A stretch of 64,000 bases of DNA from an uncultured cyanobacterium (GCA_937899645.1 CALCCD010000050.1:1-64000); one strand, 5' to 3'; counted from the stretch's first letter, positions 1 through 64,000 are shown. Numbers and translations: made by a program. The notes: generated by a model not told the origin, from the letters alone.

Positions 1-51
1 TGTGGGGGGACTCCTCTATCCTATCTGTAGTCTCACTTTCTGGGCTTGGTA

Positions 52-670
52 TTAGTACGACAGGCTGGGTGCTTGGAATAGCGACGCGCGATCGGCGAGC
101 TGCTTGAGAATAAAGTCCGCCACATCCGCCCGCGAAATCTGGAGCGTGATGTCGCGATCGGTGCTGGGAAAACTGTGGCGGTAGTCGCCCGTCAGCGGCC
201 CATCCGTCAGGGCTCCGGGACGTACGATCGTCCAGTCCAAAGTGCTGTTACGCACCAGCGCTTCTTGCCGTTCGTGGTCGGCGAACACCTGGCGCAAAAT
301 GAAGCCGAACATGACGTACTTCCAGTAGAAATCGAGGTTGCCCCAGCTCTCGCCCGTACCCAAAGTCGAGAGGCAAATCAGGCGACGCATCCCGACCTTT
401 TCCATTGCCCGAACAATCTGCTCGGTTCCCTCGGAGCGAATCGTGCTTTTCAGCTTTTTGCCCGAACCCAACACGCAGATCGCGGCGTCCTGTCCGGCCA
501 GCGCGCGCTCGACTGCCGAGGCGTCCATCACGTCGCCGGGGATGGGAGTGCTGGAGATCGAGGCACGCGAGGTGGCGGGCGAAGGCGGTGACGGTGTGTC
601 CCTGCTCTAGGGCTTGTCGAACGACCTGGCGGCCAACGGTTCCGGTCGCGCCAAAGATGATGAGTTTCAT
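52..670 (-). pseudogene. NAD(P)-binding SDR/NmrA-like protein, frameshifted
   Basis: The start at 670 opens with a Rossmann nucleotide-binding motif (IIFGATGTVGRQVV) and reads well to about position 575. The family-like sequence then continues in a different frame (GDVMDASAVERALAGQD onward) to the TAA at 52-54. Together the two parts would make an intact NAD(P)H-binding protein of about 205 residues, of the kind often annotated as an epimerase or NmrA-like oxidoreductase. The break lies between about 545 and 580, where a small indel shifts the frame and removes the usual linker between beta-2 and the GD motif. It could be a real frameshift or a sequencing error. No substrate can be assigned. 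Confidence 0.75.
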
Positions 671-821
671 AGGTTGGGGCTCCTGTTTGAAGACATCTCC
701 AGACTACGGAGAGCGACTTGGCGGGGCTTGCCATTTCTTGCGGGACTGTCACTTTCTTGCGGTGACTTGTGCTGAGGACTTATTGGGGCATCGCAAAAAA
801 AGTCTTCGCAAATCCACTTAA

Positions 822-990
822 CGTCTCCTCCGGTGCTACGCTCTTTGGGCTCGGTTCCGATGGAGATCGGCCATTGGAGGAAACGGGGAAAGTTCGGTGC
901 GAATCCGACGCTGTCCCGCAACTGTGAATGAGCTTGTGCCTGTGCTTGCAGTGCCGCAACTCTCAGTCAGAATGCCCGCCGCGCTGCTCA
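822..990 (+). promoter_or_regulatory. Cobalamin (AdoCbl) riboswitch
   Basis: The leader holds the conserved core of B12 riboswitches: a GGGAAAG...GGTGCGAATCC block, then GCTGTCCCGCAACTGT near 900-926, and a B12-box-like stretch (AGTCAGAATGCCCGCC) near 964-980. It ends just before the ATG of the TonB-dependent receptor. In this class bound adenosylcobalamin normally lowers expression of uptake genes. A GTG at 928 that opens a longer reading frame lies inside the riboswitch, so it is not the real start of the receptor. Confidence 0.9.
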
Positions 991-1020
991 TACAACACTG
1001 CTTCAATCTGCGAGGTACAG

Positions 1021-3219
1021 ATGCTGCTCAATAATTTTTCCGGTTGCCGCGTTTGGCAACTGCTCCGCGTTGGCGCGATCGCGGGGAACGTCGCGTTTCT
1101 CAGTCTGACGATCGCGGCCAATGCTGAAGAGATCGCCCCGTCCGTTGGGGAATCTTTAGAGGAACGGGCGATCGAGGCCATTTCCCAAATCGAACCCGAC
1201 AAACAGGCTAAACAAGCCGCTGAAACCGAAGAAGCACCCGAAATTCAGGAAGCCCGAGTAGCTGAAGACCGCGAAGAAAATCCCGCCGTCGCTCGAGAAG
1301 ACAGCGCTGACGATCCCGACGATGACGGCGTGCTGCGACTGACGATCGAAGGCATCCGCAACCAGCCCGTCTTCGGCCCCTTCCGTCAGGAACGCCCACT
1401 CAGCGACTCCTCGCGCCCCGTCTACGTTATCCCCCGCGAGCAAATCGACGCCCAGGGCGCAGCCACCGTCGAAGAAGCCCTGCGCTACACCCCCGGAATC
1501 CTGGCCGAAGGGACAAGTGGAGGTCAGCTCGGCTCGACCAGCTCGCAGTTTATGCGCGGCGGCAGCACGTCGCAGACCCTAATCCTGCTCGACGGCCGCC
1601 CGCTGAACGACCTCGGCTTTAGTGGCGGCTTCGACCTGGCCGAGTTCACCACCGACTTCGTCGAGCGCATCGAAGTCTTTCCCGGCGGTAGCTCGGCGCT
1701 CTACGGCTCCGGGGGCGTCGGCGGCACGATCAACATCGTCACCCAAGAGCCCACCGAAGATCCCGAATACAGCGTTCGCGTCGGTGCTGGCGTCTTTGGC
1801 TACAACCAGCAGGTGCTGCGGGCGCGCGGCTCCGAGGGCGATATCGGCTGGGTCGTCGGCTACAACCGCACCTACGCCGAAAACGACTTCCCGTTCGAGC
1901 TGGAGTCGATCGACCTCAGTGACTCGCGCGACAACGCTGAGGCCAACTACAACAACCTCAACCTCAAGTTGATGGCGGACATCGACGATCGCAATAGTCT
2001 GACCTTTAGCACGCTCTACCTGACGCGCGATATCCGCGTCCCCGGCGGCTATCCCACCGGCGAAGGCAGCCTCGGCCAGTTCAACAGCCTCAGCCCCGAT
2101 GCCAACCAGTACACCGAAGATATCCTGCTCGATTTGCGCTGGGACTCGCAGCTCGACGCTGAAGGCGACTCGGTGCTGACCGCCCGCGCCTACACCGATA
2201 TTCTGCGCTACACCTTCCGCGATCCGCGCTTTAGCCGCGACGAGATCGATCGTGACACTTTCGGCTTTCAGGTGCAGCACGCTTGGCAGCTCGCCGACGC
2301 CCACCGCCTGACCTACGGCCTCGACTTCCGCACCACCACCGCCGAAAACCAGACCACCAGCTTCTTCGACGGCAGCACCAGCGAAAACTACGACGACAAT
2401 ATCGACCAGGGCGCACTGTTCGCGCTCTACAACGTCGATATCGCTGAAAACTTGAGCGCTAATTTGGGTCTACGCCAGGAGTTCAACAGCCTCGAGAACG
2501 GCTCGTTTACCTCACCTAGCGCCGGGATTCTCTGGAATATCAACGACAACACGGCACTGCGCGCCAACTATGCCCGCAGCTTTAACGCGCCGCTGATTTC
2601 CAACCTAGAAGGTCTAGCGGCCTTTGGCGTCGTCGGTGAGCCCGACCTGGAGCCCGAGCGCGGCAATAGCTTCGATATCGGCATCGACCACGCGATCGGG
2701 GACGTAGCGCTGCTGCGTCTGACCGGCTTCGTCAACCGCATTGAGGAGACGATCGCCTTCCAGTTCGGCTCGCCCAGCACGTACATCAATATCGGTGAAA
2801 CCGAGACGATCGGCCTGGAAGCGGCGGTGGACGTGAAGCTAGCCGACAACTGGTTTGCATTCGCGAACTTTACGCTCAACGAAACGCAGATTATCGAAGA
2901 CAGCACCGAGTCGAACGAGGGCAACGAGCTGAGCTTCCGCGATGCCGACAGCCTCAATCTCGGCGTGGCTTACTCCGATGTCAACGGGCTGTATGTGGGC
3001 GCGATTTTGCGCTACGTCAGCGAGTTCTTCGTGGATAACGCCAACACTGAGGAGCTGGGCGACTACATAACGCTGGATCTCAAGGCGCAAGTGCCGCTAG
3101 CGGAGGGCGTGGTTCTCAATGCAAGTTTGAACAATCTGTTTGACGAGCAGTACGAGCTGTTCCCCGGCTTCCCGGCGCAAGGCATCAACGGTCGCGCCAG
3201 CGTCCGCTGGTCGTTTTAG
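1021..3219 (+). CDS. TonB-dependent outer-membrane receptor, probably cobalamin (BtuB-like)
   Basis: The protein is a 732-residue ligand-gated outer-membrane channel that moves a scarce nutrient into the periplasm using TonB/ExbBD energy. It starts with a signal peptide (AIAGNVAFLSLTIAANA). A long acidic linker follows, then a plug domain with ALRYTPGI, FMRGGSTSQTLILLDGRP and YGSGGVGGTINIVT motifs (about residues 130-245), and a beta barrel ending in the typical C-terminal Phe. I chose ATG 1021 because the upstream GTG at 928 sits in the riboswitch. The riboswitch and the following periplasmic binding protein make cobalamin or a related corrinoid the likely cargo. By sequence alone a siderophore receptor would look similar. 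Confidence 0.88.
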   Translation: MLLNNFSGCRVWQLLRVGAIAGNVAFLSLTIAANAEEIAPSVGESLEERAIEAISQIEPDKQAKQAAETEEAPEIQEARVAEDREENPAVAREDSADDPDDDGVLRLTIEGIRNQPVFGPFRQERPLSDSSRPVYVIPREQIDAQGAATVEEALRYTPGILAEGTSGGQLGSTSSQFMRGGSTSQTLILLDGRPLNDLGFSGGFDLAEFTTDFVERIEVFPGGSSALYGSGGVGGTINIVTQEPTEDPEYSVRVGAGVFGYNQQVLRARGSEGDIGWVVGYNRTYAENDFPFELESIDLSDSRDNAEANYNNLNLKLMADIDDRNSLTFSTLYLTRDIRVPGGYPTGEGSLGQFNSLSPDANQYTEDILLDLRWDSQLDAEGDSVLTARAYTDILRYTFRDPRFSRDEIDRDTFGFQVQHAWQLADAHRLTYGLDFRTTTAENQTTSFFDGSTSENYDDNIDQGALFALYNVDIAENLSANLGLRQEFNSLENGSFTSPSAGILWNINDNTALRANYARSFNAPLISNLEGLAAFGVVGEPDLEPERGNSFDIGIDHAIGDVALLRLTGFVNRIEETIAFQFGSPSTYINIGETETIGLEAAVDVKLADNWFAFANFTLNETQIIEDSTESNEGNELSFRDADSLNLGVAYSDVNGLYVGAILRYVSEFFVDNANTEELGDYITLDLKAQVPLAEGVVLNASLNNLFDEQYELFPGFPAQGINGRASVRWSF

Positions 3220-3242
3220 GTTCACGAAGAAGCCGACGAGCA

Positions 3243-3399
3243 CTGAGCTTGTCGAAGTGCGGGTTTGGGGTAAGCGCAGCAAGTGATGTCTTGAGCGATC
3301 AATTTCAGGTTGAACATGATCGAGAAAAGCTCTCTACAAAAAGCCGGACAACTCTGGCTTGACCGGCGTGTAGCGAAGGCCGCACTTCGACAAGCTCAG
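3243..3399. repeat. 19-bp inverted repeat pair flanking and entering a gene start
   Basis: CTGAGCTTGTCGAAGTGCG at 3243-3261 is matched perfectly by its reverse complement at 3381-3399. The first copy lies between two genes. The second lies inside the N-terminal coding region of the binding lipoprotein. Repeats of this kind are seen scattered in many bacterial genomes. I infer insertion of a repeat into a gene start. Confidence 0.8.
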
Positions 3400-4590
3400 C
3401 GCTCTTTGACTCTGTTGGGTTGGGTTTCGGCGATCGCCCTAAGCGCCTGCACCGAAGTCCGTAACGCGCCCACCACCGATCGCGCCACCGACCCCGACTG
3501 CGTCGAAAACTTCGACCCCAACACCGATTACTTCCCCGACAAAGCCGAGGTCGATCGCGCCGCCGGATTCACCATCGACTATCGCGGCCATTACAAGGTC
3601 GTCACCGTCCTCGAACCTTGGCGAGATGCCGATCGTGGCTTCGAGTACGTCCTCGTCCAGTGCGGCACGCCCATCCCCGACGGCGTCGATCCGACACAGG
3701 TCGTGACCATTCCCGTCCGCTCGATCGTGGCGCTCTCGACCACGCACCTGGCACACCTCGATCGCCTCGGCGTCGTCGATCGGCTCGTCGGAACCGGCAG
3801 CGCCGACCATATCTCCACCGAGAGCGTGCGCGATCGGCTTGCCAGCGGCGAGGCGATCGAAGTCACCCGCAACCTCTCCACCAACGTCGAAGCCATCATC
3901 GGCCTCGATCCCGATTTGGTGATGACTCACAGCATCGGCGACCCGAACAGCGACATGCATCCCGTCCTCAGCGAGGCGGGCTTGACGGTGGTGTTGAACG
4001 CCGAATACGTCGAGAAGTCGCCGCTGGGGCGGGCGGAGTGGCTGAAGTTCACGGCGGCATTTTTCAACCGGGAGGCGGTGGCGAATTCGCTGTTTCAGGC
4101 GATCGAGTGGGAATATCTGGCAGTAGCGCAGATGGCGACCGCGATCGCGCCCGAAGACAAACCCACCGTTGTTTCGGGCTTTAGCTATCAGGGAACTTGG
4201 TACGTTCCGGGCGGCGAGAGCTTCGCGGCGCAGTTATTCGCCGACGCGGGGGCAGCCTACGCTTGGAGCGACACGCCGATCTCGGTGTCGATCCCGCTGG
4301 ACTTCGAGGCGGTGTACGACATCGCAGGCGATGCGGATGTGTGGCTCAACGGCGATCCGGCGTGGCAGTCGCGGGCAGACGCGATCGCCGACGACCCCCG
4401 CTACGGAGAGTTTCGCGGTCTCGATCGCTTCTACAACCACACGGCGCGAACGAACGCCACCGGTGGCAACGACTATTGGGAGACGGGGCCGATCGAGCCG
4501 CAGGTAGTGCTGGCGGATTTGGTACAGATTTTTCACCCGGAGCTGCTGGGCGATCGCGAGCTGATTTATTACAAGCCGCTCGATAACTAA
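3316..4590 (+). CDS. Periplasmic substrate-binding lipoprotein, BtuF/FepB type
   Basis: This 424-residue protein would capture a metal chelate (probably cobalamin) in the periplasm and pass it to an inner-membrane ABC importer. The lipobox LSAC places the lipidated Cys near residue 45. The body has the family pattern IVALSTTHLAHLDRLGVVDRLVG, then NVEAIIGLDPDLVMT and the C-terminal lobe with a long linking helix. It lies 96 bp after the TonB receptor on the same strand, under the same riboswitch. No permease or ATPase follows. The start is uncertain: ATG 3316 gives an unusually long signal region that contains a 19-bp repeat, and an in-frame TTG just before TLLGWVSAIA is an alternative. Confidence 0.85.
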   Translation: MIEKSSLQKAGQLWLDRRVAKAALRQAQRSLTLLGWVSAIALSACTEVRNAPTTDRATDPDCVENFDPNTDYFPDKAEVDRAAGFTIDYRGHYKVVTVLEPWRDADRGFEYVLVQCGTPIPDGVDPTQVVTIPVRSIVALSTTHLAHLDRLGVVDRLVGTGSADHISTESVRDRLASGEAIEVTRNLSTNVEAIIGLDPDLVMTHSIGDPNSDMHPVLSEAGLTVVLNAEYVEKSPLGRAEWLKFTAAFFNREAVANSLFQAIEWEYLAVAQMATAIAPEDKPTVVSGFSYQGTWYVPGGESFAAQLFADAGAAYAWSDTPISVSIPLDFEAVYDIAGDADVWLNGDPAWQSRADAIADDPRYGEFRGLDRFYNHTARTNATGGNDYWETGPIEPQVVLADLVQIFHPELLGDRELIYYKPLDN

Positions 4591-4655
4591 GGCGTCGGGA
4601 AAGCGTTAAGAAAAACAGCACCTAAGCCAAGACTCAAATCGGGAGAGCTAGCGTA

Positions 4656-5516
4656 ATGGTGTTCTCTCGAAAAGCTGTGGTGGTTGATATGGTGCCACGA
4701 GGAATAGCTCCTGGCTTGAGCGATGTACCGGAAACGATGCTGTGGACACTGTATAATCGCGCGACAGAAGCGATGCGGGAGGACGGAATTCTCCGCGATC
4801 CGAAGGCCGTCGAGATATACGGCAATATCGAATACGATTACGAGCGCAGCTTCGGGAAAGCAAGCCCCGTCCACGCCCTGCGTTCTTTGGCCTTCGATCG
4901 AGAAGTCATTCGCTTCCTCGAGAAATATTCCAACGGCACGATCGTTAACCTCGGCGAAGGATTGGAAACCCAGCGCTTTCGGATTCCCTCGCCCCAAGCC
5001 CTCTGGCTGAGCGTGGATGTACCCGAAGCCGTACAAACGCGCGAAGCCTTTATCCAGCCCGATGCCCAGCACGTCCACCTGCCACTGTCGGCGCTCGATC
5101 GCGCTTGGTTCGACGCCGTCCCTGGCGATCGGCCTGTCTTTGTGACGGCTCAAGGGCTGTTGATGTACTTCTCGGAGGCAGACGTGCGGTCGCTGCTCCA
5201 GGACGTTTGCCAGAAGTTCGATAACTGCTGCTTGATGTTCGATACGATTCCGCGCTGGTTCTCGCAGAAAACAACATCCCCGGCGGGGTACTCGCTGACC
5301 GGCAACTACGTAGCTCCGAAGATGCCTTGGGGGATCGATCGTGGCGAAATTCGACCGACGCTGACGGAATGGCTGGGCGATTCTGCAACTATCGAAGATA
5401 TGGGCTATCCGCGCTTGACCCGAGACTTGGGCTGGCTGATGTTCGCGCTCGCGTCGCGCCTCCCCATCCTCAAAGATCGCATCCCCACGATCGTCAAAGT
5501 CCGCCCGCAGCGGTAG
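4656..5516 (+). CDS. Class I SAM methyltransferase, LCM/TcmP-like
   Basis: The 286-residue protein resembles the leucine carboxyl methyltransferase/TcmP family of S-adenosylmethionine-dependent O-methyltransferases. The family pattern is seen in the N-terminal helices (PETMLWTLYNRATEA), the SAM-binding strand and turn (IVNLGEGLETQRFR, about residue 90), the acidic strand end (SVDVPEAV), and the late motif FVTAQGLLMYFSEADV. The usual substrates are small carboxyl or hydroxyl groups, but none can be named here. It begins 65 bp after the binding lipoprotein, so co-transcription is possible though no functional link is obvious. Confidence 0.8.
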   Translation: MVFSRKAVVVDMVPRGIAPGLSDVPETMLWTLYNRATEAMREDGILRDPKAVEIYGNIEYDYERSFGKASPVHALRSLAFDREVIRFLEKYSNGTIVNLGEGLETQRFRIPSPQALWLSVDVPEAVQTREAFIQPDAQHVHLPLSALDRAWFDAVPGDRPVFVTAQGLLMYFSEADVRSLLQDVCQKFDNCCLMFDTIPRWFSQKTTSPAGYSLTGNYVAPKMPWGIDRGEIRPTLTEWLGDSATIEDMGYPRLTRDLGWLMFALASRLPILKDRIPTIVKVRPQR

Positions 5517-5753
5517 CATCCGCCCTCTCCGCTCTTTGTTAGAGCCCATCACGGCGCAAAGTCAAGCCGCGAGCACTGTTGCGGACACTCCTCACCCAAT
5601 CGAAACGGCCAGACTTTCGAGCGGGCGGCCTGCGATCGCGGCACGCGATAGTATTAGTGGCGACGTTTTCACGTCCTAGTGTCGTCCGCCCTGCTGGGCC
5701 GACACGCGCTGAACCGCTTCTCAAAAGCTAATCGAAACTTTTCAATAACTGTC

Positions 5754-6917
5754 GTGAGTCAACCCGAAACCATTGCCGCCCACGGTGGCGTGCTGATCGA
5801 TCGCATCGCTCCTGCCGATCGTAAAGAAGAATTCCTGGCGAAAGCCGACACCCTGCCACGCTTGACCCTCGACGATCGCGCCTTCTCCGACCTCGTGCTG
5901 ATCGCGATCGGTGCGGCCAGCCCGCTGACCGGCTTTATGGGCAAAGCGGACTACGAACCCACCGTCACCGATATGCGCCTGGCCAACGGCCTGCCCTGGT
6001 CGGTGCCGATCACCCTCAGCGTTTCGGAAGAAGAAGCAGCGAAACTGACCGAAGGCGAGCTGGTGCGCCTCGATGACTCCACCGGTCGATTCGTCGGCGT
6101 CCTGGAGTTAACCGAGAAGTACACCTACGACAAAGAAAAAGAAGCCGCCAACGTCTATCGCACCACCGAAGACAAACACCCCGGTGTTGCCGCAGTCTAT
6201 GCCCAGGGCGATATCAACCTGGCTGGGCCGATCTGGCTGCTGCAACGCGACGGCCACCCACAGTTCCCCAAATATCAAATCGACCCGGTCGAAAGTCGCA
6301 AGCTATTCCTCGAGCGCGGCTGGAAAACCGTCGTCGGTTTCCAAACTCGTAACCCCATCCACCGCGCCCACGAGTACATCCAGAAGTGTGCGCTGGAGAT
6401 CGTCGATGGCCTTTTTCTGCACCCCCTAGTCGGCGTCACCAAGAGCGACGATATCCCGGCGGACGTGCGGATGCGCTGCTACGAGATCATGATGGATAAA
6501 TACTTCCCGCAGGATCGCGTGATTATGGCGATTAACCCCGCCTCGATGCGCTACGCGGGGCCGCGCGAAGCGATCTTCCACGCGCTGGTTCGCAAGAACT
6601 ACGGCTGTACGCACTTTATCGTCGGTCGCGACCATGCCGGTGTCGGTGACTACTACGGCACGTACGACGCGCAGCACATCTTCGACGAGTTCGAGCCGGG
6701 AGAGATGGGCATCACGCCGATGAAGTTCGAGCACGCGTTCTACTGCACGCGATCGCAGTCGATGGCGACGAGCAAAACCAGCCCCAGCTCGCCGGAAGAG
6801 CGTATCCACCTGTCGGGCACGAAAGTGCGCGCTCTACTCCGCAACGGCGAACTGCCGCCGCCGGAATTTTCGCGTCCGGAAGTGGCTGCCGAGCTAGCCA
6901 AGGCGATGCACAAGTAG
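5754..6917 (+). CDS. sat: ATP sulfurylase (sulfate adenylyltransferase)
   Basis: It makes adenosine 5'-phosphosulfate from ATP and sulfate, the first step of assimilatory sulfate reduction in the cytosol. The catalytic [12 protein letters not shown] motif (QxRN and HxxH) is near residue 197, and the [12 protein letters not shown] motif is near residue 291. I chose GTG 5754, giving 387 residues, the usual size for the cyanobacterial enzyme. An upstream in-frame ATG at 5679 would add 25 residues without family resemblance. The gene stands alone. Confidence 0.95.
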
Positions 6918-6929
6918 GCTGCGGTGCGG

Positions 6930-7001
6930 GAAATCGGGTTTCTAAGGTGTTGCTTGCCTGTTGCTTGCCCACAAGCAGTTGACTCTCAGAAACCCGGTTT
7001 C
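6930..7001. repeat. Palindromic repeat pair (AGAAACCCGGTTTC family)
   Basis: GAAATCGGGTTTCT at 6930-6943 and AGAAACCCGGTTTC at 6988-7001 are inverted copies that could fold into a hairpin downstream of sat. The same 15-bp palindrome family recurs near 24.3 kb and 55.5 kb, and related forms occur near 15.8 and 40.7 kb. Confidence 0.75.
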
Positions 7002-7030
7002 GATTCTCTATATTCGGAGCGCGATCGGCT

Positions 7031-7069
7031 CAAAAAGCAAAATCGCAGGAGCGCTGAGCACACCTGCGA
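7031..7069 (-). terminator. Rho-independent terminator of tRNA-Leu
   Basis: Read on the minus strand, TCGCAGG pairs with CCTGCGA around a 13-nt loop and is followed by TTTTGCTTTTT. It lies 17 bp past the 3' end of the tRNA gene. Confidence 0.85.
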
Positions 7070-7085
7070 GAAGAGAATCGTTAAA

Positions 7086-7170
7086 TGCGGAACCCGGGAC
7101 TTGAACCCGGACAGGATAAACTCCCACTAGAACCTGAATCTAGCGCGTCTACCAATTCCGCCAGTTCCGC
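7086..7170 (-). tRNA. tRNA-Leu (CAG)
   Basis: An 85-nt type II tRNA on the minus strand. The acceptor stem GCGGAAC pairs with GTTCCGC and is followed by discriminator A. The anticodon stem is CTAGA/TCTAG around the loop TTCAGGT (anticodon CAG). There is a variable arm and a TTCAAGT T-loop. The CCA end is not encoded. Confidence 0.95.
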
Positions 7171-7499
7171 ACGCTTACTTGATTTCGACGCGACTTCGGC
7201 TGAAGTCCGCGCGCTGCCTCCCTCTTGGGTGAGTTATGGCAACGAGATAATAATCTAGATGTTAAGACAGCGTTCGTCAAGCATTTTCTCGATCTTTCTT
7301 CAGGATCGATCTTTACCTAGCACCGCCTCTAGCTGCCAAAACCGGTCTGGTAAGGACGATCGCGGGGCTGACGGCACTCCGGAACCCCATTGGCGCGTAG
7401 TGGATATGTAAATATACGGACGCCCAGAAACGCAGACGCGTCGTCATTGTGGGCTTCCGTCCGAGATGCCTCCAGGCCGCACCACCAGTTTTTCCTGCG
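7171..7499. other. Intergenic region, no gene recognised
   Basis: This stretch holds the promoter side of tRNA-Leu and the 5' region of the heme-domain cyclase. I see no conserved small ORF or strong hairpin. An in-frame ATG at 7449 would lengthen the cyclase by 17 residues. Confidence 0.5.
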
Positions 7500-9044
7500 A
7501 TGACACAGCTTACCGACATTGCCCGCGCCCGCGACGCCAGCCGAAACCACTCGGACAAGACGCGCTGGAGGCAGCTTCGAGAGCGGCTCGCAGCTTGGTT
7601 TTATCGCCACGTTTCGCTCGTCCTGGCAGTTGTATTTTTCCTCGCGATCGGGCTGCTCCTCGGCTACCTAAATCGCCTGTCGGAAGACCTGATCGAAACC
7701 CAGGCCGAAGCTCAAGCTGGACAGCTCTCGCAGACGATCGTTTCGGCCTGGTCGCACTACAGCACCAACGCGGTCGGTCGCATCCTGGAGGGGGACGACG
7801 CCATCGAGATTCGCTCTGACTACCGCGAGGCGATCGGCGCAATTCCACCACCGGCCACGTTCGCGATCGAGCTAAGCGAGCGCCTGACCGAGGACATTCC
7901 CAGTATGCGCGTCCGGATTTTCAGCGACTACCCGTTCGCGAACCGCCAGCAAGCCGCGAAGCAGTTCGACGCCTTCGAGCGCGAAGCCCTCGATACCTTC
8001 GTTGCCGAGCGCGAGTCCCATAGCTGGGAGGAAGAGGCAACCATGGCGCTGGCGAACTTCAGCGTGTCGCGTGCCGATCGCCTCGATGATGTAAGTGTCT
8101 TTCGCCACATCAAGCCGCTGGTGATGCAGGCGGGCTGCGTGACTTGCCACAACACCCATCCGGACAGTACGAAGCGCGACTGGAAGATTGGCGACGTGCG
8201 CGGCGCGATCGAAATCGTGCAGCCGCTCCAACACGTCCGCGACCTCCAGAAGGGCGGCGTCCGCAAACTGTCGGTACTCGCGGGAGCCAGTGCGATTCTC
8301 GGACTTGTGGCGCTGAGCGGCGCGATTCGTAGCCTGTACCGCACGTCGCTGGAGCTGGAGCATCGCGTGCGGGTGCGAACGGCAGACTTGGCGATCGAAC
8401 GGGAGAAGTCCGAGCAGCTCTTGCTCAACATTCTGCCCGCCCAGATTGCCGCGAAGCTAAAGCGTAGCGAAGGCAGCTTGGCGGAAAATTTCGATGAAGT
8501 GTCGATCCTATTCGTAGATGTGGTCGGCTTTACGCAGCTCTCAAGCCAGCTTGAACCCCGGGAGCTGGTTGGCCTGCTCGACGATATCTTTTCGCGCTTC
8601 GATATGCTGACCGATCGCTACGGCCTCGAAAAAATCAAAACGATCGGCGATGCGTACATGGTTGCGAGCGGCATCCCGAAACCGCGCCCCGATCACGCCT
8701 GGGCGATCGCCCACCTCGCATTGGACATGCAGACCGAAATTCAGCAGTTCAACGAGGAGCGCAACCTCGCGATCGACGTTCGGATCGGCATCAACTCCGG
8801 TTCGGTGGTCGCTGGGGTCATCGGTCGCCGCAAGTTCGTCTACGACCTCTGGGGCGATGCGGTTAACGTTGCGAGCCGGATGGAATCCCAGGGCGCGCCG
8901 GGGGCGATCCAGGTGTCGCGACCGACCTACGTGCGGCTCGTGGACGATTTCACGCTGGAGCCGCGCGGCAAAATTGACGTGAAGGGTAAGGGCGAGATGC
9001 AAACCTACTGGCTGCTCGGTCGCAAATCGCCTGCTACCGTATGA
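7500..9044 (+). CDS. Membrane adenylate cyclase with c-type heme (DUF3365/Tll0287-like) sensor
   Basis: A predicted 514-residue class III nucleotide cyclase that would make cAMP in response to a signal sensed outside the membrane. A first membrane segment (about residues 38-58) leads into a periplasmic DUF3365-like domain carrying one heme attachment site, CVTCH, near residue 213. A second membrane segment lies near 255-275. The cyclase domain (about 325-505) keeps both metal aspartates (FVDVVGF, GDAYM), the adenine-selecting Lys (EKIKTIGD), and YDLWGDAVNVASR. These residues favour ATP over GTP. The single heme suggests redox or gas sensing. The start is ATG 7500. Confidence 0.9.
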   Translation: MTQLTDIARARDASRNHSDKTRWRQLRERLAAWFYRHVSLVLAVVFFLAIGLLLGYLNRLSEDLIETQAEAQAGQLSQTIVSAWSHYSTNAVGRILEGDDAIEIRSDYREAIGAIPPPATFAIELSERLTEDIPSMRVRIFSDYPFANRQQAAKQFDAFEREALDTFVAERESHSWEEEATMALANFSVSRADRLDDVSVFRHIKPLVMQAGCVTCHNTHPDSTKRDWKIGDVRGAIEIVQPLQHVRDLQKGGVRKLSVLAGASAILGLVALSGAIRSLYRTSLELEHRVRVRTADLAIEREKSEQLLLNILPAQIAAKLKRSEGSLAENFDEVSILFVDVVGFTQLSSQLEPRELVGLLDDIFSRFDMLTDRYGLEKIKTIGDAYMVASGIPKPRPDHAWAIAHLALDMQTEIQQFNEERNLAIDVRIGINSGSVVAGVIGRRKFVYDLWGDAVNVASRMESQGAPGAIQVSRPTYVRLVDDFTLEPRGKIDVKGKGEMQTYWLLGRKSPATV

Positions 9045-9097
9045 GGCGGACAGTTTGACCGATGTGTTGAAGTTATCGACTGACAGGGGCGAAGGCG

Positions 9098-9463
9098 ATG
9101 CCGACGGTACGCGCGAATGGAAAAGCGATCGAGTGTGAGGTCGGAGCGAACCTGCGCCGGGTGTTGCTCGACGCCGGAATTGCGCTCCACAACGGCAACG
9201 CCAGCATTATCAACTGCCGCAGCATCGGCACCTGCGGAACCTGCGCGGTGCAGATTGAAGGTGAAGCGGGTGCGGTAAACGCGGCGAACTGGCGCGATCG
9301 CGCGCGGCGATCGCTGCCGCCCCACGAACCGGAGCGCGATCTGCGCCTCGCGTGTCAGACGCAGGTGCTGAGCGATATCGCCGTAACCAAGTACGACGGC
9401 TTTTGGGGGCAGGGAACGGAGCCAGTGTGGACGCCCGCTGGAGCGCCGGACGCAAATGTATAG
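9098..9463 (+). CDS. [2Fe-2S] ferredoxin-like protein
   Basis: The 121-residue protein resembles plant/adrenodoxin-type ferredoxins, which carry single electrons. The cluster cysteines are visible as CRSIGTCGTC (about residues 46-55) and a fourth Cys in LACQTQV near residue 86. Spacing and length match small cyanobacterial 2Fe-2S proteins rather than the main photosynthetic PetF. It lies 53 bp after the cyclase and just ahead of the CHAT protease gene, with no evident partner reductase. Confidence 0.85.
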   Translation: MPTVRANGKAIECEVGANLRRVLLDAGIALHNGNASIINCRSIGTCGTCAVQIEGEAGAVNAANWRDRARRSLPPHEPERDLRLACQTQVLSDIAVTKYDGFWGQGTEPVWTPAGAPDANV

Positions 9464-9527
9464 AGGCTCGCGGGTGCATTTTTCTGGATTTCAGACGGCT
9501 CGTAGCGTTGGATGGAGACTCGCGATC

Positions 9528-12500
9528 GTGAAGCGACTGTGGCGAACTGGATTGGCGGCGATGTTTGGCGTCGCGCTATTGGGTGAGGGGGCCGTGGCCG
9601 GTGTCGCGCGCGCGCCCGATCGCGGTTTGCTTCGGGTCGGACTGCCGTCGGCTGCGCCCGATCGCAACTTCGAGTGGGAACTCGCGATCGAGCCCGGTCG
9701 CGAAGTTGGAGAACTGACAGCAGAGAGCGATACCCTCGCCGAGGACGGCAGCTATTTCGTTCCGTACCGCATTCAAGGAGAAGCGGGCGACATCCTCGAG
9801 ATCGAGCTGACAAGTGACGAGTTCGACACGTATCTGATTCTGCGCGATGCCAGCGGTGAGATCGTCGCGCGGGATGATGACAGCCTCGGTGGCACGAACT
9901 CCTGGCTGGTGGTGGAACTGCCCGCAACGAGAACCTACGAAATCCAAGTCAATGCCTTTGAGGTCGGGGCGACCGGGCGCTACGAATTGCGCTGGCAGCT
10001 TGGGGATGCTGCCGCACGAAAATTGCAGCGATTGCGATCTGAGAACGTCGGCAGGCTGCGATCGGATACGGCAGTGGACGTTCGCGCGGCGATCGGCCAG
10101 TACGAGGAACTGCTGGCGCTCGCAGAACAAAACGAAAACGATCGAGTTCTTGCCGAAGCTTTGTTGCTTCTGGGTGTTTTACACGACGATCTGAGCGAGC
10201 TAGAAATCGCACTGGAGTACTACCAGGCGGCGCTCGTGAAGTTTCGGGAGTTGGGCAATCGCAATCGCGAGGGAACAGCGCTCAACAACATCGGCCTAAC
10301 CTACCTGACCCAGGGCAACCTCAGCGAGGCGCAGCGCTACCACGAGCAGGCGCTGGAGCTCTATCGCGAGCTGGGCAATCGCAACGGTGAAGGTATCGCG
10401 CTGAGTAATCTCGGCTGGGCGTACTCGACGCTGGGTCGCCACACCGACGCACTACAGGTATACGAGCAGGCACGTCAGATTTTCGTCGAACTCGATAATG
10501 TGGCTCAGCAAGCGACAGGGGCAAACAACCTCGGCTCGGTGTACCTCGATTTGGGCGAGTCGAGCGAAGCGTTGCGCTACTACAACTTGGCGCTGGCCGG
10601 ACACCGTACATCGGGCGATCGTCAGGGTGAGGCGACAACGCTCAATAACCTCGGCTACGCCTACGCAGAGGAAGGAGACTTGGTTGCCGCGCGGCGCTAT
10701 TACGAACAGGCGCTGCAAATTTTGCAGGAAATCGGCAATCGCGACAGCGAGGCCACAGCGCTTAGCAATATCGGCGGCGTCTACGATGCCGAGGCTCGCC
10801 CGGTGGAGGCGCTGAACTATTACACGCGGGCTCTCGACCTGTACCGCGAGGTGGGTAATCGCGATGGCGAGTCGATCGCTTTAAACAATGTCGGCGGGAT
10901 GTACGCTGAAGTCGGCGACTGGGATGCGGCGCTGAGCTACTACAGTGAGGCGCTAGAGCTGAGCCGCACCGTGGGTAACCGCACCATCGAGATGCTGGCG
11001 CTGCGGAATGTGGCGTTCGTGTATCGCTGGCAGGACGATATTCCGCAGGCGTTAGCGAATATCGAAGCCGCGATCGCGATCGTCGAGCAGCTCCGGGGTC
11101 GTATCGCCAGCGCCGACTTACGCACCAGCTACTTCGCCACAGTCCAGGACTACTATCAGTTTCAAATCGAGCTGCTAATGGAGCTGCACGATCGCGAGCC
11201 CGAAGCAGGCCACGATCGCCGCGCTTTCGACGTGAGCGAACGCACTCGCGCCCGCACGCTGATCGAGCTGCTGGCCGAAGCCGAGCTGGATGTGACCGAG
11301 AGCGTCGATCCGGCGCTGATTCGGCTCGAGAAAGACCTGCGGCAAAAGCTCCAGGCGATCGACGCCGAGCGCGTCTCCCAACTCCAGGCCGTCACCGAAA
11401 GCAGCGAAGTCGCCGAAATTGTCGCCGACGCCGATCGCGAAAGCGAAAAGGTACTGCGCGACCTCGACAGCCTGGCCGCCGAGCTGCGTCAAACCAGCCC
11501 CGCCTACGCCGATTTGCAGTACCCCGAGCCGCTGACCGCCGAGGCCGTCCAAACGCAGGTGCTCGATGGCGACACCACCCTGCTGCAATATTCCCTTGGC
11601 GATGCGCAGAGCTACCTGTGGGTCGTCAGCCGCGACGGCTTCGAGAGCTTTACGCTGCCGGGACGCGATGCCATCGAAACCGCTGCCCGCCAGTTCTACG
11701 CCAGCGTCGATCGCGCCGGGAACCCACTCAGCGCCGCCCGCAAAGCCCAGGCCCTCAGCGAGCTAATCCTCGCGCCCGTGGCCGATCGCCTCGCCACCGA
11801 TCGCCTGCTGGTCGTCCCCGACGGCATCCTGCACCAAGTGCCTTTCAGCGCCCTGGCCGTTCCTGGTGCTGACGCCTACGCGCCGCTGCTAACCCGACAC
11901 GAAGTCGTTAGCGCGCCCTCCTCGACCGTGATTGCGACGAACCGCCGCATTATGGGCGATCGCCCGCCTGCACCAGAGCGCCTCGTCGCGATCGCCGACC
12001 CGATTTTCACCGCCGACGACCCGCGCCTGACCGGCATCGCCACCACCGCGATCGATGCCGACAACCGCGACGTGGAGCGCGCCCTCCGCGACTTCGATCT
12101 GCGCAATATCGCCCGTCTGCCCAACACCCAAACCGAAGCCGAGCGGCTGATCGAGCTGGCGAGCGGCGGCAAAACCGCCGTGCTCGACTTCGCCGCCAAC
12201 TACGACTGGGTGATGGCCGACAACGCCAGTCGCTACCAGTACGTCCACTTCGCCACCCACGGCTTCGCGAACTCCACCAACCCGGAGCTATCGGGCCTAA
12301 TCTTGTCGCTGCTCGACGAGAACGGCAACCCGCAAAACGGCTTCCTGCGGCTGACGGATATTTTTAACTTGAATCTGCCCGCCGAGCTGGTGGTGCTGAG
12401 CGCCTGCCAGACCGGCCTGGGCGAGAACGTCGGTGGCGAGGGGGTTGTCGGTCTGACGCGCGGGCTGATGTACGCTGGAGCCGAGCGTACGGTGCTGTCG

Positions 12501-12680
12501 CTCTGGAACGTCAACGACGCCAAGACTGCCGAGTTGATGGTGCAGATGTATCGCAATATTTGGGAAGGTGGTCTGGCCCCGGCAGCGGCGTTGCGGCAGG
12601 CACAGCTCGCGATGTGGGAGGCGGGGGAGCATCCGTACTATTGGGCGGCGTTTGGCCTCCAGGGCGAGTGGCGCGAGTAG
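9528..12680 (+). CDS. Secreted PPC-TPR-CHAT caspase-like protease
   Basis: A predicted 1050-residue exported protein. A signal peptide (LAAMFGVALLGEGAVAG) is followed by a pre-peptidase C-terminal (PPC) beta domain (about 50-155), then about eight TPR units of exactly 40 residues each (about 205-520), a helical linker, and a C-terminal CHAT domain. The catalytic His lies in HFATHG (near 907) and the Cys in LSACQTG (near 957), with the family's SLWNVND and YYWAAF motifs after them. CHAT proteins are caspase/separase-like cysteine proteases, usually gated by their TPR part. GTG 9528 gives a clean signal peptide and has a GGAGA box upstream. An ATG at 9456 overlapping the ferredoxin stop is possible. 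Processing targets are unknown. Confidence 0.88.
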   Translation: MKRLWRTGLAAMFGVALLGEGAVAGVARAPDRGLLRVGLPSAAPDRNFEWELAIEPGREVGELTAESDTLAEDGSYFVPYRIQGEAGDILEIELTSDEFDTYLILRDASGEIVARDDDSLGGTNSWLVVELPATRTYEIQVNAFEVGATGRYELRWQLGDAAARKLQRLRSENVGRLRSDTAVDVRAAIGQYEELLALAEQNENDRVLAEALLLLGVLHDDLSELEIALEYYQAALVKFRELGNRNREGTALNNIGLTYLTQGNLSEAQRYHEQALELYRELGNRNGEGIALSNLGWAYSTLGRHTDALQVYEQARQIFVELDNVAQQATGANNLGSVYLDLGESSEALRYYNLALAGHRTSGDRQGEATTLNNLGYAYAEEGDLVAARRYYEQALQILQEIGNRDSEATALSNIGGVYDAEARPVEALNYYTRALDLYREVGNRDGESIALNNVGGMYAEVGDWDAALSYYSEALELSRTVGNRTIEMLALRNVAFVYRWQDDIPQALANIEAAIAIVEQLRGRIASADLRTSYFATVQDYYQFQIELLMELHDREPEAGHDRRAFDVSERTRARTLIELLAEAELDVTESVDPALIRLEKDLRQKLQAIDAERVSQLQAVTESSEVAEIVADADRESEKVLRDLDSLAAELRQTSPAYADLQYPEPLTAEAVQTQVLDGDTTLLQYSLGDAQSYLWVVSRDGFESFTLPGRDAIETAARQFYASVDRAGNPLSAARKAQALSELILAPVADRLATDRLLVVPDGILHQVPFSALAVPGADAYAPLLTRHEVVSAPSSTVIATNRRIMGDRPPAPERLVAIADPIFTADDPRLTGIATTAIDADNRDVERALRDFDLRNIARLPNTQTEAERLIELASGGKTAVLDFAANYDWVMADNASRYQYVHFATHGFANSTNPELSGLILSLLDENGNPQNGFLRLTDIFNLNLPAELVVLSACQTGLGENVGGEGVVGLTRGLMYAGAERTVLSLWNVNDAKTAELMVQMYRNIWEGGLAPAAALRQAQLAMWEAGEHPYYWAAFGLQGEWRE

Positions 12681-12813
12681 CGCGAGCGACGATCGCACTT
12701 CAATCTGCCTCGGGAATGCGCCCGACTCAGCCTGGAGTTCAGCTCGAACGTCCGCAACGTCTCGCCCCCGACCTCCAACCTCAACTTTCAATCTCGGCCT
12801 TCGATTTCAGCTC

Positions 12814-13800
12814 ATGATAAACGTCCGCAATTTTTCTCGACGGTTCCGGCGCGGCTTCGCGATCTTTTGCCTCAGCCTGCTGGCGGTAGTGGCGTCCGAC
12901 ACGATCGCGATCGCCCAGAACCTCAGCCCAACTCTCGCCCCGACGCTGGCCCAAACCCTCAGCCCCGACGATTTTGAAATTCCCGCCGTCAGCCTGACGC
13001 TCGATCCCGAGTCCGACAGCGCCGGTGCCGTGCCCGACGGGCTCGGCGTCTCCCTCAGCCCCGTGGCCGACGGCGAGCGCGGCGTCATCGGCGGCGACGA
13101 CCGCACCGCCATGACCTCAGCGGAATACCCCTGGTCGGCGATCGGGCGGCTGGAGCGGCGACGCGCTGACGGCAGCGTCCAGGGCTGGTGCACGGCCTCG
13201 CTGATCGCCCCCGACGTTATCTTGACCAACGCCCACTGCATTGTTGATAAAGAAACTCACCAGCTGCGCACGCAAGATTACGTGTTTCGCCCCAACATGA
13301 TTCGCGGCGAATCGGTGGACGCGACGCCTGCCACGGTGCTGGACTACGGCAGAGGCTGGAGCCGGGGCGCAGTGGACGAAGACTGGGCGATTATGGAACT
13401 CGATGAGGCGCTGGGCTTCTTCTACGGCGAGCTGGGTTGGTATGACGCCGACCTGGCGCGCAGCGATGTACGCGAGGCTCTAGATACGCGCGTCTTTTTG
13501 GCGGGCTACTCTCAAGATTTCCCGGACAATGTCCCCGGCTACGAACCGGGAAACACTCCGGGTGTCCATCGCAATTGCAGTATCACGAACGTGCGCGATG
13601 ATGGACGGATTATCCACAACTGCGACACGCGCGGCGGCGCGTCCGGTTCGCCCCTGATCGCGCGGCTCAGCTCCGGCGAGTTCACGATCGTCGGGCTGCA
13701 TGCAGGCGGCTTTCGCAACAGCAGCTCCGGCGAGTATTCCTCGAACTACGCGATGCAGGTGAATCGCTGGAAGGAAGCGGCACAGGAATATCAGTGGTAG
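12814..13800 (+). CDS. Secreted trypsin-like serine protease (V8/glutamyl endopeptidase type)
   Basis: A 328-residue S1-family protease with a signal peptide (FAIFCLSLLAVVASDTIAIA) and a propeptide-like segment before IGGDDRT. The catalytic triad is visible: His in LTNAHC (near 140), Asp in DEDWAIMEL (near 190), Ser in GGASGSPL (near 276). Its layout resembles bacterial V8-like enzymes more than animal trypsin. It follows the CHAT protease gene by 133 bp on the same strand, so the two exported proteases may be co-expressed. ATG 12814 is chosen because upstream sequence in this frame has no family character. Confidence 0.88.
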   Translation: MINVRNFSRRFRRGFAIFCLSLLAVVASDTIAIAQNLSPTLAPTLAQTLSPDDFEIPAVSLTLDPESDSAGAVPDGLGVSLSPVADGERGVIGGDDRTAMTSAEYPWSAIGRLERRRADGSVQGWCTASLIAPDVILTNAHCIVDKETHQLRTQDYVFRPNMIRGESVDATPATVLDYGRGWSRGAVDEDWAIMELDEALGFFYGELGWYDADLARSDVREALDTRVFLAGYSQDFPDNVPGYEPGNTPGVHRNCSITNVRDDGRIIHNCDTRGGASGSPLIARLSSGEFTIVGLHAGGFRNSSSGEYSSNYAMQVNRWKEAAQEYQW

Positions 13801-13839
13801 CGATCGCTCTCGGCGGCACAGTCACCAACGCAACGACCG

Positions 13840-14676
13840 TCACACTTTGCGCTCGATAACGCAGGTCACTGTCGTCCAGCCGCCGAGGTTGTCGTAGTTG
13901 CGGATGGCGCGGAGGCGCTCGGTCGGCGAAATTAGCCAGCCCGCTTCGATGAAAAACGGCCGATCGCGCGGGACGCTCAGCGGCACGTTGCACGAGCCGC
14001 CGTCGGGCATCAGGACGATGCGGCGATCGGGTGCGCCATCGCGACCGGGGAAATTCAGGCAGTTTCCGGCGATCGTCGCCTGACTCTCGAGCTGGAAGCT
14101 GCCGGAGACGAGGCGCTGACTGAGCCGATCGCCGCTGCGGGAAATTGTCAGCGTGGAGGTGGCGGTGGTGGCGTCGCGCCAGTCGGAATAGTAGGTCGTC
14201 GCCTCGCCCTCCCAGGTGCCGATCAGGGCATCGGGCGTCAGGTCGGGGCGATCGCTCGATTCCGTCCCGTCGCGCCGCTCGCGAATCAGCGTCACGCTAC
14301 TGAAGCTGCCGCCCTCGAACATCTCGACGATCCGCAGCCGCCGATCGCCCTCGATAAAACCAAACTCGCCGCCGAACTGCGCGAACGGCGAATACTGCAT
14401 CGAGCCGAACGAAAACGTGCCGTTATCGGCAAACACCAACCCGCGATTTAGCGTCGTGTACTCCAGATTTATCGGCTGCGACTCGCTGCCGTCGGTGGGG
14501 AAGCGCTGCACGGTTTGCTTGACCTTGCGGTTGTCGTTTTCGCCGTCGAGTGTCACGAGGGTCGGCGTATCTTGGCCGATCGCGCCGTCGATCGCCACCG
14601 AAGTAAACGAGCCGCGCCACCAGCCGAGGTGCTGCAAAAAGTTTTGCCACTGGGGCGTGTCGTAATAGTCGGACAT
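13840..14676 (-). CDS. DUF3598 family protein
   Basis: A 278-residue protein of the cyanobacterial DUF3598 family, which is predicted to adopt lipocalin-like beta barrels. Family features are the N-terminal WQNFLQHLGWWRGSFTS, the central LIGTWEGEATTYY repeat of that theme (suggesting two related halves), and the C-terminal AGWLISPTERLRAIRNYD. No signal peptide or membrane segment is present. Its function is not known. It is convergent with the serine protease, with only 39 bp between the stops. Confidence 0.8.
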   Translation of the reverse strand: MSDYYDTPQWQNFLQHLGWWRGSFTSVAIDGAIGQDTPTLVTLDGENDNRKVKQTVQRFPTDGSESQPINLEYTTLNRGLVFADNGTFSFGSMQYSPFAQFGGEFGFIEGDRRLRIVEMFEGGSFSSVTLIRERRDGTESSDRPDLTPDALIGTWEGEATTYYSDWRDATTATSTLTISRSGDRLSQRLVSGSFQLESQATIAGNCLNFPGRDGAPDRRIVLMPDGGSCNVPLSVPRDRPFFIEAGWLISPTERLRAIRNYDNLGGWTTVTCVIERKV

Positions 14677-14791
14677 GGCGGTTGGCTGATGGGCGAGAAA
14701 TATGACGCAATGTTAAGGTGCGATCGCGCTCCGTTCAACCCCTGGGGTTCACCCCCCAGGTGCGAGCCCCAACCCCAACTCCCACTCCATC

Positions 14792-15247
14792 ATGGCTATC
14801 AAAGTCGGCGACAAAGCCCCAAACTTCACGCTGAAATCCCAGTCCGGCGACACCGTCAGCCTCGGCGACTTCCTCGGCAAAAAGGCCGTTGTGGTCTACT
14901 TCTATCCGAAGGACGACACGCCGGGATGCACCGCCGAGTCTTGCGCCTTCCGCGACTCGCACCAGGTGTTCGCCGACGCGGGCGCAGAGGTTATCGGCAT
15001 CAGCGGCGACTCGGTGGACTCGCACCAGGCGTTCGCCAGCAAGCACAGCCTGCCGTTTACGCTGCTCAGCGACGAGGGCGACAAAGTTCGCAAGCTCTAC
15101 GGCGTGCCGCCGGTGCTGTGGCTGCTGCCCGGTCGCGTCACGTACGTCATCGACAAAGACGGCACGGTGCGCCACATCTTCGACTCGATGATGGAGTTCG
15201 ACAAGCACGTCTCGGAGGCGATGACGGTGGTCGAAGGGCTATCGTAA
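14792..15247 (+). CDS. Peroxiredoxin Q (BCP family)
   Basis: This 151-residue thiol peroxidase reduces hydrogen peroxide and organic peroxides using thioredoxin. The peroxidatic Cys is in TPGCTAESC near residue 46. The resolving Cys comes five residues later, the arrangement of atypical 2-Cys PrxQ. The thioredoxin fold is complete (VVVYFYPKDDTPGC, EVIGISGDSVDSH, VTYVIDKDGTVRH). It stands alone, divergent from the DUF3598 gene. Confidence 0.93.
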   Translation: MAIKVGDKAPNFTLKSQSGDTVSLGDFLGKKAVVVYFYPKDDTPGCTAESCAFRDSHQVFADAGAEVIGISGDSVDSHQAFASKHSLPFTLLSDEGDKVRKLYGVPPVLWLLPGRVTYVIDKDGTVRHIFDSMMEFDKHVSEAMTVVEGLS

Positions 15248-15312
15248 AAATCACCCCAAACTATTGTTCCCGCGCGATCTCGCACTCTCAGACTGTCGTT
15301 CCGTAAGGTCGC

Positions 15313-15360
15313 GACGCAGAGCGTCGGCAGAGGCATGCCTACGCAGAGCGCAGGAACGAT
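15313..15360. repeat. GACGCAGAGCGTC-type palindromic repeat
   Basis: GACGCAGAGCGTC at 15313-15325 and a second CGCAGAGCG copy near 15342-15350 lie just ahead of an exbD-like gene. The same palindrome appears as an inverted pair at 51857-51897. Confidence 0.7.
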
Positions 15361-15385
15361 AGGTTTTTTGCCGGAATTTATCGCA

Positions 15386-15781
15386 ATGAATCTGCCCCCC
15401 GACGATGACGATCGCGCCCTGCGGATCGATATGCTGCCCGCGATCGACGTGATCTTTGCCATCCTCGCCCTGACGATCGTCGCCAGCGCCACCCTCACCC
15501 GCCTCGAAGGGCTCCCCGTCGCCCTGCCCCGCGCCAGCCAAGCCGAGCCCCAAGATCTGCCCGACGCCACTATCACGATCGCTGCGACGGGCGAAATCCA
15601 GCTCGACGGTGAAACGGTTGAGATCGACGCCCTCGTGAGTCGTGTCGGCGATCGCCGCAAGGCCATACTCCGCGCTGACGCCAACGTTCCCCACGGCCAG
15701 GTCGTCGCCGTCCTCGATCGCCTGCGCCAGGTCGAAAACCTCCAGCTCGCGATCGGTACAGAACCCGCCACGATGCCCTGA
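15386..15781 (+). CDS. ExbD/TolR-like biopolymer transport protein (lone copy)
   Basis: A 131-residue protein with one N-terminal membrane segment (IDMLPAIDVIFAILALTIVA) and a periplasmic ExbD/TolR domain (ITIAATGEIQLDGETVEIDAL, then AILRADANVPHGQVVAVLDRL). ExbD works with ExbB to harvest proton motive force for TonB. The Asp in PAIDVIF matches the conserved proton-path Asp of the family. No exbB is adjacent; a separate exbB-exbD pair lies at 43.4-44.8 kb. ATG 15386 is preferred to an upstream ATG at 15335 because the extra residues are encoded in repeat sequence. Confidence 0.85.
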   Translation: MNLPPDDDDRALRIDMLPAIDVIFAILALTIVASATLTRLEGLPVALPRASQAEPQDLPDATITIAATGEIQLDGETVEIDALVSRVGDRRKAILRADANVPHGQVVAVLDRLRQVENLQLAIGTEPATMP

Positions 15782-15788
15782 AAACCCT

Positions 15789-15851
15789 AGAAGTTCGATT
15801 TCTGGCTGGCTTTGCGGCAGCGCGATCGGCTCCGCTGAGAAATCGGACTTC
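15789..15851. repeat. Inverted pair of 14-15 bp palindrome-family repeats
   Basis: AGAAGTTCGATTTCT at 15789-15803 pairs with AGAAATCGGACTTC at 15838-15851. The hairpin lies between the convergent exbD-like and ATPase genes, where it could act as a bidirectional transcription stop. Confidence 0.65.
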
Positions 15852-15875
15852 CCGCGTTCGAGCTTTTATCTCACG

Positions 15876-16661
15876 CTAGTGATGCGAATCCGTGTGGGGA
15901 ATCAGCGAGTGCGGCTTCTCTAGGCCATGCGCTTCCATCAGCTCGCGATCGCCCATGACTTCCTGCGGTGCGCCGTCGGCCACCACACGCCCCTCATCGA
16001 TGACAATGACGCGATCGCACACCTCTAGCAACATCTCCAAATCGTGCGAGCAGATCAGCAGTGTCTCGCGCGACTGCTGCAAAAAATCGATCAATCGACG
16101 CCGCGCCCGCAAATCCAGGTTCGCGCTCGGTTCGTCGTAAATCACCACGCGGGGCTGCATGGCGATAATGCCCGCGATCGCCACCATGCGCTTCTGCCCG
16201 CCCGACAAGTGGTGCGGCGCGCGCTGCGCCAGCTCGGCCACGCCCGTTACCTCCAGCGCGCGCGATACCCGACGCTCGACCTCCACAGGCGACAGGCCCA
16301 TATTCTCCGCCCCGAACGCCACGTCATCCCAGACCGTCGCGCAAAAAAGCTGGTCGCTCGGGTTCTGAAACACCAAGCCCAGCTCCGGGCGAAATTCCCC
16401 GGCCTTCACAGGCTTGCCAAACAGGTCGATCTCGCCGCGCGTCGGCTGGATGACGCCGCATAGCGCTAGGAACAGCGTTGTCTTGCCCGCGCCGTTCGGG
16501 CCGATCGTGCCGACGCGCTCGCCTTCGCGGATCTTCACGGTTAGGTCGCGCAGTACGGGCGGGCAGTCGGGATAGCGAACGGTCAGGTCGCGTACGCTGA
16601 TGGCGGTGTCTCGCGTCGGAGCTTGGCGATCGAGGCTGGGCGGGGTCGGTTGGGTCGTCAC
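15876..16661 (-). CDS. ABC transporter ATPase, ECF/CbiO type
   Basis: A 261-residue ATP-binding subunit. Walker A is GPNGAGKT (near 54), the Q-loop is LVFQNPSDQLF (the EcfA/CbiO signature), the ABC signature is LSGGQK, Walker B is VVIYDEPSANLD, and the switch is CSHDLE. Such ATPases drive energy-coupling-factor importers of cobalt, nickel or vitamins. No CbiM/CbiQ or S-component gene is nearby, so it is a lone ATPase that must pair with subunits encoded elsewhere. The substrate is not determined. Confidence 0.9.
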   Translation of the reverse strand: MTTQPTPPSLDRQAPTRDTAISVRDLTVRYPDCPPVLRDLTVKIREGERVGTIGPNGAGKTTLFLALCGVIQPTRGEIDLFGKPVKAGEFRPELGLVFQNPSDQLFCATVWDDVAFGAENMGLSPVEVERRVSRALEVTGVAELAQRAPHHLSGGQKRMVAIAGIIAMQPRVVIYDEPSANLDLRARRRLIDFLQQSRETLLICSHDLEMLLEVCDRVIVIDEGRVVADGAPQEVMGDRELMEAHGLEKPHSLIPHTDSHH

Positions 16662-16737
16662 GAGAAGTTGAGGCAGAGAATCCGAAGTTATGGTCTAAGA
16701 TAAAAAGGTTTGGCCTACATGTATCGACGTAAAACCT

Positions 16738-16914
16738 ATGGCAGTCCCAAAGAAGAAAACCTCGAAAGGTAAGCGCAATCAGCGACGCGCCCACTGGAAC
16801 CGCAAAGCAGCGAAGGCGGCGGAAAAAGCCCTCTCGCTCGGCAAATCGGTTCTCACCGGCCGCTCGAAAGGTTTCGTCTATCCCACGGATGAAGACGACG
16901 CGGACGAAGAGTAG
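16738..16914 (+). CDS. rpmF: 50S ribosomal protein L32
   Basis: A 58-codon gene read directly from the sequence. Its product begins [20 protein letters not shown], the standard start of bacterial L32, and ends with the acidic tail DEDDADEE seen in many cyanobacterial forms. It is divergent from the ECF ATPase and is followed by a strong hairpin terminator. The cyanobacterial length is normal. Confidence 0.96.
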
Positions 16915-16980
16915 CGACCGTCGCGTTTCGCTGCCGATTTACGATAGCGTAAACACAATTCACGATGCCGCCGCGGCACG

Positions 16981-17025
16981 AAAAAAACCGGAGCGATGCG
17001 GGTTGCAGCGTCCGGTTTTGTTTTG
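16981..17025. terminator. Bidirectional hairpin terminator between rpmF and glmU
   Basis: AAAACCGGA-g-CG-a-TGC pairs with GCA-g-CGTCCGGTTTT around a short loop. It has TTTTGTTTT on the rpmF side and an A-run on the other, so it can serve both convergent genes. Confidence 0.85.
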
Positions 17026-17072
17026 CGAATTTTTAGCCCGAGGGCACGGACTTCCATTTTCTATTCGCGCGT

Positions 17073-18470
17073 CTATTCGCTGGGCTTGCTCTTGAGCTTC
17101 CAGCCTTTGCGAACGCTCTGACGCGCTCGTCCGATCGCCAGCGTGTCGTCCTCTACGTCTTTCGTGATCGTCGAGCCCGCCGCGATCGTCACGTTTTTGC
17201 CAATCTCGATCGGCGCGACCAACACACTGTTCGAGCCCGTCTTCGAGCCGTCGCCGATCGTTGTCGGGTGCTTGTTCGCCCCGTCGTAGTTTGCCGTAAT
17301 CGTCCCCGCGCCGATGTTGACCTTCTCGCCGAGAGTGGCGTTCCCCAGGTAGGACAGGTGCGCGGCGTTGGTGCGATCGCCGATCGTGCTTTGCTTGACC
17401 TCCACGAAATTACCGATGCGGCAGTTCGCGCCGATCTCTGCCTCGCCGCGCAGGTGAGCGTACGGCCCGATGCGAGAGCTATCGGCCACCGAGCTGTCGG
17501 AAATCACCGAATACATTGCCGTAACGCCGTCGCCGATCGCGCTGTTCTCGATCAGCGATCCCGGCCCGATCCGGCAGTTCGCGCCGATCGTCGTACTGCC
17601 GCGTAAGTGCGTCTGCGGCTCGATGACCGTCTCTGCGCCGACCGTAACGCTATCGTCGATCGTCACGCTGGCCGGATCGATCAGCAGTACGCCCGCGCGC
17701 ATCAGCTCCTCGCGCTTGCGCTGCTGCAACATGCCGTAGGCGTTGGCGAGCTGGACGCGATCGTTGATGCCGAAAATTTCCTGATAGTCCGACACGTCCA
17801 TCGCCGTCACGGGCGAGAGGTAGTTCACCGCATCGGTGATGTAGTATTCGCCCTGATCGTTGTTGGTGTTTAGCGTCGGTAGGACTTTTTCCAACTTCGG
17901 CCAGTCGAAGCAGTAGATTCCGGCGTTAATCCGGGCGTTCTGGCGCTGCTCCGGCGTACAGTCGCGATGCTCGATAATGCTCTCGAATTTGTCGTTTTCA
18001 CCCGTTTCGCTTTGAACGCAAAAGACGCGGCCGTAGCCCGTCGGGTCGGGGAGCTGCGCGGTCAGGATCGTTGCGCCGTTGCCGCGCGATCGGTGGGTTT
18101 CCAGAAGCTGCGCGATCGTCGCGGGACGCAGAAGCGGCACGTCGCCGTTGAGGACGAGCAGCTCTTCACCGAAGCCTTCGAGGTGCGGCAGAAGCTGCTG
18201 GACGGCGTGGCCGGTACCGAGCTGTTCGGTTTGTTCGACGAACTCGACTTCGTAGCCCAAGTCGTGAGTTGTGGCGTAGTCGGTCAGGGCAGTGCGGACG
18301 CGACCGGCTTCGTAGCCGACGATCGCGAACACGCGGCTGGGCTTAATATCGGCAACGCTATCGAGGACGCGCTCGACTAGCGATTTGCTGCCGAGGGGGT
18401 GCAGGACTTTTGGGAGGGACGATTTCATGCGAGTCCCGCGACCCGCTGCAAGAATTGCGACTGCGACCAC
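17073..18470 (-). CDS. glmU: Bifunctional UDP-GlcNAc pyrophosphorylase/GlcN-1-P acetyltransferase
   Basis: A 465-residue cytosolic enzyme that acetylates glucosamine-1-phosphate and then transfers UMP to give UDP-N-acetylglucosamine, for peptidoglycan and lipopolysaccharide. The N-terminal uridylyltransferase has [25 protein letters not shown] and LNGDVPLL. The C-terminal half is a left-handed beta helix of hexapeptide repeats with the acetyltransferase segment [12 protein letters not shown], followed by [11 protein letters not shown] and [13 protein letters not shown]. The length is normal. Confidence 0.97.
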
Positions 18471-18534
18471 GATCGGACGGCTCCTGTCAAATGAACGACT
18501 GGAGTATATCGCGCTTTCCGGGGGCGCTTAGCGT

Positions 18535-18999
18535 CTAGCCAAGCTGGCTCCGCAGCTGGTTGCGAACCTGACGGAGAACCGGGCTGCGTCCGAGCGTGCG
18601 GCAGCCACGAAGCGCCGTTTCGATAATCTCGATAATTGGTAGTTCGGGGAAAGTCGGACTCTGAGACTGTTCGTGATAGCGCTGTTCGTCCGGTGCAAAG
18701 ACGTGAATCGAGAGCCGATCGCGATCGTAAATCCATCGTTCGCGAACGCTGATTTGCTCGTAGGCTTCGAGGCGTGTTTTGGACGTCGCATCGATCTCAA
18801 TCGCGAGATCTGGTGGTGGATCGTTATCAACTTCATGCTCCGATGTGGGCCTCCCGATTTCGAGAATATCGGTTTGATAAGCGATGCGACTGTTGCGAGG
18901 CTCGCCCAATTCGAGCAGGAGTGCTTTAAACGTGCGCCAGTCGATCGCGCGCAGCCGCTGGCCGGGTTGGAGATCGAGTTGCGCGAGCTGAAGAGTCAA
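18535..18999 (-). pseudogene. Uma2 family (DUF820) protein with an internal deletion
   Basis: The N-terminal Uma2 segment is clear (LTLQLAQLDLQPGQRL, then IAYQTDILEIGRPTSEHEV), and so is the C-terminal catalytic-like part (DPPPDLAIEIDATSKTRLEAYE, WIYD). The middle of the restriction-endonuclease-like fold, usually about 60 residues between EHEV and PPPDLAIEID, is absent without breaking the frame. The acidic residue of the first core strand is therefore missing. A TTG at 18997-18999 is the likeliest start, giving about 154 residues. I treat it as a decayed copy. A full-length Uma2 gene is at 36978-37556. Confidence 0.75.
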
Positions 19000-19099
19000 C
19001 GAGCATGGACAGAAATCTGACCGGCACTTTTGCCAAGTCAACGATTCCGGTCGGGGCACGCCACCCCGCCGGATTTCATGGGGACGGCCGAGCGCGAGC

Positions 19100-20086
19100 T
19101 TAGGCGCGACGGTTGGCGATCGAGGGAATCGAATCCCCCGCATCGCCGATGACGCTCTTGATGCCCTCCATCGTCGCCGGGATATTGCTCGGATCCATAA
19201 ACATCACCTTGCTGCTGCCGCTCGTGCCGATTTCCTTCGCCATTTCCAGATACTGCTGGGCGAGTACGAACTTCAGCGCCTCAGCGGCCTCCGGATTGCT
19301 TTCCAGAGTTTTTGCAAGAATTTGCATCGATTCCGCAGCGGCTTTTGACTTCAGCAGTCGATCTTGGCGCTGGGCCTCGGCCCGGAGCTGGATCACCTTT
19401 TTCTCGGCCTCGGCGCTGAGGATGGCGGCCTGCTGCCGCGCTTCTGCGTCGAGCACCTGTGCCCGCGCTTGACCTTCAGCCTCGCTGACCGCTGCTGCCC
19501 GCTCGCCTTCCGCATTGAGGATTGCCGCCCGCTTGCGCCGCTCGGCGGACATTTGCAGCTCCATCGAGTCCTGCACGGCCTTCGACGGAATAATGTCGCG
19601 CAGCTCGACGCGGGTGATCTTCACGCCCCAGGGGTCGGTTGCCACGTCCAGCTCGCGCAGCAACGCTTCGTTGACCTCCGTACGGGCGGTAAAGGTTTGG
19701 TCGAGCTCGAGCTTGCCCATCTCGGCGCGAATCTGGGTCAGGACGAGGTTTTGCATCGCCTGCTGGAGATTCGCGACTTTGTAGTACGCCTTGGCGAGAT
19801 CCATGATGCGCCAGTAGACGACCGCATCGACGTTAATCGAGACGTTGTCGCAGGTGATGCAGGGCTGCTTGGGTACGTCGAGGACTTGTTCGCGGACGGT
19901 GGCCTTATAGACGATGTTGTCGAGGAAAGGCGTGACGATACTCAGGCCGGGTTTGAGCTTTTTGCCGCTGTATTTCCCGAGGGTCTCGACGAGGGCTTCG
20001 TCGCCTTGGTTGATGATTTTGACGGAGCCCGAGAGGGCAGAGCCACCGAAGATGGCGACGACAATAAAGGCAATTAGGTTTTCCAT
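19100..20086 (-). CDS. Stomatin-like SPFH/band 7 membrane protein
   Basis: A 328-residue protein with an N-terminal membrane anchor ([15 protein letters not shown]), an SPFH domain (about 25-190) containing [15 protein letters not shown] and [24 protein letters not shown], a coiled-coil of AEAR/AEGE repeats, and a C-terminal oligomerisation segment. Members of this slipin/stomatin group form ring-like scaffolds on membranes and often guard other membrane proteins against FtsH-type proteolysis. It lacks the usual NfeD partner next door. An AAGGA Shine-Dalgarno element precedes the ATG. Confidence 0.9.
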
Positions 20087-20944
20087 CGGGTTTTTCCTTG
20101 CAGTGCTGCGACGTCAGAATCTCGATCTCTACGCTAGCTAAAACCTCAGCGAGGTGGCGGCGAATTGCGGCAAGGGTTATTAAATCTTTCGTTAAATTTG
20201 CGGAGACTCGGTCTGCTCCGATCGCTCTCGCCCGAGGCCGTGCCGTTCCTTTCCCGCCACGCGTCCATTTGTCAAATCGTGTCGAATCGAGAATTGCGGG
20301 CCTGGACGTTTGGGCTCGCTCGGGCTTCAAAGCCATGAGCCCGAGCGACTCGAAGCGGCGAGGCGATCGCGCCACCGCTTGTGAGCGACGAGACCCGTGC
20401 TCGGCTCGATCGCATTCGCCGCGACTTCGAGAGCGGCATCGAGCAGCGCTGCGAGTCGGCGGTAGCGGGCTGGCAGCGGCGCAGGCGATCGCCCAGATTG
20501 TCCACGATGCGCGATCGGCTCTGTGAGCAGCTCCGTAAATTTAGCGATGGCAACTTACGTAAAATCACGGGCACTTTACGGGTCTTTCTCGCGATCGAGT
20601 CGGTGCGCGTGTGCGATCGCTCAGCCGATCGCACAAAAAAGTAAACAAAACCACGATGGCGCGGTGCGGTTTTGGGACGGATCTGTAATATAGGAGCGTG
20701 CGCGGTCGGATTCCGCCCATTTCGCCCTTGCGATAAGTACGTTTGCTCCTGCACCTAACGGGAAAAGCAACTGCCTTCGGCCCGAGGTGCTGCGGCGAAT
20801 ATGCCCGCGCTCGGGTTGCCGTTGCGACGTCCGCTTATTCTCTAGCCCATCCTTACGTGAGTTGTTCAACCAGAGGAGGATACGTTCGGGTCATCACCAT
20901 TTCTACTCTCGCGATGGCGCGGTGGCACGAGCGGTCGAAAATAT
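20087..20944. other. 858-bp intergenic region, possible gene relic
   Basis: No intact gene is recognisable. At 20381 a GTG opens a stretch beginning SDETRARLDRIRRDFESGIEQ. A protein-like tail (AAAQAIAQIVHDARSAL) lies in a neighbouring frame at about 20474-20526. One frameshift would join them into a roughly 50-residue helical peptide. A GCTCGGGCT...AGCCCGAGC hairpin sits near 20310-20345. The distal part presumably carries the promoter of the following membrane-protein gene. Confidence 0.4.
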
Positions 20945-22546
20945 ATGAACGATTTTTGGGATTCCCCATCAGATGCGTGGCTTCCGGCGACACCGATCGG
21001 CCAGATCGATGCGGGGCCGCTGTTTAGCTTTGTAGATTCGCTCGGCGAAAAGGTCGGCAGCTTCCTGCCGAATATCATTGGCGCGATCGCGATCTTGATC
21101 CTGTTCTGGATCGGCGCGACGATCGCCGCTTCGATTGTCAAAACTCTGCTCAAGAAAACCGAGATCGATAACAAGATCGCCGGTTGGGTTTCCGGAGACT
21201 CGTCTGGAAAATCATCAGTCCCGATCGAAAAGTGGGCAGCGGTCGTCGTCTACTGGATCGTCCTGCTCTTTGGGGTGGTAGCGTTCCTGAACGCGCTCGA
21301 TCTTTCGACGGTCTCGACTCCGCTGTCGAGCTTCCTCGACCAGATTTTTGCCTTCCTGCCGAAAGTGGCCGGTGCGGCGCTCTGGCTCGGCGTGGCTTGG
21401 GTCGTAGCGACCTTGGCCAAAGTCCTGCTGACGCGTGGTTTGGCCCGATTCCAGCTCGATGACAAGCTCTCGGAGTCGGGCGGTTCGCCGTTCGTGGTCA
21501 ACGAGACGCTGGCCAACGCACTGTACTGGTTTATTTTCTTGCTCTTCTTGCCGAACGTGCTGGACACGCTCGGCCAAGACGGCTTGCTGACGCCGCTGCA
21601 AGAAATGCTGACCGAGATTCTCGGTTACCTGCCAAACGTGTTTACGGCAGTGGCGATCGGCGTTGTCGGTTGGTTTGCCGCCCGCATTATTCGCGGCGTG
21701 GTCACGAACCTGCTGGCGGCAACGGGCGTCGATGCGATCGGCAGCCGTTTCGGCCTGACGCAAATGATGTCGGGCATGTCGCTCTCGTCGGCGATCGGTA
21801 CGGTCGCTTACGTGCTGGTCTTGATCCCGATCGCGATTTCGGCGCTCGATGCACTCAGCATCAAGGCCGTCTCGGAACCGGCGATCGCGATGCTCGAAGA
21901 CGTGCTGGAGATCGTGCCGAAACTGTTCTCGGCCAGCTTTATCCTGGCGGCGTTCTTCTTCATCGGCAAGTTTATCTCCGAGATGGTGACGACGCTGCTG
22001 TCGAGCTTCGGCTTCGATAACATCCTGTCGTCGCTGGGCATCAACCCGCCCACCTCGCCCGAGAGCCCCGAGACCGATCCGAGCCTGGTTCCCACGAACG
22101 CGAGCGCCAAAACGCCCTCGGAGTTTGTCGGTATCGTCATCTGGGTCGGCATTATGATGTTCGCGGCGATCGCAGCCGTGGACGTGCTCGAGTTCACCGA
22201 GCTGACGGCGATCGTCTCCGATCTGACGGCAGTGTTCGGTCAGATCCTGGCCGGTGCGATCGTCCTGGCGATCGGCCTCTATCTGGCGAATCTGGCCTTC
22301 AGTCTGATCGTCAAGTCCGGCCTGGGTCAGGCGCACCTGCTCGGCCAAATCGCGCGCGTCGCGATCGTCGTCCTCTCCGTGGCGATGGGCTTGCAACAGA
22401 TGAATATCGCGCCGGACATCGTCGAGCTGGCGTTCGGCCTCGTGCTGGGCTCGCTGGCGGTTGCCGCCGCGATCGCCTTCGGCCTCGGTGGCCGCGATAT
22501 CGCCGCCGAAGAAATTCGCAGCTTCCTAGACTCGTTCAAGAAGTAG
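20945..22546 (+). CDS. CmpX-like mechanosensitive-channel-related membrane protein
   Basis: A 533-residue integral membrane protein built from repeated pairs of hydrophobic helices. Each repeat carries a pattern such as FLPNIIGAIAILILFWIGA, FLPKVAGAALWLGVAWVVA or YLPNVFTAVAIGVVGWFAA. It ends in AIAFGLGGRDIAAEEI, the segment that resembles the MscS pore-helix region. The repeat matches the TM-helix family found in CmpX proteins. The role in osmotic or cell-wall stress is suggested for relatives but not shown here. A 62-bp hairpin element and a terminator follow the stop. Confidence 0.85.
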   Translation: MNDFWDSPSDAWLPATPIGQIDAGPLFSFVDSLGEKVGSFLPNIIGAIAILILFWIGATIAASIVKTLLKKTEIDNKIAGWVSGDSSGKSSVPIEKWAAVVVYWIVLLFGVVAFLNALDLSTVSTPLSSFLDQIFAFLPKVAGAALWLGVAWVVATLAKVLLTRGLARFQLDDKLSESGGSPFVVNETLANALYWFIFLLFLPNVLDTLGQDGLLTPLQEMLTEILGYLPNVFTAVAIGVVGWFAARIIRGVVTNLLAATGVDAIGSRFGLTQMMSGMSLSSAIGTVAYVLVLIPIAISALDALSIKAVSEPAIAMLEDVLEIVPKLFSASFILAAFFFIGKFISEMVTTLLSSFGFDNILSSLGINPPTSPESPETDPSLVPTNASAKTPSEFVGIVIWVGIMMFAAIAAVDVLEFTELTAIVSDLTAVFGQILAGAIVLAIGLYLANLAFSLIVKSGLGQAHLLGQIARVAIVVLSVAMGLQQMNIAPDIVELAFGLVLGSLAVAAAIAFGLGGRDIAAEEIRSFLDSFKK

Positions 22547-22560
22547 CGCGTTTCTCCTAT

Positions 22561-22623
22561 CTGTTGGGACGGACGCGAATCCTCGTCGGGGCGACCGCTG
22601 TGTAGCCCACCCCGTCCCAACAG
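22561..22623. repeat. Large hairpin with a perfect 12-bp stem
   Basis: CTGTTGGGACGG at 22561-22572 is the exact reverse complement of CCGTCCCAACAG at 22612-22623. It lies 14 bp past the stop of the CmpX-like gene and just before a separate terminator hairpin. Confidence 0.75.
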
Positions 22624-22626
22624 AGC

Positions 22627-22668
22627 GAAAAAAGTCCCTGCATGTAGCGTTTACGTGCGGGGACTTTT
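22627..22668. terminator. Bidirectional terminator
   Basis: AAAAGTCCCTGCA pairs with TGCGGGGACTTTT around an 16-18 nt loop, between the convergent CmpX-like gene and the nadD-nrtR operon. It has A-rich and T-rich flanks. Confidence 0.85.
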
Positions 22669-22731
22669 CATTTGTCTGAAGTTCGGGTGGTTGGCTCGAT
22701 CGTCGCCCGTCGGATGAATCTCGTCTTCCGT

Positions 22732-23538
22732 TCAGATAAACACCATTGGCCGATCGGCCAGCGGCGCAAACGCCTCGCGATCGAATACGTACAAACTTGC
22801 CGGACGCCCCGCCCCACGCGACGCCTTCTCGCCCGTATCGCGCAGGATACCCAGCCTCAGAACCCGCGTCCGAAAATTGGAGTAGTCCGAAAAGTTGTCG
22901 CCCAGCACCGCCGTATAGAGCTGGAATAGCTCGCCCAAGGTAAAGCGATCGGGCAACACTTCAAAGGCGACGGGGCTGTATTCGAGCTTATTTCGCAGCC
23001 GCCGATAGCCGTATTCGACGATGCGATCGTGATCGAAGGCTAGCGGCGGCACGCCCGCCAGCGGATACCAGGCGATGCCGCTGACGCCCTCGGCGATAAG
23101 CTGGGCTTCGTCGTAGCGCACCAGGGCGAAGTAGCTGACCGAAAGGTAGCGCTCGTTATACGAGTCCGGGGCTTCGCGGGGGTCGCGATCGGGCCCGCCG
23201 AAGGTGTAGAGCTGTTCGAGGTAGAGATTGCTAACGCGGATTTTTTCCGACAGAACCCGGTAAGCGGCATCTTCGAGCGACTCGCCTTGGCGCACCAGCG
23301 TCCCCGGCAGACACCACTGCCCGATCGCCGGTTCGTCGTCGCGCATCACCGACAGCACTAAAACGCGACCGCGATCGATATCCACTGAGAAAATAACGTT
23401 ATCGACCCCGACTTTAAAATCCGCCAAGGCCGAGTTTGCCGCATTCGTTGAATTGGCAGGACTGGCCGAATCCTCGGCACTGGCCGACCCGGCGACGCTG
23501 GCGATCGCCGCACTCCCATCGTCGCGTTGTTCTGGCAT
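22732..23538 (-). CDS. nrtR: NrtR-type Nudix-related transcriptional regulator of NAD metabolism
   Basis: A 268-residue protein with an N-terminal Nudix fold (GVDNVIFSVDIDRGRVLVL, then PAIGQWCLPGTLVRQGESL) and a C-terminal winged-helix domain (TLGELFQLYTAVLGDNFSDY, then NFRTRVLRLGIL). The Nudix box is degenerate: the REUxEE core reads RVLSEK, as expected for NrtR regulators that bind ADP-ribose or related ligands instead of hydrolysing them. It is the last gene of a pncB-nadD-nrtR cluster, 31 bp after nadD, the classic context of NrtR. It probably represses this operon. Confidence 0.88.
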   Translation of the reverse strand: MPEQRDDGSAAIASVAGSASAEDSASPANSTNAANSALADFKVGVDNVIFSVDIDRGRVLVLSVMRDDEPAIGQWCLPGTLVRQGESLEDAAYRVLSEKIRVSNLYLEQLYTFGGPDRDPREAPDSYNERYLSVSYFALVRYDEAQLIAEGVSGIAWYPLAGVPPLAFDHDRIVEYGYRRLRNKLEYSPVAFEVLPDRFTLGELFQLYTAVLGDNFSDYSNFRTRVLRLGILRDTGEKASRGAGRPASLYVFDREAFAPLADRPMVFI

Positions 23539-23568
23539 CGAAGTTGCGCTCTCCTGTTATTCGGGCGG

Positions 23569-24180
23569 TCACGGGTCGGGGGCTCGCTGCGCCGCTCGCT
23601 CGCGGGAGGTGCCGTAAAGATTTTGCTCGGCGATGTAGGCCGCGACGGGCTCGGGAATCGCGTCGGTGTTGCGGGTGGCGCGGTAGGCGCTCGACGAGAT
23701 GGCGGGGCCTTCCACGTCGGCGATCGTCACCGTACCCCACTGCCGCAGCGTGGCGATCGCTTCGGGATCGAGCGGATAGCCCGGGCGTGGAATCGCCACT
23801 AGGTCGGCGGCGTGCAGCAGGTCGGCGGCGCGATACCAGTTCGGGAGCTGCGGAACCAGGTCGGAACCGACCGCGAAGCTGAAACGGGCCTCCGGCCAGT
23901 GCTCGCGGGCGCGCTGCACGCTGACGATCGAGCGCATGTGGCTCAGCTCGGGGCAGCACTCCACATTGTGGCACGGCGCACCGTCCCGCCCGCTGCGTAG
24001 CGTCTCCACCATCAGCCGCAGCATTTCCATACGCCGCTCGAGGGGGGTGCGATCGGGCTTAAAGGGGTTGTCCGAGGCCCAGACAGCGACGCGATCGAAG
24101 CGGGCAGCGAGCCAGCGGACGACGGCGCGGTGGCCGACGCTGGGCGGGTCGGCGCTAGTTCCGAAAAGGGCGATATTCAC
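23569..24180 (-). CDS. nadD: Nicotinate-nucleotide adenylyltransferase
   Basis: This 203-residue enzyme joins nicotinate mononucleotide to AMP to give nicotinate adenine dinucleotide. The nucleotidyltransferase signature is IALFGTSADPPSVGH (the H/TxGH motif, with Ser replacing the first position), followed by the NadD-like WASDNPFKP. A later ISSSAYR segment replaces the usual ISSTxIR motif. It lies between pncB and nrtR on the same strand. That neighbourhood and the motifs support NadD over other cytidylyltransferase-like enzymes. Confidence 0.9.
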   Translation of the reverse strand: MNIALFGTSADPPSVGHRAVVRWLAARFDRVAVWASDNPFKPDRTPLERRMEMLRLMVETLRSGRDGAPCHNVECCPELSHMRSIVSVQRAREHWPEARFSFAVGSDLVPQLPNWYRAADLLHAADLVAIPRPGYPLDPEAIATLRQWGTVTIADVEGPAISSSAYRATRNTDAIPEPVAAYIAEQNLYGTSRERAAQRAPDP

Positions 24181-24267
24181 GGGATCGGGGCGGGTAGACG
24201 GCAGGTGGATTACAGGTCAGGATAGCGAGATCGGGCGGAACAGAACGCTTAAAACGAACCCGCGATG

Positions 24268-24405
24268 AGAAACCGGATTTCTTCGGTTCGCTCGCGCTTC
24301 TCGCCAGAAACTCGTAGAAACCCGGTTTCTGGCTAACGGCGATCGCGGCTGTTCGGACTTCGATCGTGGGGGACTGAGAAGTACGGCTTAAAGTCGAACT
24401 TCTGG
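24268..24405. repeat. Cluster of 15-bp palindromic repeats between pncB and nadD
   Basis: AGAAACCGGATTTCT (24268-24282), AGAAACCCGGTTTCT (24316-24330) and an AGAAGTACGGCTT...AAGTCGAACTTCT pair (24377-24405) fill most of the 227-bp gap inside the NAD salvage operon. Such hairpins may tune or separate expression of the downstream genes. Confidence 0.75.
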
Positions 24406-24407
24406 GG

Positions 24408-25769
24408 TTACTGCGGCAGGGAGTCGGCGAGGGCTTGCAGTTCTTCGGAGATTGCGGGCCGCGCTGGACGATCGCAGTCCAGCTCGCGCGCCGCACGGGG
24501 CAGCGCCGCCACCGAAGCCGCCGTCCGCGCCGCGATCGCGCTGATGTCTTCCACGGGCGCGAGCCGCTCGCCGCCGCGCATCACGCAAGCCAGCAAGCCC
24601 CGTTCGCCCTCGTCCGCCGCCTCCGACATCAACCCGAGCCGATCGCCCGCCGCCCCGCGAAACACCTGCTTGCAGCCCGGATACATCGTCTTGCCCGGAG
24701 AGCGCTTCGCGACGGGGATGCCGCCTAGCTCCACGAGCTTGTAGACGCCACCGAAGGCCGAGCCCGCCACCAGTCGCGTGCCGATGCCATAGCCGTCAGC
24801 AACGCCGCCCGCTGCGATCGTCCGAGCGATTTCCCACTCGTCCAGGTCGCCGCTGATAAAAATCGGCGCGTCGGGCAAAATCTCGCGCACCTGCCGCGAT
24901 AGCGTCGCCAAATCGCCCGAGTCGATGCGAATGCCGCCGACTTCGGTTTTTCCTGCCGCCTGCAAGCGCGCCAGCTCGCGCACCGCCGCGATCGTATCGA
25001 AGGTATCGACTAGTAGCGGCGCGCCAGGAAAATATTGGTAGAAAGCACTAAAAGCTGACTGCTCGTTTTGTTCGATCGCGTTAAAAGCCAGTACTAAAGC
25101 GTGCGCCATCGTGCCTGAGGGCTGGCGATCGAGCTCTAGCGCCGCCAGCACGTTCGAGGTGGCATCGAAGCCTGCTGCCAGTGCCGCCCGCGCCGCCCAG
25201 AGTGCCGCTTGGGGCGAGCTGGCGCGCCGCGTTCCGAACTCCAGCAGCTTGGCGCGATCGCCTGCCGCATCGCGCATCCGCGCCGCCCGCGTCGCAATCA
25301 GCGTCTGATAGTTGATGGCGTTGAGCAGGTAGGTCTCGACGAGCTGTGCCTGCCAGAGGGGCGCGTCGATGCGGGCGATCGGCTCGTTGGGAAAGAAGGC
25401 CGTCCCTTCCGGCAGGGCGTACACCGTGCCGCCGAACTCAAACTCCGCCAGCCGCGTCCAAAACTCTGCCGGGGCGCGATCGAACAGTCCGGTTTGCTTC
25501 AGCGCTGCGACCTGCTCGGACGAGAATCGTAGCGCCGTCAAGTATTGCAGCGCCTGCTCTAAGCCCATCGCGATCGCGTAGCCGTAGCCTTCCGGGAAGC
25601 GGCGGGCGAACAGCTCGAAGCTGGCGGGGCGATCGGCAATATTTTCGCCGCAGTAACAGGCCGACATCGTCAATTGATAGAGGTCGGTCAACAGGCTGTA
25701 GTTAGCGGCGCTGGGCTCCAGGGGTGAAGCGGTGCGGCCAGAAGCGGGAGAAGTTGGGGAAACGGGCAT
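24408..25769 (-). CDS. pncB: Nicotinate phosphoribosyltransferase
   Basis: This enzyme converts nicotinate and PRPP to nicotinate mononucleotide, the entry step of NAD salvage. Family motifs are LLTDLYQLTMS, FELFARRFP, LEFGTRRASSP (with the reactive His region of other members shifted), LVDTFDT, GGIRIDSGDLA, ISGDLDEW and YGIGTRLV. I prefer ATG 25769 (453 residues). An in-frame GTG at 25808 exists, but a TATAAT box and palindrome end only 2-12 bp before it, so a transcript from that promoter would be leaderless at the GTG. The gene heads the pncB-nadD-nrtR operon. Confidence 0.94.
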   Translation of the reverse strand: MPVSPTSPASGRTASPLEPSAANYSLLTDLYQLTMSACYCGENIADRPASFELFARRFPEGYGYAIAMGLEQALQYLTALRFSSEQVAALKQTGLFDRAPAEFWTRLAEFEFGGTVYALPEGTAFFPNEPIARIDAPLWQAQLVETYLLNAINYQTLIATRAARMRDAAGDRAKLLEFGTRRASSPQAALWAARAALAAGFDATSNVLAALELDRQPSGTMAHALVLAFNAIEQNEQSAFSAFYQYFPGAPLLVDTFDTIAAVRELARLQAAGKTEVGGIRIDSGDLATLSRQVREILPDAPIFISGDLDEWEIARTIAAGGVADGYGIGTRLVAGSAFGGVYKLVELGGIPVAKRSPGKTMYPGCKQVFRGAAGDRLGLMSEAADEGERGLLACVMRGGERLAPVEDISAIAARTAASVAALPRAARELDCDRPARPAISEELQALADSLPQ

Positions 25770-25809
25770 GGTTGCGATCGCGCCGGTCGCGCGCGTTGAA
25801 CGATCCACG

Positions 25810-25843
25810 TTTTTATTATAGTGACTTCTACCAAAAATAAAAA
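25810..25843 (-). promoter_or_regulatory. Promoter and candidate NrtR operator of the NAD salvage operon
   Basis: On the minus strand a perfect TATAAT box occupies 25815-25820, upstream of pncB. It is embedded in an imperfect palindrome whose outer arms are TTTTTATT (25810-25817) and AATAAAAA (25836-25843). The position over the -10 region suits a repressor site. That NrtR binds it is inference from the operon. Confidence 0.6.
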
Positions 25844-25983
25844 ACTCGATTGCGCTCGCATTGAGTTTCGCGCTGGCTCGTGAAAGTGAGTGGATTGCTT
25901 TTGCCCTCGCTGTATCTTTGGAAACCGCTTTGGAATTAAATGATGCGATCGGGATCGCGATACTTTGGCGATCGCGATCGTCT

Positions 25984-26005
25984 TGTGACAGGGTGAGGCG
26001 TCACA
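25984..26005. promoter_or_regulatory. Dyad TGTGAC-N10-GTCACA, possible operator
   Basis: A perfect 6-bp inverted repeat with a 10-nt spacer sits 50 bp before the small gene at 26055. The half-sites look like CRP half-sites but the spacing is not that of CRP (N6), so the cognate regulator is unknown. Confidence 0.4.
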
Positions 26006-26054
26006 TTGCAAATCCACTGTCGTTGGCACACTGGGTGCAGAGAGGAAATTAGCG

Positions 26055-26276
26055 ATGCCTGTGACGACGATCCCCAAAATTCAACTTCTGCCCGGTGCTA
26101 TTTCCGACATGATGGTGAGCAGCAACAAGCGGGGCTATCTGACGGTGGCCGATCGCTACGGTCTGATGGCAGCCACCCTCGATGAGACGCTCGACGAGTC
26201 CGAGCGTCGTTGCATTAATCGCGTGGTGCGATCGGTGTCTCGCGGTCGTCTGCGCGTTAGCGACATTTTGTCCTGA
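26055..26276 (+). CDS. Small conserved protein of unknown function (73 aa)
   Basis: The product starts MPVTTIPKIQLLPGAISDMM and is a compact, charged helical protein without membrane segments, ending SRGRLRVSDILS. An AGAGGAAATT ribosome-binding site lies about 6 bp before the ATG and the reading frame is free of the arginine-rich composition seen in shadow frames, which supports a real gene. I do not recognise a named family. It is convergent with the DUF423 gene, with 15 bp between stops. Confidence 0.75.
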   Translation: MPVTTIPKIQLLPGAISDMMVSSNKRGYLTVADRYGLMAATLDETLDESERRCINRVVRSVSRGRLRVSDILS

Positions 26277-26291
26277 GTGGAGGCGAAGCCG

Positions 26292-26672
26292 CTACGTCAG
26301 CTTCCAGCCCGCCACGGCCAGACAGAGCCAGCCGACGATAAAGGCCGCACCGCCCAAGGGCGCGATCGCCCCCAGCCAGCGCGCCGCCCCCAGGCTCAGA
26401 CCGTACAAGCTGCCGCAAAACAAAACCATTCCCAGCGCGATCGCCACTGCGCCGATCGACAGGCTCGACGGCGGCTCGGGCAAGATCTGCATCAAAATCG
26501 CGATCGCTACAAGCACCAGCGCGTGAGTGAGCTGGTAGCGCGTCGCCGTCTCGAAGATTTCCAGCGCCCGCTCGGTGACGTTACCGCGCAGGCCGTGGGC
26601 TCCGAACGCGCCTGCCGCTACCGCCGTCGCGCCGAACGCGCTGGCCAGAATCAGAACTAGTCTGGGGGTCAC
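26292..26672 (-). CDS. DUF423 family inner-membrane protein
   Basis: A 126-residue protein with four hydrophobic segments. The first carries the family pattern ATAVAAGAFGAHGLRG, followed by FETATRYQLTHALVLV, FCGSLYGLSLG and a C-terminal LGGAAFIVGWLCLAVAGWK. These are the hallmarks of DUF423 (YgdD-like) proteins, whose biochemical role is not known. It lies 48 bp downstream of the alpha/beta hydrolase on the same strand. Confidence 0.9.
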   Translation of the reverse strand: MTPRLVLILASAFGATAVAAGAFGAHGLRGNVTERALEIFETATRYQLTHALVLVAIAILMQILPEPPSSLSIGAVAIALGMVLFCGSLYGLSLGAARWLGAIAPLGGAAFIVGWLCLAVAGWKLT

Positions 26673-26720
26673 GATGCCAGATCTCCGGGCTCAATATTTA
26701 CGTGCGATCGGGGGGGCTCG

Positions 26721-27713
26721 CTAGGAGGCGAGGGACTCGCGGTCGGCGTGGGCGTGGTTGTCGTGGAAAGCCAGCTCGGCCAGCCAGTCGAGCACGCGCG
26801 TGTTGACCACGTCCGGGCGATCGTCGTGGGGGCAATGTCCGGCGTTGGGAATCGCAAAGAAGTCAATGCTGGCCTCGCCATCCCAGTCTTGGTATATCCG
26901 AGCACCATCTATTGGCGTCCAGGGGTCGTCTTCGCCCCAAAGCACGAGCATCGGACTCTGGACGTGGGGCAGCAGATCTGCGGGTTTCGGCCCTGCCGGT
27001 GCCGTCAAAATCGATGCGAACACCTTCTGGGCATTCGGATCGCAGGAAGGACGGTAGAGCAGATCGACCAGCTCGTCGTCGATCGCGGCGCGGTTGCGAT
27101 AAACCTGCGTGAGCGTGCGGCGAATTTGCGACGGGCGGCGCACCACCTGAAATAGCAACTCGCCAATCACCGGCGCGGATACGACCTTCGCAAACGATCC
27201 GAGTACGAATCCTAAAATCGGGCTGAGTTCGTCGGGGCGGTGATTGAGACCTCCCGCGCAGTTGAGCAACACTGCACCGCGCGTCTTTTCGGGATGCTCG
27301 GCAGCGACCATCAGGGCCAGCAGCGCTCCGATCGAGTTGCCGACCCAGACTGTCGGCTCGCCGACGAACGCGTCCCAAAAGTCGCAAATCAGGTCGCGCC
27401 AGATCTCGAGGGAATAGTCGATCGGTGCTTTTTCCGAGTCGCCGAAGCCCAGCAGGTCGATCGCGTAAACGCGGTAGCCCGCCCGCGACCATTCGGGAAT
27501 GTTATTTCGCCAGTGACCGATCGACGCACCGAAGCCGTGAATCAAGAGTAGCGGCTGACCCTGGCCGCAGACGGCGTACTGGATTTGGCGATCGCGCCAC
27601 GTCCAGGTGTGGCGCTCGAGGGCGAGGCGATCGAAAACAGCGGTCACGGGCAGTTGCGAAGCTCCGGCTAAGGGATGTAAATGATTGTAACGACCCTGAG
27701 ACCGATCGCCCAT
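26721..27713 (-). CDS. Alpha/beta-fold hydrolase
   Basis: A 330-residue cytosolic hydrolase of the alpha/beta superfamily. The oxyanion region is LLLIHGFGASIGHWR. The nucleophile elbow is WVGNSIGALLAL (Ser near residue 130), the acid is in LVLWGEDDPWTP, and the His is in NAGHCPHDD. Related cyanobacterial and plastid enzymes include pheophytinase-like and haloalkane-dehalogenase-like proteins, so the substrate is open. ATG 27713 is chosen. A TTG at 27779 would add 22 polar residues not typical of the family. Confidence 0.85.
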   Translation of the reverse strand: MGDRSQGRYNHLHPLAGASQLPVTAVFDRLALERHTWTWRDRQIQYAVCGQGQPLLLIHGFGASIGHWRNNIPEWSRAGYRVYAIDLLGFGDSEKAPIDYSLEIWRDLICDFWDAFVGEPTVWVGNSIGALLALMVAAEHPEKTRGAVLLNCAGGLNHRPDELSPILGFVLGSFAKVVSAPVIGELLFQVVRRPSQIRRTLTQVYRNRAAIDDELVDLLYRPSCDPNAQKVFASILTAPAGPKPADLLPHVQSPMLVLWGEDDPWTPIDGARIYQDWDGEASIDFFAIPNAGHCPHDDRPDVVNTRVLDWLAELAFHDNHAHADRESLAS

Positions 27714-27931
27714 CGCGTTAGTTAATTGTTCTGCTTCACGGCTCGTTCGCCGATCGAGCTTCTTGACATCATGTTGCAATAAAATTGGCCCGAAACTATC
27801 CTGTAGGGGCTATAGCCAAACTATCTGCAATCGATCCGGCCTCGATAAGAACACGGCTGGAACGCGAGCTTACTGACTCTCGTTTACTGTTAGGTGCGCC
27901 TCCTGGATTATAAGGTTCTAGGTATTTGAGA

Positions 27932-30097
27932 ATGAAGGTTATACGACGTCTTCTGGGTCGTGGCTTGGGGAGGCGAGCGAAATCGCCCCAAAACGAACGG
28001 AGGGGTGCGCGATCGGGAACGCTGCGTTCCCATGCACCGATCTTTCTCGCTGGTGCGATCGGCATTGGCCTATCGATGAGCTGGGCGCGTGTCACCCATC
28101 GACTCGAGAGCGAGCGCGCGCGCGATAATTTCGCCCGCCGTGCCGATGCCCTCGAGTTCGGCTCGCAGCAATACGCGGGTCGCGGTCTCCAATTTATCGA
28201 GACGTTTCAGCTCATCTCCGATTTGGCCGAAGCGGCTCCGCAGGCCAACGGTCTGCTCGACTCGATCTCGACGCGGCTGCGACGCGCGCCTTTTGGCCTC
28301 GATGTGGGATGGTTTGCCACGTCTTCGGCGGCAGAGGTGGACGGCGCGGCCAGTTGTCAGCAGTTGGGCTTTGTCGATCCCGACGCGCCGACGACGGAAG
28401 TCTTCGAGCTGGCGGAAGTGCGTCCGGGCTCGGAAGACATTCTCGATCGCTGCCTGATGATGTCTCGCGACAAGGCGCTGGAGTTTTCCGGGCGCGTGAC
28501 GGCCCGGACTTCTGCTGGTGGTACGGAGGCTGCGGGCCTATGGCTGTACCAGCCCGTATTCGTCGGCGACGAAGTCGAAGGGGTCGCGGTCGGGCACTAC
28601 CTCCTAGGAACGCTGATGCGCCTCGTCTTTGCCGACTTAGACCAGCGATCGATTCGCGTCTATATGTTCGACATGCCGCGCGATCGCCTCGAGTCGCTCC
28701 TGGGCAAACCCGAGATCGAGACTGACGATCGCTGGCTGATCGGCTTCGACGGCGCGACCTCCGAGCCGATCTACGATTTCGACCTCGAGAGTCTCAAGAG
28801 CGAGCGCAACGGCGATAACGACGATGACTGGGAGGACTACATTCGCTCTTTTGCGTTGGCCGACCGCGAGATTGCCATGCTCGTGCTACCGAAGACCGAG
28901 GCGCTCGTTACCTGGAATCTGTCCGCTTGGGCTCGCGCGATCGGGCTGGTGGCTACGGCCGCGCTGTGCCTGTACCTGAAGACGAAAATCGATCGGGCCC
29001 GGGTGATGGAAGACCTCATGACCGATTTGCGTGACGCCAACGCCACGAGCGCCAAAGCCCAGGCCCAGGCCCAGCAAAAGGCCGAAGAACTCGAGCGCGC
29101 CCTCGACAAGCTCTCCCAGGCCCAAAGCCAGCTCGTCCAGAATGAGAAAATGAGCAGCCTCGGGCAAATGGCGGCGGGCATCGCCCACGAAATCAACAAT
29201 CCCGTCAACTTTATCCACGGCAATCTAGGCATCCTCGAGGAGTACGTCAACTCGTTCCTAGAACTAATCGACGAATACGATCGAATCGTCGATTCCAAGC
29301 CGCCGGAGCTAGAGGAGCTAATCGAAGACCTCGAAATCGAATTCCTGACGGAAGATACCCAGTCGATCGTTCGCTCGATGAAGCTGGGCACGCAGCGCAT
29401 ACGCGATATCGTCAGCTCGATGCGAACGTTCTCGCGTATGGGCAGCAGCGGTTTTTCCTACGCATCGCTGGCCGAAAACCTGCACAGTACGCTGACGATC
29501 CTGGGGCCGCGCCTGAAACAATCCAGTCTCAATCGCCAGATTCTCGTCGAGGAGGAATTCGACGACGTGCCCTCGATCTACTGCTGCTCGGGCGAGCTAA
29601 ACCAGGTGTTCGTCAACCTGATCGTCAACGGGCTCGACGCGATCGAAGAGCGCTTCAGCCAAACTGACGCCGACGAGATCGACGACGAGCCGCACTTGGA
29701 GATTGCAATCCAGTCCAAGCCCGACGGCGTGAGCGTCATCGTGGCCGATAACGGCAGCGGCCTCGACCCGGCCAATATCAACAAGATCTTCGACCCGTTC
29801 TTTACAACCAAGCCCGTCGGCAAAGGCACCGGGCTCGGCCTGTCGATCTCCTATCGGATCGTGGTCGAGCACCACTCCGGCAAGCTGATTTGCGGCCGCA
29901 ACCCTGGAGGCGGCACGCGCTTCGAGGTCTACCTGCCGACCCTGAAGCCGGAAGACCTAGAGATGCCATCGCTGCCTAAGAAAGGGATCGGTGACCCCCT
30001 GTTGGGGGAGGCTCGTCCGGCTGAGGGTCGCCCGCCCGATGTCGGTCGCGCTCTGCAAGGGCCGCCCGGGCATTCCGTCGCCACATCTCGGGCTTGA
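27932..30097 (+). CDS. Membrane sensor histidine kinase
   Basis: A predicted 721-residue kinase. A membrane segment near residues 37-52 is followed by a CHASE-like periplasmic sensor ([16 protein letters not shown], then [10 protein letters not shown]; about 60-320), a second membrane helix, a coiled-coil and the HisKA domain with [17 protein letters not shown] (phospho-accepting His near 417). The HATPase domain has [38 protein letters not shown]. The family end is around FEVYLPT. After it comes a 45-residue R/P/G-rich tail that runs antisense into queG for 122 bp, as if the native stop was lost. No response regulator is adjacent on this strand. Confidence 0.9.
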
Positions 30098-31010
30098 TGC
30101 GCCGCAGCGCCGACGCTGGGAAGCGCCGGTTCCACTCCGCTTCGTCTAGCTGAGCCAGCTCGCTGAGCTTCGGCGCGACGTTCTGCGGGTAGGGCTGGAA
30201 CTCGGCGGTGGCGCTCTCCTGGGCGAAGCGCTGGTTCCAGGGGCAGACGTCCTGGCAGATGTCGCAGCCCGCGACCCAGCCATCGAGCTTTGCGGCGATC
30301 GCGTCCGGCAGGGTCTCGGCGCGATTTTCGATGGTGTGATATGCAATGCAGCGGTTGGCGTCTACCACCGCAGGCGAGACGATCGCGTCGGTCGGGCAAG
30401 CCGTCAGGCAGCGCGTGCAGGAGCCGCAGTGGGCGGTATGGGCGCGATCGGGCGCGAGATCGAGATCGGTGAGAATCTCGCCGAGAAAAATCCAGGAGCC
30501 ATATTCGCGCGAAATCACGTTGCCGTTTTTGGCGATCCAGCCGATGCCTGCCGCTTGCGCCCAGCTTTTGTCCGATAGGGGGCCGGTGTCGGCGTAGTAG
30601 CGCGCGATCGCGCCGTGCCCCTCCAGCCAGCGGGCAAACGCCTTCAGCTTTTTTTGCATCACGCGATGGTAGTCGCGGCCCCAGCCGTAGCGCGAGATCT
30701 TGGCGATATCGGGGGCGTCGCTGTGCTGGTGCGGCGTGTAATAGTTCAGCCCGACGCCGACGATCGAGCGCACCTCCGGCAGCACGCGGCGTACGTCTTC
30801 CCGGCGCGGGTCGGTCATCCAGGCCATCTCGGCGTTGTAGCCCTTGGCGAGCCAGTCGCGCAAGGCCGTGCGGGCGCGATCGCTCAGGTCGTCGGGCTTG
30901 GCAATCCCGGCCAGATCGAACCCCAGCTCGCGGGCGTAGGCTAAAACTCGCTCGCGATCGGGCGGTGCGGGCAGATCGGAGCCCTGGGAGCGGCGGCGCG
31001 GCGCAGTCAA
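29976..31010 (-). CDS. queG: Epoxyqueuosine reductase
   Basis: This 344-residue iron-sulfur, cobalamin-dependent enzyme reduces epoxyqueuosine to queuosine in tRNA. The two [4Fe-4S] sites are visible as CGSCTRCLTACPTDAI and CDICQDVCPW. N-terminal family motifs include GFDLAGIAKPD and SIVGVGLNYY, with YGWGRDYHRVM and DTGPLSDKSWA later. The C-terminal 30 residues after [10 protein letters not shown] overlap the 3' end of the kinase gene on the other strand. It is the third gene of the phosphatase/RsbW-like operon (8 bp gap), though no functional tie is known. B12 uptake genes are also in this window. Confidence 0.94.
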   Translation of the reverse strand: MTAPRRRSQGSDLPAPPDRERVLAYARELGFDLAGIAKPDDLSDRARTALRDWLAKGYNAEMAWMTDPRREDVRRVLPEVRSIVGVGLNYYTPHQHSDAPDIAKISRYGWGRDYHRVMQKKLKAFARWLEGHGAIARYYADTGPLSDKSWAQAAGIGWIAKNGNVISREYGSWIFLGEILTDLDLAPDRAHTAHCGSCTRCLTACPTDAIVSPAVVDANRCIAYHTIENRAETLPDAIAAKLDGWVAGCDICQDVCPWNQRFAQESATAEFQPYPQNVAPKLSELAQLDEAEWNRRFPASALRRIKPEMWRRNARAALAERDRHRAGDPQPDEPPPTGGHRSLS

Positions 31011-31018
31011 AGCTCCGG

Positions 31019-31465
31019 TTAGGCGGTCTTGACCGACGAAGCTTTATCGGCCAGATTCGCCTCTAGGCGCAGACAGTTGCGACCCTCATCGTCGGTCTTC
31101 AGGGAATATTCAACGCGATCCATCAGGCGGTTGATAATCAGCCAGCCGTAGCCGCCCTCCTGCATCGCTTCGGGCGTCGGGGCCATGTAGCCCTCCAGAT
31201 CGTAGCCCGTGCCGCGATCCCAGACTTCGAGGCATACGTCTAGCTCTTTAACTTCCATCCTTAGTTCGATCGCCACCTCCGGGCGATCGCGGTGGGCGTG
31301 GCGCACCACGTTCGAGAACGACTCGGCCAGCACCAGCCGCAGGCGGTTCGACTGGCGCGCCCAGTCCACCTCTTCGCCGACGCCGATTTCGAGGAAGCCC
31401 AGGAGCCACTGTTCGACGACCGCCAGAAATTTTAAATCGCTTGGGATATGCAGTTCCGTTTTCAT
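31019..31465 (-). CDS. RsbW-like anti-sigma factor kinase (HATPase)
   Basis: A 148-residue single-domain GHKL ATPase. The N-box is LRLVLAESFSNVVRHAH, the G1 box is VWDRGTGYDLEGY and the G2 region is GGYGWLIINRLMD. Such proteins sequester a sigma factor or phosphorylate a STAS antagonist in partner-switching systems. It starts 3 bp after the PP2C phosphatase gene stop, which is the expected partner. No STAS protein or sigma factor is encoded nearby. Confidence 0.88.
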   Translation of the reverse strand: MKTELHIPSDLKFLAVVEQWLLGFLEIGVGEEVDWARQSNRLRLVLAESFSNVVRHAHRDRPEVAIELRMEVKELDVCLEVWDRGTGYDLEGYMAPTPEAMQEGGYGWLIINRLMDRVEYSLKTDDEGRNCLRLEANLADKASSVKTA

Positions 31466-31468
31466 GGC

Positions 31469-33124
31469 CTACAGAACCTCCAGGGAAAGAATAGTCTGGT
31501 CGTCGTCTTGTTCGGTGCTGTCACCACGTACGCGATCGAGAAGGCGCGTCAGGCTGAAGGGATACGCCTCGGAGCGCAAAAGCTCCCAGAGCCCCTCCTG
31601 CTGGAGCATCACGTGCTGCTCCTGGCCGTCGTCGTCCACCGATTTCACCGTTGCCTCCGTAATGCCGTCACTGGTGAGCAGAAACACATCGCCATCGCTG
31701 AGGCCGATCGAGTCGCACTTGGCGTTCCACTCGGGCAAGATGCCCACCGGAATGCCCCGCGTCTTCAGGAACTTCGGCTCGGCGCTGCCGCCGTCGGTCA
31801 GCGACTGGTGCGGCCAGACGAGCGGATAGATGTGACCGGCGTTGGCGTAGACCAGCTCGTGGGTTGAAGGCGTATAGCGCGCGATCACCATCGTGATAAA
31901 GCAGTTGTTCTCGATGAGGTCATCGGACATGCTGCGGTTGAGGTTGCTCATCACCACGTGGGGCTCGGGGGGATGGTCGATCGACAACTCTCGCCGCAGC
32001 ACCGACATGGCGCTGGCCATAAATAGCGCCGCCGGAACGCCTTTCCCGGACACGTCGCCGAGCGCTAACCACAGATCGCCCTGGGGGTGGGCGAACACCT
32101 CGAAGAAGTCGCCGCCGACTCCGCGCGCCGGATAGCAGCAGGCTTGAACGCGCTCGGACTCGGATTCGGGGAACTCCTGTCGCAGCAGGTTGGACTGGAT
32201 TTGCCGCGCCACCTCTAGCTCGGCAAGCATCTTCTCGGCTTGCTCTTGGGTGCGCTGGTAAAGCCTAGCTTGGGACAGGGCCAGCGCCGACTGCTCGGCC
32301 ACGAGCTGCATTAGCTCCACGTCGGCAGTCTGCCACTGGGCGTCAACGCTGACGCGATCGAGAATTAAAATTGCCAGGAGATCTTTTTGGTAAGCCAGCG
32401 GAATCGCCACGCGCATCGAGTTGGCTTCTTCGTCGGCAACGACCTGACTCTGCTGGGTTTCGAGCACCGACTGCACCATCGTCTCGTCGCCCATGACGGT
32501 TTCCGAAACGCCGTCGGTCTCCGCCGAGTAGGCGAACGAGCCCGCGCTACGCAAGCGCCCGCCTTCGACCGGATAGAGCTTGCCCGCTGTCGCGTCGAGG
32601 CTGCTGCCCATCGTTTCGACGATCTTGAGCAGCATCCCTTCGTAGTCGAGCGACTCGCGGATGACGCTCATGATGTTGTTTTGCAGCAGCTCGCGGCGCA
32701 GCGTGCGGTTTAGCTCGTTGGTGCGCTGCTTGAGAACCTTGTAGGTTTCCGACGCCTGCTGGACGACGGCTTTCAGCTCGTCGGGATTCCAGGGCTTGGT
32801 GATGTATTTGAAGACTTGGCCGGTGTTGATCGCGTCCACCAGGTCTTCGACATCGGTGTAGCCCGTCAGCAGGATGCGGATCGTGTCGGGGAAGCGATCG
32901 ACCGTTTTGCTTAGAAACTCCGTCCCGTTCATCTCGGGCATGCGCTGGTCGGAGATAATGAGCGCCATCTCGCCGTTTTCGTCGAGCAGGCTGAGAGCTT
33001 CGCTCGCGCTTTCGGCTTTGTAAACTTGAAACTCTCGACGGAAGGTTCGATACAACAGATCGAGATTGTCCGTCTCGTCGTCGACCACCAGTAAGCGTAA
33101 CTTTTTACGTTTTCCCCGACTCAT
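31469..33124 (-). CDS. Response regulator with GAF and SpoIIE-type PP2C phosphatase domains
   Basis: A 551-residue three-domain output protein. The receiver (residues 10-130) has LLVVDDET, the phospho-acceptor Asp in IISDQRMPEMNG (near 57), and KYITKPW. A GAF domain follows at about 150-295. The C-terminal PP2C/SpoIIE domain (about 310-550) keeps the metal aspartates in GVGGDFFEVF, LALGDVSGKGVPAALFMA and LLTSDGITEA. It probably dephosphorylates a STAS anti-anti-sigma factor once its receiver is phosphorylated. It heads a three-gene operon with the RsbW-like kinase and queG. Confidence 0.93.
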   Translation of the reverse strand: MSRGKRKKLRLLVVDDETDNLDLLYRTFRREFQVYKAESASEALSLLDENGEMALIISDQRMPEMNGTEFLSKTVDRFPDTIRILLTGYTDVEDLVDAINTGQVFKYITKPWNPDELKAVVQQASETYKVLKQRTNELNRTLRRELLQNNIMSVIRESLDYEGMLLKIVETMGSSLDATAGKLYPVEGGRLRSAGSFAYSAETDGVSETVMGDETMVQSVLETQQSQVVADEEANSMRVAIPLAYQKDLLAILILDRVSVDAQWQTADVELMQLVAEQSALALSQARLYQRTQEQAEKMLAELEVARQIQSNLLRQEFPESESERVQACCYPARGVGGDFFEVFAHPQGDLWLALGDVSGKGVPAALFMASAMSVLRRELSIDHPPEPHVVMSNLNRSMSDDLIENNCFITMVIARYTPSTHELVYANAGHIYPLVWPHQSLTDGGSAEPKFLKTRGIPVGILPEWNAKCDSIGLSDGDVFLLTSDGITEATVKSVDDDGQEQHVMLQQEGLWELLRSEAYPFSLTRLLDRVRGDSTEQDDDQTILSLEVL

Positions 33125-33300
33125 GTCGTCTCCAAGATTTCGGGTTCGCCTGCCGGATCGAGCTGCAGTCAGCGCTTGCGCTCACTGGGTCTCCCCCATA
33201 TATCAATAGCTATCCTACCTTAAGTTACTCAGGTCGTCTGACTCGACCCGGATCGCGCAGTCGCGAGTTCGATCGCCGCCCTGTCGCGCATGGGTTCGGC

Positions 33301-33711
33301 TTAAGAACTCTCCGCGCAATCCTGGCTTGCAGCGGCCGAGCAGCACTTGCAGCGTCCGAAAAATTCGAGGGTGTGGTAGAAGACTTCAAACTGGTGAGAT
33401 TGCTGGAGCTGCTGCTCGAGGTCGCGTACCGGGCAGCGATCGAGCGGAACCGAACGACCGCACTGCAGGCAGGTCAGATGGTGGCGATCGGGCTGGGTGA
33501 CCCTGCTGTAGAGCGATTCACCTGCTTGCGTCCGCACCTGTAGTTGGCCATCGAGCTTGAGGGCATCGAGGGCTCGATAGATCGTTGCTAAGCCCAGAGC
33601 TTGCTGGCGCTCGCGTAGGGCGACGAAAATCTCCTGTGCTGAAAGCGCTCGGGTCTGCGCGTCGAGCAGTCGGAGGATGCGATCGTGACTGCGAGGGCGC
33701 TTGGATTTCAC
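33301..33711 (-). CDS. Fur family metal regulator, probably Zur-like
   Basis: A 136-residue regulator with an N-terminal winged helix (SAQEIFVALRER, GLATIYRALDALKLDG) and the C-terminal dimerisation/metal domain (RHHLTCLQCGRSVPLDRCP). Structural-zinc cysteines are seen as CLQC and in the GRCKCC tail. It lacks the MTPQR start of classical Fur, and the histidine pattern fits zinc-sensing (Zur) relatives of unicellular cyanobacteria better than FurA. The assignment to zinc is inference; PerR/Fur cannot be excluded. GTG 33711 is the start used. Confidence 0.82.
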   Translation of the reverse strand: MKSKRPRSHDRILRLLDAQTRALSAQEIFVALRERQQALGLATIYRALDALKLDGQLQVRTQAGESLYSRVTQPDRHHLTCLQCGRSVPLDRCPVRDLEQQLQQSHQFEVFYHTLEFFGRCKCCSAAASQDCAESS

Positions 33712-33943
33712 GGTTTCACGGCGGGCGGGCGAGAGTGGGATAGACGGTCTCTAGACAACGGATGCAAATGCAGGCCGCAGCCGGAAAAACACAGCGGTGC
33801 GAGCTGGATACGGTAACGTTATTGAGGGCGAAGTCCGCGCCACATCTGCGACAGGATTCAGACCGCCAACTCCGACGGGCTAGAGCGCGTGCTGACTGAC
33901 GGGCGCTCCCGTCTCGTTCCGTAGCATCTCACGAATTAACGCC

Positions 33944-34222
33944 GTGACTCAAACCTATCAAGCCCAAGTTTACGTAACGCTGCGCCCGTCGGTGCTCGAC
34001 CCGGCGGGGACAGCGGCGCAGTCAGGTCTCGCCCAGCTCGGTTTCGAGGGCGTCGATCGCCTGCGCATCGGTAAATATATCGAGCTGACGGTCGAGGCGG
34101 CGGACGAAGCGGCGGCTAGCGAGCAGCTCGACGCGATGTGCGATCGGTTGCTGGCGAACACGACGATCGAGAACTACCGCTTCGAGCTGACGGCGATCGA
34201 CCCAGCGGGAGCAGCGTCATGA
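33944..34222 (+). CDS. purS: FGAM synthase subunit PurS
   Basis: A 92-residue small subunit of formylglycinamidine ribonucleotide synthase in purine synthesis, which carries ammonia between PurQ and PurL. The family start YQAQVYVTLRPSVLDPAGTA and the later GVDRLRIGKYIELTVEA are clear. GTG at 33944 is the start. Its stop overlaps the ATG of purQ (ATGA), so the two are translationally coupled. Confidence 0.94.
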   Translation: MTQTYQAQVYVTLRPSVLDPAGTAAQSGLAQLGFEGVDRLRIGKYIELTVEAADEAAASEQLDAMCDRLLANTTIENYRFELTAIDPAGAAS

Positions 34223-34920
34223 GTTCCTTGAAGTTCGGTGTGATTGTCTTCCCCGGCTCCAACTGCTCGCGAGATGTGGCGTACGTAACGCGCGATCGCC
34301 TCGACGCAGACACCCGCATGGTCTGGCATCGCGACACCGACATCGCCGACCTGGACGCGATCGTTATTCCCGGTGGCTTTAGCTACGGTGACTACTTGCG
34401 CTGCGGCGCGATCGCCCAATTCTCGCCGGTGATGCGTGCGGTGGTCGAACACGCCAACAGCGGTAAACCGGTGCTGGGAATCTGCAACGGCTTCCAGATC
34501 CTCACCGAAGTCGGCCTGCTACCCGGCGCGCTGATCCGCAACCGCGACCTGCACTTTATTTGTGAGACCGTGTCGCTGAGCGTGGAGCGACGCGATTTGT
34601 TTTGGACGCAGGGGTATGGCAGCGGAGCGGGTGCGATCGCCGTGCCGATCGCCCACGGTGAAGGCCGCTACTACGCCGACGCCGACACCCTGGCGCGCCT
34701 CGAGGACGAGAACGGCGTCGTCTTCCGCTATTGTGACGCCGACGGCAATGTCTCGCCCGAGGCTAACCCCAACGGCTCGCTGGGCAACATCGCCGGAATC
34801 TGCAACACCACCGGCAACGTCGTCGGCATGATGCCCCACCCGGAGAGAGCCTCGGACGTGGCGCTGGGCAGCGAGGACGGGCTGGCAATGTTTTCCGGCG
34901 CGATCGCGGCGTTGGTGTAG
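34219..34920 (+). CDS. purQ: FGAM synthase glutaminase subunit PurQ
   Basis: A 233-residue class I glutamine amidotransferase that supplies ammonia for FGAM synthesis. The nucleophile Cys is in [10 protein letters not shown] (near 86) and the His-Glu pair in [10 protein letters not shown] near the C terminus. The N terminus [14 protein letters not shown] is typical. The ATG overlaps the purS stop. purL is not in this window. Confidence 0.96.
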
Positions 34921-34950
34921 CGCGATATTCGCCGAACCGTTGGATTGCCC

Positions 34951-34970
34951 GGGCGCACAGCGGTGCGCCC
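34951..34970. repeat. GGGCGCAC-N4-GTGCGCCC palindromic repeat
   Basis: A perfect 8-bp stem between purQ and the HMA chaperone, followed by CCTAC. A sister copy with an ATGCGCCC arm and the same CCTACGA-like flank is at 55611-55630. Confidence 0.75.
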
Positions 34971-35001
34971 CTACTAGATATTGAATTGTCCTGACAACCC
35001 C

Positions 35002-35196
35002 ATGCAAATCGAACTGACTGTTTCCGACATGGCCTGCGGGGCTTGCGTCCAGGCGATTTCCGACGCCGTGCGCGGCCTCGACAGCACCGCCCAGATCGAT
35101 GCCGATACCACGACCAAACTCGTGAAGATCGAGACCGATCGCGATCGCGGTGAACTCGAGAAGGCGATCGCGGCGGCGGGCTATACGATCGCTTAA
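35002..35196 (+). CDS. HMA-domain copper chaperone (Atx1/CopZ-like)
   Basis: A 64-residue heavy-metal-associated domain. The metal site is MACGACVQAI (CxxC), and the fold is complete to AAAGYTIA. Such proteins hand Cu(I) to P-type ATPases. A CtaA-like copper ATPase is encoded at 58.8 kb in this window and would be a natural partner, though the genes are not adjacent. ATG 35002 gives the standard length. Confidence 0.9.
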   Translation: MQIELTVSDMACGACVQAISDAVRGLDSTAQIDADTTTKLVKIETDRDRGELEKAIAAAGYTIA

Positions 35197-35224
35197 AACA
35201 GCCGCCCAGAGCAGCCAACAGTCC

Positions 35225-36259
35225 GTGACTAAACTCATCATTCAGATCCCCTGTTACAACGAGGCAAAAACCCTCGGCATCACCCTGGCGGAGCTGCCGC
35301 GCCAGCTTCCGGGAATTGATGAGGTGGAGTGGCTGATCGTCGATGACGGCAGCGCGGACGACACCGTGGCCGTCGCCAAAGCTTGCGGCGTCGATCGCGT
35401 CGTGTCCCATCCTTACAATCAGGGCTTGGCGCGCGCCTTTATGACCGGTCTCGAAACCAGCCTCCAGGCCGGGGCGGACATCATCGTTAACACCGACGCC
35501 GACAACCAGTACCGCGCCGCAGATATCCCGAAGCTGCTCGAGCCGATCCTGTCGGGTCGGGCGGAAATCGCGATCGGTGCGCGCCCGATCGCCGGAATCG
35601 CCCACTTCTCGCCGATTAAAAAAGCCCTGCAAAAGTTCGGCAGTTGGGTCGTGCGCCTCGCCAGCAACACCGACGTTGCCGACGCGCCCAGCGGCTTCCG
35701 GGCGATTTCGCGCGACGCGGCCATGCGCCTCAACGTCTTTAACGAGTACACCTACACTCTCGAGACGATCATCCAGGCCGGACAAAAGGGCATCTCGGTC
35801 GCCTCCGTACCGATCCGCACTAACGGCGACCTGCGCCCTTCGCGCCTGGTCAAAAGCATCCCCGCCTACGTCCAGCGATCGATTTTCACGATCCTGCGGA
35901 TTTTCCTGACTTACCGTCCGATGCGCGTGTTTACGGCGCTGGGTAGCATTCCGATCGCGCTGGGGTTCGGGCTGGGCGTGCGCTGGCTGTACTTTTTTGC
36001 GATGGGAGCCGAGCGCACCCGCGTGCCGAGCCTGATCCTGACGGCGGTGCTGCTGGTGATCGGCGTGCAGCTCTTGATTCTAGGTCTGATCGCCGAGCTG
36101 CTGTCGGTGAACCGCAAGCTACTCGAGGACGTGCAGCTCCGGCTGCGGCGCGCCGAACTCGAGCGCGATCGCCCTCTGGCTGACAGCATTCGCAACCGCC
36201 TGCGAAAGTCCGACCTCGAACTCGATCGCGCTGCCAAACCCGACCCACCGAGCGGTTGA
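35225..36259 (+). CDS. Family 2 glycosyltransferase (DPM1/ArnC-like)
   Basis: A 344-residue membrane-anchored glycosyltransferase. The GT-A domain has IIQIPCYNEAKTLG, LIVDDGSADDTV, the metal-binding NTDADNQY and a catalytic-region FRAISRDAAM. Two hydrophobic helices near the C terminus (ALGSIPIALGFGLGV and LILTAVLLVIGVQLLIL) anchor it, followed by a charged tail. Relatives transfer sugars to polyprenyl phosphates or lipids. The start is GTG 35225, 28 bp after the HMA gene. Confidence 0.9.
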   Translation: MTKLIIQIPCYNEAKTLGITLAELPRQLPGIDEVEWLIVDDGSADDTVAVAKACGVDRVVSHPYNQGLARAFMTGLETSLQAGADIIVNTDADNQYRAADIPKLLEPILSGRAEIAIGARPIAGIAHFSPIKKALQKFGSWVVRLASNTDVADAPSGFRAISRDAAMRLNVFNEYTYTLETIIQAGQKGISVASVPIRTNGDLRPSRLVKSIPAYVQRSIFTILRIFLTYRPMRVFTALGSIPIALGFGLGVRWLYFFAMGAERTRVPSLILTAVLLVIGVQLLILGLIAELLSVNRKLLEDVQLRLRRAELERDRPLADSIRNRLRKSDLELDRAAKPDPPSG

Positions 36260-36344
36260 GCGCTAAACTGACGCGGCCGAGGCGAATCGCGCCCGTGCGA
36301 TCCGATCGGTCATAATCGAAATTGAGACTTTTTCGCCGCGATCG

Positions 36345-36920
36345 ATGACTTACCTCCCCCCCTCTGTCGAACGAGTGATCCCCGCCCTCCGGCGCGCCGG
36401 ACAAATTAGCTTCTGGACGCAGGTCGTGCTGGGCGTGGTCGCGGCGCTGATTTATATCTTCTGCATCCCGATCGCCTCCTCTAATGCCTCGGCCCCGGTA
36501 GAAATCAACCCCGGTCGCGGCCCCGGCATCTTCTTCGCGCTGACTGGCTTGGTCTGCCTCGCGGTCAGCATCTACTGGGCGTCGCGCTACACGCAGCTCG
36601 CGCGCGTCCTGGGCGGCAACACCGAAACGCGCCCGAGCAAGGCCGAGACGATGAAGACCATCGAGCTCGGCATTATCGTTAACCTCGTGGGGATGGCGTT
36701 CTCGCTGTTGGCAGCGGAGACGATTACGGGCGTGCTGCTCGCCAAGGCGCTGCGATCGGAGGGGGTCGCATTTTCGCCAGTGGCCATCAACCAGCTCATC
36801 CAGCCGCTCGATATTTTTGTCGTGCTGGGCAATACGCACACGACAGTGGCGCACTTTGTGGCGCTGGTGTTTTCGCTGTGGTTGCTGCGCTGGGTGGCGA
36901 ACTCCACCGCTTCAGATTAA
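36345..36920 (+). CDS. DUF3611 family membrane protein
   Basis: A 191-residue protein with four predicted membrane helices (QVVLGVVAALIYIFCI, FFALTGLVCLAVSIYW, IVNLVGMAFSLLAAE, and a C-terminal AHFVALVFSLWLLRW). The N terminus PSVERVIPALRRAGQISFW and the end GNTHTTVAHF match the cyanobacterial/plastid DUF3611 family. No biochemical role is known. Confidence 0.88.
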   Translation: MTYLPPSVERVIPALRRAGQISFWTQVVLGVVAALIYIFCIPIASSNASAPVEINPGRGPGIFFALTGLVCLAVSIYWASRYTQLARVLGGNTETRPSKAETMKTIELGIIVNLVGMAFSLLAAETITGVLLAKALRSEGVAFSPVAINQLIQPLDIFVVLGNTHTTVAHFVALVFSLWLLRWVANSTASD

Positions 36921-36977
36921 TCGCTTTTTAATCGCTTCGACTCGCTTACTTCTCGCGTTAACGGCCAGGGAGGCGTG

Positions 36978-37556
36978 ATGGTACAAACCGCAACCAACCT
37001 ACTGAGCTTGGCAGACTACCTCGCGATCGACGACCCCGATCGCCGCTGCGAGGTCGAGAATGGAGTGATTCGATATATGCCACCCGAAAGCGAGCTAAAC
37101 CGCCGCATTGCCGTCCAGTTGCTGATTTACTTTTCGCAGTTGGGTATTGCACCCGAGCGGCTGACGATGAAGACAGAAATTATCGTCACCAGCGATCTCG
37201 TAACGGCGCGGGCTCCCGACTTTATGATTCTGTCCGAGGAGCTGGCAATCGCGCTCCAGGGTGCGTCCAGCTCTATCGTCACGCACGATCTGCCCCGCCC
37301 CGATCTGGCCGTGGAAATCGTCTCGCCGGGGAAGGAAAACCGCGATCGCGACTACCGCTACAAACGCAGCGAGTACGCCACCTGTCGCATCCCGGAATAT
37401 TGGATCGTCGATCCCGAGCGTGGGTGCGTGCTGGTGCTGGAGTGGGTAGATGGCTTCTATGAAGTGACGGAGTTTTCCGGCGAGGCGAATATCGTCTCTC
37501 CCAGGTTCGGCGCGCTGGATTTGCGGGTCGATCGGGTCATCACGGCACAGAGCTAA
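36978..37556 (+). CDS. Uma2 family (DUF820) endonuclease-fold protein
   Basis: A 192-residue full-length member. Family features run in order: LLSLADYLAIDDPDRRCEV, the first acidic strand (ENGVIRYMPP), APDFMILSEE, DLAVEIVSPGKENRDRDY with the active-site-like Asp and Glu, then YKRSEYATCRIPEYWIVD. Uma2 proteins have a restriction-endonuclease-like fold and are abundant in cyanobacteria; their role is not settled. A GTG-ATG pair starts the gene. Confidence 0.9.
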   Translation: MVQTATNLLSLADYLAIDDPDRRCEVENGVIRYMPPESELNRRIAVQLLIYFSQLGIAPERLTMKTEIIVTSDLVTARAPDFMILSEELAIALQGASSSIVTHDLPRPDLAVEIVSPGKENRDRDYRYKRSEYATCRIPEYWIVDPERGCVLVLEWVDGFYEVTEFSGEANIVSPRFGALDLRVDRVITAQS

Positions 37557-37576
37557 CCCGATGCTGCATCCCGCGA

Positions 37577-37730
37577 TCTGTCGCACTTCTCGACATTAAC
37601 CTCAAGCGACTGATACGGGAGCGAACCCGAGAACTCGAGGGAAAACACCTGACCCTCCAGCGCACCCAATCGCAGCTCGTCCAGTCGGAAAAGCACGCCT
37701 CACTCGGCAGGATGGTCGGTGGCATCGCCA
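37577..37730 (+). pseudogene. Fragment of a sensor histidine kinase
   Basis: The sequence encodes LDINLKRLIRERTRELEG, then TLQRTQSQLVQSEKHASLGR and MVGGIA, the coiled-coil and start of a HisKA domain. It stops exactly where the conserved AHEINNP motif should begin, at the 3' end of prfB. No start codon or ATP-binding domain is present. It has the same family style as the intact kinase at 27.9 kb. It is a decayed or transposed remnant. Confidence 0.75.
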
Positions 37731-38856
37731 CTACGCCGACACCACCGCCGTTTCCGAACTGCTGTTGTGGCGCAGGTACGCCTGGATAAACCCATCTAGG
37801 TCGCCGTCCATCACGTCGTCGATCGCGTTGGTTTCCGTCTCCGTTCGCAGGTCTTTGACCATCTGATAGGGGTGAAACACGTAGTTGCGAATCTGGTTGC
37901 CCCAGGCCGCTTCGACGATATCGCCGCGAATTTCCGCCACCTCTTGCAGGCGCTGCTCCTGGGCGATGACCAGCAGCTTGGCCTTCAGGAGCGCCATCGC
38001 TCTCTCTTTATTTTGGAGCTGCGATCGCTCCTCGGTGCAGCGCACGGCTAGCCCCGACGGGAGGTGCGTAATCCGCACGGCGGTCTCAACTTTATTGACG
38101 TTTTGGCCGCCCTTGCCGCCCGCGCGCGAGGTGGTGATTTCTAGGTCTTTCTCGGGTATGTCGAGCGTTACTTCCTCCGAGAGAATCGGCATCACCTCCA
38201 CGCCCGCGAAGCTGGTCTGGCGCTTGCCGTTGGCGTTGAACGGCGAGATGCGGACGAGGCGGTGCGTGCCCTTTTCGCTCTTTAGGTAGCCGTAGGCGTA
38301 GCGCCCTTCGATCTCCAGCGTCACGGACTTAATTCCCGCTTCCTCGCCCGACGACAGCTCCGAAGTTTTGACGCTGTAGCCCTGTTTCTCGCACCAGCGC
38401 GCGTACATCCGCAGCAGCATCTCCGTCCAGTCCTGGGCGTCGGTTCCGCCCGCTCCGGCGTTGATCGTCAGCACCGCGCCGCCTTTGTCGTACTCGCCCG
38501 ACAGGAGCTGCTGAAGATCCCACAGTTCCAGGTCGCGATCGAGCTGCGTCACGTTGTCGATCGCTTCCTCGAGCAGCGCTGCGTCGTCTTCGAGTTCGAG
38601 CAGTTCCAAGACGGCCTTCGTGTCTTCCAGGCTCGACTGCCAGCGATCGAGCTGCTCCAGGCTGGACTTGCAGTCATTCAGGTCTTGCAGCGTACTTTGG
38701 GCGGTGGCCCGATCGTCCCAAAACTCCGGCTGCGACGCCACCTGCTCTAGGTCGGCGATGCGGGCTTTTAGCGCCAGCGGGTCAAAGATACTCCTGAGTT
38801 TTACCCAGGCGATCGGAGAGCCGTTCGACTTCGCGTTTGATATCTGATGCGTCCAT
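37731..38856 (-). CDS. prfB: Peptide chain release factor 2, with programmed +1 frameshift
   Basis: RF2 ends translation at UGA and UAA. The first 24 codons start at ATG 38856 (MDASDIKREVERLSDRLGKT...) and meet an in-frame TGA at 38784-38782. Reading shifts +1 (TGA C to GAC) and continues to 37731 for a total of about 374 residues. The stop-recognition motif SPF is in VRISPFNANGK, and the peptidyl-hydrolysis GGQ is in RAGGKGGQNVNKVET. A start placed at the later ATG 38741 would truncate the conserved N-terminal domain. The frameshift lets RF2 regulate its own level. Confidence 0.95.
38780..38796 (-). promoter_or_regulatory. prfB +1 frameshift signal (SD-like AGGAG and CTTTGAC)
   Basis: On the minus strand AGGAGTATCTTTGAC places a Shine-Dalgarno-like AGGAG a few bases before the slippery CTT-TGA-C. 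This matches the classic bacterial prfB arrangement (AGGGGGTATCTTTGAC in E. coli). Confidence 0.93.
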
Positions 38857-38915
38857 TAATTTGCGGTGTAGGGTGTTCTAACTCGACTACCTACACAAGG
38901 TATCAAAGGAGCCGT

Positions 38916-39734
38916 TTAATGCGTCGGCTGCACCGCACGATTGCCGCAGTTCGGCTCGATGTCCGCCCGTCGAAATCCTCGCGCTTGGAAAATCTCGCGA
39001 GCGCGATCGCTGAGGATGAAGTCCACGAAAGACTGCGCGCGATCGTCCGCTGCCGTCGGCGTTATTGCTGCCATTTCGTAGACGATCGGCGGTGTCATCG
39101 CGTTCGGGACGCGATAGGCGATCGTCGCTTCCGCCGTGCTGCGAACGTCGGTGTCGTACACCAGCGCCGCATCCACCTCGCCGCGCTCGGCGTAGGTCAG
39201 CACCTGCCGCACGTGCTCGCCGAACACCAGCTTGCCGTCCGCTTCGAGTCGATCGTAAATCCCCGCGCTCTCCAGCGCCACGCGGGCATAGCGTCCAGCG
39301 GGGACGGTGTCCGGATTGCCGATCGCAATGCGATCGAACTCGGCTAGCTCGACTAAATCTCGCAGCAAGCGGGGCTCGGCGGACGGGTCGGACGGCACGG
39401 CCACCACCAGGCAGTTGCGCGCGAAGATTAGACGCGACTTCGGGTCGATCTCCGCCGGATCGAGGGCGTCGATCGCGCGGCTGTCGGCACTCAGGAAAAT
39501 GTCGATCGGGGCGTCGCGCTCGATCTGTCGCCGCAGCGTACCCGACGCCGCGAAGGTCAGCCGCACGGTTTCGCCCGTCTCCTGCTCGAAGGCGGCGGCG
39601 ATCTCGGTTGCGCTCTCCCGCAGCGAAGTCGCCGCCCCGATCGTCAGCACGCGATCGTTCGGCAGCGGCAAACATCCGCCTGCCAACACCGCCAGCGAGC
39701 CCGCGATCGCCACCCGACCCGCGCGCGCTGTCAT
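38916..39734 (-). CDS. modA: Molybdate ABC transporter substrate-binding lipoprotein
   Basis: A 272-residue periplasmic protein that binds molybdate or tungstate for import. A lipobox (LAGGC, Cys near 21) follows the signal peptide. The body has ATSLRESATEIAAAFEQETG, ASGTLRRQIERDAPIDIFLSA and the C-terminal FVDFILSDRAREIFQARGF, all typical of ModA. Its ATG overlaps the xseB stop (ATGA). modB and modC are not next to it. Confidence 0.9.
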   Translation of the reverse strand: MTARAGRVAIAGSLAVLAGGCLPLPNDRVLTIGAATSLRESATEIAAAFEQETGETVRLTFAASGTLRRQIERDAPIDIFLSADSRAIDALDPAEIDPKSRLIFARNCLVVAVPSDPSAEPRLLRDLVELAEFDRIAIGNPDTVPAGRYARVALESAGIYDRLEADGKLVFGEHVRQVLTYAERGEVDAALVYDTDVRSTAEATIAYRVPNAMTPPIVYEMAAITPTAADDRAQSFVDFILSDRAREIFQARGFRRADIEPNCGNRAVQPTH

Positions 39735-39955
39735 GCCGGAGAATCGCCGAGCGTTTCGATCGCCAGATCCACCTGTGTCTGCTTGTCGGCCAAGAACGCC
39801 TCGCAGCGATCGAGGTCGGAGTTTGCAGCGGCGAAACGATCAAATACGTCTGCCAAATCCAGCTCGCCTCCTTCAATTTGTTTCACGAGGTGTTCGACCC
39901 GCGCGATCGCGGTTTCGTAGTGCCAGTCCTGCTCGGTCGGAGATGATTTCGCCAC
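39731..39955 (-). CDS. xseB: Exodeoxyribonuclease VII small subunit
   Basis: A 74-residue protein with the XseB pattern YETAIARVEHLVKQIEGGELDL, then a coiled-coil with CEAFLADKQTQVDLAI. The small subunit joins XseA to degrade single-stranded DNA. xseA is not adjacent. The stop overlaps the modA start, an unusual pairing. Confidence 0.9.
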   Translation of the reverse strand: MAKSSPTEQDWHYETAIARVEHLVKQIEGGELDLADVFDRFAAANSDLDRCEAFLADKQTQVDLAIETLGDSPA

Positions 39956-40126
39956 GGTGTCGCGTTCCCTTGCCTATTCAATCTCGCCACGCGAAAGCTT
40001 CGCGCAGCAAAAGCGTACACTTTTCATTTTAGCGCCACCTGCCGTCACTGCCTCCGGTTCTTAATTCGTAACCCCGACCGTGAAACTCTGTCGTTACGAT
40101 CCAGAAGTACAGTCCCCGAGAAACCG

Positions 40127-40603
40127 ATGGCGATCGAAGCAGCAGAGCGATGTGCCGAAAAATGCGTAGTTCCCGTGGCCACGTCCCCCCGTCACTATCG
40201 CGCCTTCAAAATCGACGCGGACGACACCAACCGCATCGCGATTGTCTGCGACCCCCAAGCGGCGAGCGTGTCGCTATCGGTGTGCATTGAGATTTTTGAG
40301 GTGGGCGGCGGCGTTCCGTTCCACCGCCACCGCCGGGCGATCGAGATGTTTTACGTCCTCAAGGGCGAGATGGAAGCCGTGTGCGACGGTAAGGCGATCG
40401 CGCTGCGATCGGGCGGCAGCATCCTCGTGCCGCCGACGGGAGTCCACACTGTTCGCAATGTGGGCGGCTCGCGGCTGTATTTGCTGTCGATTATGGTTCC
40501 GAACGAAGACTTTATCGAGCTGGTGCGGGACGGGATTCCGGTGGAGCTAGACGAAGAAGATCGGCGGGTGCTGGAGCGATCGGATCGGCTTGCCGGAGTC
40601 TGA
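40127..40603 (+). CDS. Cupin-domain protein
   Basis: A 158-residue single-cupin protein. Motif 1 is GGGVPFHRHRRAIEMFYVLKG (metal ligands His-His-Glu) and motif 2 is ILVPPTGVHTVRN with the late His. A metal-dependent sugar isomerase, oxygenase or binding role is possible, but no specific substrate is evident. It is followed by four palindromic repeat units. Confidence 0.82.
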   Translation: MAIEAAERCAEKCVVPVATSPRHYRAFKIDADDTNRIAIVCDPQAASVSLSVCIEIFEVGGGVPFHRHRRAIEMFYVLKGEMEAVCDGKAIALRSGGSILVPPTGVHTVRNVGGSRLYLLSIMVPNEDFIELVRDGIPVELDEEDRRVLERSDRLAGV

Positions 40604-40613
40604 GAAGAGTCTG

Positions 40614-40734
40614 AGAAGTCGTACCTCTCCGAGAAGCCCGACTTCTGGGCTCCACGCCGAGCGCGTCAGGGTATGGAGCTGGCTCGATCGTGATTAGTGA
40701 GAAGTCGGACTTCTTGAAGAAGTACGACTTCTGA
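40614..40734. repeat. Four copies of an AGAAGTC-type 15-bp palindrome
   Basis: The units are near 40614-40628 (AGAAGTCGTACCTCT), 40632-40646 (AGAAGCCCGACTTCT), 40702-40716 (AGAAGTCGGACTTCT) and 40720-40734 (AGAAGTACGACTTCT). They lie between the cupin and flotillin genes, which converge here. Confidence 0.8.
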
Positions 40735-40764
40735 GTGGGGTGGCTCGAACGCGGAGGCGCGGGC

Positions 40765-42912
40765 TTAGGCATCAGCGGCCTCGCCCGCATCTGCTGCTGC
40801 CTGCACTTTGCTCGACAGCGCCTCTAGCGACGGCGGCACGTCCGTACCCTGCTGGCGCAACGCCCCGATCGCCGTGTCGATCCAGTTCACGAGCTGCCCG
40901 TCTTCAAGCAGCGAATTCAGCACCGTCATCCCGCTGGTCGAGAGCATCAGCTTGCCGATTTCGTCGGCGCTGCTCGCCCCGCCCATACCGCCGGGGAACG
41001 AGTAGATTTTGGCGTCGCCGAGGACGCCGGGCTGGGGAGCCAGCGCTTGAAGAATCGCGGGAAGTTCTTTGACGAGCTGCGGCGCGATTTCGCGCACTAG
41101 TTCGGCGGTAAGGTTGGCGGTATTGATCGCATTCTCGGCGCGGATTTTCGCCTCTTCGGCTTCGGCTTCAGCCAGGGCTTTTTCGCGGTTGGCTTCGGCC
41201 AGGGTGCGGATCGATTCAGCCTCTAGCTCGGTGGCTTGGCGGGCGCTTTCGGCTTGGCGCTTGCGGCGGAATACGTCGAGTTCGACCACGTTTTGGTCGG
41301 CGATGCGCTGTTTGGACGCTTCGCGTTCGGCCTCGATCGCCACGAGCTGCTGTTCCCGTTCCGCCTGCTCCAAGGCGGTGGCGGTAACGACAGCGGCTTC
41401 GGCGCGAGCGCGCAGGGCTTCGGCCTCGAGGCGCTCCTGCTCCTTCTGGGCGATCGCGATTTCCGCCGCCTGCTTCGCCACCTCGGAAGTCTGCCGCGCC
41501 TCGATCACCAGCGTTTCCGCCTCGAGCTGACTGGCTTCAACGGTTTGCTTGCGCTGAATTTCTGCGACCTCGACTTGCTGTTTCTGCTGCGTCTTGGAGA
41601 TATTCAGCTTTTTCTGCTCTTCTTCCAGCGCGATATCCGACTCGATTTGCGACGCCATCACCTGCTGCGTGGACGCAATTTCGGCCATCTCTGATGCCTG
41701 TTTTTGTGTCGCTTGGGCGACCTTGAGCTTTTTCTTTTGCTCTTCGAGGGCGATTTCAGCGTCGATTTCACTGGCTTCGACGGCGAGCTTTTTGCGGATT
41801 TGCTCTTCTTCGATCGACTGCTGCTGCAAGATCTGCGTACGCTCTTGGTTGGCCGCTTCCGTATCCTTCGACTCCTGGATTTCGCGGGCGCGCTGGGCGC
41901 GGAGCGCTTCGACCTCGAGCTGCTGCTGAAGCTGGGCGTCTTCTTCGTCTTGCTCTAAGGCCAGGGCCTTTTTTCGTGCGTCGATCTCCTGCTCCTTAAT
42001 CTTCAGTTGAGTCAAAAGCTGGAAGTCTCGCCGTTCCTGCTCGGTGGTCAGCTCCACTTCTTCTTTTTCTTGAATCGCTCGCTGGATCGTTTCCGTCCGC
42101 AGCTTGACGCCTTGGGCATCGAAGAAATTGTTGGTGTCGTAAGTGTCGCTTTCTTCGATCTCCGAAATGGCGATGTTATTCAGCGTCAAACCGACTTTTT
42201 TCAAGTCCTGCTGAATCAGGTTCAGCACCTCATCGGCAAAGCCCAATTTATCCGAGTCAATCTCTGCGAGGGTCTTGCGTTTGGCGGCGGCGCGGATGGC
42301 GTCATCGGCGCGTTTTTCGAGGGCTTCTTTAATGTGTTCTGGGACGATTTTGCCGTCTTTTGAGAGGCGGGCGGCGGCGGTTTTCACATCCTGCTCGTCG
42401 TGGTTGACGCAAACATAGAACGTGACGCGCATGTTGGCGCGCAGATAGTCCTGAGTGCGGACGGCGAGGTTACCGGTGCGCTCGACATCGATCGTGATCT
42501 CGCGCATCGGCACGCGAGTCAGCTCGTGGAAACCGGGCAGGACGATGCAGCCGCCGTAGAGGATTACGGAGTTTTTCTTCGCAAGGAAGCCGCCGGTACG
42601 TACGAAGGCTTCGTTATTGGGCGTGATTTGATAAACGCGGGTGTAAGCCCAGAAGCCGATCAGCAGCAGGACGATGACGCCGACAATGCCGATCGCCGTG
42701 CTGCCGAGGATTGCGGTCGCACCGAACTGGGCGAGCCGAAGCTCGAGCTGAGGTGACAACTCCGGTTCGGCTTCAGTCTGAGATGCAGGGGCTGGAGGCG
42801 CGGCCTCCGCCGCGACCGCGAGGCGCTCGACATCGGGCCCGCGAGGCGCGACTGGCAGCGAACTGGGCAACAGCGCCAGCAGAGCTTGCAAGAGGGCGAA
42901 CCAGTACAGCAT
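40765..42912 (-). CDS. Flotillin-like SPFH membrane scaffold protein
   Basis: A 715-residue protein. An N-terminal hydrophobic stretch and a second membrane helix (GIVGVIVLLLIGFWAYTRV) lead into the SPFH domain (YQITPNNEAFVRTGG, then DYLRANMRVTFYVCVN). A very long charged coiled-coil follows, rich in EAE/AEI heptads (about 280-600), then a C-terminal LVKELPAILQALAPQPG segment. Flotillins form membrane microdomain scaffolds. It is larger than most bacterial FloT because of the coiled-coil. ATG 42912 places the first helix at the N terminus. Confidence 0.9.
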   Translation of the reverse strand: MLYWFALLQALLALLPSSLPVAPRGPDVERLAVAAEAAPPAPASQTEAEPELSPQLELRLAQFGATAILGSTAIGIVGVIVLLLIGFWAYTRVYQITPNNEAFVRTGGFLAKKNSVILYGGCIVLPGFHELTRVPMREITIDVERTGNLAVRTQDYLRANMRVTFYVCVNHDEQDVKTAAARLSKDGKIVPEHIKEALEKRADDAIRAAAKRKTLAEIDSDKLGFADEVLNLIQQDLKKVGLTLNNIAISEIEESDTYDTNNFFDAQGVKLRTETIQRAIQEKEEVELTTEQERRDFQLLTQLKIKEQEIDARKKALALEQDEEDAQLQQQLEVEALRAQRAREIQESKDTEAANQERTQILQQQSIEEEQIRKKLAVEASEIDAEIALEEQKKKLKVAQATQKQASEMAEIASTQQVMASQIESDIALEEEQKKLNISKTQQKQQVEVAEIQRKQTVEASQLEAETLVIEARQTSEVAKQAAEIAIAQKEQERLEAEALRARAEAAVVTATALEQAEREQQLVAIEAEREASKQRIADQNVVELDVFRRKRQAESARQATELEAESIRTLAEANREKALAEAEAEEAKIRAENAINTANLTAELVREIAPQLVKELPAILQALAPQPGVLGDAKIYSFPGGMGGASSADEIGKLMLSTSGMTVLNSLLEDGQLVNWIDTAIGALRQQGTDVPPSLEALSSKVQAAADAGEAADA

Positions 42913-43369
42913 GATCGAAAACCTCGCAGGCGATACAGACAAGCGTGACGTTTCTTCTTCCCTAACCTATTTCCTCAGACCCGAAAACCGCCGGTGAATG
43001 TAGCGAAGTGTAATGCAACCGCCCGAACGAGCCTTGCTAGACTGGCTCGGCGATCGAACTCACGGGCTTGTTCTCCGTCCCATCGCGGCAGTATGTCGAG
43101 CTAGCCTACGCTGGCGTCTGCTGGTGCCCCCGAGCGCTGTTTCTGCTCCGATTTCGCCCTTCAAAGTGCCGATTTTCGATGCGCTCGATCGCGCTGATGT
43201 TCTTAGTTTGCGGAGCGGTAGCTGCTCGCGCTGAGGCTGACCCCCGTCGCCCGAAGATAATGCCGTTGTCTTTCCAGAGCGATGTCGCACCTGGCTTGAG
43301 GTGTATGAGTTGGTTCGAGAGTACTGAGCCATGCGTCGTATCGCGGTCACCCAGCGAAAGGGTCGGGAA
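42913..43369. other. Intergenic region with a possible secreted-peptide relic
   Basis: No intact gene is recognised. An ATG at 43179 encodes MRSIALMFLVCGAVAARAEA, which looks like a complete signal peptide with an AxA cleavage site. The sequence that follows has no recognisable domain and runs antisense into exbD. It may be a relic of an exported protein. Confidence 0.4.
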
Positions 43370-44032
43370 TTATGGCCGATCGTCCGAATCACCCTCCTCC
43401 TCAAACGCATCCAAATTCAACGCATCCCGCTCCGCCGCATCTGCCCCCGACGTTTCACCCGCCTCATCCGGCTCCGGACTAAACTGCTCCAAACGCGGGT
43501 CGATCTCTCGATCTTCCAAATCGCCTAAATCGATCTGATTCTCCGGATCGAGCAACCGCAAACGCTCCGCAGGCGATAGCAGCGGCTGACGCAAGTTGCT
43601 GTTGCGCTCCAGCGCCGATCGCGAACTGGGCGTAATCCCTAACGTCGCCCGCTCGCCGCCCACCTCGCGGATTAGGTCTAGTACCTGCATCACGCGATCG
43701 TATTCCACGCTCGGATTGGCATAGAGTACGATCGGCTCGTCCGGGCTCGCCTGCTGGTGGCGAGCTAGACGTGCCGCCAGATCCTCGAAGCTCACCGGGC
43801 GCGTCTCGCGATTCAGGTAAATCTGACCGCTGGCGTCGATACTTACCGGCAACATCTGACTCATGTACGAATCGCCCGTGCTGGCCTGAGGCAAATTCTG
43901 CGTCAGTGCTTGCTGACGCGTCAGACCGACCGCTCCGAGGATGAAGAACGTCAGGATGCAAAAGATGACATCCATCAACGGCAAAATCTCGATGCGGACG
44001 TTGTCCTGGGCGGCCTCGGATTTAATTTTCAT
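43370..44032 (-). CDS. exbD: ExbD/TolR-like transport energiser
   Basis: A 220-residue protein with an N-terminal membrane helix (EILPLMDVIFCILTFFILGA, with the conserved Asp), a periplasmic ExbD domain (VSIDASGQIYLNRE, PIVLYANPSVEYDRVMQVLDLI) and an acidic C-terminal extension of about 60 residues not usual in ExbD. It lies 58 bp after exbB, with which it forms the proton-driven motor for TonB. ATG 44032 is used. Confidence 0.88.
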   Translation of the reverse strand: MKIKSEAAQDNVRIEILPLMDVIFCILTFFILGAVGLTRQQALTQNLPQASTGDSYMSQMLPVSIDASGQIYLNRETRPVSFEDLAARLARHQQASPDEPIVLYANPSVEYDRVMQVLDLIREVGGERATLGITPSSRSALERNSNLRQPLLSPAERLRLLDPENQIDLGDLEDREIDPRLEQFSPEPDEAGETSGADAAERDALNLDAFEEEGDSDDRP

Positions 44033-44090
44033 TCGATCTTTATCGGGAGAAGAACTGAAGGGAGCTGGGAGCTGTAGCGGCTGATGGCAA

Positions 44091-44783
44091 CTACGTTCCC
44101 GACTGCGCTGCCGGTTTGGTGCTGTCGTCGGAGGCCGCGTCGGCACTCGCCGCGATCGAGCCCGCCGCCCAAGCCTGACGGTACATCAGCTCCAGATCGT
44201 TGCCCGACTTGCGGAAGGTACGCGCCTGGTTGGAGATAAACGCTTGAAACAGCCGATAGAACGACAGGCTAACGATCGCGACGATCAGCCCCGTCGCCGT
44301 ACTGATCAGCGATTCGCCGATACCTAGCGTCACGCCCGTCGTCGCCTGCGTGCCCAGGTCGCTGATGCGGATCGAACTCAGCGACTCGATCAGGCCGGAC
44401 ACCGTTCCTAGCAGGCCGAGCAGCGGCGCAATTGTGATCGTGCCCTCCAGGATTTTGTCGCCGCGCCGCATATTTGCCAGCTCCTCATCGGCGGAAGACT
44501 CCAGCGCGAGCTGGAAAATCTCCGGGGCGGGACTCTCCAGGGTCAGCGCCGACAGCAGAAACCGCCCGATCGGCTGCTCGCGACCCTGCCGCGCGATTTC
44601 CTTCGCCGCTTTCCAGTCGCGCGGCGCGGTGTCCAGCACCCGGCTGACGATATCGCGCTCCTTTAGAAACACCTTCGACCAAAACCACAACCGTTCGGCC
44701 ACCGTCCCAACGGCGAGAACGGACAGCAACAGCAGCGGATACATCGTCAGTCCGCCCTTATCCAGTAGCTCTCCAATATTCAC
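44091..44783 (-). CDS. exbB: ExbB/TolQ-like proton channel subunit
   Basis: A 230-residue inner-membrane protein with three helices ([37 protein letters not shown], and [15 protein letters not shown]). The central [12 protein letters not shown] motif is the MotA/TolQ/ExbB signature. With ExbD it powers TonB-dependent uptake, for example of the cobalamin-type receptor at 1.0-3.2 kb. Confidence 0.92.
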
Positions 44784-45031
44784 GCGGTTTGGCTCCTCTC
44801 GGAATCGTTACGAACATACGGCGATCGCCCGAACGTAGGATAGGATCGCGTCGGTAACGCGCTGCTCTTCGTTTCCGGTGTTGGTGCGATGCGCACTCGA
44901 TCGTCGGAATCGATTGTAGCTATGTTTGGCGGCTGAATTTTGTCAGCCTCGGGTCTGCCGCCGCGCCTCCCCTCTCTTCTGAGCGCGCCCTGCGCTTCGC
45001 GATCGCCCCGCCTCTACACAAAAAGTCGCCC

Positions 45032-47071
45032 ATGTCCGAGTCCTCGCGTCCGACCGATCGACGACAATCTTCCGCCGGATCTGACAGCGACAGCCGTGCC
45101 GGTATTTGGAAGCAAGCCCTGAAGGACAGTCGGGGCATTCTGCTTGGCGGGCCTGCGGTTGCGGCGCTGGTGCTGTTGCTGCGGGCTCTGCGGCTGTTGC
45201 AGCCCCTCGAGTGGGTGGCGCTCGATGCGTTTTTCGTGTTGCGCCCGCTGGAAGGGCCGGAGGAGCGAATCACGATCGTCGGCCACACGGAGCGCGATAT
45301 CGAGCTGTACGGCACGCCGATCCCCGACGATACCCTGGCGACAGTGCTGGAGAACCTGCTGCCCCACAGCCCGCGCGGCATCGGGATTGACTTTTACCGG
45401 AACCTGCCGGTGGGCGAAGGCGGCGATCGTCTCGGGCGGCTATTTGAAGAAGAGGACTCGATCTACGGCATCACCAAGCGCATCTCCGACAACAGCGGTA
45501 TTCCCGTCGAGCCAAACCCGATCCTGGCCGAGCAAGGGCGTATTGGTTCCAACGACGTTACGGTCGATGGCGACAACATCACTCGACGCGGCCTGTTTTT
45601 CCTGCAAGATCCCGACACGGGCGGCCAGGTTTTTAGCCTGCCCGCGATTATGGCCTGGAACTATTTGGCGGAAGAACCGGGTATAAATCCCAACGAGCAG
45701 CCGAATCCCGATCGCTTTCTGAGGCTAGGCGAGCAGAAGTATTTTCGCCTGCGTGAAAACTTTGGCGGTTACGTCGGCATTGAGGCGGACGGCTACCAGT
45801 TCCCGATTAACTATCGCGGCCCTGCCGGTACTTTCGATAGCCTGACGCTGGAAAATATCGTCGAGAATAAGTTCGACCCCGACCTAATTCGCGATCGCAT
45901 CGTCTTTATCGGCCCTTTCGCCGATAGTCTCAACGACGCTTTCGAGACGCCGTACAGTAGCGGCATACTCGCCAGTGTCTCCGCTTCGCCCGAACGTATG
46001 TACGGGGTAGAGCTTCAGGCCCATATCGCCAGCCAGCTCATTAGCTCGGCGATCGACGCTCGGCCCGGAATTTCGGCGTGGCCGGAGGCCGTCGAGATGC
46101 TTTGGATTGCGGCCTGGACGATCGCGGGGGCGGCGCTGTTCTGGCACTGGCGGCTCAAGCGCTGGGTGCTGCTGATGCCCGCCGCGTTGGGCGGCCTGTC
46201 GGCGGGGATCTGTTTTGCGTTGTTTTCGGCTTCCGGGCTCTGGGCCCCCCTTGCGCCTGTTTGGGTTGGGCTGGCGGGGATGGCGATCGTCATGACGGGC
46301 TACGTCGCTCGCAGCGAGCGCCAAGATCGGCAGGTGATGATGAACCTGTTCGGGCGGCACGTGACGCCCCAGGTTGCTGAAGAAATCTGGCGACAGCGCG
46401 AGCGCATTATGGAAGAGGGCCGCCTAGTCGGCCAGCGCGCGATCGCCACGGTGCTGTTTACCGACATCAAAAACTTCAGCACGATCGCCGAGGATCTAGA
46501 CCCCGAGCCGCTGATGGAATGGCTCAATGAATACATGGAGGGCATGGCCGAAGTTGTTCTGGAGCACGGCGGCACGGTTGATAAGTTTATCGGCGATGCC
46601 GTCATGGCCGTGTTTGGCGTGCCGATCGTCCGCGAAACCGAGGTCGAGATGGCCAAAGACGCCGACGATGCCGTTCGTTGTGCCCTGGCGATGGGGCGTC
46701 GGCTCGATCGGCTCAATCAGAAATGGCAAACCACCGGCCAGCCGATTATCTCCATGCGCGTCGGCATCGCCACTGGCCCCCTCGTCGTCGGCAGCCTCGG
46801 CAGCTCCCAGCGCGAGGACTATACGATTATCGGCGATAGCGTCAACGTCGCAGCACGACTGGAAGGTTACGAAAAGTCAATTGAAGGCGGTATTTGTCGC
46901 ATTTTGATCGGGGAGGCAACCTACCAGTACATCCAAGGAAAGTTCGCGACCAAAATGCTCGGCAGCGCGCTTTTAAAAGGTCGCGGCCAGCCCGTAACCA
47001 TTTACCAAGTCGAGGACGATCTGTCGGTGGCCGACCTCACTGCGAGCGAAACGCAGACCGACACAATTTAG
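45032..47071 (+). CDS. CHASE2-domain adenylate cyclase
   Basis: A 679-residue membrane cyclase. An N-terminal helix (GPAVAALVLLLRALRLL) precedes a periplasmic CHASE2 sensor (about 65-350, with PHSPRGIGIDFYRN and DRIVFIGPFADSLNDAFETP), then three membrane helices (about 360-430) and the class III cyclase domain (about 475-650). Both metal Asp residues are kept (LFTDIKNFS, IGDAVMAVFG), as are the adenine-binding Lys (VDKFIGDAV) and the Thr in DYTIIGDSVNVAAR, so ATP is the likely substrate. CHASE2 cyclases sense unknown extracellular cues. A CRP-type site lies downstream, before the DUF928 gene. Confidence 0.93.
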   Translation: MSESSRPTDRRQSSAGSDSDSRAGIWKQALKDSRGILLGGPAVAALVLLLRALRLLQPLEWVALDAFFVLRPLEGPEERITIVGHTERDIELYGTPIPDDTLATVLENLLPHSPRGIGIDFYRNLPVGEGGDRLGRLFEEEDSIYGITKRISDNSGIPVEPNPILAEQGRIGSNDVTVDGDNITRRGLFFLQDPDTGGQVFSLPAIMAWNYLAEEPGINPNEQPNPDRFLRLGEQKYFRLRENFGGYVGIEADGYQFPINYRGPAGTFDSLTLENIVENKFDPDLIRDRIVFIGPFADSLNDAFETPYSSGILASVSASPERMYGVELQAHIASQLISSAIDARPGISAWPEAVEMLWIAAWTIAGAALFWHWRLKRWVLLMPAALGGLSAGICFALFSASGLWAPLAPVWVGLAGMAIVMTGYVARSERQDRQVMMNLFGRHVTPQVAEEIWRQRERIMEEGRLVGQRAIATVLFTDIKNFSTIAEDLDPEPLMEWLNEYMEGMAEVVLEHGGTVDKFIGDAVMAVFGVPIVRETEVEMAKDADDAVRCALAMGRRLDRLNQKWQTTGQPIISMRVGIATGPLVVGSLGSSQREDYTIIGDSVNVAARLEGYEKSIEGGICRILIGEATYQYIQGKFATKMLGSALLKGRGQPVTIYQVEDDLSVADLTASETQTDTI

Positions 47072-47679
47072 GGGCTTTGCCAGACGGCATTCAGGCCACG
47101 AGAATTAAGGCCCTCGGCTTGCTTCGACTCGGACGGTTGCCGCCTCCCATCGCAAAGGTTTTAGTGCGAGCTGACGACATGCTTTGGGCGCAGCCGCCCG
47201 GTTCCGGATTTACGCGCTCGGCCCTGTATTAGCAAGTGTCACTGACCGCTTCGGGCATTGCCTCCCGTTTTCGTCGACGGTCGTCTCCGTGGCGGAGCCG
47301 AGCCACCTCAACCAGAGGCCGGTGCGCTCGCCTGTAGACGATCGAAAATCTGGCATAGATCTGAAGTCTACTCGGATTTTACGAGACACGAATTCTGCCT
47401 TGTGCTCCGTGTTTTTAACTACGTCGAAATCGGTGAATTTGTGTGACTTTCGTCACTGGCAGCGCACGAAAGGGCATGCTAGATTTCTACTGTGCTGTAA
47501 ATGCCTCGAGACGCACTAGCTCGTACCTGATGGTTGGCCATGCGCGACGAGCACTCCGCATATCCTCCGTTCCGGACGTTGCGAAGCAAACGGCACGCAA
47601 GTTAGCGGCGGTTCGAGCATTCTCGAACCCGGACTTTCCGAATCGGTTACCTCCCAGTCGTTTCTTCCACTTTCGATCT
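47072..47679. other. 608-bp intergenic region holding a CRP-type promoter
   Basis: Apart from the CRP-type promoter at 47442-47485, no gene is recognised. A GTG at 47443 opens the DUF928 frame upstream, but it lies inside the CRP site and its 79 extra codons have no family character. A long leader of about 190 nt therefore separates the predicted transcription start from the DUF928 ATG. Confidence 0.55.
47442..47485 (+). promoter_or_regulatory. Predicted class II CRP-dependent promoter
   Basis: TGTGA-CTTTCG-TCACT at 47442-47457 differs from the CRP consensus TGTGA-N6-TCACA by one base. A TAGATT element at 47480-47485 fits a -10 box. With a start near 47491-47492 the site would be centred at about -41.5 to -42.5, the class II activator position. 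Confidence 0.65.
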
Positions 47680-48318
47680 ATGTTCGACTCTAAAAAACTT
47701 CTCGCTCTCGCCGCAGGGACGGCTGCACTGATCCCTGCCCTCGCTCCCGCTGCGATCGCAACTCCGATCGTCTTCAACACTTCTGAAGATGTTGGTGCGC
47801 CTTCCCGCACCCGTGGTGCGGGCTCGCGCGGTGGCTGCAACGTCGAAGAAGGCAGCGTTCAGCTCAGCCTCGCTGCGCCCGTCACCAGCAGCATCGGCAA
47901 GACCGTTTCCGAAACGCCTAGCTTCTATTGGGCGATCGAAGGCGAACTCGAAGCACCGATCGAATTCACCCTGGTTGAAGATGGCAACCCTGCGCCGGTC
48001 TTCGTCGAAAGCTTCTCGCCAGACGAAGTTCGCGATGGCATGATGAGCGTCCAGCTTCCTGAAGGCAGCGAGCTTAAGGAAGGCAAGGTTTACCGCTGGA
48101 CGGTCTCGATGATCTGCAATCCCAGCCGCCGCTCGGCTGATGTGTTCGCGCAAAGCTGGATCGAGCGCGTCAACGCTGACGTCACTCCGGGCGCATCCGG
48201 TGTCGTGGCCGCTCAAGACTACGCCGACGCCAACCTCTGGTACGACGCGATGTCCGCCCTCGACCTCGATTCCGACCGTCTGGCTGTGATGGAAGTCTAC
48301 TCGACGCCTGCGCTCTAG
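47680..48318 (+). CDS. Secreted DUF928 family protein
   Basis: A 212-residue exported protein. The signal peptide is LLALAAGTAALIPALAPAAIA. The mature part has a first Cys in RGGCNVEEG and the DUF928 core (ETPSFYWAIEGELEAPIEFTL, then KVYRWTVSMICNPSRRSADV), a beta-rich fold probably in the periplasm, and ends in a short helical part. DUF928 genes occur in many cyanobacteria, often next to CHAT/TPR or filamentous-haemagglutinin-like genes. The function is unknown. ATG 47680 is preferred to the GTG at 47443. A strong terminator follows. Confidence 0.85.
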   Translation: MFDSKKLLALAAGTAALIPALAPAAIATPIVFNTSEDVGAPSRTRGAGSRGGCNVEEGSVQLSLAAPVTSSIGKTVSETPSFYWAIEGELEAPIEFTLVEDGNPAPVFVESFSPDEVRDGMMSVQLPEGSELKEGKVYRWTVSMICNPSRRSADVFAQSWIERVNADVTPGASGVVAAQDYADANLWYDAMSALDLDSDRLAVMEVYSTPAL

Positions 48319-48430
48319 GCTTTGTTGTCAGGTCGGATTCCTTGCGCTCGTTCGGTTCGGGATTTTTCTCCCGATGTTAATTCTGTTTAGCACCGAATCG
48401 AGCGCTCGACACCACAGATTATCCAATATC

Positions 48431-48470
48431 AAAAGGCCCGCGACGGATTATTGGCAGTCGCGGGCCTTTT
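48431..48470 (+). terminator. Strong rho-independent terminator
   Basis: AAAAGGCCCGCGAC pairs with GTCGCGGGCCTTTT, a perfect 14-bp stem around a 12-nt loop, 112 bp after the DUF928 stop. Confidence 0.9.
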
Positions 48471-48560
48471 GATTTGTGTTTTTCATCTGTATCGGGGAAA
48501 GCGCCAGTCCGCTTGTTGCCTGCGGTTTGAGATTCGGGCTATATTGAGAACGCCCAGTGA

Positions 48561-48634
48561 GGGCATGTAGCTCAGTTGGATAGAGCATCAGATTCCGGTT
48601 CTGAGGGTCGGGGGTTCGAGTCCCTCCATGCTCG
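48561..48634 (+). tRNA. tRNA-Arg (CCG)
   Basis: A 74-nt cloverleaf. The acceptor GGGCATG pairs with CATGCTC and is followed by G. The D-loop is AGCTCAGTTGGATAGAGC. The anticodon stem is CAGA/TCTG with loop TTCCGGT (CCG), and the T-arm is GGGGGTTCGAGTCCCTC. No CCA is encoded. A T-run follows directly, inside the stop codon of the convergent mannosidase gene. Confidence 0.95.
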
Positions 48635-48638
48635 TTTT

Positions 48639-51600
48639 TTATTCTTCGGTTGGATTAGGCGCGATCGAGAAGGTCGCAACCTTCCAAGCGCCGATGTTCG
48701 TATCGTTGTTCTGTGATGTCAACCGATGTGGCCGTTCGAGGATATCGAGCGTGTCGATCGCCTGTAAGCCCAGCGCACCTGATGGCTCAAAGCTGGCCGC
48801 TCTGCCAGCCGACTCGTGGCAGCGCAGCAGCCAGCGATCGCCGTCTTCGGAACGTTTCAACGCCATCAGCACGAGATTGTCGTCACCGAGGTCGAGCCAA
48901 TCGCGATCGACCGGCAATGTCGGGCTCGCTTCCGAGGCCGCTGGCATAGCGGGAACGACGATCGGCGGCTGATTGAAGGCGAGCGCGCGGCGAACGGTTC
49001 CGGCGGTTTGCCAGGTTCCGGCGTGGGGATAGAGGGCGTAGCGGAAGCGGTGCTCGCCCAGGTCAGCTTCGGGGTCAGGCCAGGTGGAGCCACGTAGGAG
49101 CGTCAGGCGTAGGCGGTCTGGCTTGGCGTCACCACCGTATTTGCAGTCGTTCAGCAGGCTGAGGCCGTAGATTTCGCTGGCTTCGGAGCGAGTCTCAACA
49201 TCGCACCACTGGAGCATCGGTACTTCCCACTGGGCGCGCTCGGCGGCGGTTTGCGGGCGGATGGGTCGCTCGATCGCACCGCAGGGCGTTTCGTAAGTGG
49301 CGCGATCGGCCTCGAAGGCCAGGTCGAACGCGGCTTTGACGACGACATGGCGCTCTTGCCAGTCCACGAGGCTGTCGATTTCGAGGATGGGGGAGCCGCG
49401 ATCGAGGATGTAGGACTGCACGAAGCTCGACTGGTTTAGCCGCCGGACAACGCGCAGGCGCTGGCGGAGTGTGCCGCATTCTTCCCAGACGATCGAGACG
49501 AGGACGGGCGGAGCGAGGGGGTGCTGCTCGTAATCGGGGTCGATGTTCCAGGCGTCCCAATATTGGCCGGAGTCGCTGTAGGCTTCGAGGCGGTTGCCGC
49601 CGGTCTCGGCGAGAACTTCGCGCTGGGTGAGCTTGTCGAAGCAGCGGGCGATGTTGCCGGTGGCGGGGTCGATTTCGACGCGGAGGTACTGGTTTTCGAG
49701 CGTGAAATTTTCGGGGGCGCGATCGGGTTGCGGTGTCGGCTCCTCGGGAACGATCCAGTAACGCTTGACGCCGAGGCTTGGCAAGTCTGTCGCCAGGAAG
49801 TGCAGCATGAAATCTTCGACGGTTTCGCTGGCGACGGGATTGCCACGATCGTCATACACACACACGACTTCAACCCCGCCCAAATCGTCGATGAGATCGT
49901 AGATATCGGACTCGAAGCCGATCGATATGAGCTGCGATCGCCGTCCCAGCGTCGGATTGAATACTAAGAGCGGAATCGCTTCCTCGACGGGCGGTTCGAC
50001 GGATTCGAGCCGAGCGCTCAGTTGTGCGATCGCTTCTTCTCGAACTGACTCCGCCGCTGCGATCGCCGCCTCCCAGCCGCGATTTGCATCGACGAACACC
50101 TCAGGAATCGCCGAACCGGGCAGGATATCGTGGAACTGATTGAGCAATACTTTTTTCCAGGCGGTTTCGAGTTCCTCGGCGGGATAGTCTGCGCCCGCGA
50201 CGATCGACGCGATCGAGGCATACAGCTCCGCCTGATAAAGCAAAATCTCGCCCTGACGGTTCGCCCACTTCTGGCTGGCATAGGTCGTAAAGCAACCGCG
50301 ATGCAGCTCCAGATATAGCTCGCTGTTCCAGACTGGCAGGTCGTCTGTATCAGCCGTCGCGGCATCGAGAAACTTGTCCGACGTATTGAATTCGAGTTTT
50401 GGCAACACCGGCGAATCCTGCCAGCGCCGCACGCGATCGAGCATATCCCGCGTCGGCCCACCGCCGTGGTCGCCCGCACCCGGGAGCCACATCGCCGTCT
50501 TGCGCCCGGTTGTGTAACACCACTGCGCCGCGTACTGCGTCATCGCCACCGGGTCGATATCCGTGCCGATCGGCGACGCCATCCAGGCCGGGATCTGCGT
50601 GCCGTCCGGCGCTTGCCAGCAGAATAGCTCGTGGGGAAACTCGGTCGTGTCGTTCCAGCGCAGCTTTTGCGTCACGAAATAGTCGATGCCGCCCAGCGCC
50701 AAAAACTGCGGCAACTGCCAGCAAAACCCGAAGCTGTCCGGAAGCCACGCCACGCGCGAGATTTGGCCGAATTTTTCCTGGCAGTAGCGCTGGCCGTAGA
50801 GGATTTGCCGCGCGATCGACTCGCCTGAAATGATGTTCAGCTCCGGCTCGACCCAGAGTCCGGCGGCGACGTCCCACTTACCGCGATCGACCTGGGTTTT
50901 GATGCGATCGAACAGGTCGGGGCGGTGCTGTTCGATCCAGTCGTAGAGCGCCGGGGATGAGTGCGTGTAGGTCGCTTCGGGGTAGTCGTCTTGCAGGTTC
51001 AGGACGGACTCGAAGGTGCGCTGGGCGGCGTCATAGGTTTCCGACAGCGGCCAGAGCCACGCCATATCGAGGTGGGCGTGGGTAAGGAGGTCGATCGCCA
51101 GCTCGTCGCGGGGGAAGTTGCGAACGAGGGCGGTGTGGAGATCGGCCAGGGCGAGATCGATCTCGTCGGTCGTCGCACCGCGATCGAGCTTTGCCGCAAC
51201 AGGTTCGAGCAATCTGGCAAGTGCTTGCAAGTGGTCTTCGGCTTCGGTGGAGATCGCGCTGCGATCGGGGCAAATTCGCGCCGCCACCACCGCAACTTCA
51301 TCCGCCACAAACGCCGAGTCGAGCAAACCGGGAGCGTAGTCGCTTTCGTAGTGCAGCACCGAAGTCACTAGCGCCCCGTCATCGTGACCCGGACTGACCA
51401 GCCGAATCGCCAATGCGATCTTCGTCCCCGGTTCCGCCCGCTCCGCCAAAACCACGCGCCCGAAACAGTCATACAAATCGCCCGCCATGATTTCGCGATC
51501 GCCCGCGAAAATCCGCGCGTCCTCCGCCCACCAGCGCAGCGCCAGCCGAAGCGTTTGCCCACCGGTGGCGTACCCGTGCAGCGCGTCTGGAATCTCGATT

Positions 51601-51815
51601 TCGGTGACGAACCAGGCGACTTTGCGACCGCGTTCCCAGAGTGCATAACGGCGCTCGTCTAGCTCGACGCGCGGGGCGGTTTGCCAGCGATCGCGACTCG
51701 GCGGCATTTCGCGATCGTCGAAGATGATGCGCCAGTCGGCAATTAGGTCGTGGTGGCTGAGCTGACGGAGGCGATCGATGGTGGTGTCGATCGCGCGGAA
51801 GATTACGGAATTCAT
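48639..51815 (-). CDS. GH38 alpha-mannosidase
   Basis: A large glycoside hydrolase of about 1058 residues that should cleave alpha-linked mannose. The zinc site is THAHLDMAWLWP (near 255), and the catalytic nucleophile Asp is in WLPDSFGFCWQLPQ (near 345). Later motifs are GAGDHGGGPTRDML and LNQFHDILPGSAI, followed by the C-terminal beta-sandwich domains. No signal peptide is present, so a cytosolic role in oligosaccharide turnover is likely. An upstream GTG near 51833 overlaps a palindromic repeat, so ATG 51815 is used. The stop codon overlaps the T-run after tRNA-Arg. Confidence 0.93.
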   Translation of the reverse strand: MNSVIFRAIDTTIDRLRQLSHHDLIADWRIIFDDREMPPSRDRWQTAPRVELDERRYALWERGRKVAWFVTEIEIPDALHGYATGGQTLRLALRWWAEDARIFAGDREIMAGDLYDCFGRVVLAERAEPGTKIALAIRLVSPGHDDGALVTSVLHYESDYAPGLLDSAFVADEVAVVAARICPDRSAISTEAEDHLQALARLLEPVAAKLDRGATTDEIDLALADLHTALVRNFPRDELAIDLLTHAHLDMAWLWPLSETYDAAQRTFESVLNLQDDYPEATYTHSSPALYDWIEQHRPDLFDRIKTQVDRGKWDVAAGLWVEPELNIISGESIARQILYGQRYCQEKFGQISRVAWLPDSFGFCWQLPQFLALGGIDYFVTQKLRWNDTTEFPHELFCWQAPDGTQIPAWMASPIGTDIDPVAMTQYAAQWCYTTGRKTAMWLPGAGDHGGGPTRDMLDRVRRWQDSPVLPKLEFNTSDKFLDAATADTDDLPVWNSELYLELHRGCFTTYASQKWANRQGEILLYQAELYASIASIVAGADYPAEELETAWKKVLLNQFHDILPGSAIPEVFVDANRGWEAAIAAAESVREEAIAQLSARLESVEPPVEEAIPLLVFNPTLGRRSQLISIGFESDIYDLIDDLGGVEVVCVYDDRGNPVASETVEDFMLHFLATDLPSLGVKRYWIVPEEPTPQPDRAPENFTLENQYLRVEIDPATGNIARCFDKLTQREVLAETGGNRLEAYSDSGQYWDAWNIDPDYEQHPLAPPVLVSIVWEECGTLRQRLRVVRRLNQSSFVQSYILDRGSPILEIDSLVDWQERHVVVKAAFDLAFEADRATYETPCGAIERPIRPQTAAERAQWEVPMLQWCDVETRSEASEIYGLSLLNDCKYGGDAKPDRLRLTLLRGSTWPDPEADLGEHRFRYALYPHAGTWQTAGTVRRALAFNQPPIVVPAMPAASEASPTLPVDRDWLDLGDDNLVLMALKRSEDGDRWLLRCHESAGRAASFEPSGALGLQAIDTLDILERPHRLTSQNNDTNIGAWKVATFSIAPNPTEE

Positions 51816-51833
51816 GGGATACATCGTTCTCAC

Positions 51834-51897
51834 GCTCCGCGTGGGAATGCCTCTACAGACGCTCTGCGTCCTGGAACTTGCGCGACGCAGAGCGTCT
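51834..51897. repeat. Palindromic repeat block upstream of the mannosidase gene
   Basis: AGACGCTCTGCGTC (51857-51870) and GACGCAGAGCGTCT (51884-51897) are a perfect inverted pair. A second dyad, CACGCTCCGCGTG, lies at about 51831-51843. The same GACGCAGAGCGTC unit is at 15313. Confidence 0.8.
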
Positions 51898-51929
51898 AGG
51901 GCTGCACTTCTTCTTCGAGATTCGGAGGA

Positions 51930-52139
51930 TTAGCCGCCGCCCACGATCGTCACGATCTCCAGCCGATCGCCCGCCTGCATTACCGTCGTCTCCCAAAACT
52001 GCCGGTGCAAAATCTCGCCGTTATATTCCACCGCCACCAGGCGCGGATTCAGCCCCAGTCGCTCTAGGAACTGCGGCATATTGGTGTTCGGCGGACAGCT
52101 TTTCGCCTCACCGTTGACGGTCAGTTCGAGTTCGGGCAT
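51930..52139 (-). CDS. thiS: Thiamine biosynthesis sulfur carrier ThiS
   Basis: A 69-residue ubiquitin-like protein that carries sulfur as a C-terminal thiocarboxylate for the thiazole ring of thiamine. It has LELTVNGEAKSCPPNTNM, LVAVEYNGEI and a C terminus IVTIVGGG, with the essential Gly-Gly end. No thiG or thiE is adjacent. ATG 52139 gives the standard size. Confidence 0.92.
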   Translation of the reverse strand: MPELELTVNGEAKSCPPNTNMPQFLERLGLNPRLVAVEYNGEILHRQFWETTVMQAGDRLEIVTIVGGG

Positions 52140-52229
52140 GGCCGATCGCGTTTGGAAATGACTGGGGTACAGGCTCAAACATAGCGTTTTGCCGCCCGGT
52201 CGGTTCGAGCCGATCTGAATCTTCTGAAT

Positions 52230-53492
52230 CTAACGACGCACCGACTGGCGATCGCCCGCCGCCGCTTGGTAAATCTCGCAGTACTGCGGATGCCCGCCCG
52301 CCAGGACGACATCGAGATGCAGCGGATCGTCGGTGTCGCGATCGTCACCAGGACTCGCGAGCATCACCACCCGATCGCCCTCATAGCCCAGCTCGACGGC
52401 CTTGCGATTCTTCAGCTCGCCGCCGCTGCTATCCACATAGACAACCAGATTGTCGCGATCGAACGCCTGTCCGATCGCCTGGACGAGCTGGAGGAAATTG
52501 CGATCGCTGCCGCCGCGCCGCGCGATTGGCCCGCCATCGACGATCTCGACGGTGCTGGTTACGGTGTCGCCGACGCCGACGATCGTGGGCATGTGCGCCG
52601 GGTCGAAGCGATCGCACACCAGCGCCAGCAGCGCGTCGTGGGTTTTCGGTGCGGTGCGGGCGCTGAACTCATCGCCCAGCGGGGCCGTGCCGGTGCGCGA
52701 TCGGTAGTGGCGGTTGAGCAATGCCACCACGCCCGCTTCTTTAATCGCGCCGCCTAGCATGAACTGAAAATCCGTCGTGCCGGAGTCGCCGTCGGTGGCG
52801 TGGCGTACGAGTTCGATGCCGCGATCGTCGCGACCCAGATTGGGGGCGTAGTGGATGAAAAATGAGTCGGCGAGATCCTGCGCGGCGGCTTCGGTCAGCA
52901 GCGTTTCCATCAGGGTTTGCATCGCCTGCTGGATTTCGCTGTAGAGCGCGGTGTCGGCGTTAAGGAAGCGGTAGAGGGCGTTGAGGTTGGCGGTGGGCGA
53001 GGCGATATTGTCGAGTACCGCCGAGTCGATCGCCTCGCGCAGTCCGGCGTCGATGTCTGTGCCCTTGGCCGCGAAGAATTTCTCTAGGGTCTCGGTGATG
53101 CGCACCGGAACTTCTTTCAAGAACGCCAGCTCGCGATCGCTGACGCCGGGATGGGACACCACGCCATCGCGCTCCTGCCACTGGACGCCGCCCGCCGCGA
53201 GGCCGGGAAGGTACGATCGCTGCGATTTCGCCGCTTTTTCTCCACCGACGGCCCGCTCGACGATGCGATTCACCCCGCGCGTACCGGTGTGTTCGCCGTT
53301 GGTCAGCACGAAAAAGTGGCCGTCATAGGCGCGACTGGCTTCGAGATAGGCCGGATCGATCTGGCGGGTCAACGGGTCGTTGACTAGGCCCATGCAGACA
53401 CCGTCGAGGTCTTGAACGATGAGTAAATTTTCAGTCTTTGCAAGCGTTCGATGCAGGAGATCGGCGTCGATGGCGGTGGGGAGAGCAGTCAT
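52230..53492 (-). CDS. stpA: Glucosylglycerol 3-phosphatase
   Basis: A 420-residue phosphatase that removes phosphate from glucosylglycerol-phosphate to give the compatible solute glucosylglycerol. The start LIVQDLDGVCMGLVNDPL carries the DxDG phosphatase motif. FVLTNGEHTGTRGVNRIVER and the long family-specific body follow, with TIVGVGDTVTSTVEI near the end as the acidic metal-binding motif. The protein is diagnostic of moderately halotolerant cyanobacteria. ggpS is not in the window. The gene is divergent from the sugar-phosphate cyclase, sharing a 242-bp intergenic region. Confidence 0.93.
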   Translation of the reverse strand: MTALPTAIDADLLHRTLAKTENLLIVQDLDGVCMGLVNDPLTRQIDPAYLEASRAYDGHFFVLTNGEHTGTRGVNRIVERAVGGEKAAKSQRSYLPGLAAGGVQWQERDGVVSHPGVSDRELAFLKEVPVRITETLEKFFAAKGTDIDAGLREAIDSAVLDNIASPTANLNALYRFLNADTALYSEIQQAMQTLMETLLTEAAAQDLADSFFIHYAPNLGRDDRGIELVRHATDGDSGTTDFQFMLGGAIKEAGVVALLNRHYRSRTGTAPLGDEFSARTAPKTHDALLALVCDRFDPAHMPTIVGVGDTVTSTVEIVDGGPIARRGGSDRNFLQLVQAIGQAFDRDNLVVYVDSSGGELKNRKAVELGYEGDRVVMLASPGDDRDTDDPLHLDVVLAGGHPQYCEIYQAAAGDRQSVRR

Positions 53493-53734
53493 GGTCGTTG
53501 GAAGTCTCGAAGTCGGCTCTCTTCAGGCTAATCGACCGGGGATCGCGCAGGCATTGCCTGCGCTGCAATTAGTAATTTTTCTCATGGCTCGCACCAACAG
53601 CATACCTTGGATCGAACCTTCATTTCCGTAATGTTTGCTTAATCTTGTTAGGGGCGATCGTGTTAAGTTTTGCGAATAAGCGGTCTCGGTGCTCCTCACT
53701 TAGTCCGCTCGCAAGAGATTTACGGAAATTCGAC
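53493..53734. promoter_or_regulatory. Divergent stpA/cyclase intergenic region
   Basis: This 242-bp gap must hold the promoters of both divergent genes. I see no clear operator palindrome except GCAGGCATTGCCTGC (about 53547-53561). No small gene is evident. Confidence 0.4.
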
Positions 53735-55495
53735 ATGACAAAGACGACTTCGGCGGTTCAGGCCTTTGTTGGTTCTTACGATCGTGATGTGCTGACTGCG
53801 CCAGACCTGGAACAGGCTGCACTGACGATGAGCTCGAGTCAGCCGTTTAAGGAGCTTCTGCTCGTTCTGATTCGGTGCGGTGCGTTCGATGAAGCGCTCG
53901 GGCAAGAGTTCGCAGCTGCCAACGCGATTGAGGGCCTGGCAGCATGCCGTCGCCTGCGAAGCTGCCTGGGTGGCAGTCTCGGCTCTTTCGTGGGTTTGCT
54001 GTCCGAGCTGCTGTCGGCTTTCGACGCAGAAGCGGGCCAAGCATGGTCGGCGTTCGCCAAGCGCGTTTGCCAAAGCGAGCTGGGTGAGACGAAGCTGATG
54101 AGCCTGCTGAAACGCAGTGCCGACGGTGAGTTTTTCAGTGCGTTGGCAGAAGAGCTGGTCGCCAACGACCCCCACGCCATCTACCCCACCTCCAGCTATC
54201 GCTCCGGTTCGGCCTACGTCGTCAGCACCGACGACGACCAAAACATCGAAGCGGTGATGAACTCCAGCACCTTCACTTCGGTCAAGGTGGTCGAGAACTC
54301 CCTCGATCCGTCGGAAACGACGCTGAGCGACCTGTACGCTGCCCACGGCCGTTGCGTTGCCCTCGTCGATCGAAACGTCGAGGAATACTACGGCACGCAG
54401 CTCGAGCAGTACTTCGCGCACCACGGCATCAAGCTCGACAAGCTGGTCTACCGCGCGATGGAAGTCGATAAAGGCATCCACACCGTCGAGCGCATGTTGG
54501 GCGACTTCAAGCGCCTGGGCGTTTCGCGTAACGAGCCGGTGCTGATCGCGGGTGGCGGCGTGCTGGCCGATACGGGCGGACTGGCTTGCTCGCTCTATCA
54601 CCGCAACACGCCTTACGTGATGCTTTCGACCTCGATCGTTGCGGGGATCGACGCTGGCCCCTCGCCGCGTACTTGCTGCGATGGCTTTGGTTATAAAAAC
54701 CTTTTCGGTGCGTACCACGCGCCGGTGGTCTCGATTACCGATCGCTTCTTTTTCAAGTCGCTGCACGGCGGCTGGCTGCGTCACGGCATCGCCGAAATTA
54801 TCAAGATGGCGACCGTGAAGGATCTCGAGCTGTTCTGCGACCTGGAAAAAGCTGGCGAAGCGCTGATCGAGACCCGCTTCGGCACGCTGGACTGCGACCC
54901 GAACGGCGAAATCGGCGCGCTGTCGCAGAAAATCCTGGCGGCAGCACTGCGCAGCTACGTGGAAGCCGAGTACGGCAACCTGTACGAAACTCACCAGTGT
55001 CGTCCGCACGCCTACGGTCACACCTGGTCGCCTGGTTTTGAAATCGCTTCGGGCCTGCTCCACGGTCACGCGATGTCGATCGGGATGGGCTTTGGTGCGT
55101 ACCTCAGCTACCGCGAAGAGTGGATTGCGGAAGACGAGATGCACCGCATTATGAAGCTGATCTCGTCCTTCGGCCTGAGCCTCTGGCACGATATTGTCCT
55201 CGACGAAGAAATTGTCTGGGAAGCGCAAGTCAAGATCGTTCAGAAGCGTGGCGGCAATCTGGTTGCACCGCTGCCGAAAGGCGCGATCGGTCAGTGCGGC
55301 TACCTCAACGACCTGACACGCGGCGAGCTGAAGGCAGCGATTGCGGACTATCAAGCCATCTGCAACACCTACCCGCGCAAAGGCTGGGGCGTCGAAGCGC
55401 TGTGCAGCGATGTCGGCCTCGAAGATCCTTCGACGATCGCACACCGCGTATCGCTAGAGTCGGCTCCTGCCGAAGTGGAAGAAGTGCTGGTTTAG
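53735..55495 (+). CDS. Sugar-phosphate cyclase (DHQ synthase-like) with N-terminal helical extension
   Basis: A 586-residue protein. The C-terminal part (about 180-560) is a dehydroquinate-synthase-fold cyclase with the NAD motif PVLIAGGGVLADTGGLACS. The three zinc ligands are in HGIAEIIK (near 352), YGHTWSPG (near 428) and LLHGHAMSIG (near 443). The DHQ synthase segment VGGKTGVN reads GPSPRTCCDG here, so it is not a true DHQ synthase. It best fits enzymes that cyclise sedoheptulose 7-phosphate (EEVS, EVS or DDGS groups). The first 150-170 residues are helical and unlike the usual enzymes. An EboD-type role is an alternative. The exact product is undetermined. ATG 53735 is used. Confidence 0.82.
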   Translation: MTKTTSAVQAFVGSYDRDVLTAPDLEQAALTMSSSQPFKELLLVLIRCGAFDEALGQEFAAANAIEGLAACRRLRSCLGGSLGSFVGLLSELLSAFDAEAGQAWSAFAKRVCQSELGETKLMSLLKRSADGEFFSALAEELVANDPHAIYPTSSYRSGSAYVVSTDDDQNIEAVMNSSTFTSVKVVENSLDPSETTLSDLYAAHGRCVALVDRNVEEYYGTQLEQYFAHHGIKLDKLVYRAMEVDKGIHTVERMLGDFKRLGVSRNEPVLIAGGGVLADTGGLACSLYHRNTPYVMLSTSIVAGIDAGPSPRTCCDGFGYKNLFGAYHAPVVSITDRFFFKSLHGGWLRHGIAEIIKMATVKDLELFCDLEKAGEALIETRFGTLDCDPNGEIGALSQKILAAALRSYVEAEYGNLYETHQCRPHAYGHTWSPGFEIASGLLHGHAMSIGMGFGAYLSYREEWIAEDEMHRIMKLISSFGLSLWHDIVLDEEIVWEAQVKIVQKRGGNLVAPLPKGAIGQCGYLNDLTRGELKAAIADYQAICNTYPRKGWGVEALCSDVGLEDPSTIAHRVSLESAPAEVEEVLV

Positions 55496-55510
55496 TCCGC
55501 GCATTCCTTC

Positions 55511-55630
55511 TGAAACCGGGTTTCTAGGAGTGTGCAGATAAGCGTCCAGCTCGCGGTAGGGCCGTCACGGCAGTGCGCCCGCGATCATCGTTCCCTCAAC
55601 ATCGGCATCCGGGCGCATTGCCATGCGCCC
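55511..55630. repeat. Two repeat-family members downstream of the cyclase gene
   Basis: TGAAACCGGGTTTCT at 55511-55525 belongs to the AGAAACC family. GGGCGCAT-TGCC-ATGCGCCC at 55611-55630 is a near copy of the hairpin at 34951-34970, with the same CCTAC flank. Confidence 0.75.
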
Positions 55631-55667
55631 CTACGACTGAATTGGCTGTTTATTTTGTTGGAGCGTG

Positions 55668-55798
55668 CTAGGGGCTGTCATTAATTAGATTTCCAGCGCT
55701 TCTCCAGTCAGGGCTTCAGCCCCTAGTTCTATTTTTGGGTCGGGCGTTCAACAACCTGTCCCGCAAGGGGTCTAGCGCTAATTGATGACACGCCCTAG
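55668..55798. mobile_element. MITE-like element of about 131 bp
   Basis: The ends are imperfect inverted repeats: GGGGCTGTCATTAATTA on the left and, on the complementary strand at the right, GGGCGTGTCATCAATTA. Both are bounded by CTAG, a possible 4-bp target duplication. The interior has no coding capacity and contains its own small inverted pair (GGGGCT.../AGCCCCTAG). I infer a non-autonomous transposon remnant; the parent family is not identified. Confidence 0.6.
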
Positions 55799-55891
55799 GG
55801 GCTTTTTGCCCTTGGCACGTATCGACCTTCAGGAACCCGGTCTCTCACTCGTTAACTTTCAAGCCCAGGCGTGCTGTCGCGTCTGGGTTTG

Positions 55892-55962
55892 CTGTAGAGC
55901 GCCATCTGTAGAACCGACCGCAAAGAACCGACTGTAGAGAATCGACCGTAGAGAACTGGAGA
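55892..55962 (+). repeat. Tandem array of about five 13-15 bp units
   Basis: Units of the type CTGTAGAACCGACC are repeated imperfectly up to the ribosome-binding site GGAGAG of the DUF6492 gene. A hairpin CAAGCCCAGGCG...GCGTCTGGGTTTG lies just upstream at about 55859-55891. Confidence 0.7.
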
Positions 55963-55969
55963 GAAAGTC

Positions 55970-56986
55970 ATGGCTGATTTCGATATCGTTATTCCGCTAT
56001 TCAAATCGCGCTGGAACACGCGATCGACTCTGGAGGGGCTGAGCCAGTGCTACTCGCCGCGATCGATCCACATCATTACGCCCGGAACCGAGGTCAGAGG
56101 GCTACGCGCCCAAGCCGCAACCTGGAAAACCGCGCCGCTGACTGTGCATTCTGAGGACGAGTTTTTCGCCGCCAGCGAAGCGGGCCTGAGCAAAGATGCG
56201 ATCTGCGCCGAGCTAGATCTGGGCGAGTCGCTCTACAATCCTGGCTGGTTTTACCAGCAGCTCCTTAAGGTCGGCGCGTTTGAAGGCATCGCCGACCTGA
56301 GCGAGTGGTATGTGGTTTGGGATAGCGACCTGCTGCCGATCGACACCTGGCCGCTGGTGGTCGAAACCGAGTCCGGTCTCGATCGCCCCTTTGCATTGCT
56401 GCAACACAATGCCTACGGCAACCCGGCGATCGTCTCCAAATGGGAAAACTGGATTACGACGGTACTGGGCGTCCCGGCGATTAAAGACGAGGTCGGCACG
56501 TTTATTCCGCACCATATGTGGATGAAGCAAAGCCACCTGAAGGCGATGGCCAAGCAGGTGCAAAGTTACTTTAAATCCGACGAACACTGGCTGAAGCTAA
56601 TGATGCGATCGGCCAACGAGTTCGGCACTTTCGGCGAGTACTGGATTTATTCGTCCTGGGTGGCGGCCACCGCGCCGGAGGATCTGAAATTCCACCCCTA
56701 CGACCCCTACGGCGAAACCACCGAGCGCTTCTTCGACGACGGCACGGGGCTATTTTCCGCGAAGCTGCGCGAGCACCTGGGTCTGCCGTCCGATACTGAT
56801 GTGCCGTTTAGCCCGTCCTACGTCGAGGTGTCGGAATTTATCCCCACCGCCTACGGCGACGATCCGCTGCCCTCCTCGATCGCTTTTGAGAGCAGCCCGC
56901 GCCACCTAAAGAAAAACGTGGCCAACGTCCATATCGAAGAGAGCCGCTCGCGCTGGAACCCGCGCGCCGACCTCCAAAAAGCCTAG
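55970..56986 (+). CDS. DUF6492 family, glycosyltransferase-like protein
   Basis: A 338-residue soluble protein of the DUF6492 type, which resembles nucleotide-diphospho-sugar transferases. The start FDIVIPLFKSRWNTRSTLEG reads like a GT-A first strand, and VVWDSDLLPI near residue 120 carries a DxD-like metal motif. Further features are PFALLQHNAYGN, FIPHHMWMKQSHLKAM and FGEYWIYSSWV. No membrane segment is seen. It is the next gene after the sugar-phosphate cyclase on the same strand, 474 bp away, which makes a cyclitol or sugar-linked acceptor attractive but unproven. GGAGAG precedes the ATG. Confidence 0.75.
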   Translation: MADFDIVIPLFKSRWNTRSTLEGLSQCYSPRSIHIITPGTEVRGLRAQAATWKTAPLTVHSEDEFFAASEAGLSKDAICAELDLGESLYNPGWFYQQLLKVGAFEGIADLSEWYVVWDSDLLPIDTWPLVVETESGLDRPFALLQHNAYGNPAIVSKWENWITTVLGVPAIKDEVGTFIPHHMWMKQSHLKAMAKQVQSYFKSDEHWLKLMMRSANEFGTFGEYWIYSSWVAATAPEDLKFHPYDPYGETTERFFDDGTGLFSAKLREHLGLPSDTDVPFSPSYVEVSEFIPTAYGDDPLPSSIAFESSPRHLKKNVANVHIEESRSRWNPRADLQKA

Positions 56987-57052
56987 CGATTACGTTAGCT
57001 AGAATCGAGGCTCCGAATGGAATTACATCCAATTACATCCAGGAGCCTCACT

Positions 57053-57787
57053 GTGGAATTCAGCGACGCTTTAGCTCTCGTACATCCGTTTCTAGCCGTG
57101 GCACTCGTCTTCCCGGCGATCGGCATCACCGCACAGATGGCGTGGCAAACGCGCCAGCGCCGCCTCGAGCTTTCCAAAGTCGATGACAAAGGTAAGCGCA
57201 AAAGTAAAATTCCGGCGACGGTCGGTCGCGAACACGTGGCGATCGGGCGCTGGCTGACGGGGTTGGTCACCGGCGTAACGCTCGTAGCGCTGGTCTACGT
57301 GCTGGTGTTCAAAACCAAAATCTGGACGCAGCCGGTGGGGACGGCCACCTTTATCGTGCTGATGTTCGTTGCGACGATCGCCTCGATCGCCATGCTCTAC
57401 CGAACGCGGCCCAACCAGCCCCAATGGCGTGCCGGGTGGACGACTTTGGCCAGTGCGGGTTTGATAATTCTCGGCTGCCAGGACGGCGTCTTTCGCCGCA
57501 CCAATGAGTGGTACATGTCCCACTACTATTTCGGCATCACCGTCTCGATTTTGATGCTGGCGTCGCTGGCGATGCTGCCGGAGATCTATCGCGACAAGAC
57601 CCAGCGCTGGCGTAAGGCGCATATCGCGCTTAACTGTTTGGCGGTGCTGCTATTCGTCGGCCAGGGTTTTACCGGCGCGCGCGACCTGCTGGAAATTCCG
57701 CTGGGCTGGCAGCGATCGCACCTGTCGCAGTGCAACTGGGCGACGCGCACCTGTCCCGAGCGACCGACGAACGATGTGTCTCCCTAA
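57053..57787 (+). CDS. DUF4079 family membrane protein
   Basis: A 244-residue protein with about five membrane helices (VHPFLAVALVFPAIGITAQM, GLVTGVTLVALVYVLVF, TATFIVLMFVATIASI, YYFGITVSILMLASLAML, IALNCLAVLLFVGQGFTGAR). His residues at helix ends (HPFLA, HIALN) and the QGFTGARDLLEI end are typical of this family, found in cyanobacteria and plastids. The function is unknown. GTG 57053 is chosen because an AGGAG box lies just before it; an ATG at 57017 would add 12 residues that include a short direct repeat. Confidence 0.87.
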   Translation: MEFSDALALVHPFLAVALVFPAIGITAQMAWQTRQRRLELSKVDDKGKRKSKIPATVGREHVAIGRWLTGLVTGVTLVALVYVLVFKTKIWTQPVGTATFIVLMFVATIASIAMLYRTRPNQPQWRAGWTTLASAGLIILGCQDGVFRRTNEWYMSHYYFGITVSILMLASLAMLPEIYRDKTQRWRKAHIALNCLAVLLFVGQGFTGARDLLEIPLGWQRSHLSQCNWATRTCPERPTNDVSP

Positions 57788-57848
57788 GCGTCCTCCAATC
57801 GGGGCGACGCGATATGGTGGGCGTGCCCGATTTCATCCCCCGAGATTC

Positions 57849-58649
57849 ATGCGTGCTGACTTCCCGATCGCTCACCCGCTAGCCGCCGCACGGCGATTCA
57901 AGCTTCAGGCGCTGGCGGCACTGCTGGCGCTGGGCGCGATCGGCTGTAGCCCCGCCGCACCGCCCGAATCGGCCGTACCGCCCGCCGCAACCGAGGCCGC
58001 GCCCGCCGACACGCCGCCACCGCCACCGGAAGGCGTCGCCGTGGAGATGCCGACGCAGCCGGAGGGCGAGCCGCGTCCTGGAAAATCCAGCGATCGCCCC
58101 GTGCGTGCGGAGGCCGAAAAACCCGCCGAAGCTCCTGTCGAGCCCGAAGCCCCATCCGCCCAGCCGCTTGCGCCGCCCGCTGAAAGCGCCGAGAGCACCG
58201 AGATGCCAGAAGTCTTCGGTCGCACTCTCAATGCCCTAGAGCAGACCGAGATTCCGGTGTTGCTGCCCGCCAGTCTGCCCAATGCCGGTTCGCAGCTCTA
58301 TGTCAGCGCGACCGGCCAGCCGGAAGGCTACTCGATCGCGATCGGTTTCGTGCCGGACTGTCGCGCCAACGCCTGCATGTTCGGCACGATCGCGGCGCGG
58401 CAGGGCAGCGGCGACTATTACGACGTAGATGAAACCTTCGAGCGGACGATCGAGCTGGCGGACGGCACGGAGGCGTATTTCAACCCGTCGGTGTGCGGGG
58501 CTTCGTGTTCGGCACCGGTACTGGAGTGGGAGTACGGCGGGGCGCGGTATCGGATGGAGATGAAGGGCGTCTCGCCAGATGAAGCGCTGGGCACGCTGGC
58601 GGGAATGGCGAATTCGGCGATCGAGGCGGGCGATCGGATGGGACGTTAG
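57849..58649 (+). CDS. Predicted lipoprotein with Pro/Glu-rich linker, unknown function
   Basis: A 266-residue exported lipoprotein. The lipobox LGAIGCS gives the lipidated Cys near residue 36. A low-complexity Ala/Pro/Glu linker (about 38-125) leads to a compact C-terminal domain with two cysteine pairs (FVPDCRANACMFG and SVCGASCSAPVLEWEYGG). The linker suggests a surface- or envelope-tethered domain held away from the membrane. I do not recognise the domain. It lies 62 bp after the DUF4079 gene. Confidence 0.8.
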   Translation: MRADFPIAHPLAAARRFKLQALAALLALGAIGCSPAAPPESAVPPAATEAAPADTPPPPPEGVAVEMPTQPEGEPRPGKSSDRPVRAEAEKPAEAPVEPEAPSAQPLAPPAESAESTEMPEVFGRTLNALEQTEIPVLLPASLPNAGSQLYVSATGQPEGYSIAIGFVPDCRANACMFGTIAARQGSGDYYDVDETFERTIELADGTEAYFNPSVCGASCSAPVLEWEYGGARYRMEMKGVSPDEALGTLAGMANSAIEAGDRMGR

Positions 58650-58792
58650 CCACGATTTAATATGGAGCTGTTGCGTCCCACAAATTACGCGCCCGGTTCC
58701 CGAGCGAGCGCTGCTCGTTTGGATCTCTCGAAACGATTTGAAAAATTGAGCCGCTTGCGGCTCGTGCGTCACCGTCGCCCTTTGAACGCCGT

Positions 58793-61234
58793 ATGACAGA
58801 TTCTTACCTCGAACCCGTCGCCTCGACGCCCGAAACTGCGGAGGCGACCGTTCGGCCTCCCACGATTGAGACGATCTCCCTCGATATCAGCGGCATGAAG
58901 TGCGCGGGCTGCGTCAAAGCCGTGGAACGCCAGCTCGATATGGACGGCGTCATCTCCGCCAGCGTCAACCTGGCAACGGAAATGGCGGCAGTGCACTACG
59001 ACGCCGATCGCGTCGCGCCGGACGAGCTGACTACGCGCTTGACTGACGCCGGATTTCCCAGCCAGCTCCGTACGATGGAGACCTTGTCGCTGGAGGAAAT
59101 CGAGGCCACCGAAGAGCGCCAGCAAGAAGCCGCCCGCGAGCGCCGCAAGCAGCTCGTCACGGCGATCGCGCTGATCGTTTTATCGACGATCGGCCACCTG
59201 GAAATGTTGGGGATGCCCGCCCTGCCGGTGCTGAGTACGATGTGGTTTCACTTCGGTCTGGCGACCCTGGCACTGCTGTTTCCCGGTCGCCCGATTCTGC
59301 TCGACGGCTGGCGCGGCCTGACCCACAGCGCGCCGAACATGAATACACTCGTCGGCCTGGGCGTGACGGCGGCCTACGTCACCAGTACCGTTGCGATGGT
59401 CGTGCCAAGCCTGGGCTGGGACTGCTTTTTTGAAGAGCCGGTGATGCTGCTGGGCTTTATTTTGCTGGGGCGGGCGCTGGAGCGGCAGGCGCGGGATAGT
59501 GCGGCCTCGTCGCTGCGGGCGCTGGTTGGCTTGCAGCCCCGGACGGTGCATCTGGTCACGAAGGGCGAAGACCTTGAGGCGATCGGCGGTGACGACACGA
59601 TCGATTTGCCGTCGAATCAGGTGCGCGTCGGCGATCTGCTGCGGGTGCTTCCCGGCGAGAAGCTGCCCGTTGATGGCGACGTGGTGGCGGGCAGTACGGC
59701 GATCGACGAGTCGATGCTGACCGGCGAGCCGCTGCCGGTGGAGAAAAACTCGGGCGATCGCGTCACGACCGGCACGCTGAACCAGTCCGGGGCGATCGTC
59801 GTCCGCGCCCGCCGCACCGGTAAAGACACCACCCTGGCCCAAATCGTCGAGCTGGTGCGCGACGCCCAAACCCGCAAAGCGCCGGTGCAGCTGCTGGCCG
59901 ACACCGTGGCGGGCTACTTCACCTACGGCATCATGACGCTGGCGGTGCTGACGTTGCTGTTTTGGAACTTTGTCGGGGCGTCGGTGTTTGCCGAAGCGGT
60001 GGCCAGCGCCCATGCTTGGCCGATGCTCGCTCACGCCCACCGCGCCATGCCCCACCACGGCTCGCCGCTGCTGCTGGCCATCAAGCTCACCATCGACGTG
60101 CTGGTCATCGCCTGTCCGTGCGCCCTCGGATTGGCGACGCCGACGGCGATCCTGGTCGGAACCGGAGTCGGCGCGTCGCGCGGGCTGCTGATTCGCGGCG
60201 GCGATGCGCTAGAGCGGGTGCATCGCCTGGACGCAATCGTCTTCGATAAAACCGGGACGCTGACGGTGGGACGCCCGACGGTGACGGATTTCGCCGTTAT
60301 CGAAGGATTTGACAAGAACGAAGCGCTGCAACTGGCGGCATCGATCGAGCAAGGCACGAGCCACCCGCTGGCGAAGGCGCTGGTGGAGGCGGCAAAGGCG
60401 CGCGAACTCGAACTCTTGCCGACGGGCGAATGTCAGACCGAGGCGGGCCTCGGCGTGCGCGGCCGCATCGGCGATCGCGCGATCGTCGTCGGCAACCGTC
60501 CCTGGCTCGGGGCTTGCGATATCGCCGTCCCCGAAGCCTTGTCCCAACAGGCGGACAACTTCGCTCGCGAAGGCAAGACCGCGATTTTCGTTGCTGCTGA
60601 CGGCAAGACGCTCGCTGCTCTGGCCGTGGCCGACGAGCTGCGTCCCGAAGCGGCCGACACCATTCGCCAACTCAAACAGCTCGGTCTGCGCGTGGTGATG
60701 CTGACCGGCGATCGCCAGGCCGCTGCGACTGCGATCGCCACCCAGGTCGGCCTCGCGCCGGAAGATACGATCGCCGACGTGCGCCCGGCCGAGAAATCCG
60801 ACGCGATCGCCCGCTTGCAGCAGTCCGCCAGCACTGGGAAACGCAAAAAAGCCAACGTCGCGATGGTCGGAGACGGCATCAACGACGCTCCGGCGCTAGC
60901 CCAGGCTGATGTGGGTATTTCGCTGCACGGCAGCACTGACGTGGCGATCGAGACCGCGCAGATCGTTCTAATGCGCAGCGACCTGACCGACATCGTCGCC
61001 GCGATTCGCCTCAGCCGCGCCACCTTTAATAAGATTCGTCAAAACCTGGTTTGGGCGTTTGGCTACAACTCGATCGGGATTCCCGTCGCTGCCGGTGCGC
61101 TCGTTCCCAGCTTCGGCGTGATGCTCGATCCGGCTTTTGCCGCTGTGGCGATGGCGTTGAGTTCAATTAGCGTCGTGGCGAATTCTCTGCTGCTGCGTGC
61201 CGCACTCCCCTCTCGCGATCGAGCCCGCTCGTAG
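58793..61234 (+). CDS. Copper-transporting P-type ATPase, CtaA-like
   Basis: An 813-residue P1B-type ATPase for Cu(I). An N-terminal HMA domain has the metal site [12 protein letters not shown] (near 38). The membrane copper motif is CPC in [14 protein letters not shown] (near 445). The phosphorylation site is FDKTGTLT (near 486), with the ATP-binding [18 protein letters not shown] and [14 protein letters not shown]. The His-rich loop [17 protein letters not shown] before helix 6 is unusual. In cyanobacteria CtaA imports copper into the cytosol for thylakoid delivery, while PacS faces the thylakoid. CtaA is favoured here but not proven. Confidence 0.9.
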
Positions 61235-61316
61235 CCTTGGGGCAGGCGATCGCCGCGCGAATCGGACTAACATGGAAGCTAGCATCGATCTCTGTCGTGA
61301 CGAGCGACATCTTGCC

Positions 61317-61880
61317 ATGACGTTCGCTTGCCCCCTCCGTTTCCGAGCGGCTGCTTGCCAGAGCTTCGCCGCCGCGATCGGCGCGATCGCGCTGCTGGCG
61401 ACCGGAGTTCGCGCCCAGTCGGGTGACCTACGCCCGCCCAACGACGCTCTATTCTTCCAGAATCTCATTCTCGCCCCGGCCTTCAATCCCGACCCACAAT
61501 TCTTGCGCGGCGTGGCGGGCGGCGCGGAATCTGCCGCCGAGATTGCCGGAATCGATCGAACGCCGACGGGATCTTGTGGCGGAGCGATTAACGATCTACC
61601 CAACCACCGCATTTACCTCGAAGATGTCTTCGAGTCGTTGCGCGTTCGCGTCCGTAGCGAGGGAGATTCGATCCTGGTCGTGCGCGGCCCCGGTGGAACC
61701 TGGTGCAATGACGATTACGATGGACGTGATGCGGGAATCGCGGGTCAGTGGCTGCCCGGTGCCTATGAAATTTGGGTGGGCTCCTACGAGGCCGATGAGT
61801 TTTTCCCGTACGAACTCGAATTTTCCGAAGTCATCTTGCCCAGCTCGCATCGCGATCGCGACGCCATCTTCCGCCGCTAA
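61317..61880 (+). CDS. Predicted secreted protein, PPC-like domain
   Basis: A 187-residue exported protein. The signal peptide is FAAAIGAIALLATGVRAQ. The mature domain begins DPQFLRGVAGGAESAAEI and carries two cysteines (TGSCGGAIN, GTWCNDDYDG). Its YLEDVFESLRVRVRSEGD then LPGAYEIWVGSY pattern resembles beta-sandwich secretion or pre-peptidase domains. The role is unknown. ATG 61317 is the best start for the signal peptide; an ATG at 61272 is possible. It lies 82 bp after the copper ATPase. Confidence 0.75.
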   Translation: MTFACPLRFRAAACQSFAAAIGAIALLATGVRAQSGDLRPPNDALFFQNLILAPAFNPDPQFLRGVAGGAESAAEIAGIDRTPTGSCGGAINDLPNHRIYLEDVFESLRVRVRSEGDSILVVRGPGGTWCNDDYDGRDAGIAGQWLPGAYEIWVGSYEADEFFPYELEFSEVILPSSHRDRDAIFRR

Positions 61881-61917
61881 CGATCGCCGCACGTCCCACT
61901 AACCTTCACCGACTGCG

Positions 61918-62973
61918 ATGAAAGCACAGGTTTACCGAGGCGCACAGCAGCTTTGCTTCGAGGACGTCGAGCGACCGGAGCTAAAAATGGGTGACGTGCT
62001 CGTGCGGACGATCTCTACCGGGCTCGCGCCCCAGGACGTCGATCGCAGCTTGTCGAAAGTCGGCGAATTTCCCCGTATTTTCGGTCGCGAGATCGTCGGC
62101 AAAATCGCTGAGGTCGGCGAGGGCGTCGAAGACTGGCAGGTCGGCCAGCGCGTAGCCGTTCGCTCGCGCGTGCCCTGTTTGCAGTGCGACGACTGCATCG
62201 ATCGGCGCTTTTCCGCCTGCACCAGCTACCGCCGCCACACCACCACGGCGGGCTTTTTCCCTGCGGGCGGCGGCTTTGCCGAATTCGTACGCGTGCCGCG
62301 ATACCTGGTCGAGCGTGGCGGGCTCTGGGCGATTCCCAGTTCGGTGAGCTGGGAGCAGGCGCTATTTCTCGATCCGGTGCAGCGCTGCTTGGGCGCGATC
62401 GATCGCGCGAACCTACATCCCGGTCAAATTGTCTGGATCCTCGGCGCGGGCTCGCTGGGCTCAATTCTGGCGCTCGTCCTCAAGCACTTCGGCATTCGTA
62501 CGGCGATCACCGACCTCAACCCCGATCGGCTCGATCGCGCCCGCGACCTCAACGCCGGAGCCGTTATCCCCAGCGTTTATGACGATATGCACACGAAGAT
62601 CCAGGCGTTTACAGATGGTAGGGGCAGCGACGCCGCAATTCTGACGTTCCCCACCCGCTACAGCATCCATCACGCGATCGACGGGACGCGGCGGGGCGGC
62701 CAGCTCGCGCTGATCTGCGACGATCCGTTCGATCGCATGCAGACGATCGACCCCTGCCTGTTTTCCCGGCGCGAGCTGAGCCTGACGGCAGGCTTCACGC
62801 TCGACGTGCGCCAGCGCAGTCTCGCCGAAGAGCTGATTTGCAGTCGGCACTTGCCCTTCGAGCAATCGATCTCTCACCGCTACAGTCTCGAGGATTTGCC
62901 GATCGCGATCGAGCGCGCCTCCTCCGAAGAAGCCGACACGGTTAAGATTGCCATCTACCCGCAGTCCGAGTGA
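61918..62973 (+). CDS. MDR superfamily dehydrogenase-like protein lacking catalytic zinc ligands
   Basis: A 351-residue member of the medium-chain dehydrogenase family. The structural zinc site is intact (CLQCDDCIDRRFSAC, near 89-104), and the Rossmann motif is GAGSLGSIL near 180. The catalytic-zinc region, however, reads STGLAPQDVDR where a Cys-Gly-x-Asp is normal, and FGREIVG where GHE is normal, so the Cys and His ligands are both gone. NAD(P) binding may remain (DLNPDRLDRARDL). The substrate cannot be named. A frame-level start at ATG 61918 has standard length. Confidence 0.85.
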   Translation: MKAQVYRGAQQLCFEDVERPELKMGDVLVRTISTGLAPQDVDRSLSKVGEFPRIFGREIVGKIAEVGEGVEDWQVGQRVAVRSRVPCLQCDDCIDRRFSACTSYRRHTTTAGFFPAGGGFAEFVRVPRYLVERGGLWAIPSSVSWEQALFLDPVQRCLGAIDRANLHPGQIVWILGAGSLGSILALVLKHFGIRTAITDLNPDRLDRARDLNAGAVIPSVYDDMHTKIQAFTDGRGSDAAILTFPTRYSIHHAIDGTRRGGQLALICDDPFDRMQTIDPCLFSRRELSLTAGFTLDVRQRSLAEELICSRHLPFEQSISHRYSLEDLPIAIERASSEEADTVKIAIYPQSE

Positions 62974-62983
62974 GCTGCGCGCT

Positions 62984-63982
62984 TTACTTCACCCAGCGCT
63001 TGAGCTTTGCCGACAGCTTCAGCCACTGGGGCAGCGGCAACAGCGGATCTCCCGCAAATTGCCCGCCCGCTTTGATATCTCGACGCACCACCGATCGCCC
63101 CGCCACGACGCTACCCGCCGCGATCGTCACGCCATCGACCACGCCCACCTGACCGGCCAGCACGCTAAAGTCGCCGACCGTAACGCCGCCCGCCAGCCCG
63201 ACCTGGCCGCAAAGCAAACAATGCTCGCCGATCGTGCAGCCGTGGCCGACCTGCACTAAGTTATCGAGCTTTGTGCCCATGCCGATGCGCGTCGCACCCA
63301 CTGCCGGACGGTCGATCGCGCTATTTGCGCCGATTTCCACAAAGTCGCCAATCTCTACAATTCCCGACTGGGGCATCTTCTCCCAGCCCTGGGGCGTCTG
63401 CACGAAGCCAAAGCCGTCCGCCCCGATCGCGACGCCCGCGTGAACAACGCAGCCCTGGCCGATTCGCGTGCCGGGATAGAGCGTCACGCCCGCGTGGATC
63501 GTCGTATCGGCCCCAATCGTCACGTCGGGATACACCGTTACGTTCGGCATCAGGCAAACGCGATCGCCGATCGTCGCGCCAGAATAAATCGTCGCGCCCG
63601 CTGCGATCGAGATGTCTTGGCCGAGGGCTGCGTCCGGTGCGATCGCAGCGCGGTCGTCAATGCTGGGTGAGAGGCGGAAGGCTTGGTAAAACTGCCCGAT
63701 CGTTCGTGCGAAGGCTAGACGCGGTTCCGGCGTCGTCAGCCAGCAGAGGCCGCGATCGAGCGCCATCCCTTTCGCAACCTCTACCAGCTCCGGCAGCTCC
63801 GGCAAGATGACCGCTCCGGCTCCGGTTTTGCCCAGCGCCTTGCGGTACTTCGCGCTCATTACAAAGCTGACCGTCTCGGGCGTCGCAGCCGTAATCGCAG
63901 CCGCGCCGCTCAGCTCGCAGTCAGTGTCGCTGCAAGTCGTCACGAGGTTGCCGAGGTGGGTCGCCAGGTCGCTAAATTTCAC
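62984..63982 (-). CDS. lpxD: UDP-3-O-acylglucosamine N-acyltransferase
   Basis: A 332-residue enzyme that N-acylates UDP-3-O-acylglucosamine in lipid A synthesis. The N-terminal uridine-binding domain is followed by a left-handed beta-helix of hexapeptide repeats. The catalytic His region HAGVAIGADGFGFV and VEIGDFVEIGANSAIDRP are typical of LpxD, and LVQVGHGCTIGEH follows. The gene is complete within the window; its upstream partners lie beyond the edge. Confidence 0.95.
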   Translation of the reverse strand: MKFSDLATHLGNLVTTCSDTDCELSGAAAITAATPETVSFVMSAKYRKALGKTGAGAVILPELPELVEVAKGMALDRGLCWLTTPEPRLAFARTIGQFYQAFRLSPSIDDRAAIAPDAALGQDISIAAGATIYSGATIGDRVCLMPNVTVYPDVTIGADTTIHAGVTLYPGTRIGQGCVVHAGVAIGADGFGFVQTPQGWEKMPQSGIVEIGDFVEIGANSAIDRPAVGATRIGMGTKLDNLVQVGHGCTIGEHCLLCGQVGLAGGVTVGDFSVLAGQVGVVDGVTIAAGSVVAGRSVVRRDIKAGGQFAGDPLLPLPQWLKLSAKLKRWVK

Positions 63983-64000
63983 GTTCGGGGTCGGTGGCCG

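Follow-up and report, generated by a model that had tools for sequence, protein, structure and literature searches.

The window, by which we mean the whole stretch of 64000 nucleotides that was analysed, carries a gene for a long-form sugar phosphate cyclase, followed on the same strand by a DUF6492 gene and flanked on the other side by a divergent stpA. The features of this region are listed below.

52230-53492, minus strand: stpA, glucosylglycerol-phosphate phosphatase (PF09506, 5e-163), divergent and probably outside the unit
53735-55495, plus strand: long-form sugar phosphate cyclase of the DDGS/MysA line, 586 aa (Pfam domains; 5TPR as best solved relative; clade support 100/99)
53735-54175, plus strand: N-terminal helical domain of the cyclase (aa 1-147), predicted all helix, with no known relative
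54656-54700, plus strand: active-site loop of the cyclase, GPSPRTCCDGFGYKN (aa 308-322), from alignment, with R312 at the lysine position of DHQS, EEVS and DDGS
54968-55012, plus strand: E412 and A426 of the cyclase, read as DDGS rather than EEVS from alignment with 5TPR and 4P53
55496-55969, no strand: intergenic gap of 474 nt from the cyclase to the DUF6492 gene, with two dispersed repeats at about 55553-55656 and 55667-55802
55970-56986, plus strand: DUF6492 protein, a probable GT-A glycosyltransferase of 338 aa (PF20102; DxD at 56321-56329)

The cyclase reading frame runs uninterrupted from an ATG at 53735 to the stop at 55495; the mechanical ORF begins earlier, at a TTG at 53645, but the homologues begin at the position equivalent to the ATG. 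One scan of genome contigs recovered relatives with 53-75% identity on 59 other contigs, and because homologues of this quality recur so widely, the cyclase, DUF6492 and stpA frames are not chance ORFs. The protein matches the Pfam families DHQ_synthase (3.4e-15) and DHQS_C (5e-15), and its score against the AroB model TIGR01357, 124 bits, is so far under the cut-off of 305 that it is not an AroB. The zinc ligands E354, H429 and H443 and the NAD motif GGGVLxD are all retained, and the loop GPSPRTCCDGFGYKN is unchanged across 24 long homologues with the exception of Y320. The DHQ synthase label given by automatic annotation conceals both the mycosporine link of this cyclase and its transferase partner.

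The first ~147 residues of the cyclase are all-helical in structure prediction, with pLDDT values mostly above 90. No Pfam, NCBIfam or PDB family, and with them no known fusion of fixed function, was matched by this domain, and PDB profile and fold searches returned nothing convincing. When a profile of the domain was run over 242 genomes of the class, the strong matches were confined to long cyclases, apart from one decayed remnant that adjoins a transferase; a few of the long cyclases matched in this way are fragmentary or frame-broken. A split N-terminal domain at the short GPSPRT genes was considered and rejected, as the DNA shows the match merely extending upstream of the ~440-aa gene.

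Our tree comprised 68 cyclase cores, 24 of them long, together with short GPSPRT, DDGS, ValA, EEVS-like, AroB and EboD-type proteins. In this tree the 24 long proteins form a single clade with support of 100/99. Its sister consists of shorter proteins that share the GPSPRTC loop, and these two clades are jointly sister to DDGS (100/100), the core from the window lying beside, not within, the clade of the 5TPR DDGS. ValA, an EEVS-like protein, AroB and the EboD-type proteins all fall outside this group. The best solved relatives are the Anabaena DDGS 5TPR (E 5e-80, fold TM 0.92) and the ValA EEVS 4P53, and the core is 39% identical to DDGS as against 22% to AroB. The sequence-only reading of this DNA had described retained zinc ligands and NAD motif, a GPSPRT-type loop, about 150 additional helical residues at the N-terminus and membership of the C7 (sedoheptulose 7-phosphate) cyclase line rather than of the DHQ synthases; each of these points holds, the core falling with DDGS and not with true DHQ synthases.

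The residue numbers that we take to mark the EEVS/DDGS fingerprint were located by alignment with 5TPR and 4P53. At the three positions the cyclase has E412, A426 and K504, where DDGS has E, A and T and EEVS has L, D and H, the lysine at the third position agreeing with neither. The cyclases that act on sedoheptulose 7-phosphate (SH7P) can be told apart by such a fingerprint of active-site residues (PMC4426668). DDGS/MysA (Ava_3858, PDB 5TPR) shares with the long cyclase its zinc and NAD sites, its fold and two fingerprint residues, and also its position in the mys operons of other bacteria, but differs in its loop (SVAIKVAVNHRKLKN rather than GPSPRTCCDGFGYKN), in the threonine at the position of K504 and in a core that is only 39% identical; it lacks the 147-aa helical domain, and the long form in cyanobacteria is usually unlinked from mysBC. 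The short GPSPRT-type MysA (loci L119-L129 and L155) is closer, with the GPSPRTC loop, a K before RG and a core 47-49% identical to that of its long sister (100/100), although it is ~440 aa in length without the N-terminal domain and its loop runs on as TNGKQFKN; MysB is the next gene in the loci read, and MysC lies within 5 kb in 11 of 11 sampled genomes. EEVS (ValA, PDB 4P53) has the SH7P cyclase fold and the zinc ligands in common with our protein and differs from it in all three fingerprint residues. The K-to-R and N-to-D changes of the loop, taken with K504, could mean a product other than desmethyl-4-deoxygadusol (DDG), and no characterised activity for either the long or the short GPSPRT-type cyclases was found in the literature searched. 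A 'DDGS?' clade, related to DDGS yet distinct and perhaps of another activity, was described by Yurchenko et al. in 2016 (PMC5133447), and by that description it may be the long-cyclase clade; the portion of the account available to us makes no mention of a fusion, a transferase or a mys link.

MysA (desmethyl-4-deoxygadusol synthase, DDGS) catalyses the first step in the synthesis of mycosporines, which are natural sunscreens. The long cyclase takes MysA's place in mycosporine operons of Halomonas, Haliea, Bacteroidota, a planctomycete and a few cyanobacteria, and mys-type neighbours were found on contigs from these groups (the cyanobacterial loci being L037 and L039) and also on Polaromonas and alphaproteobacterial contigs; oddly named contig bins, for example the Flammeovirgaceae bin of L041, may be misassigned. 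The cyclase is accompanied there by an O-methyltransferase and an ATP-grasp protein, in most cases by a D-Ala-D-Ala-ligase-like protein as well, and frequently by a HAD protein and a dioxygenase of TauD type; the D-Ala-D-Ala-ligase-like gene is not nearby in Halomonas, L037 or L039. These are MysB, MysC, MysD and MysH types, the MysB and MysC assignments being made by synteny rather than by comparison with the characterised Anabaena/Nostoc proteins. In the cyanobacterial sample, every DDGS-type MysA has, no more than 5 kb away, a match of 600-700 bits to a MysC profile built from the long-cyclase loci, and HAD and TauD genes have been described in MAA clusters (PMC11888242). One further neighbour, a family-4 protein in L003, was rejected as a mys link, as Pfam identifies it as a true D-Ala-D-Ala ligase. 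The members of the long clade that branch off deepest, from Bacteroidota, a planctomycete and an alphaproteobacterium, all lie in mys operons, and therefore the pairing with the transferase looks derived.

In most cyanobacteria with the long cyclase, including the genome of the window, a DUF6492 gene lies directly downstream and there is no MysB or MysC; neither MysB nor MysC was found in the window's own genome, which is listed as 100% complete. Among 47 long-cyclase genomes tested, 28 have the transferase only, 12 have MysC only, seven have both and none has neither (p=1e-6). Of 386 cyanobacterial genomes, five carry an intact transferase gene, each together with a GPSPRT cyclase of the long or the shorter kind (p=1.2e-7). 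These values measure association and do not count independent events, since the genomes are related to one another and many are drafts or MAGs. The seven genomes with both, one of which (L041/G034) has MysC and the transferase at a single locus, mean that the two are not strictly exclusive. True MysB (over 375 bits) is confined to genomes with full-length MysC. Genome G033 has an intact long cyclase in its mys operon and, directly ahead of an intact transferase gene, what is left of the N-terminal part of another long cyclase, riddled with stop codons; Myxosarcina shows the reverse, a decayed transferase with an intact long cyclase; both states fit two alternative downstream partners for one cyclase product.

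Our survey of cyanobacteria covered 386 genomes, 40 of them with MysC, and in these 40 the cyclase is of DDGS type in 25, EEVS-like in one, short GPSPRT in 11 and long only in three. In the 25 DDGS-type and 11 short GPSPRT genomes the cyclase is within 5 kb of MysC, whereas in the three with the long cyclase only, the two genes are on separate contigs or hundreds of kilobases apart. By reading the DNA we found mysBC clusters without mysA, and with the long cyclase elsewhere, in Hyella patelloides, LEGE 10410, Oscillatoria CS-180, Myxosarcina and others, and in several cyanobacteria, Hyella patelloides included, this unlinked long cyclase is the sole MysA-like gene. A study whose genome set includes Hyella patelloides and LEGE 10410 found that most mys clusters of Pleurocapsales lack mysA and described mysA-like homologues as having no known role (PMC8472315). 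The natural candidate for the missing MysA of such clusters is the long cyclase. The ~410-aa DHQS-like extras that we read were rejected for this role, being of EboD type with EboA close by where checked; the one exception, found in G001, is a MysA of the short GPSPRT type, and this genome also has the long cyclase and its transferase.

Of the 61 loci compared, 40 have the DUF6492 gene immediately 3' of the cyclase. The gap between the two genes is 3-365 nt in 37 relatives (median 56), and here two dispersed repeats widen it to 474 nt. The match to PF20102 is weak (1.5e-8), and the motif WDSDLLP supplies D118-x-D120, a DxD that is invariant in 17 homologues. The structural model (pLDDT 76) gave remote Foldseek matches (TM about 0.4) to GT-A enzymes, among many others glucosyl-3-phosphoglycerate and mannosylglycerate synthases, and also to IspD-type nucleotidyltransferases, which have the same fold. 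We found no mention of DUF6492 in the literature searched; the protein is probably a GT-A-like glycosyltransferase. The glycosyltransferase look and DxD motif noted in the sequence-only reading are supported, and the position of the gene beside the cyclase, about which that reading had asked, is conserved.

From the clade, the operon context, the patterns of co-occurrence, the active-site residues and the GT-A resemblance, all of which are properties of the sequences, we infer an SH7P substrate, a DDG product and its glycosylation, and with these the sugar and the physiological role. The zinc- and NAD-dependent long cyclase would close SH7P, supplied by the Calvin or pentose phosphate cycle, to DDG or a very close C7 cyclitol. 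Where MysB and MysC are present this product would enter mycosporine synthesis, and in the genome of the window it would be glycosylated by the DUF6492 enzyme, and the result would be a gadusol-type UV-B screen or antioxidant that bears a sugar but no amino acid. A sugar would plausibly stabilize such an oxidation-prone, UV-B-absorbing enolone and help to retain it. To the reading in which the long cyclase acts as an alternative MysA and supplies a DDG-type cyclitol for mycosporines or, in this genome, for a glycoside made by the DUF6492 protein, we give a probability of about 0.5. The wider proposal, that this is a new two-gene pathway to a glycosylated, amino-acid-free gadusol-type sunscreen in many mys-less cyanobacteria and that the same long cyclase is also the missing MysA, is put forward tentatively, at a little under even odds.

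Given the divergence of its loop and K504 from DDGS, the cyclase might instead make another C7 cyclitol, such as 2-epi-5-epi-valiolone or 2-epi-valiolone, which the transferase would convert into a cyclitol glycoside serving as a compatible solute or other protectant and not as a UV screen. The presence of solute-making enzymes among the fold matches of the transferase agrees with this, as does the adjoining stpA, from which the earlier reading had tied the cyclase to the salt response. However, the other 59 cyclase loci yielded no stpA homologue, leaving salt co-regulation without comparative support and that part of the reading discarded, although its suggestion of a sunscreen-like cyclitol glycoside was sensible; the mycosporine operon connection and the complementarity with MysB/MysC did not figure in it. 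As the core is sister to DDGS and not EEVS, E412 and A426 are as in DDGS, and the long clade replaces MysA in mys operons, where 4-deoxygadusol is needed, we regard a different cyclitol as rather unlikely.

It is also conceivable that the cyclase is a plain MysA and that the transferase acts on finished mycosporines, as does MysG1 of Nostoc sp. UHCC 0302, with genomes lacking MysB/MysC importing mycosporines or having lost them. MAA glycosyltransferases do exist, MysG1 being one that is likewise associated with a pathway of MAA type (PMC11378024), and the seven genomes with MysC and the transferase, including the one with both at a single locus, are compatible with such a role. MysG1 is annotated as GT4 (PMC11378024), unlike the GT-A-like DUF6492 protein with its DxD, which occurs mostly in genomes without MysB/MysC. 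Against the explanation, MysC is missing from 28 of the 35 long-cyclase genomes that bear the transferase, true MysB occurs solely alongside MysC, and the unit is kept intact in MysC-less genomes, including that of the window, which is listed as complete. We consider this explanation improbable.

A second DHQ synthase for the shikimate route with a transferase adjacent by chance, which is what Pfam and automatic annotation would give, was rejected on the tree, the TIGR01357 score and a complete separate AroB elsewhere in the genome, and has next to nothing left in its favour given the low identity to AroB, the absence of the GGKTGVN loop and the DUF6492 neighbour conserved in 40 loci. Equally hard to credit is an Ebo-like isoprenoid-cyclitol pathway with an EboA-type N-terminal part, despite the similar length of the EboA model (140 positions) and the view (PMC5133447) that EboD, a DHQS relative, makes a cyclitol: EboD-type proteins are far outside in the tree, hhalign rejected EboA as the identity of the N-terminal domain (probability 0.1%), ebo genes were not found beside the long cyclase in the loci compared, and no EboA match was found in the window's genome.

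If the proposal of an alternative MysA is true, the Pleurocapsales mys clusters without mysA would rely on an unlinked long cyclase, which offers a concrete answer to that published puzzle (PMC8472315). The pair of genes is compact enough for a direct test in E. coli. In addition, a candidate role is now available for DUF6492, and our analysis points to a shorter, sugar-bound, sunscreen-type route in cyanobacteria without mycosporine genes.

The gap between the cyclase and transferase genes holds two dispersed repeats:

Window 55553-55656, first repeat family
Window 55667-55802, second repeat family

Together, these two families have more than 40 matches across the genome of the window. The second repeat shares 99% identity with one other genomic copy; it looks like a small mobile element whose inverted ends are imperfect.

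At locus L176 of genome G033 (G033:C201:78500-84500), a stop-ridden remnant of the long-cyclase N-terminal domain lies immediately 5′ of an intact transferase (the arrangement spans 1188-2668), and an intact long cyclase is also carried by this genome, within its mys operon. In Myxosarcina (locus L158), it is the transferase that survives only as fragments, adjoining an intact long cyclase (the pair at 2780-4786), with the mysBC cluster at a separate place; here the transferase is lost in a genome possessing the mycosporine route. A solitary transferase, with no cyclase in its vicinity, was found at L157 (G366:C136, 4117-5112), in a genome whose sole MysA is of the short GPSPRT type.

In genome G051 (L186/L156), an EEVS-like cyclase with a AKTAVNFQGHKN loop adjoins both MysC and a divergent MysB-like gene, and an EEVS-type enzyme apparently starts the pathway of this mycosporine-type cluster. 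Contrary to the absence of HAD and TauD-type genes from cyanobacterial MAA clusters described in PMC11888242, such genes precede mysBCD in Oscillatoria sp. CS-180 (L179, 3735-8780). Several clusters without MysD (L037, L039, L180, L185 and L186) carry a second O-methyltransferase (Methyltransf_2 plus dimerisation domain) 3′ of mysC, placed in two of them as follows:

L037, 14123-15175, second O-methyltransferase, after mysC
L039, 14296-15384, second O-methyltransferase, after mysC

This enzyme perhaps yields a mycosporine with different methylation.
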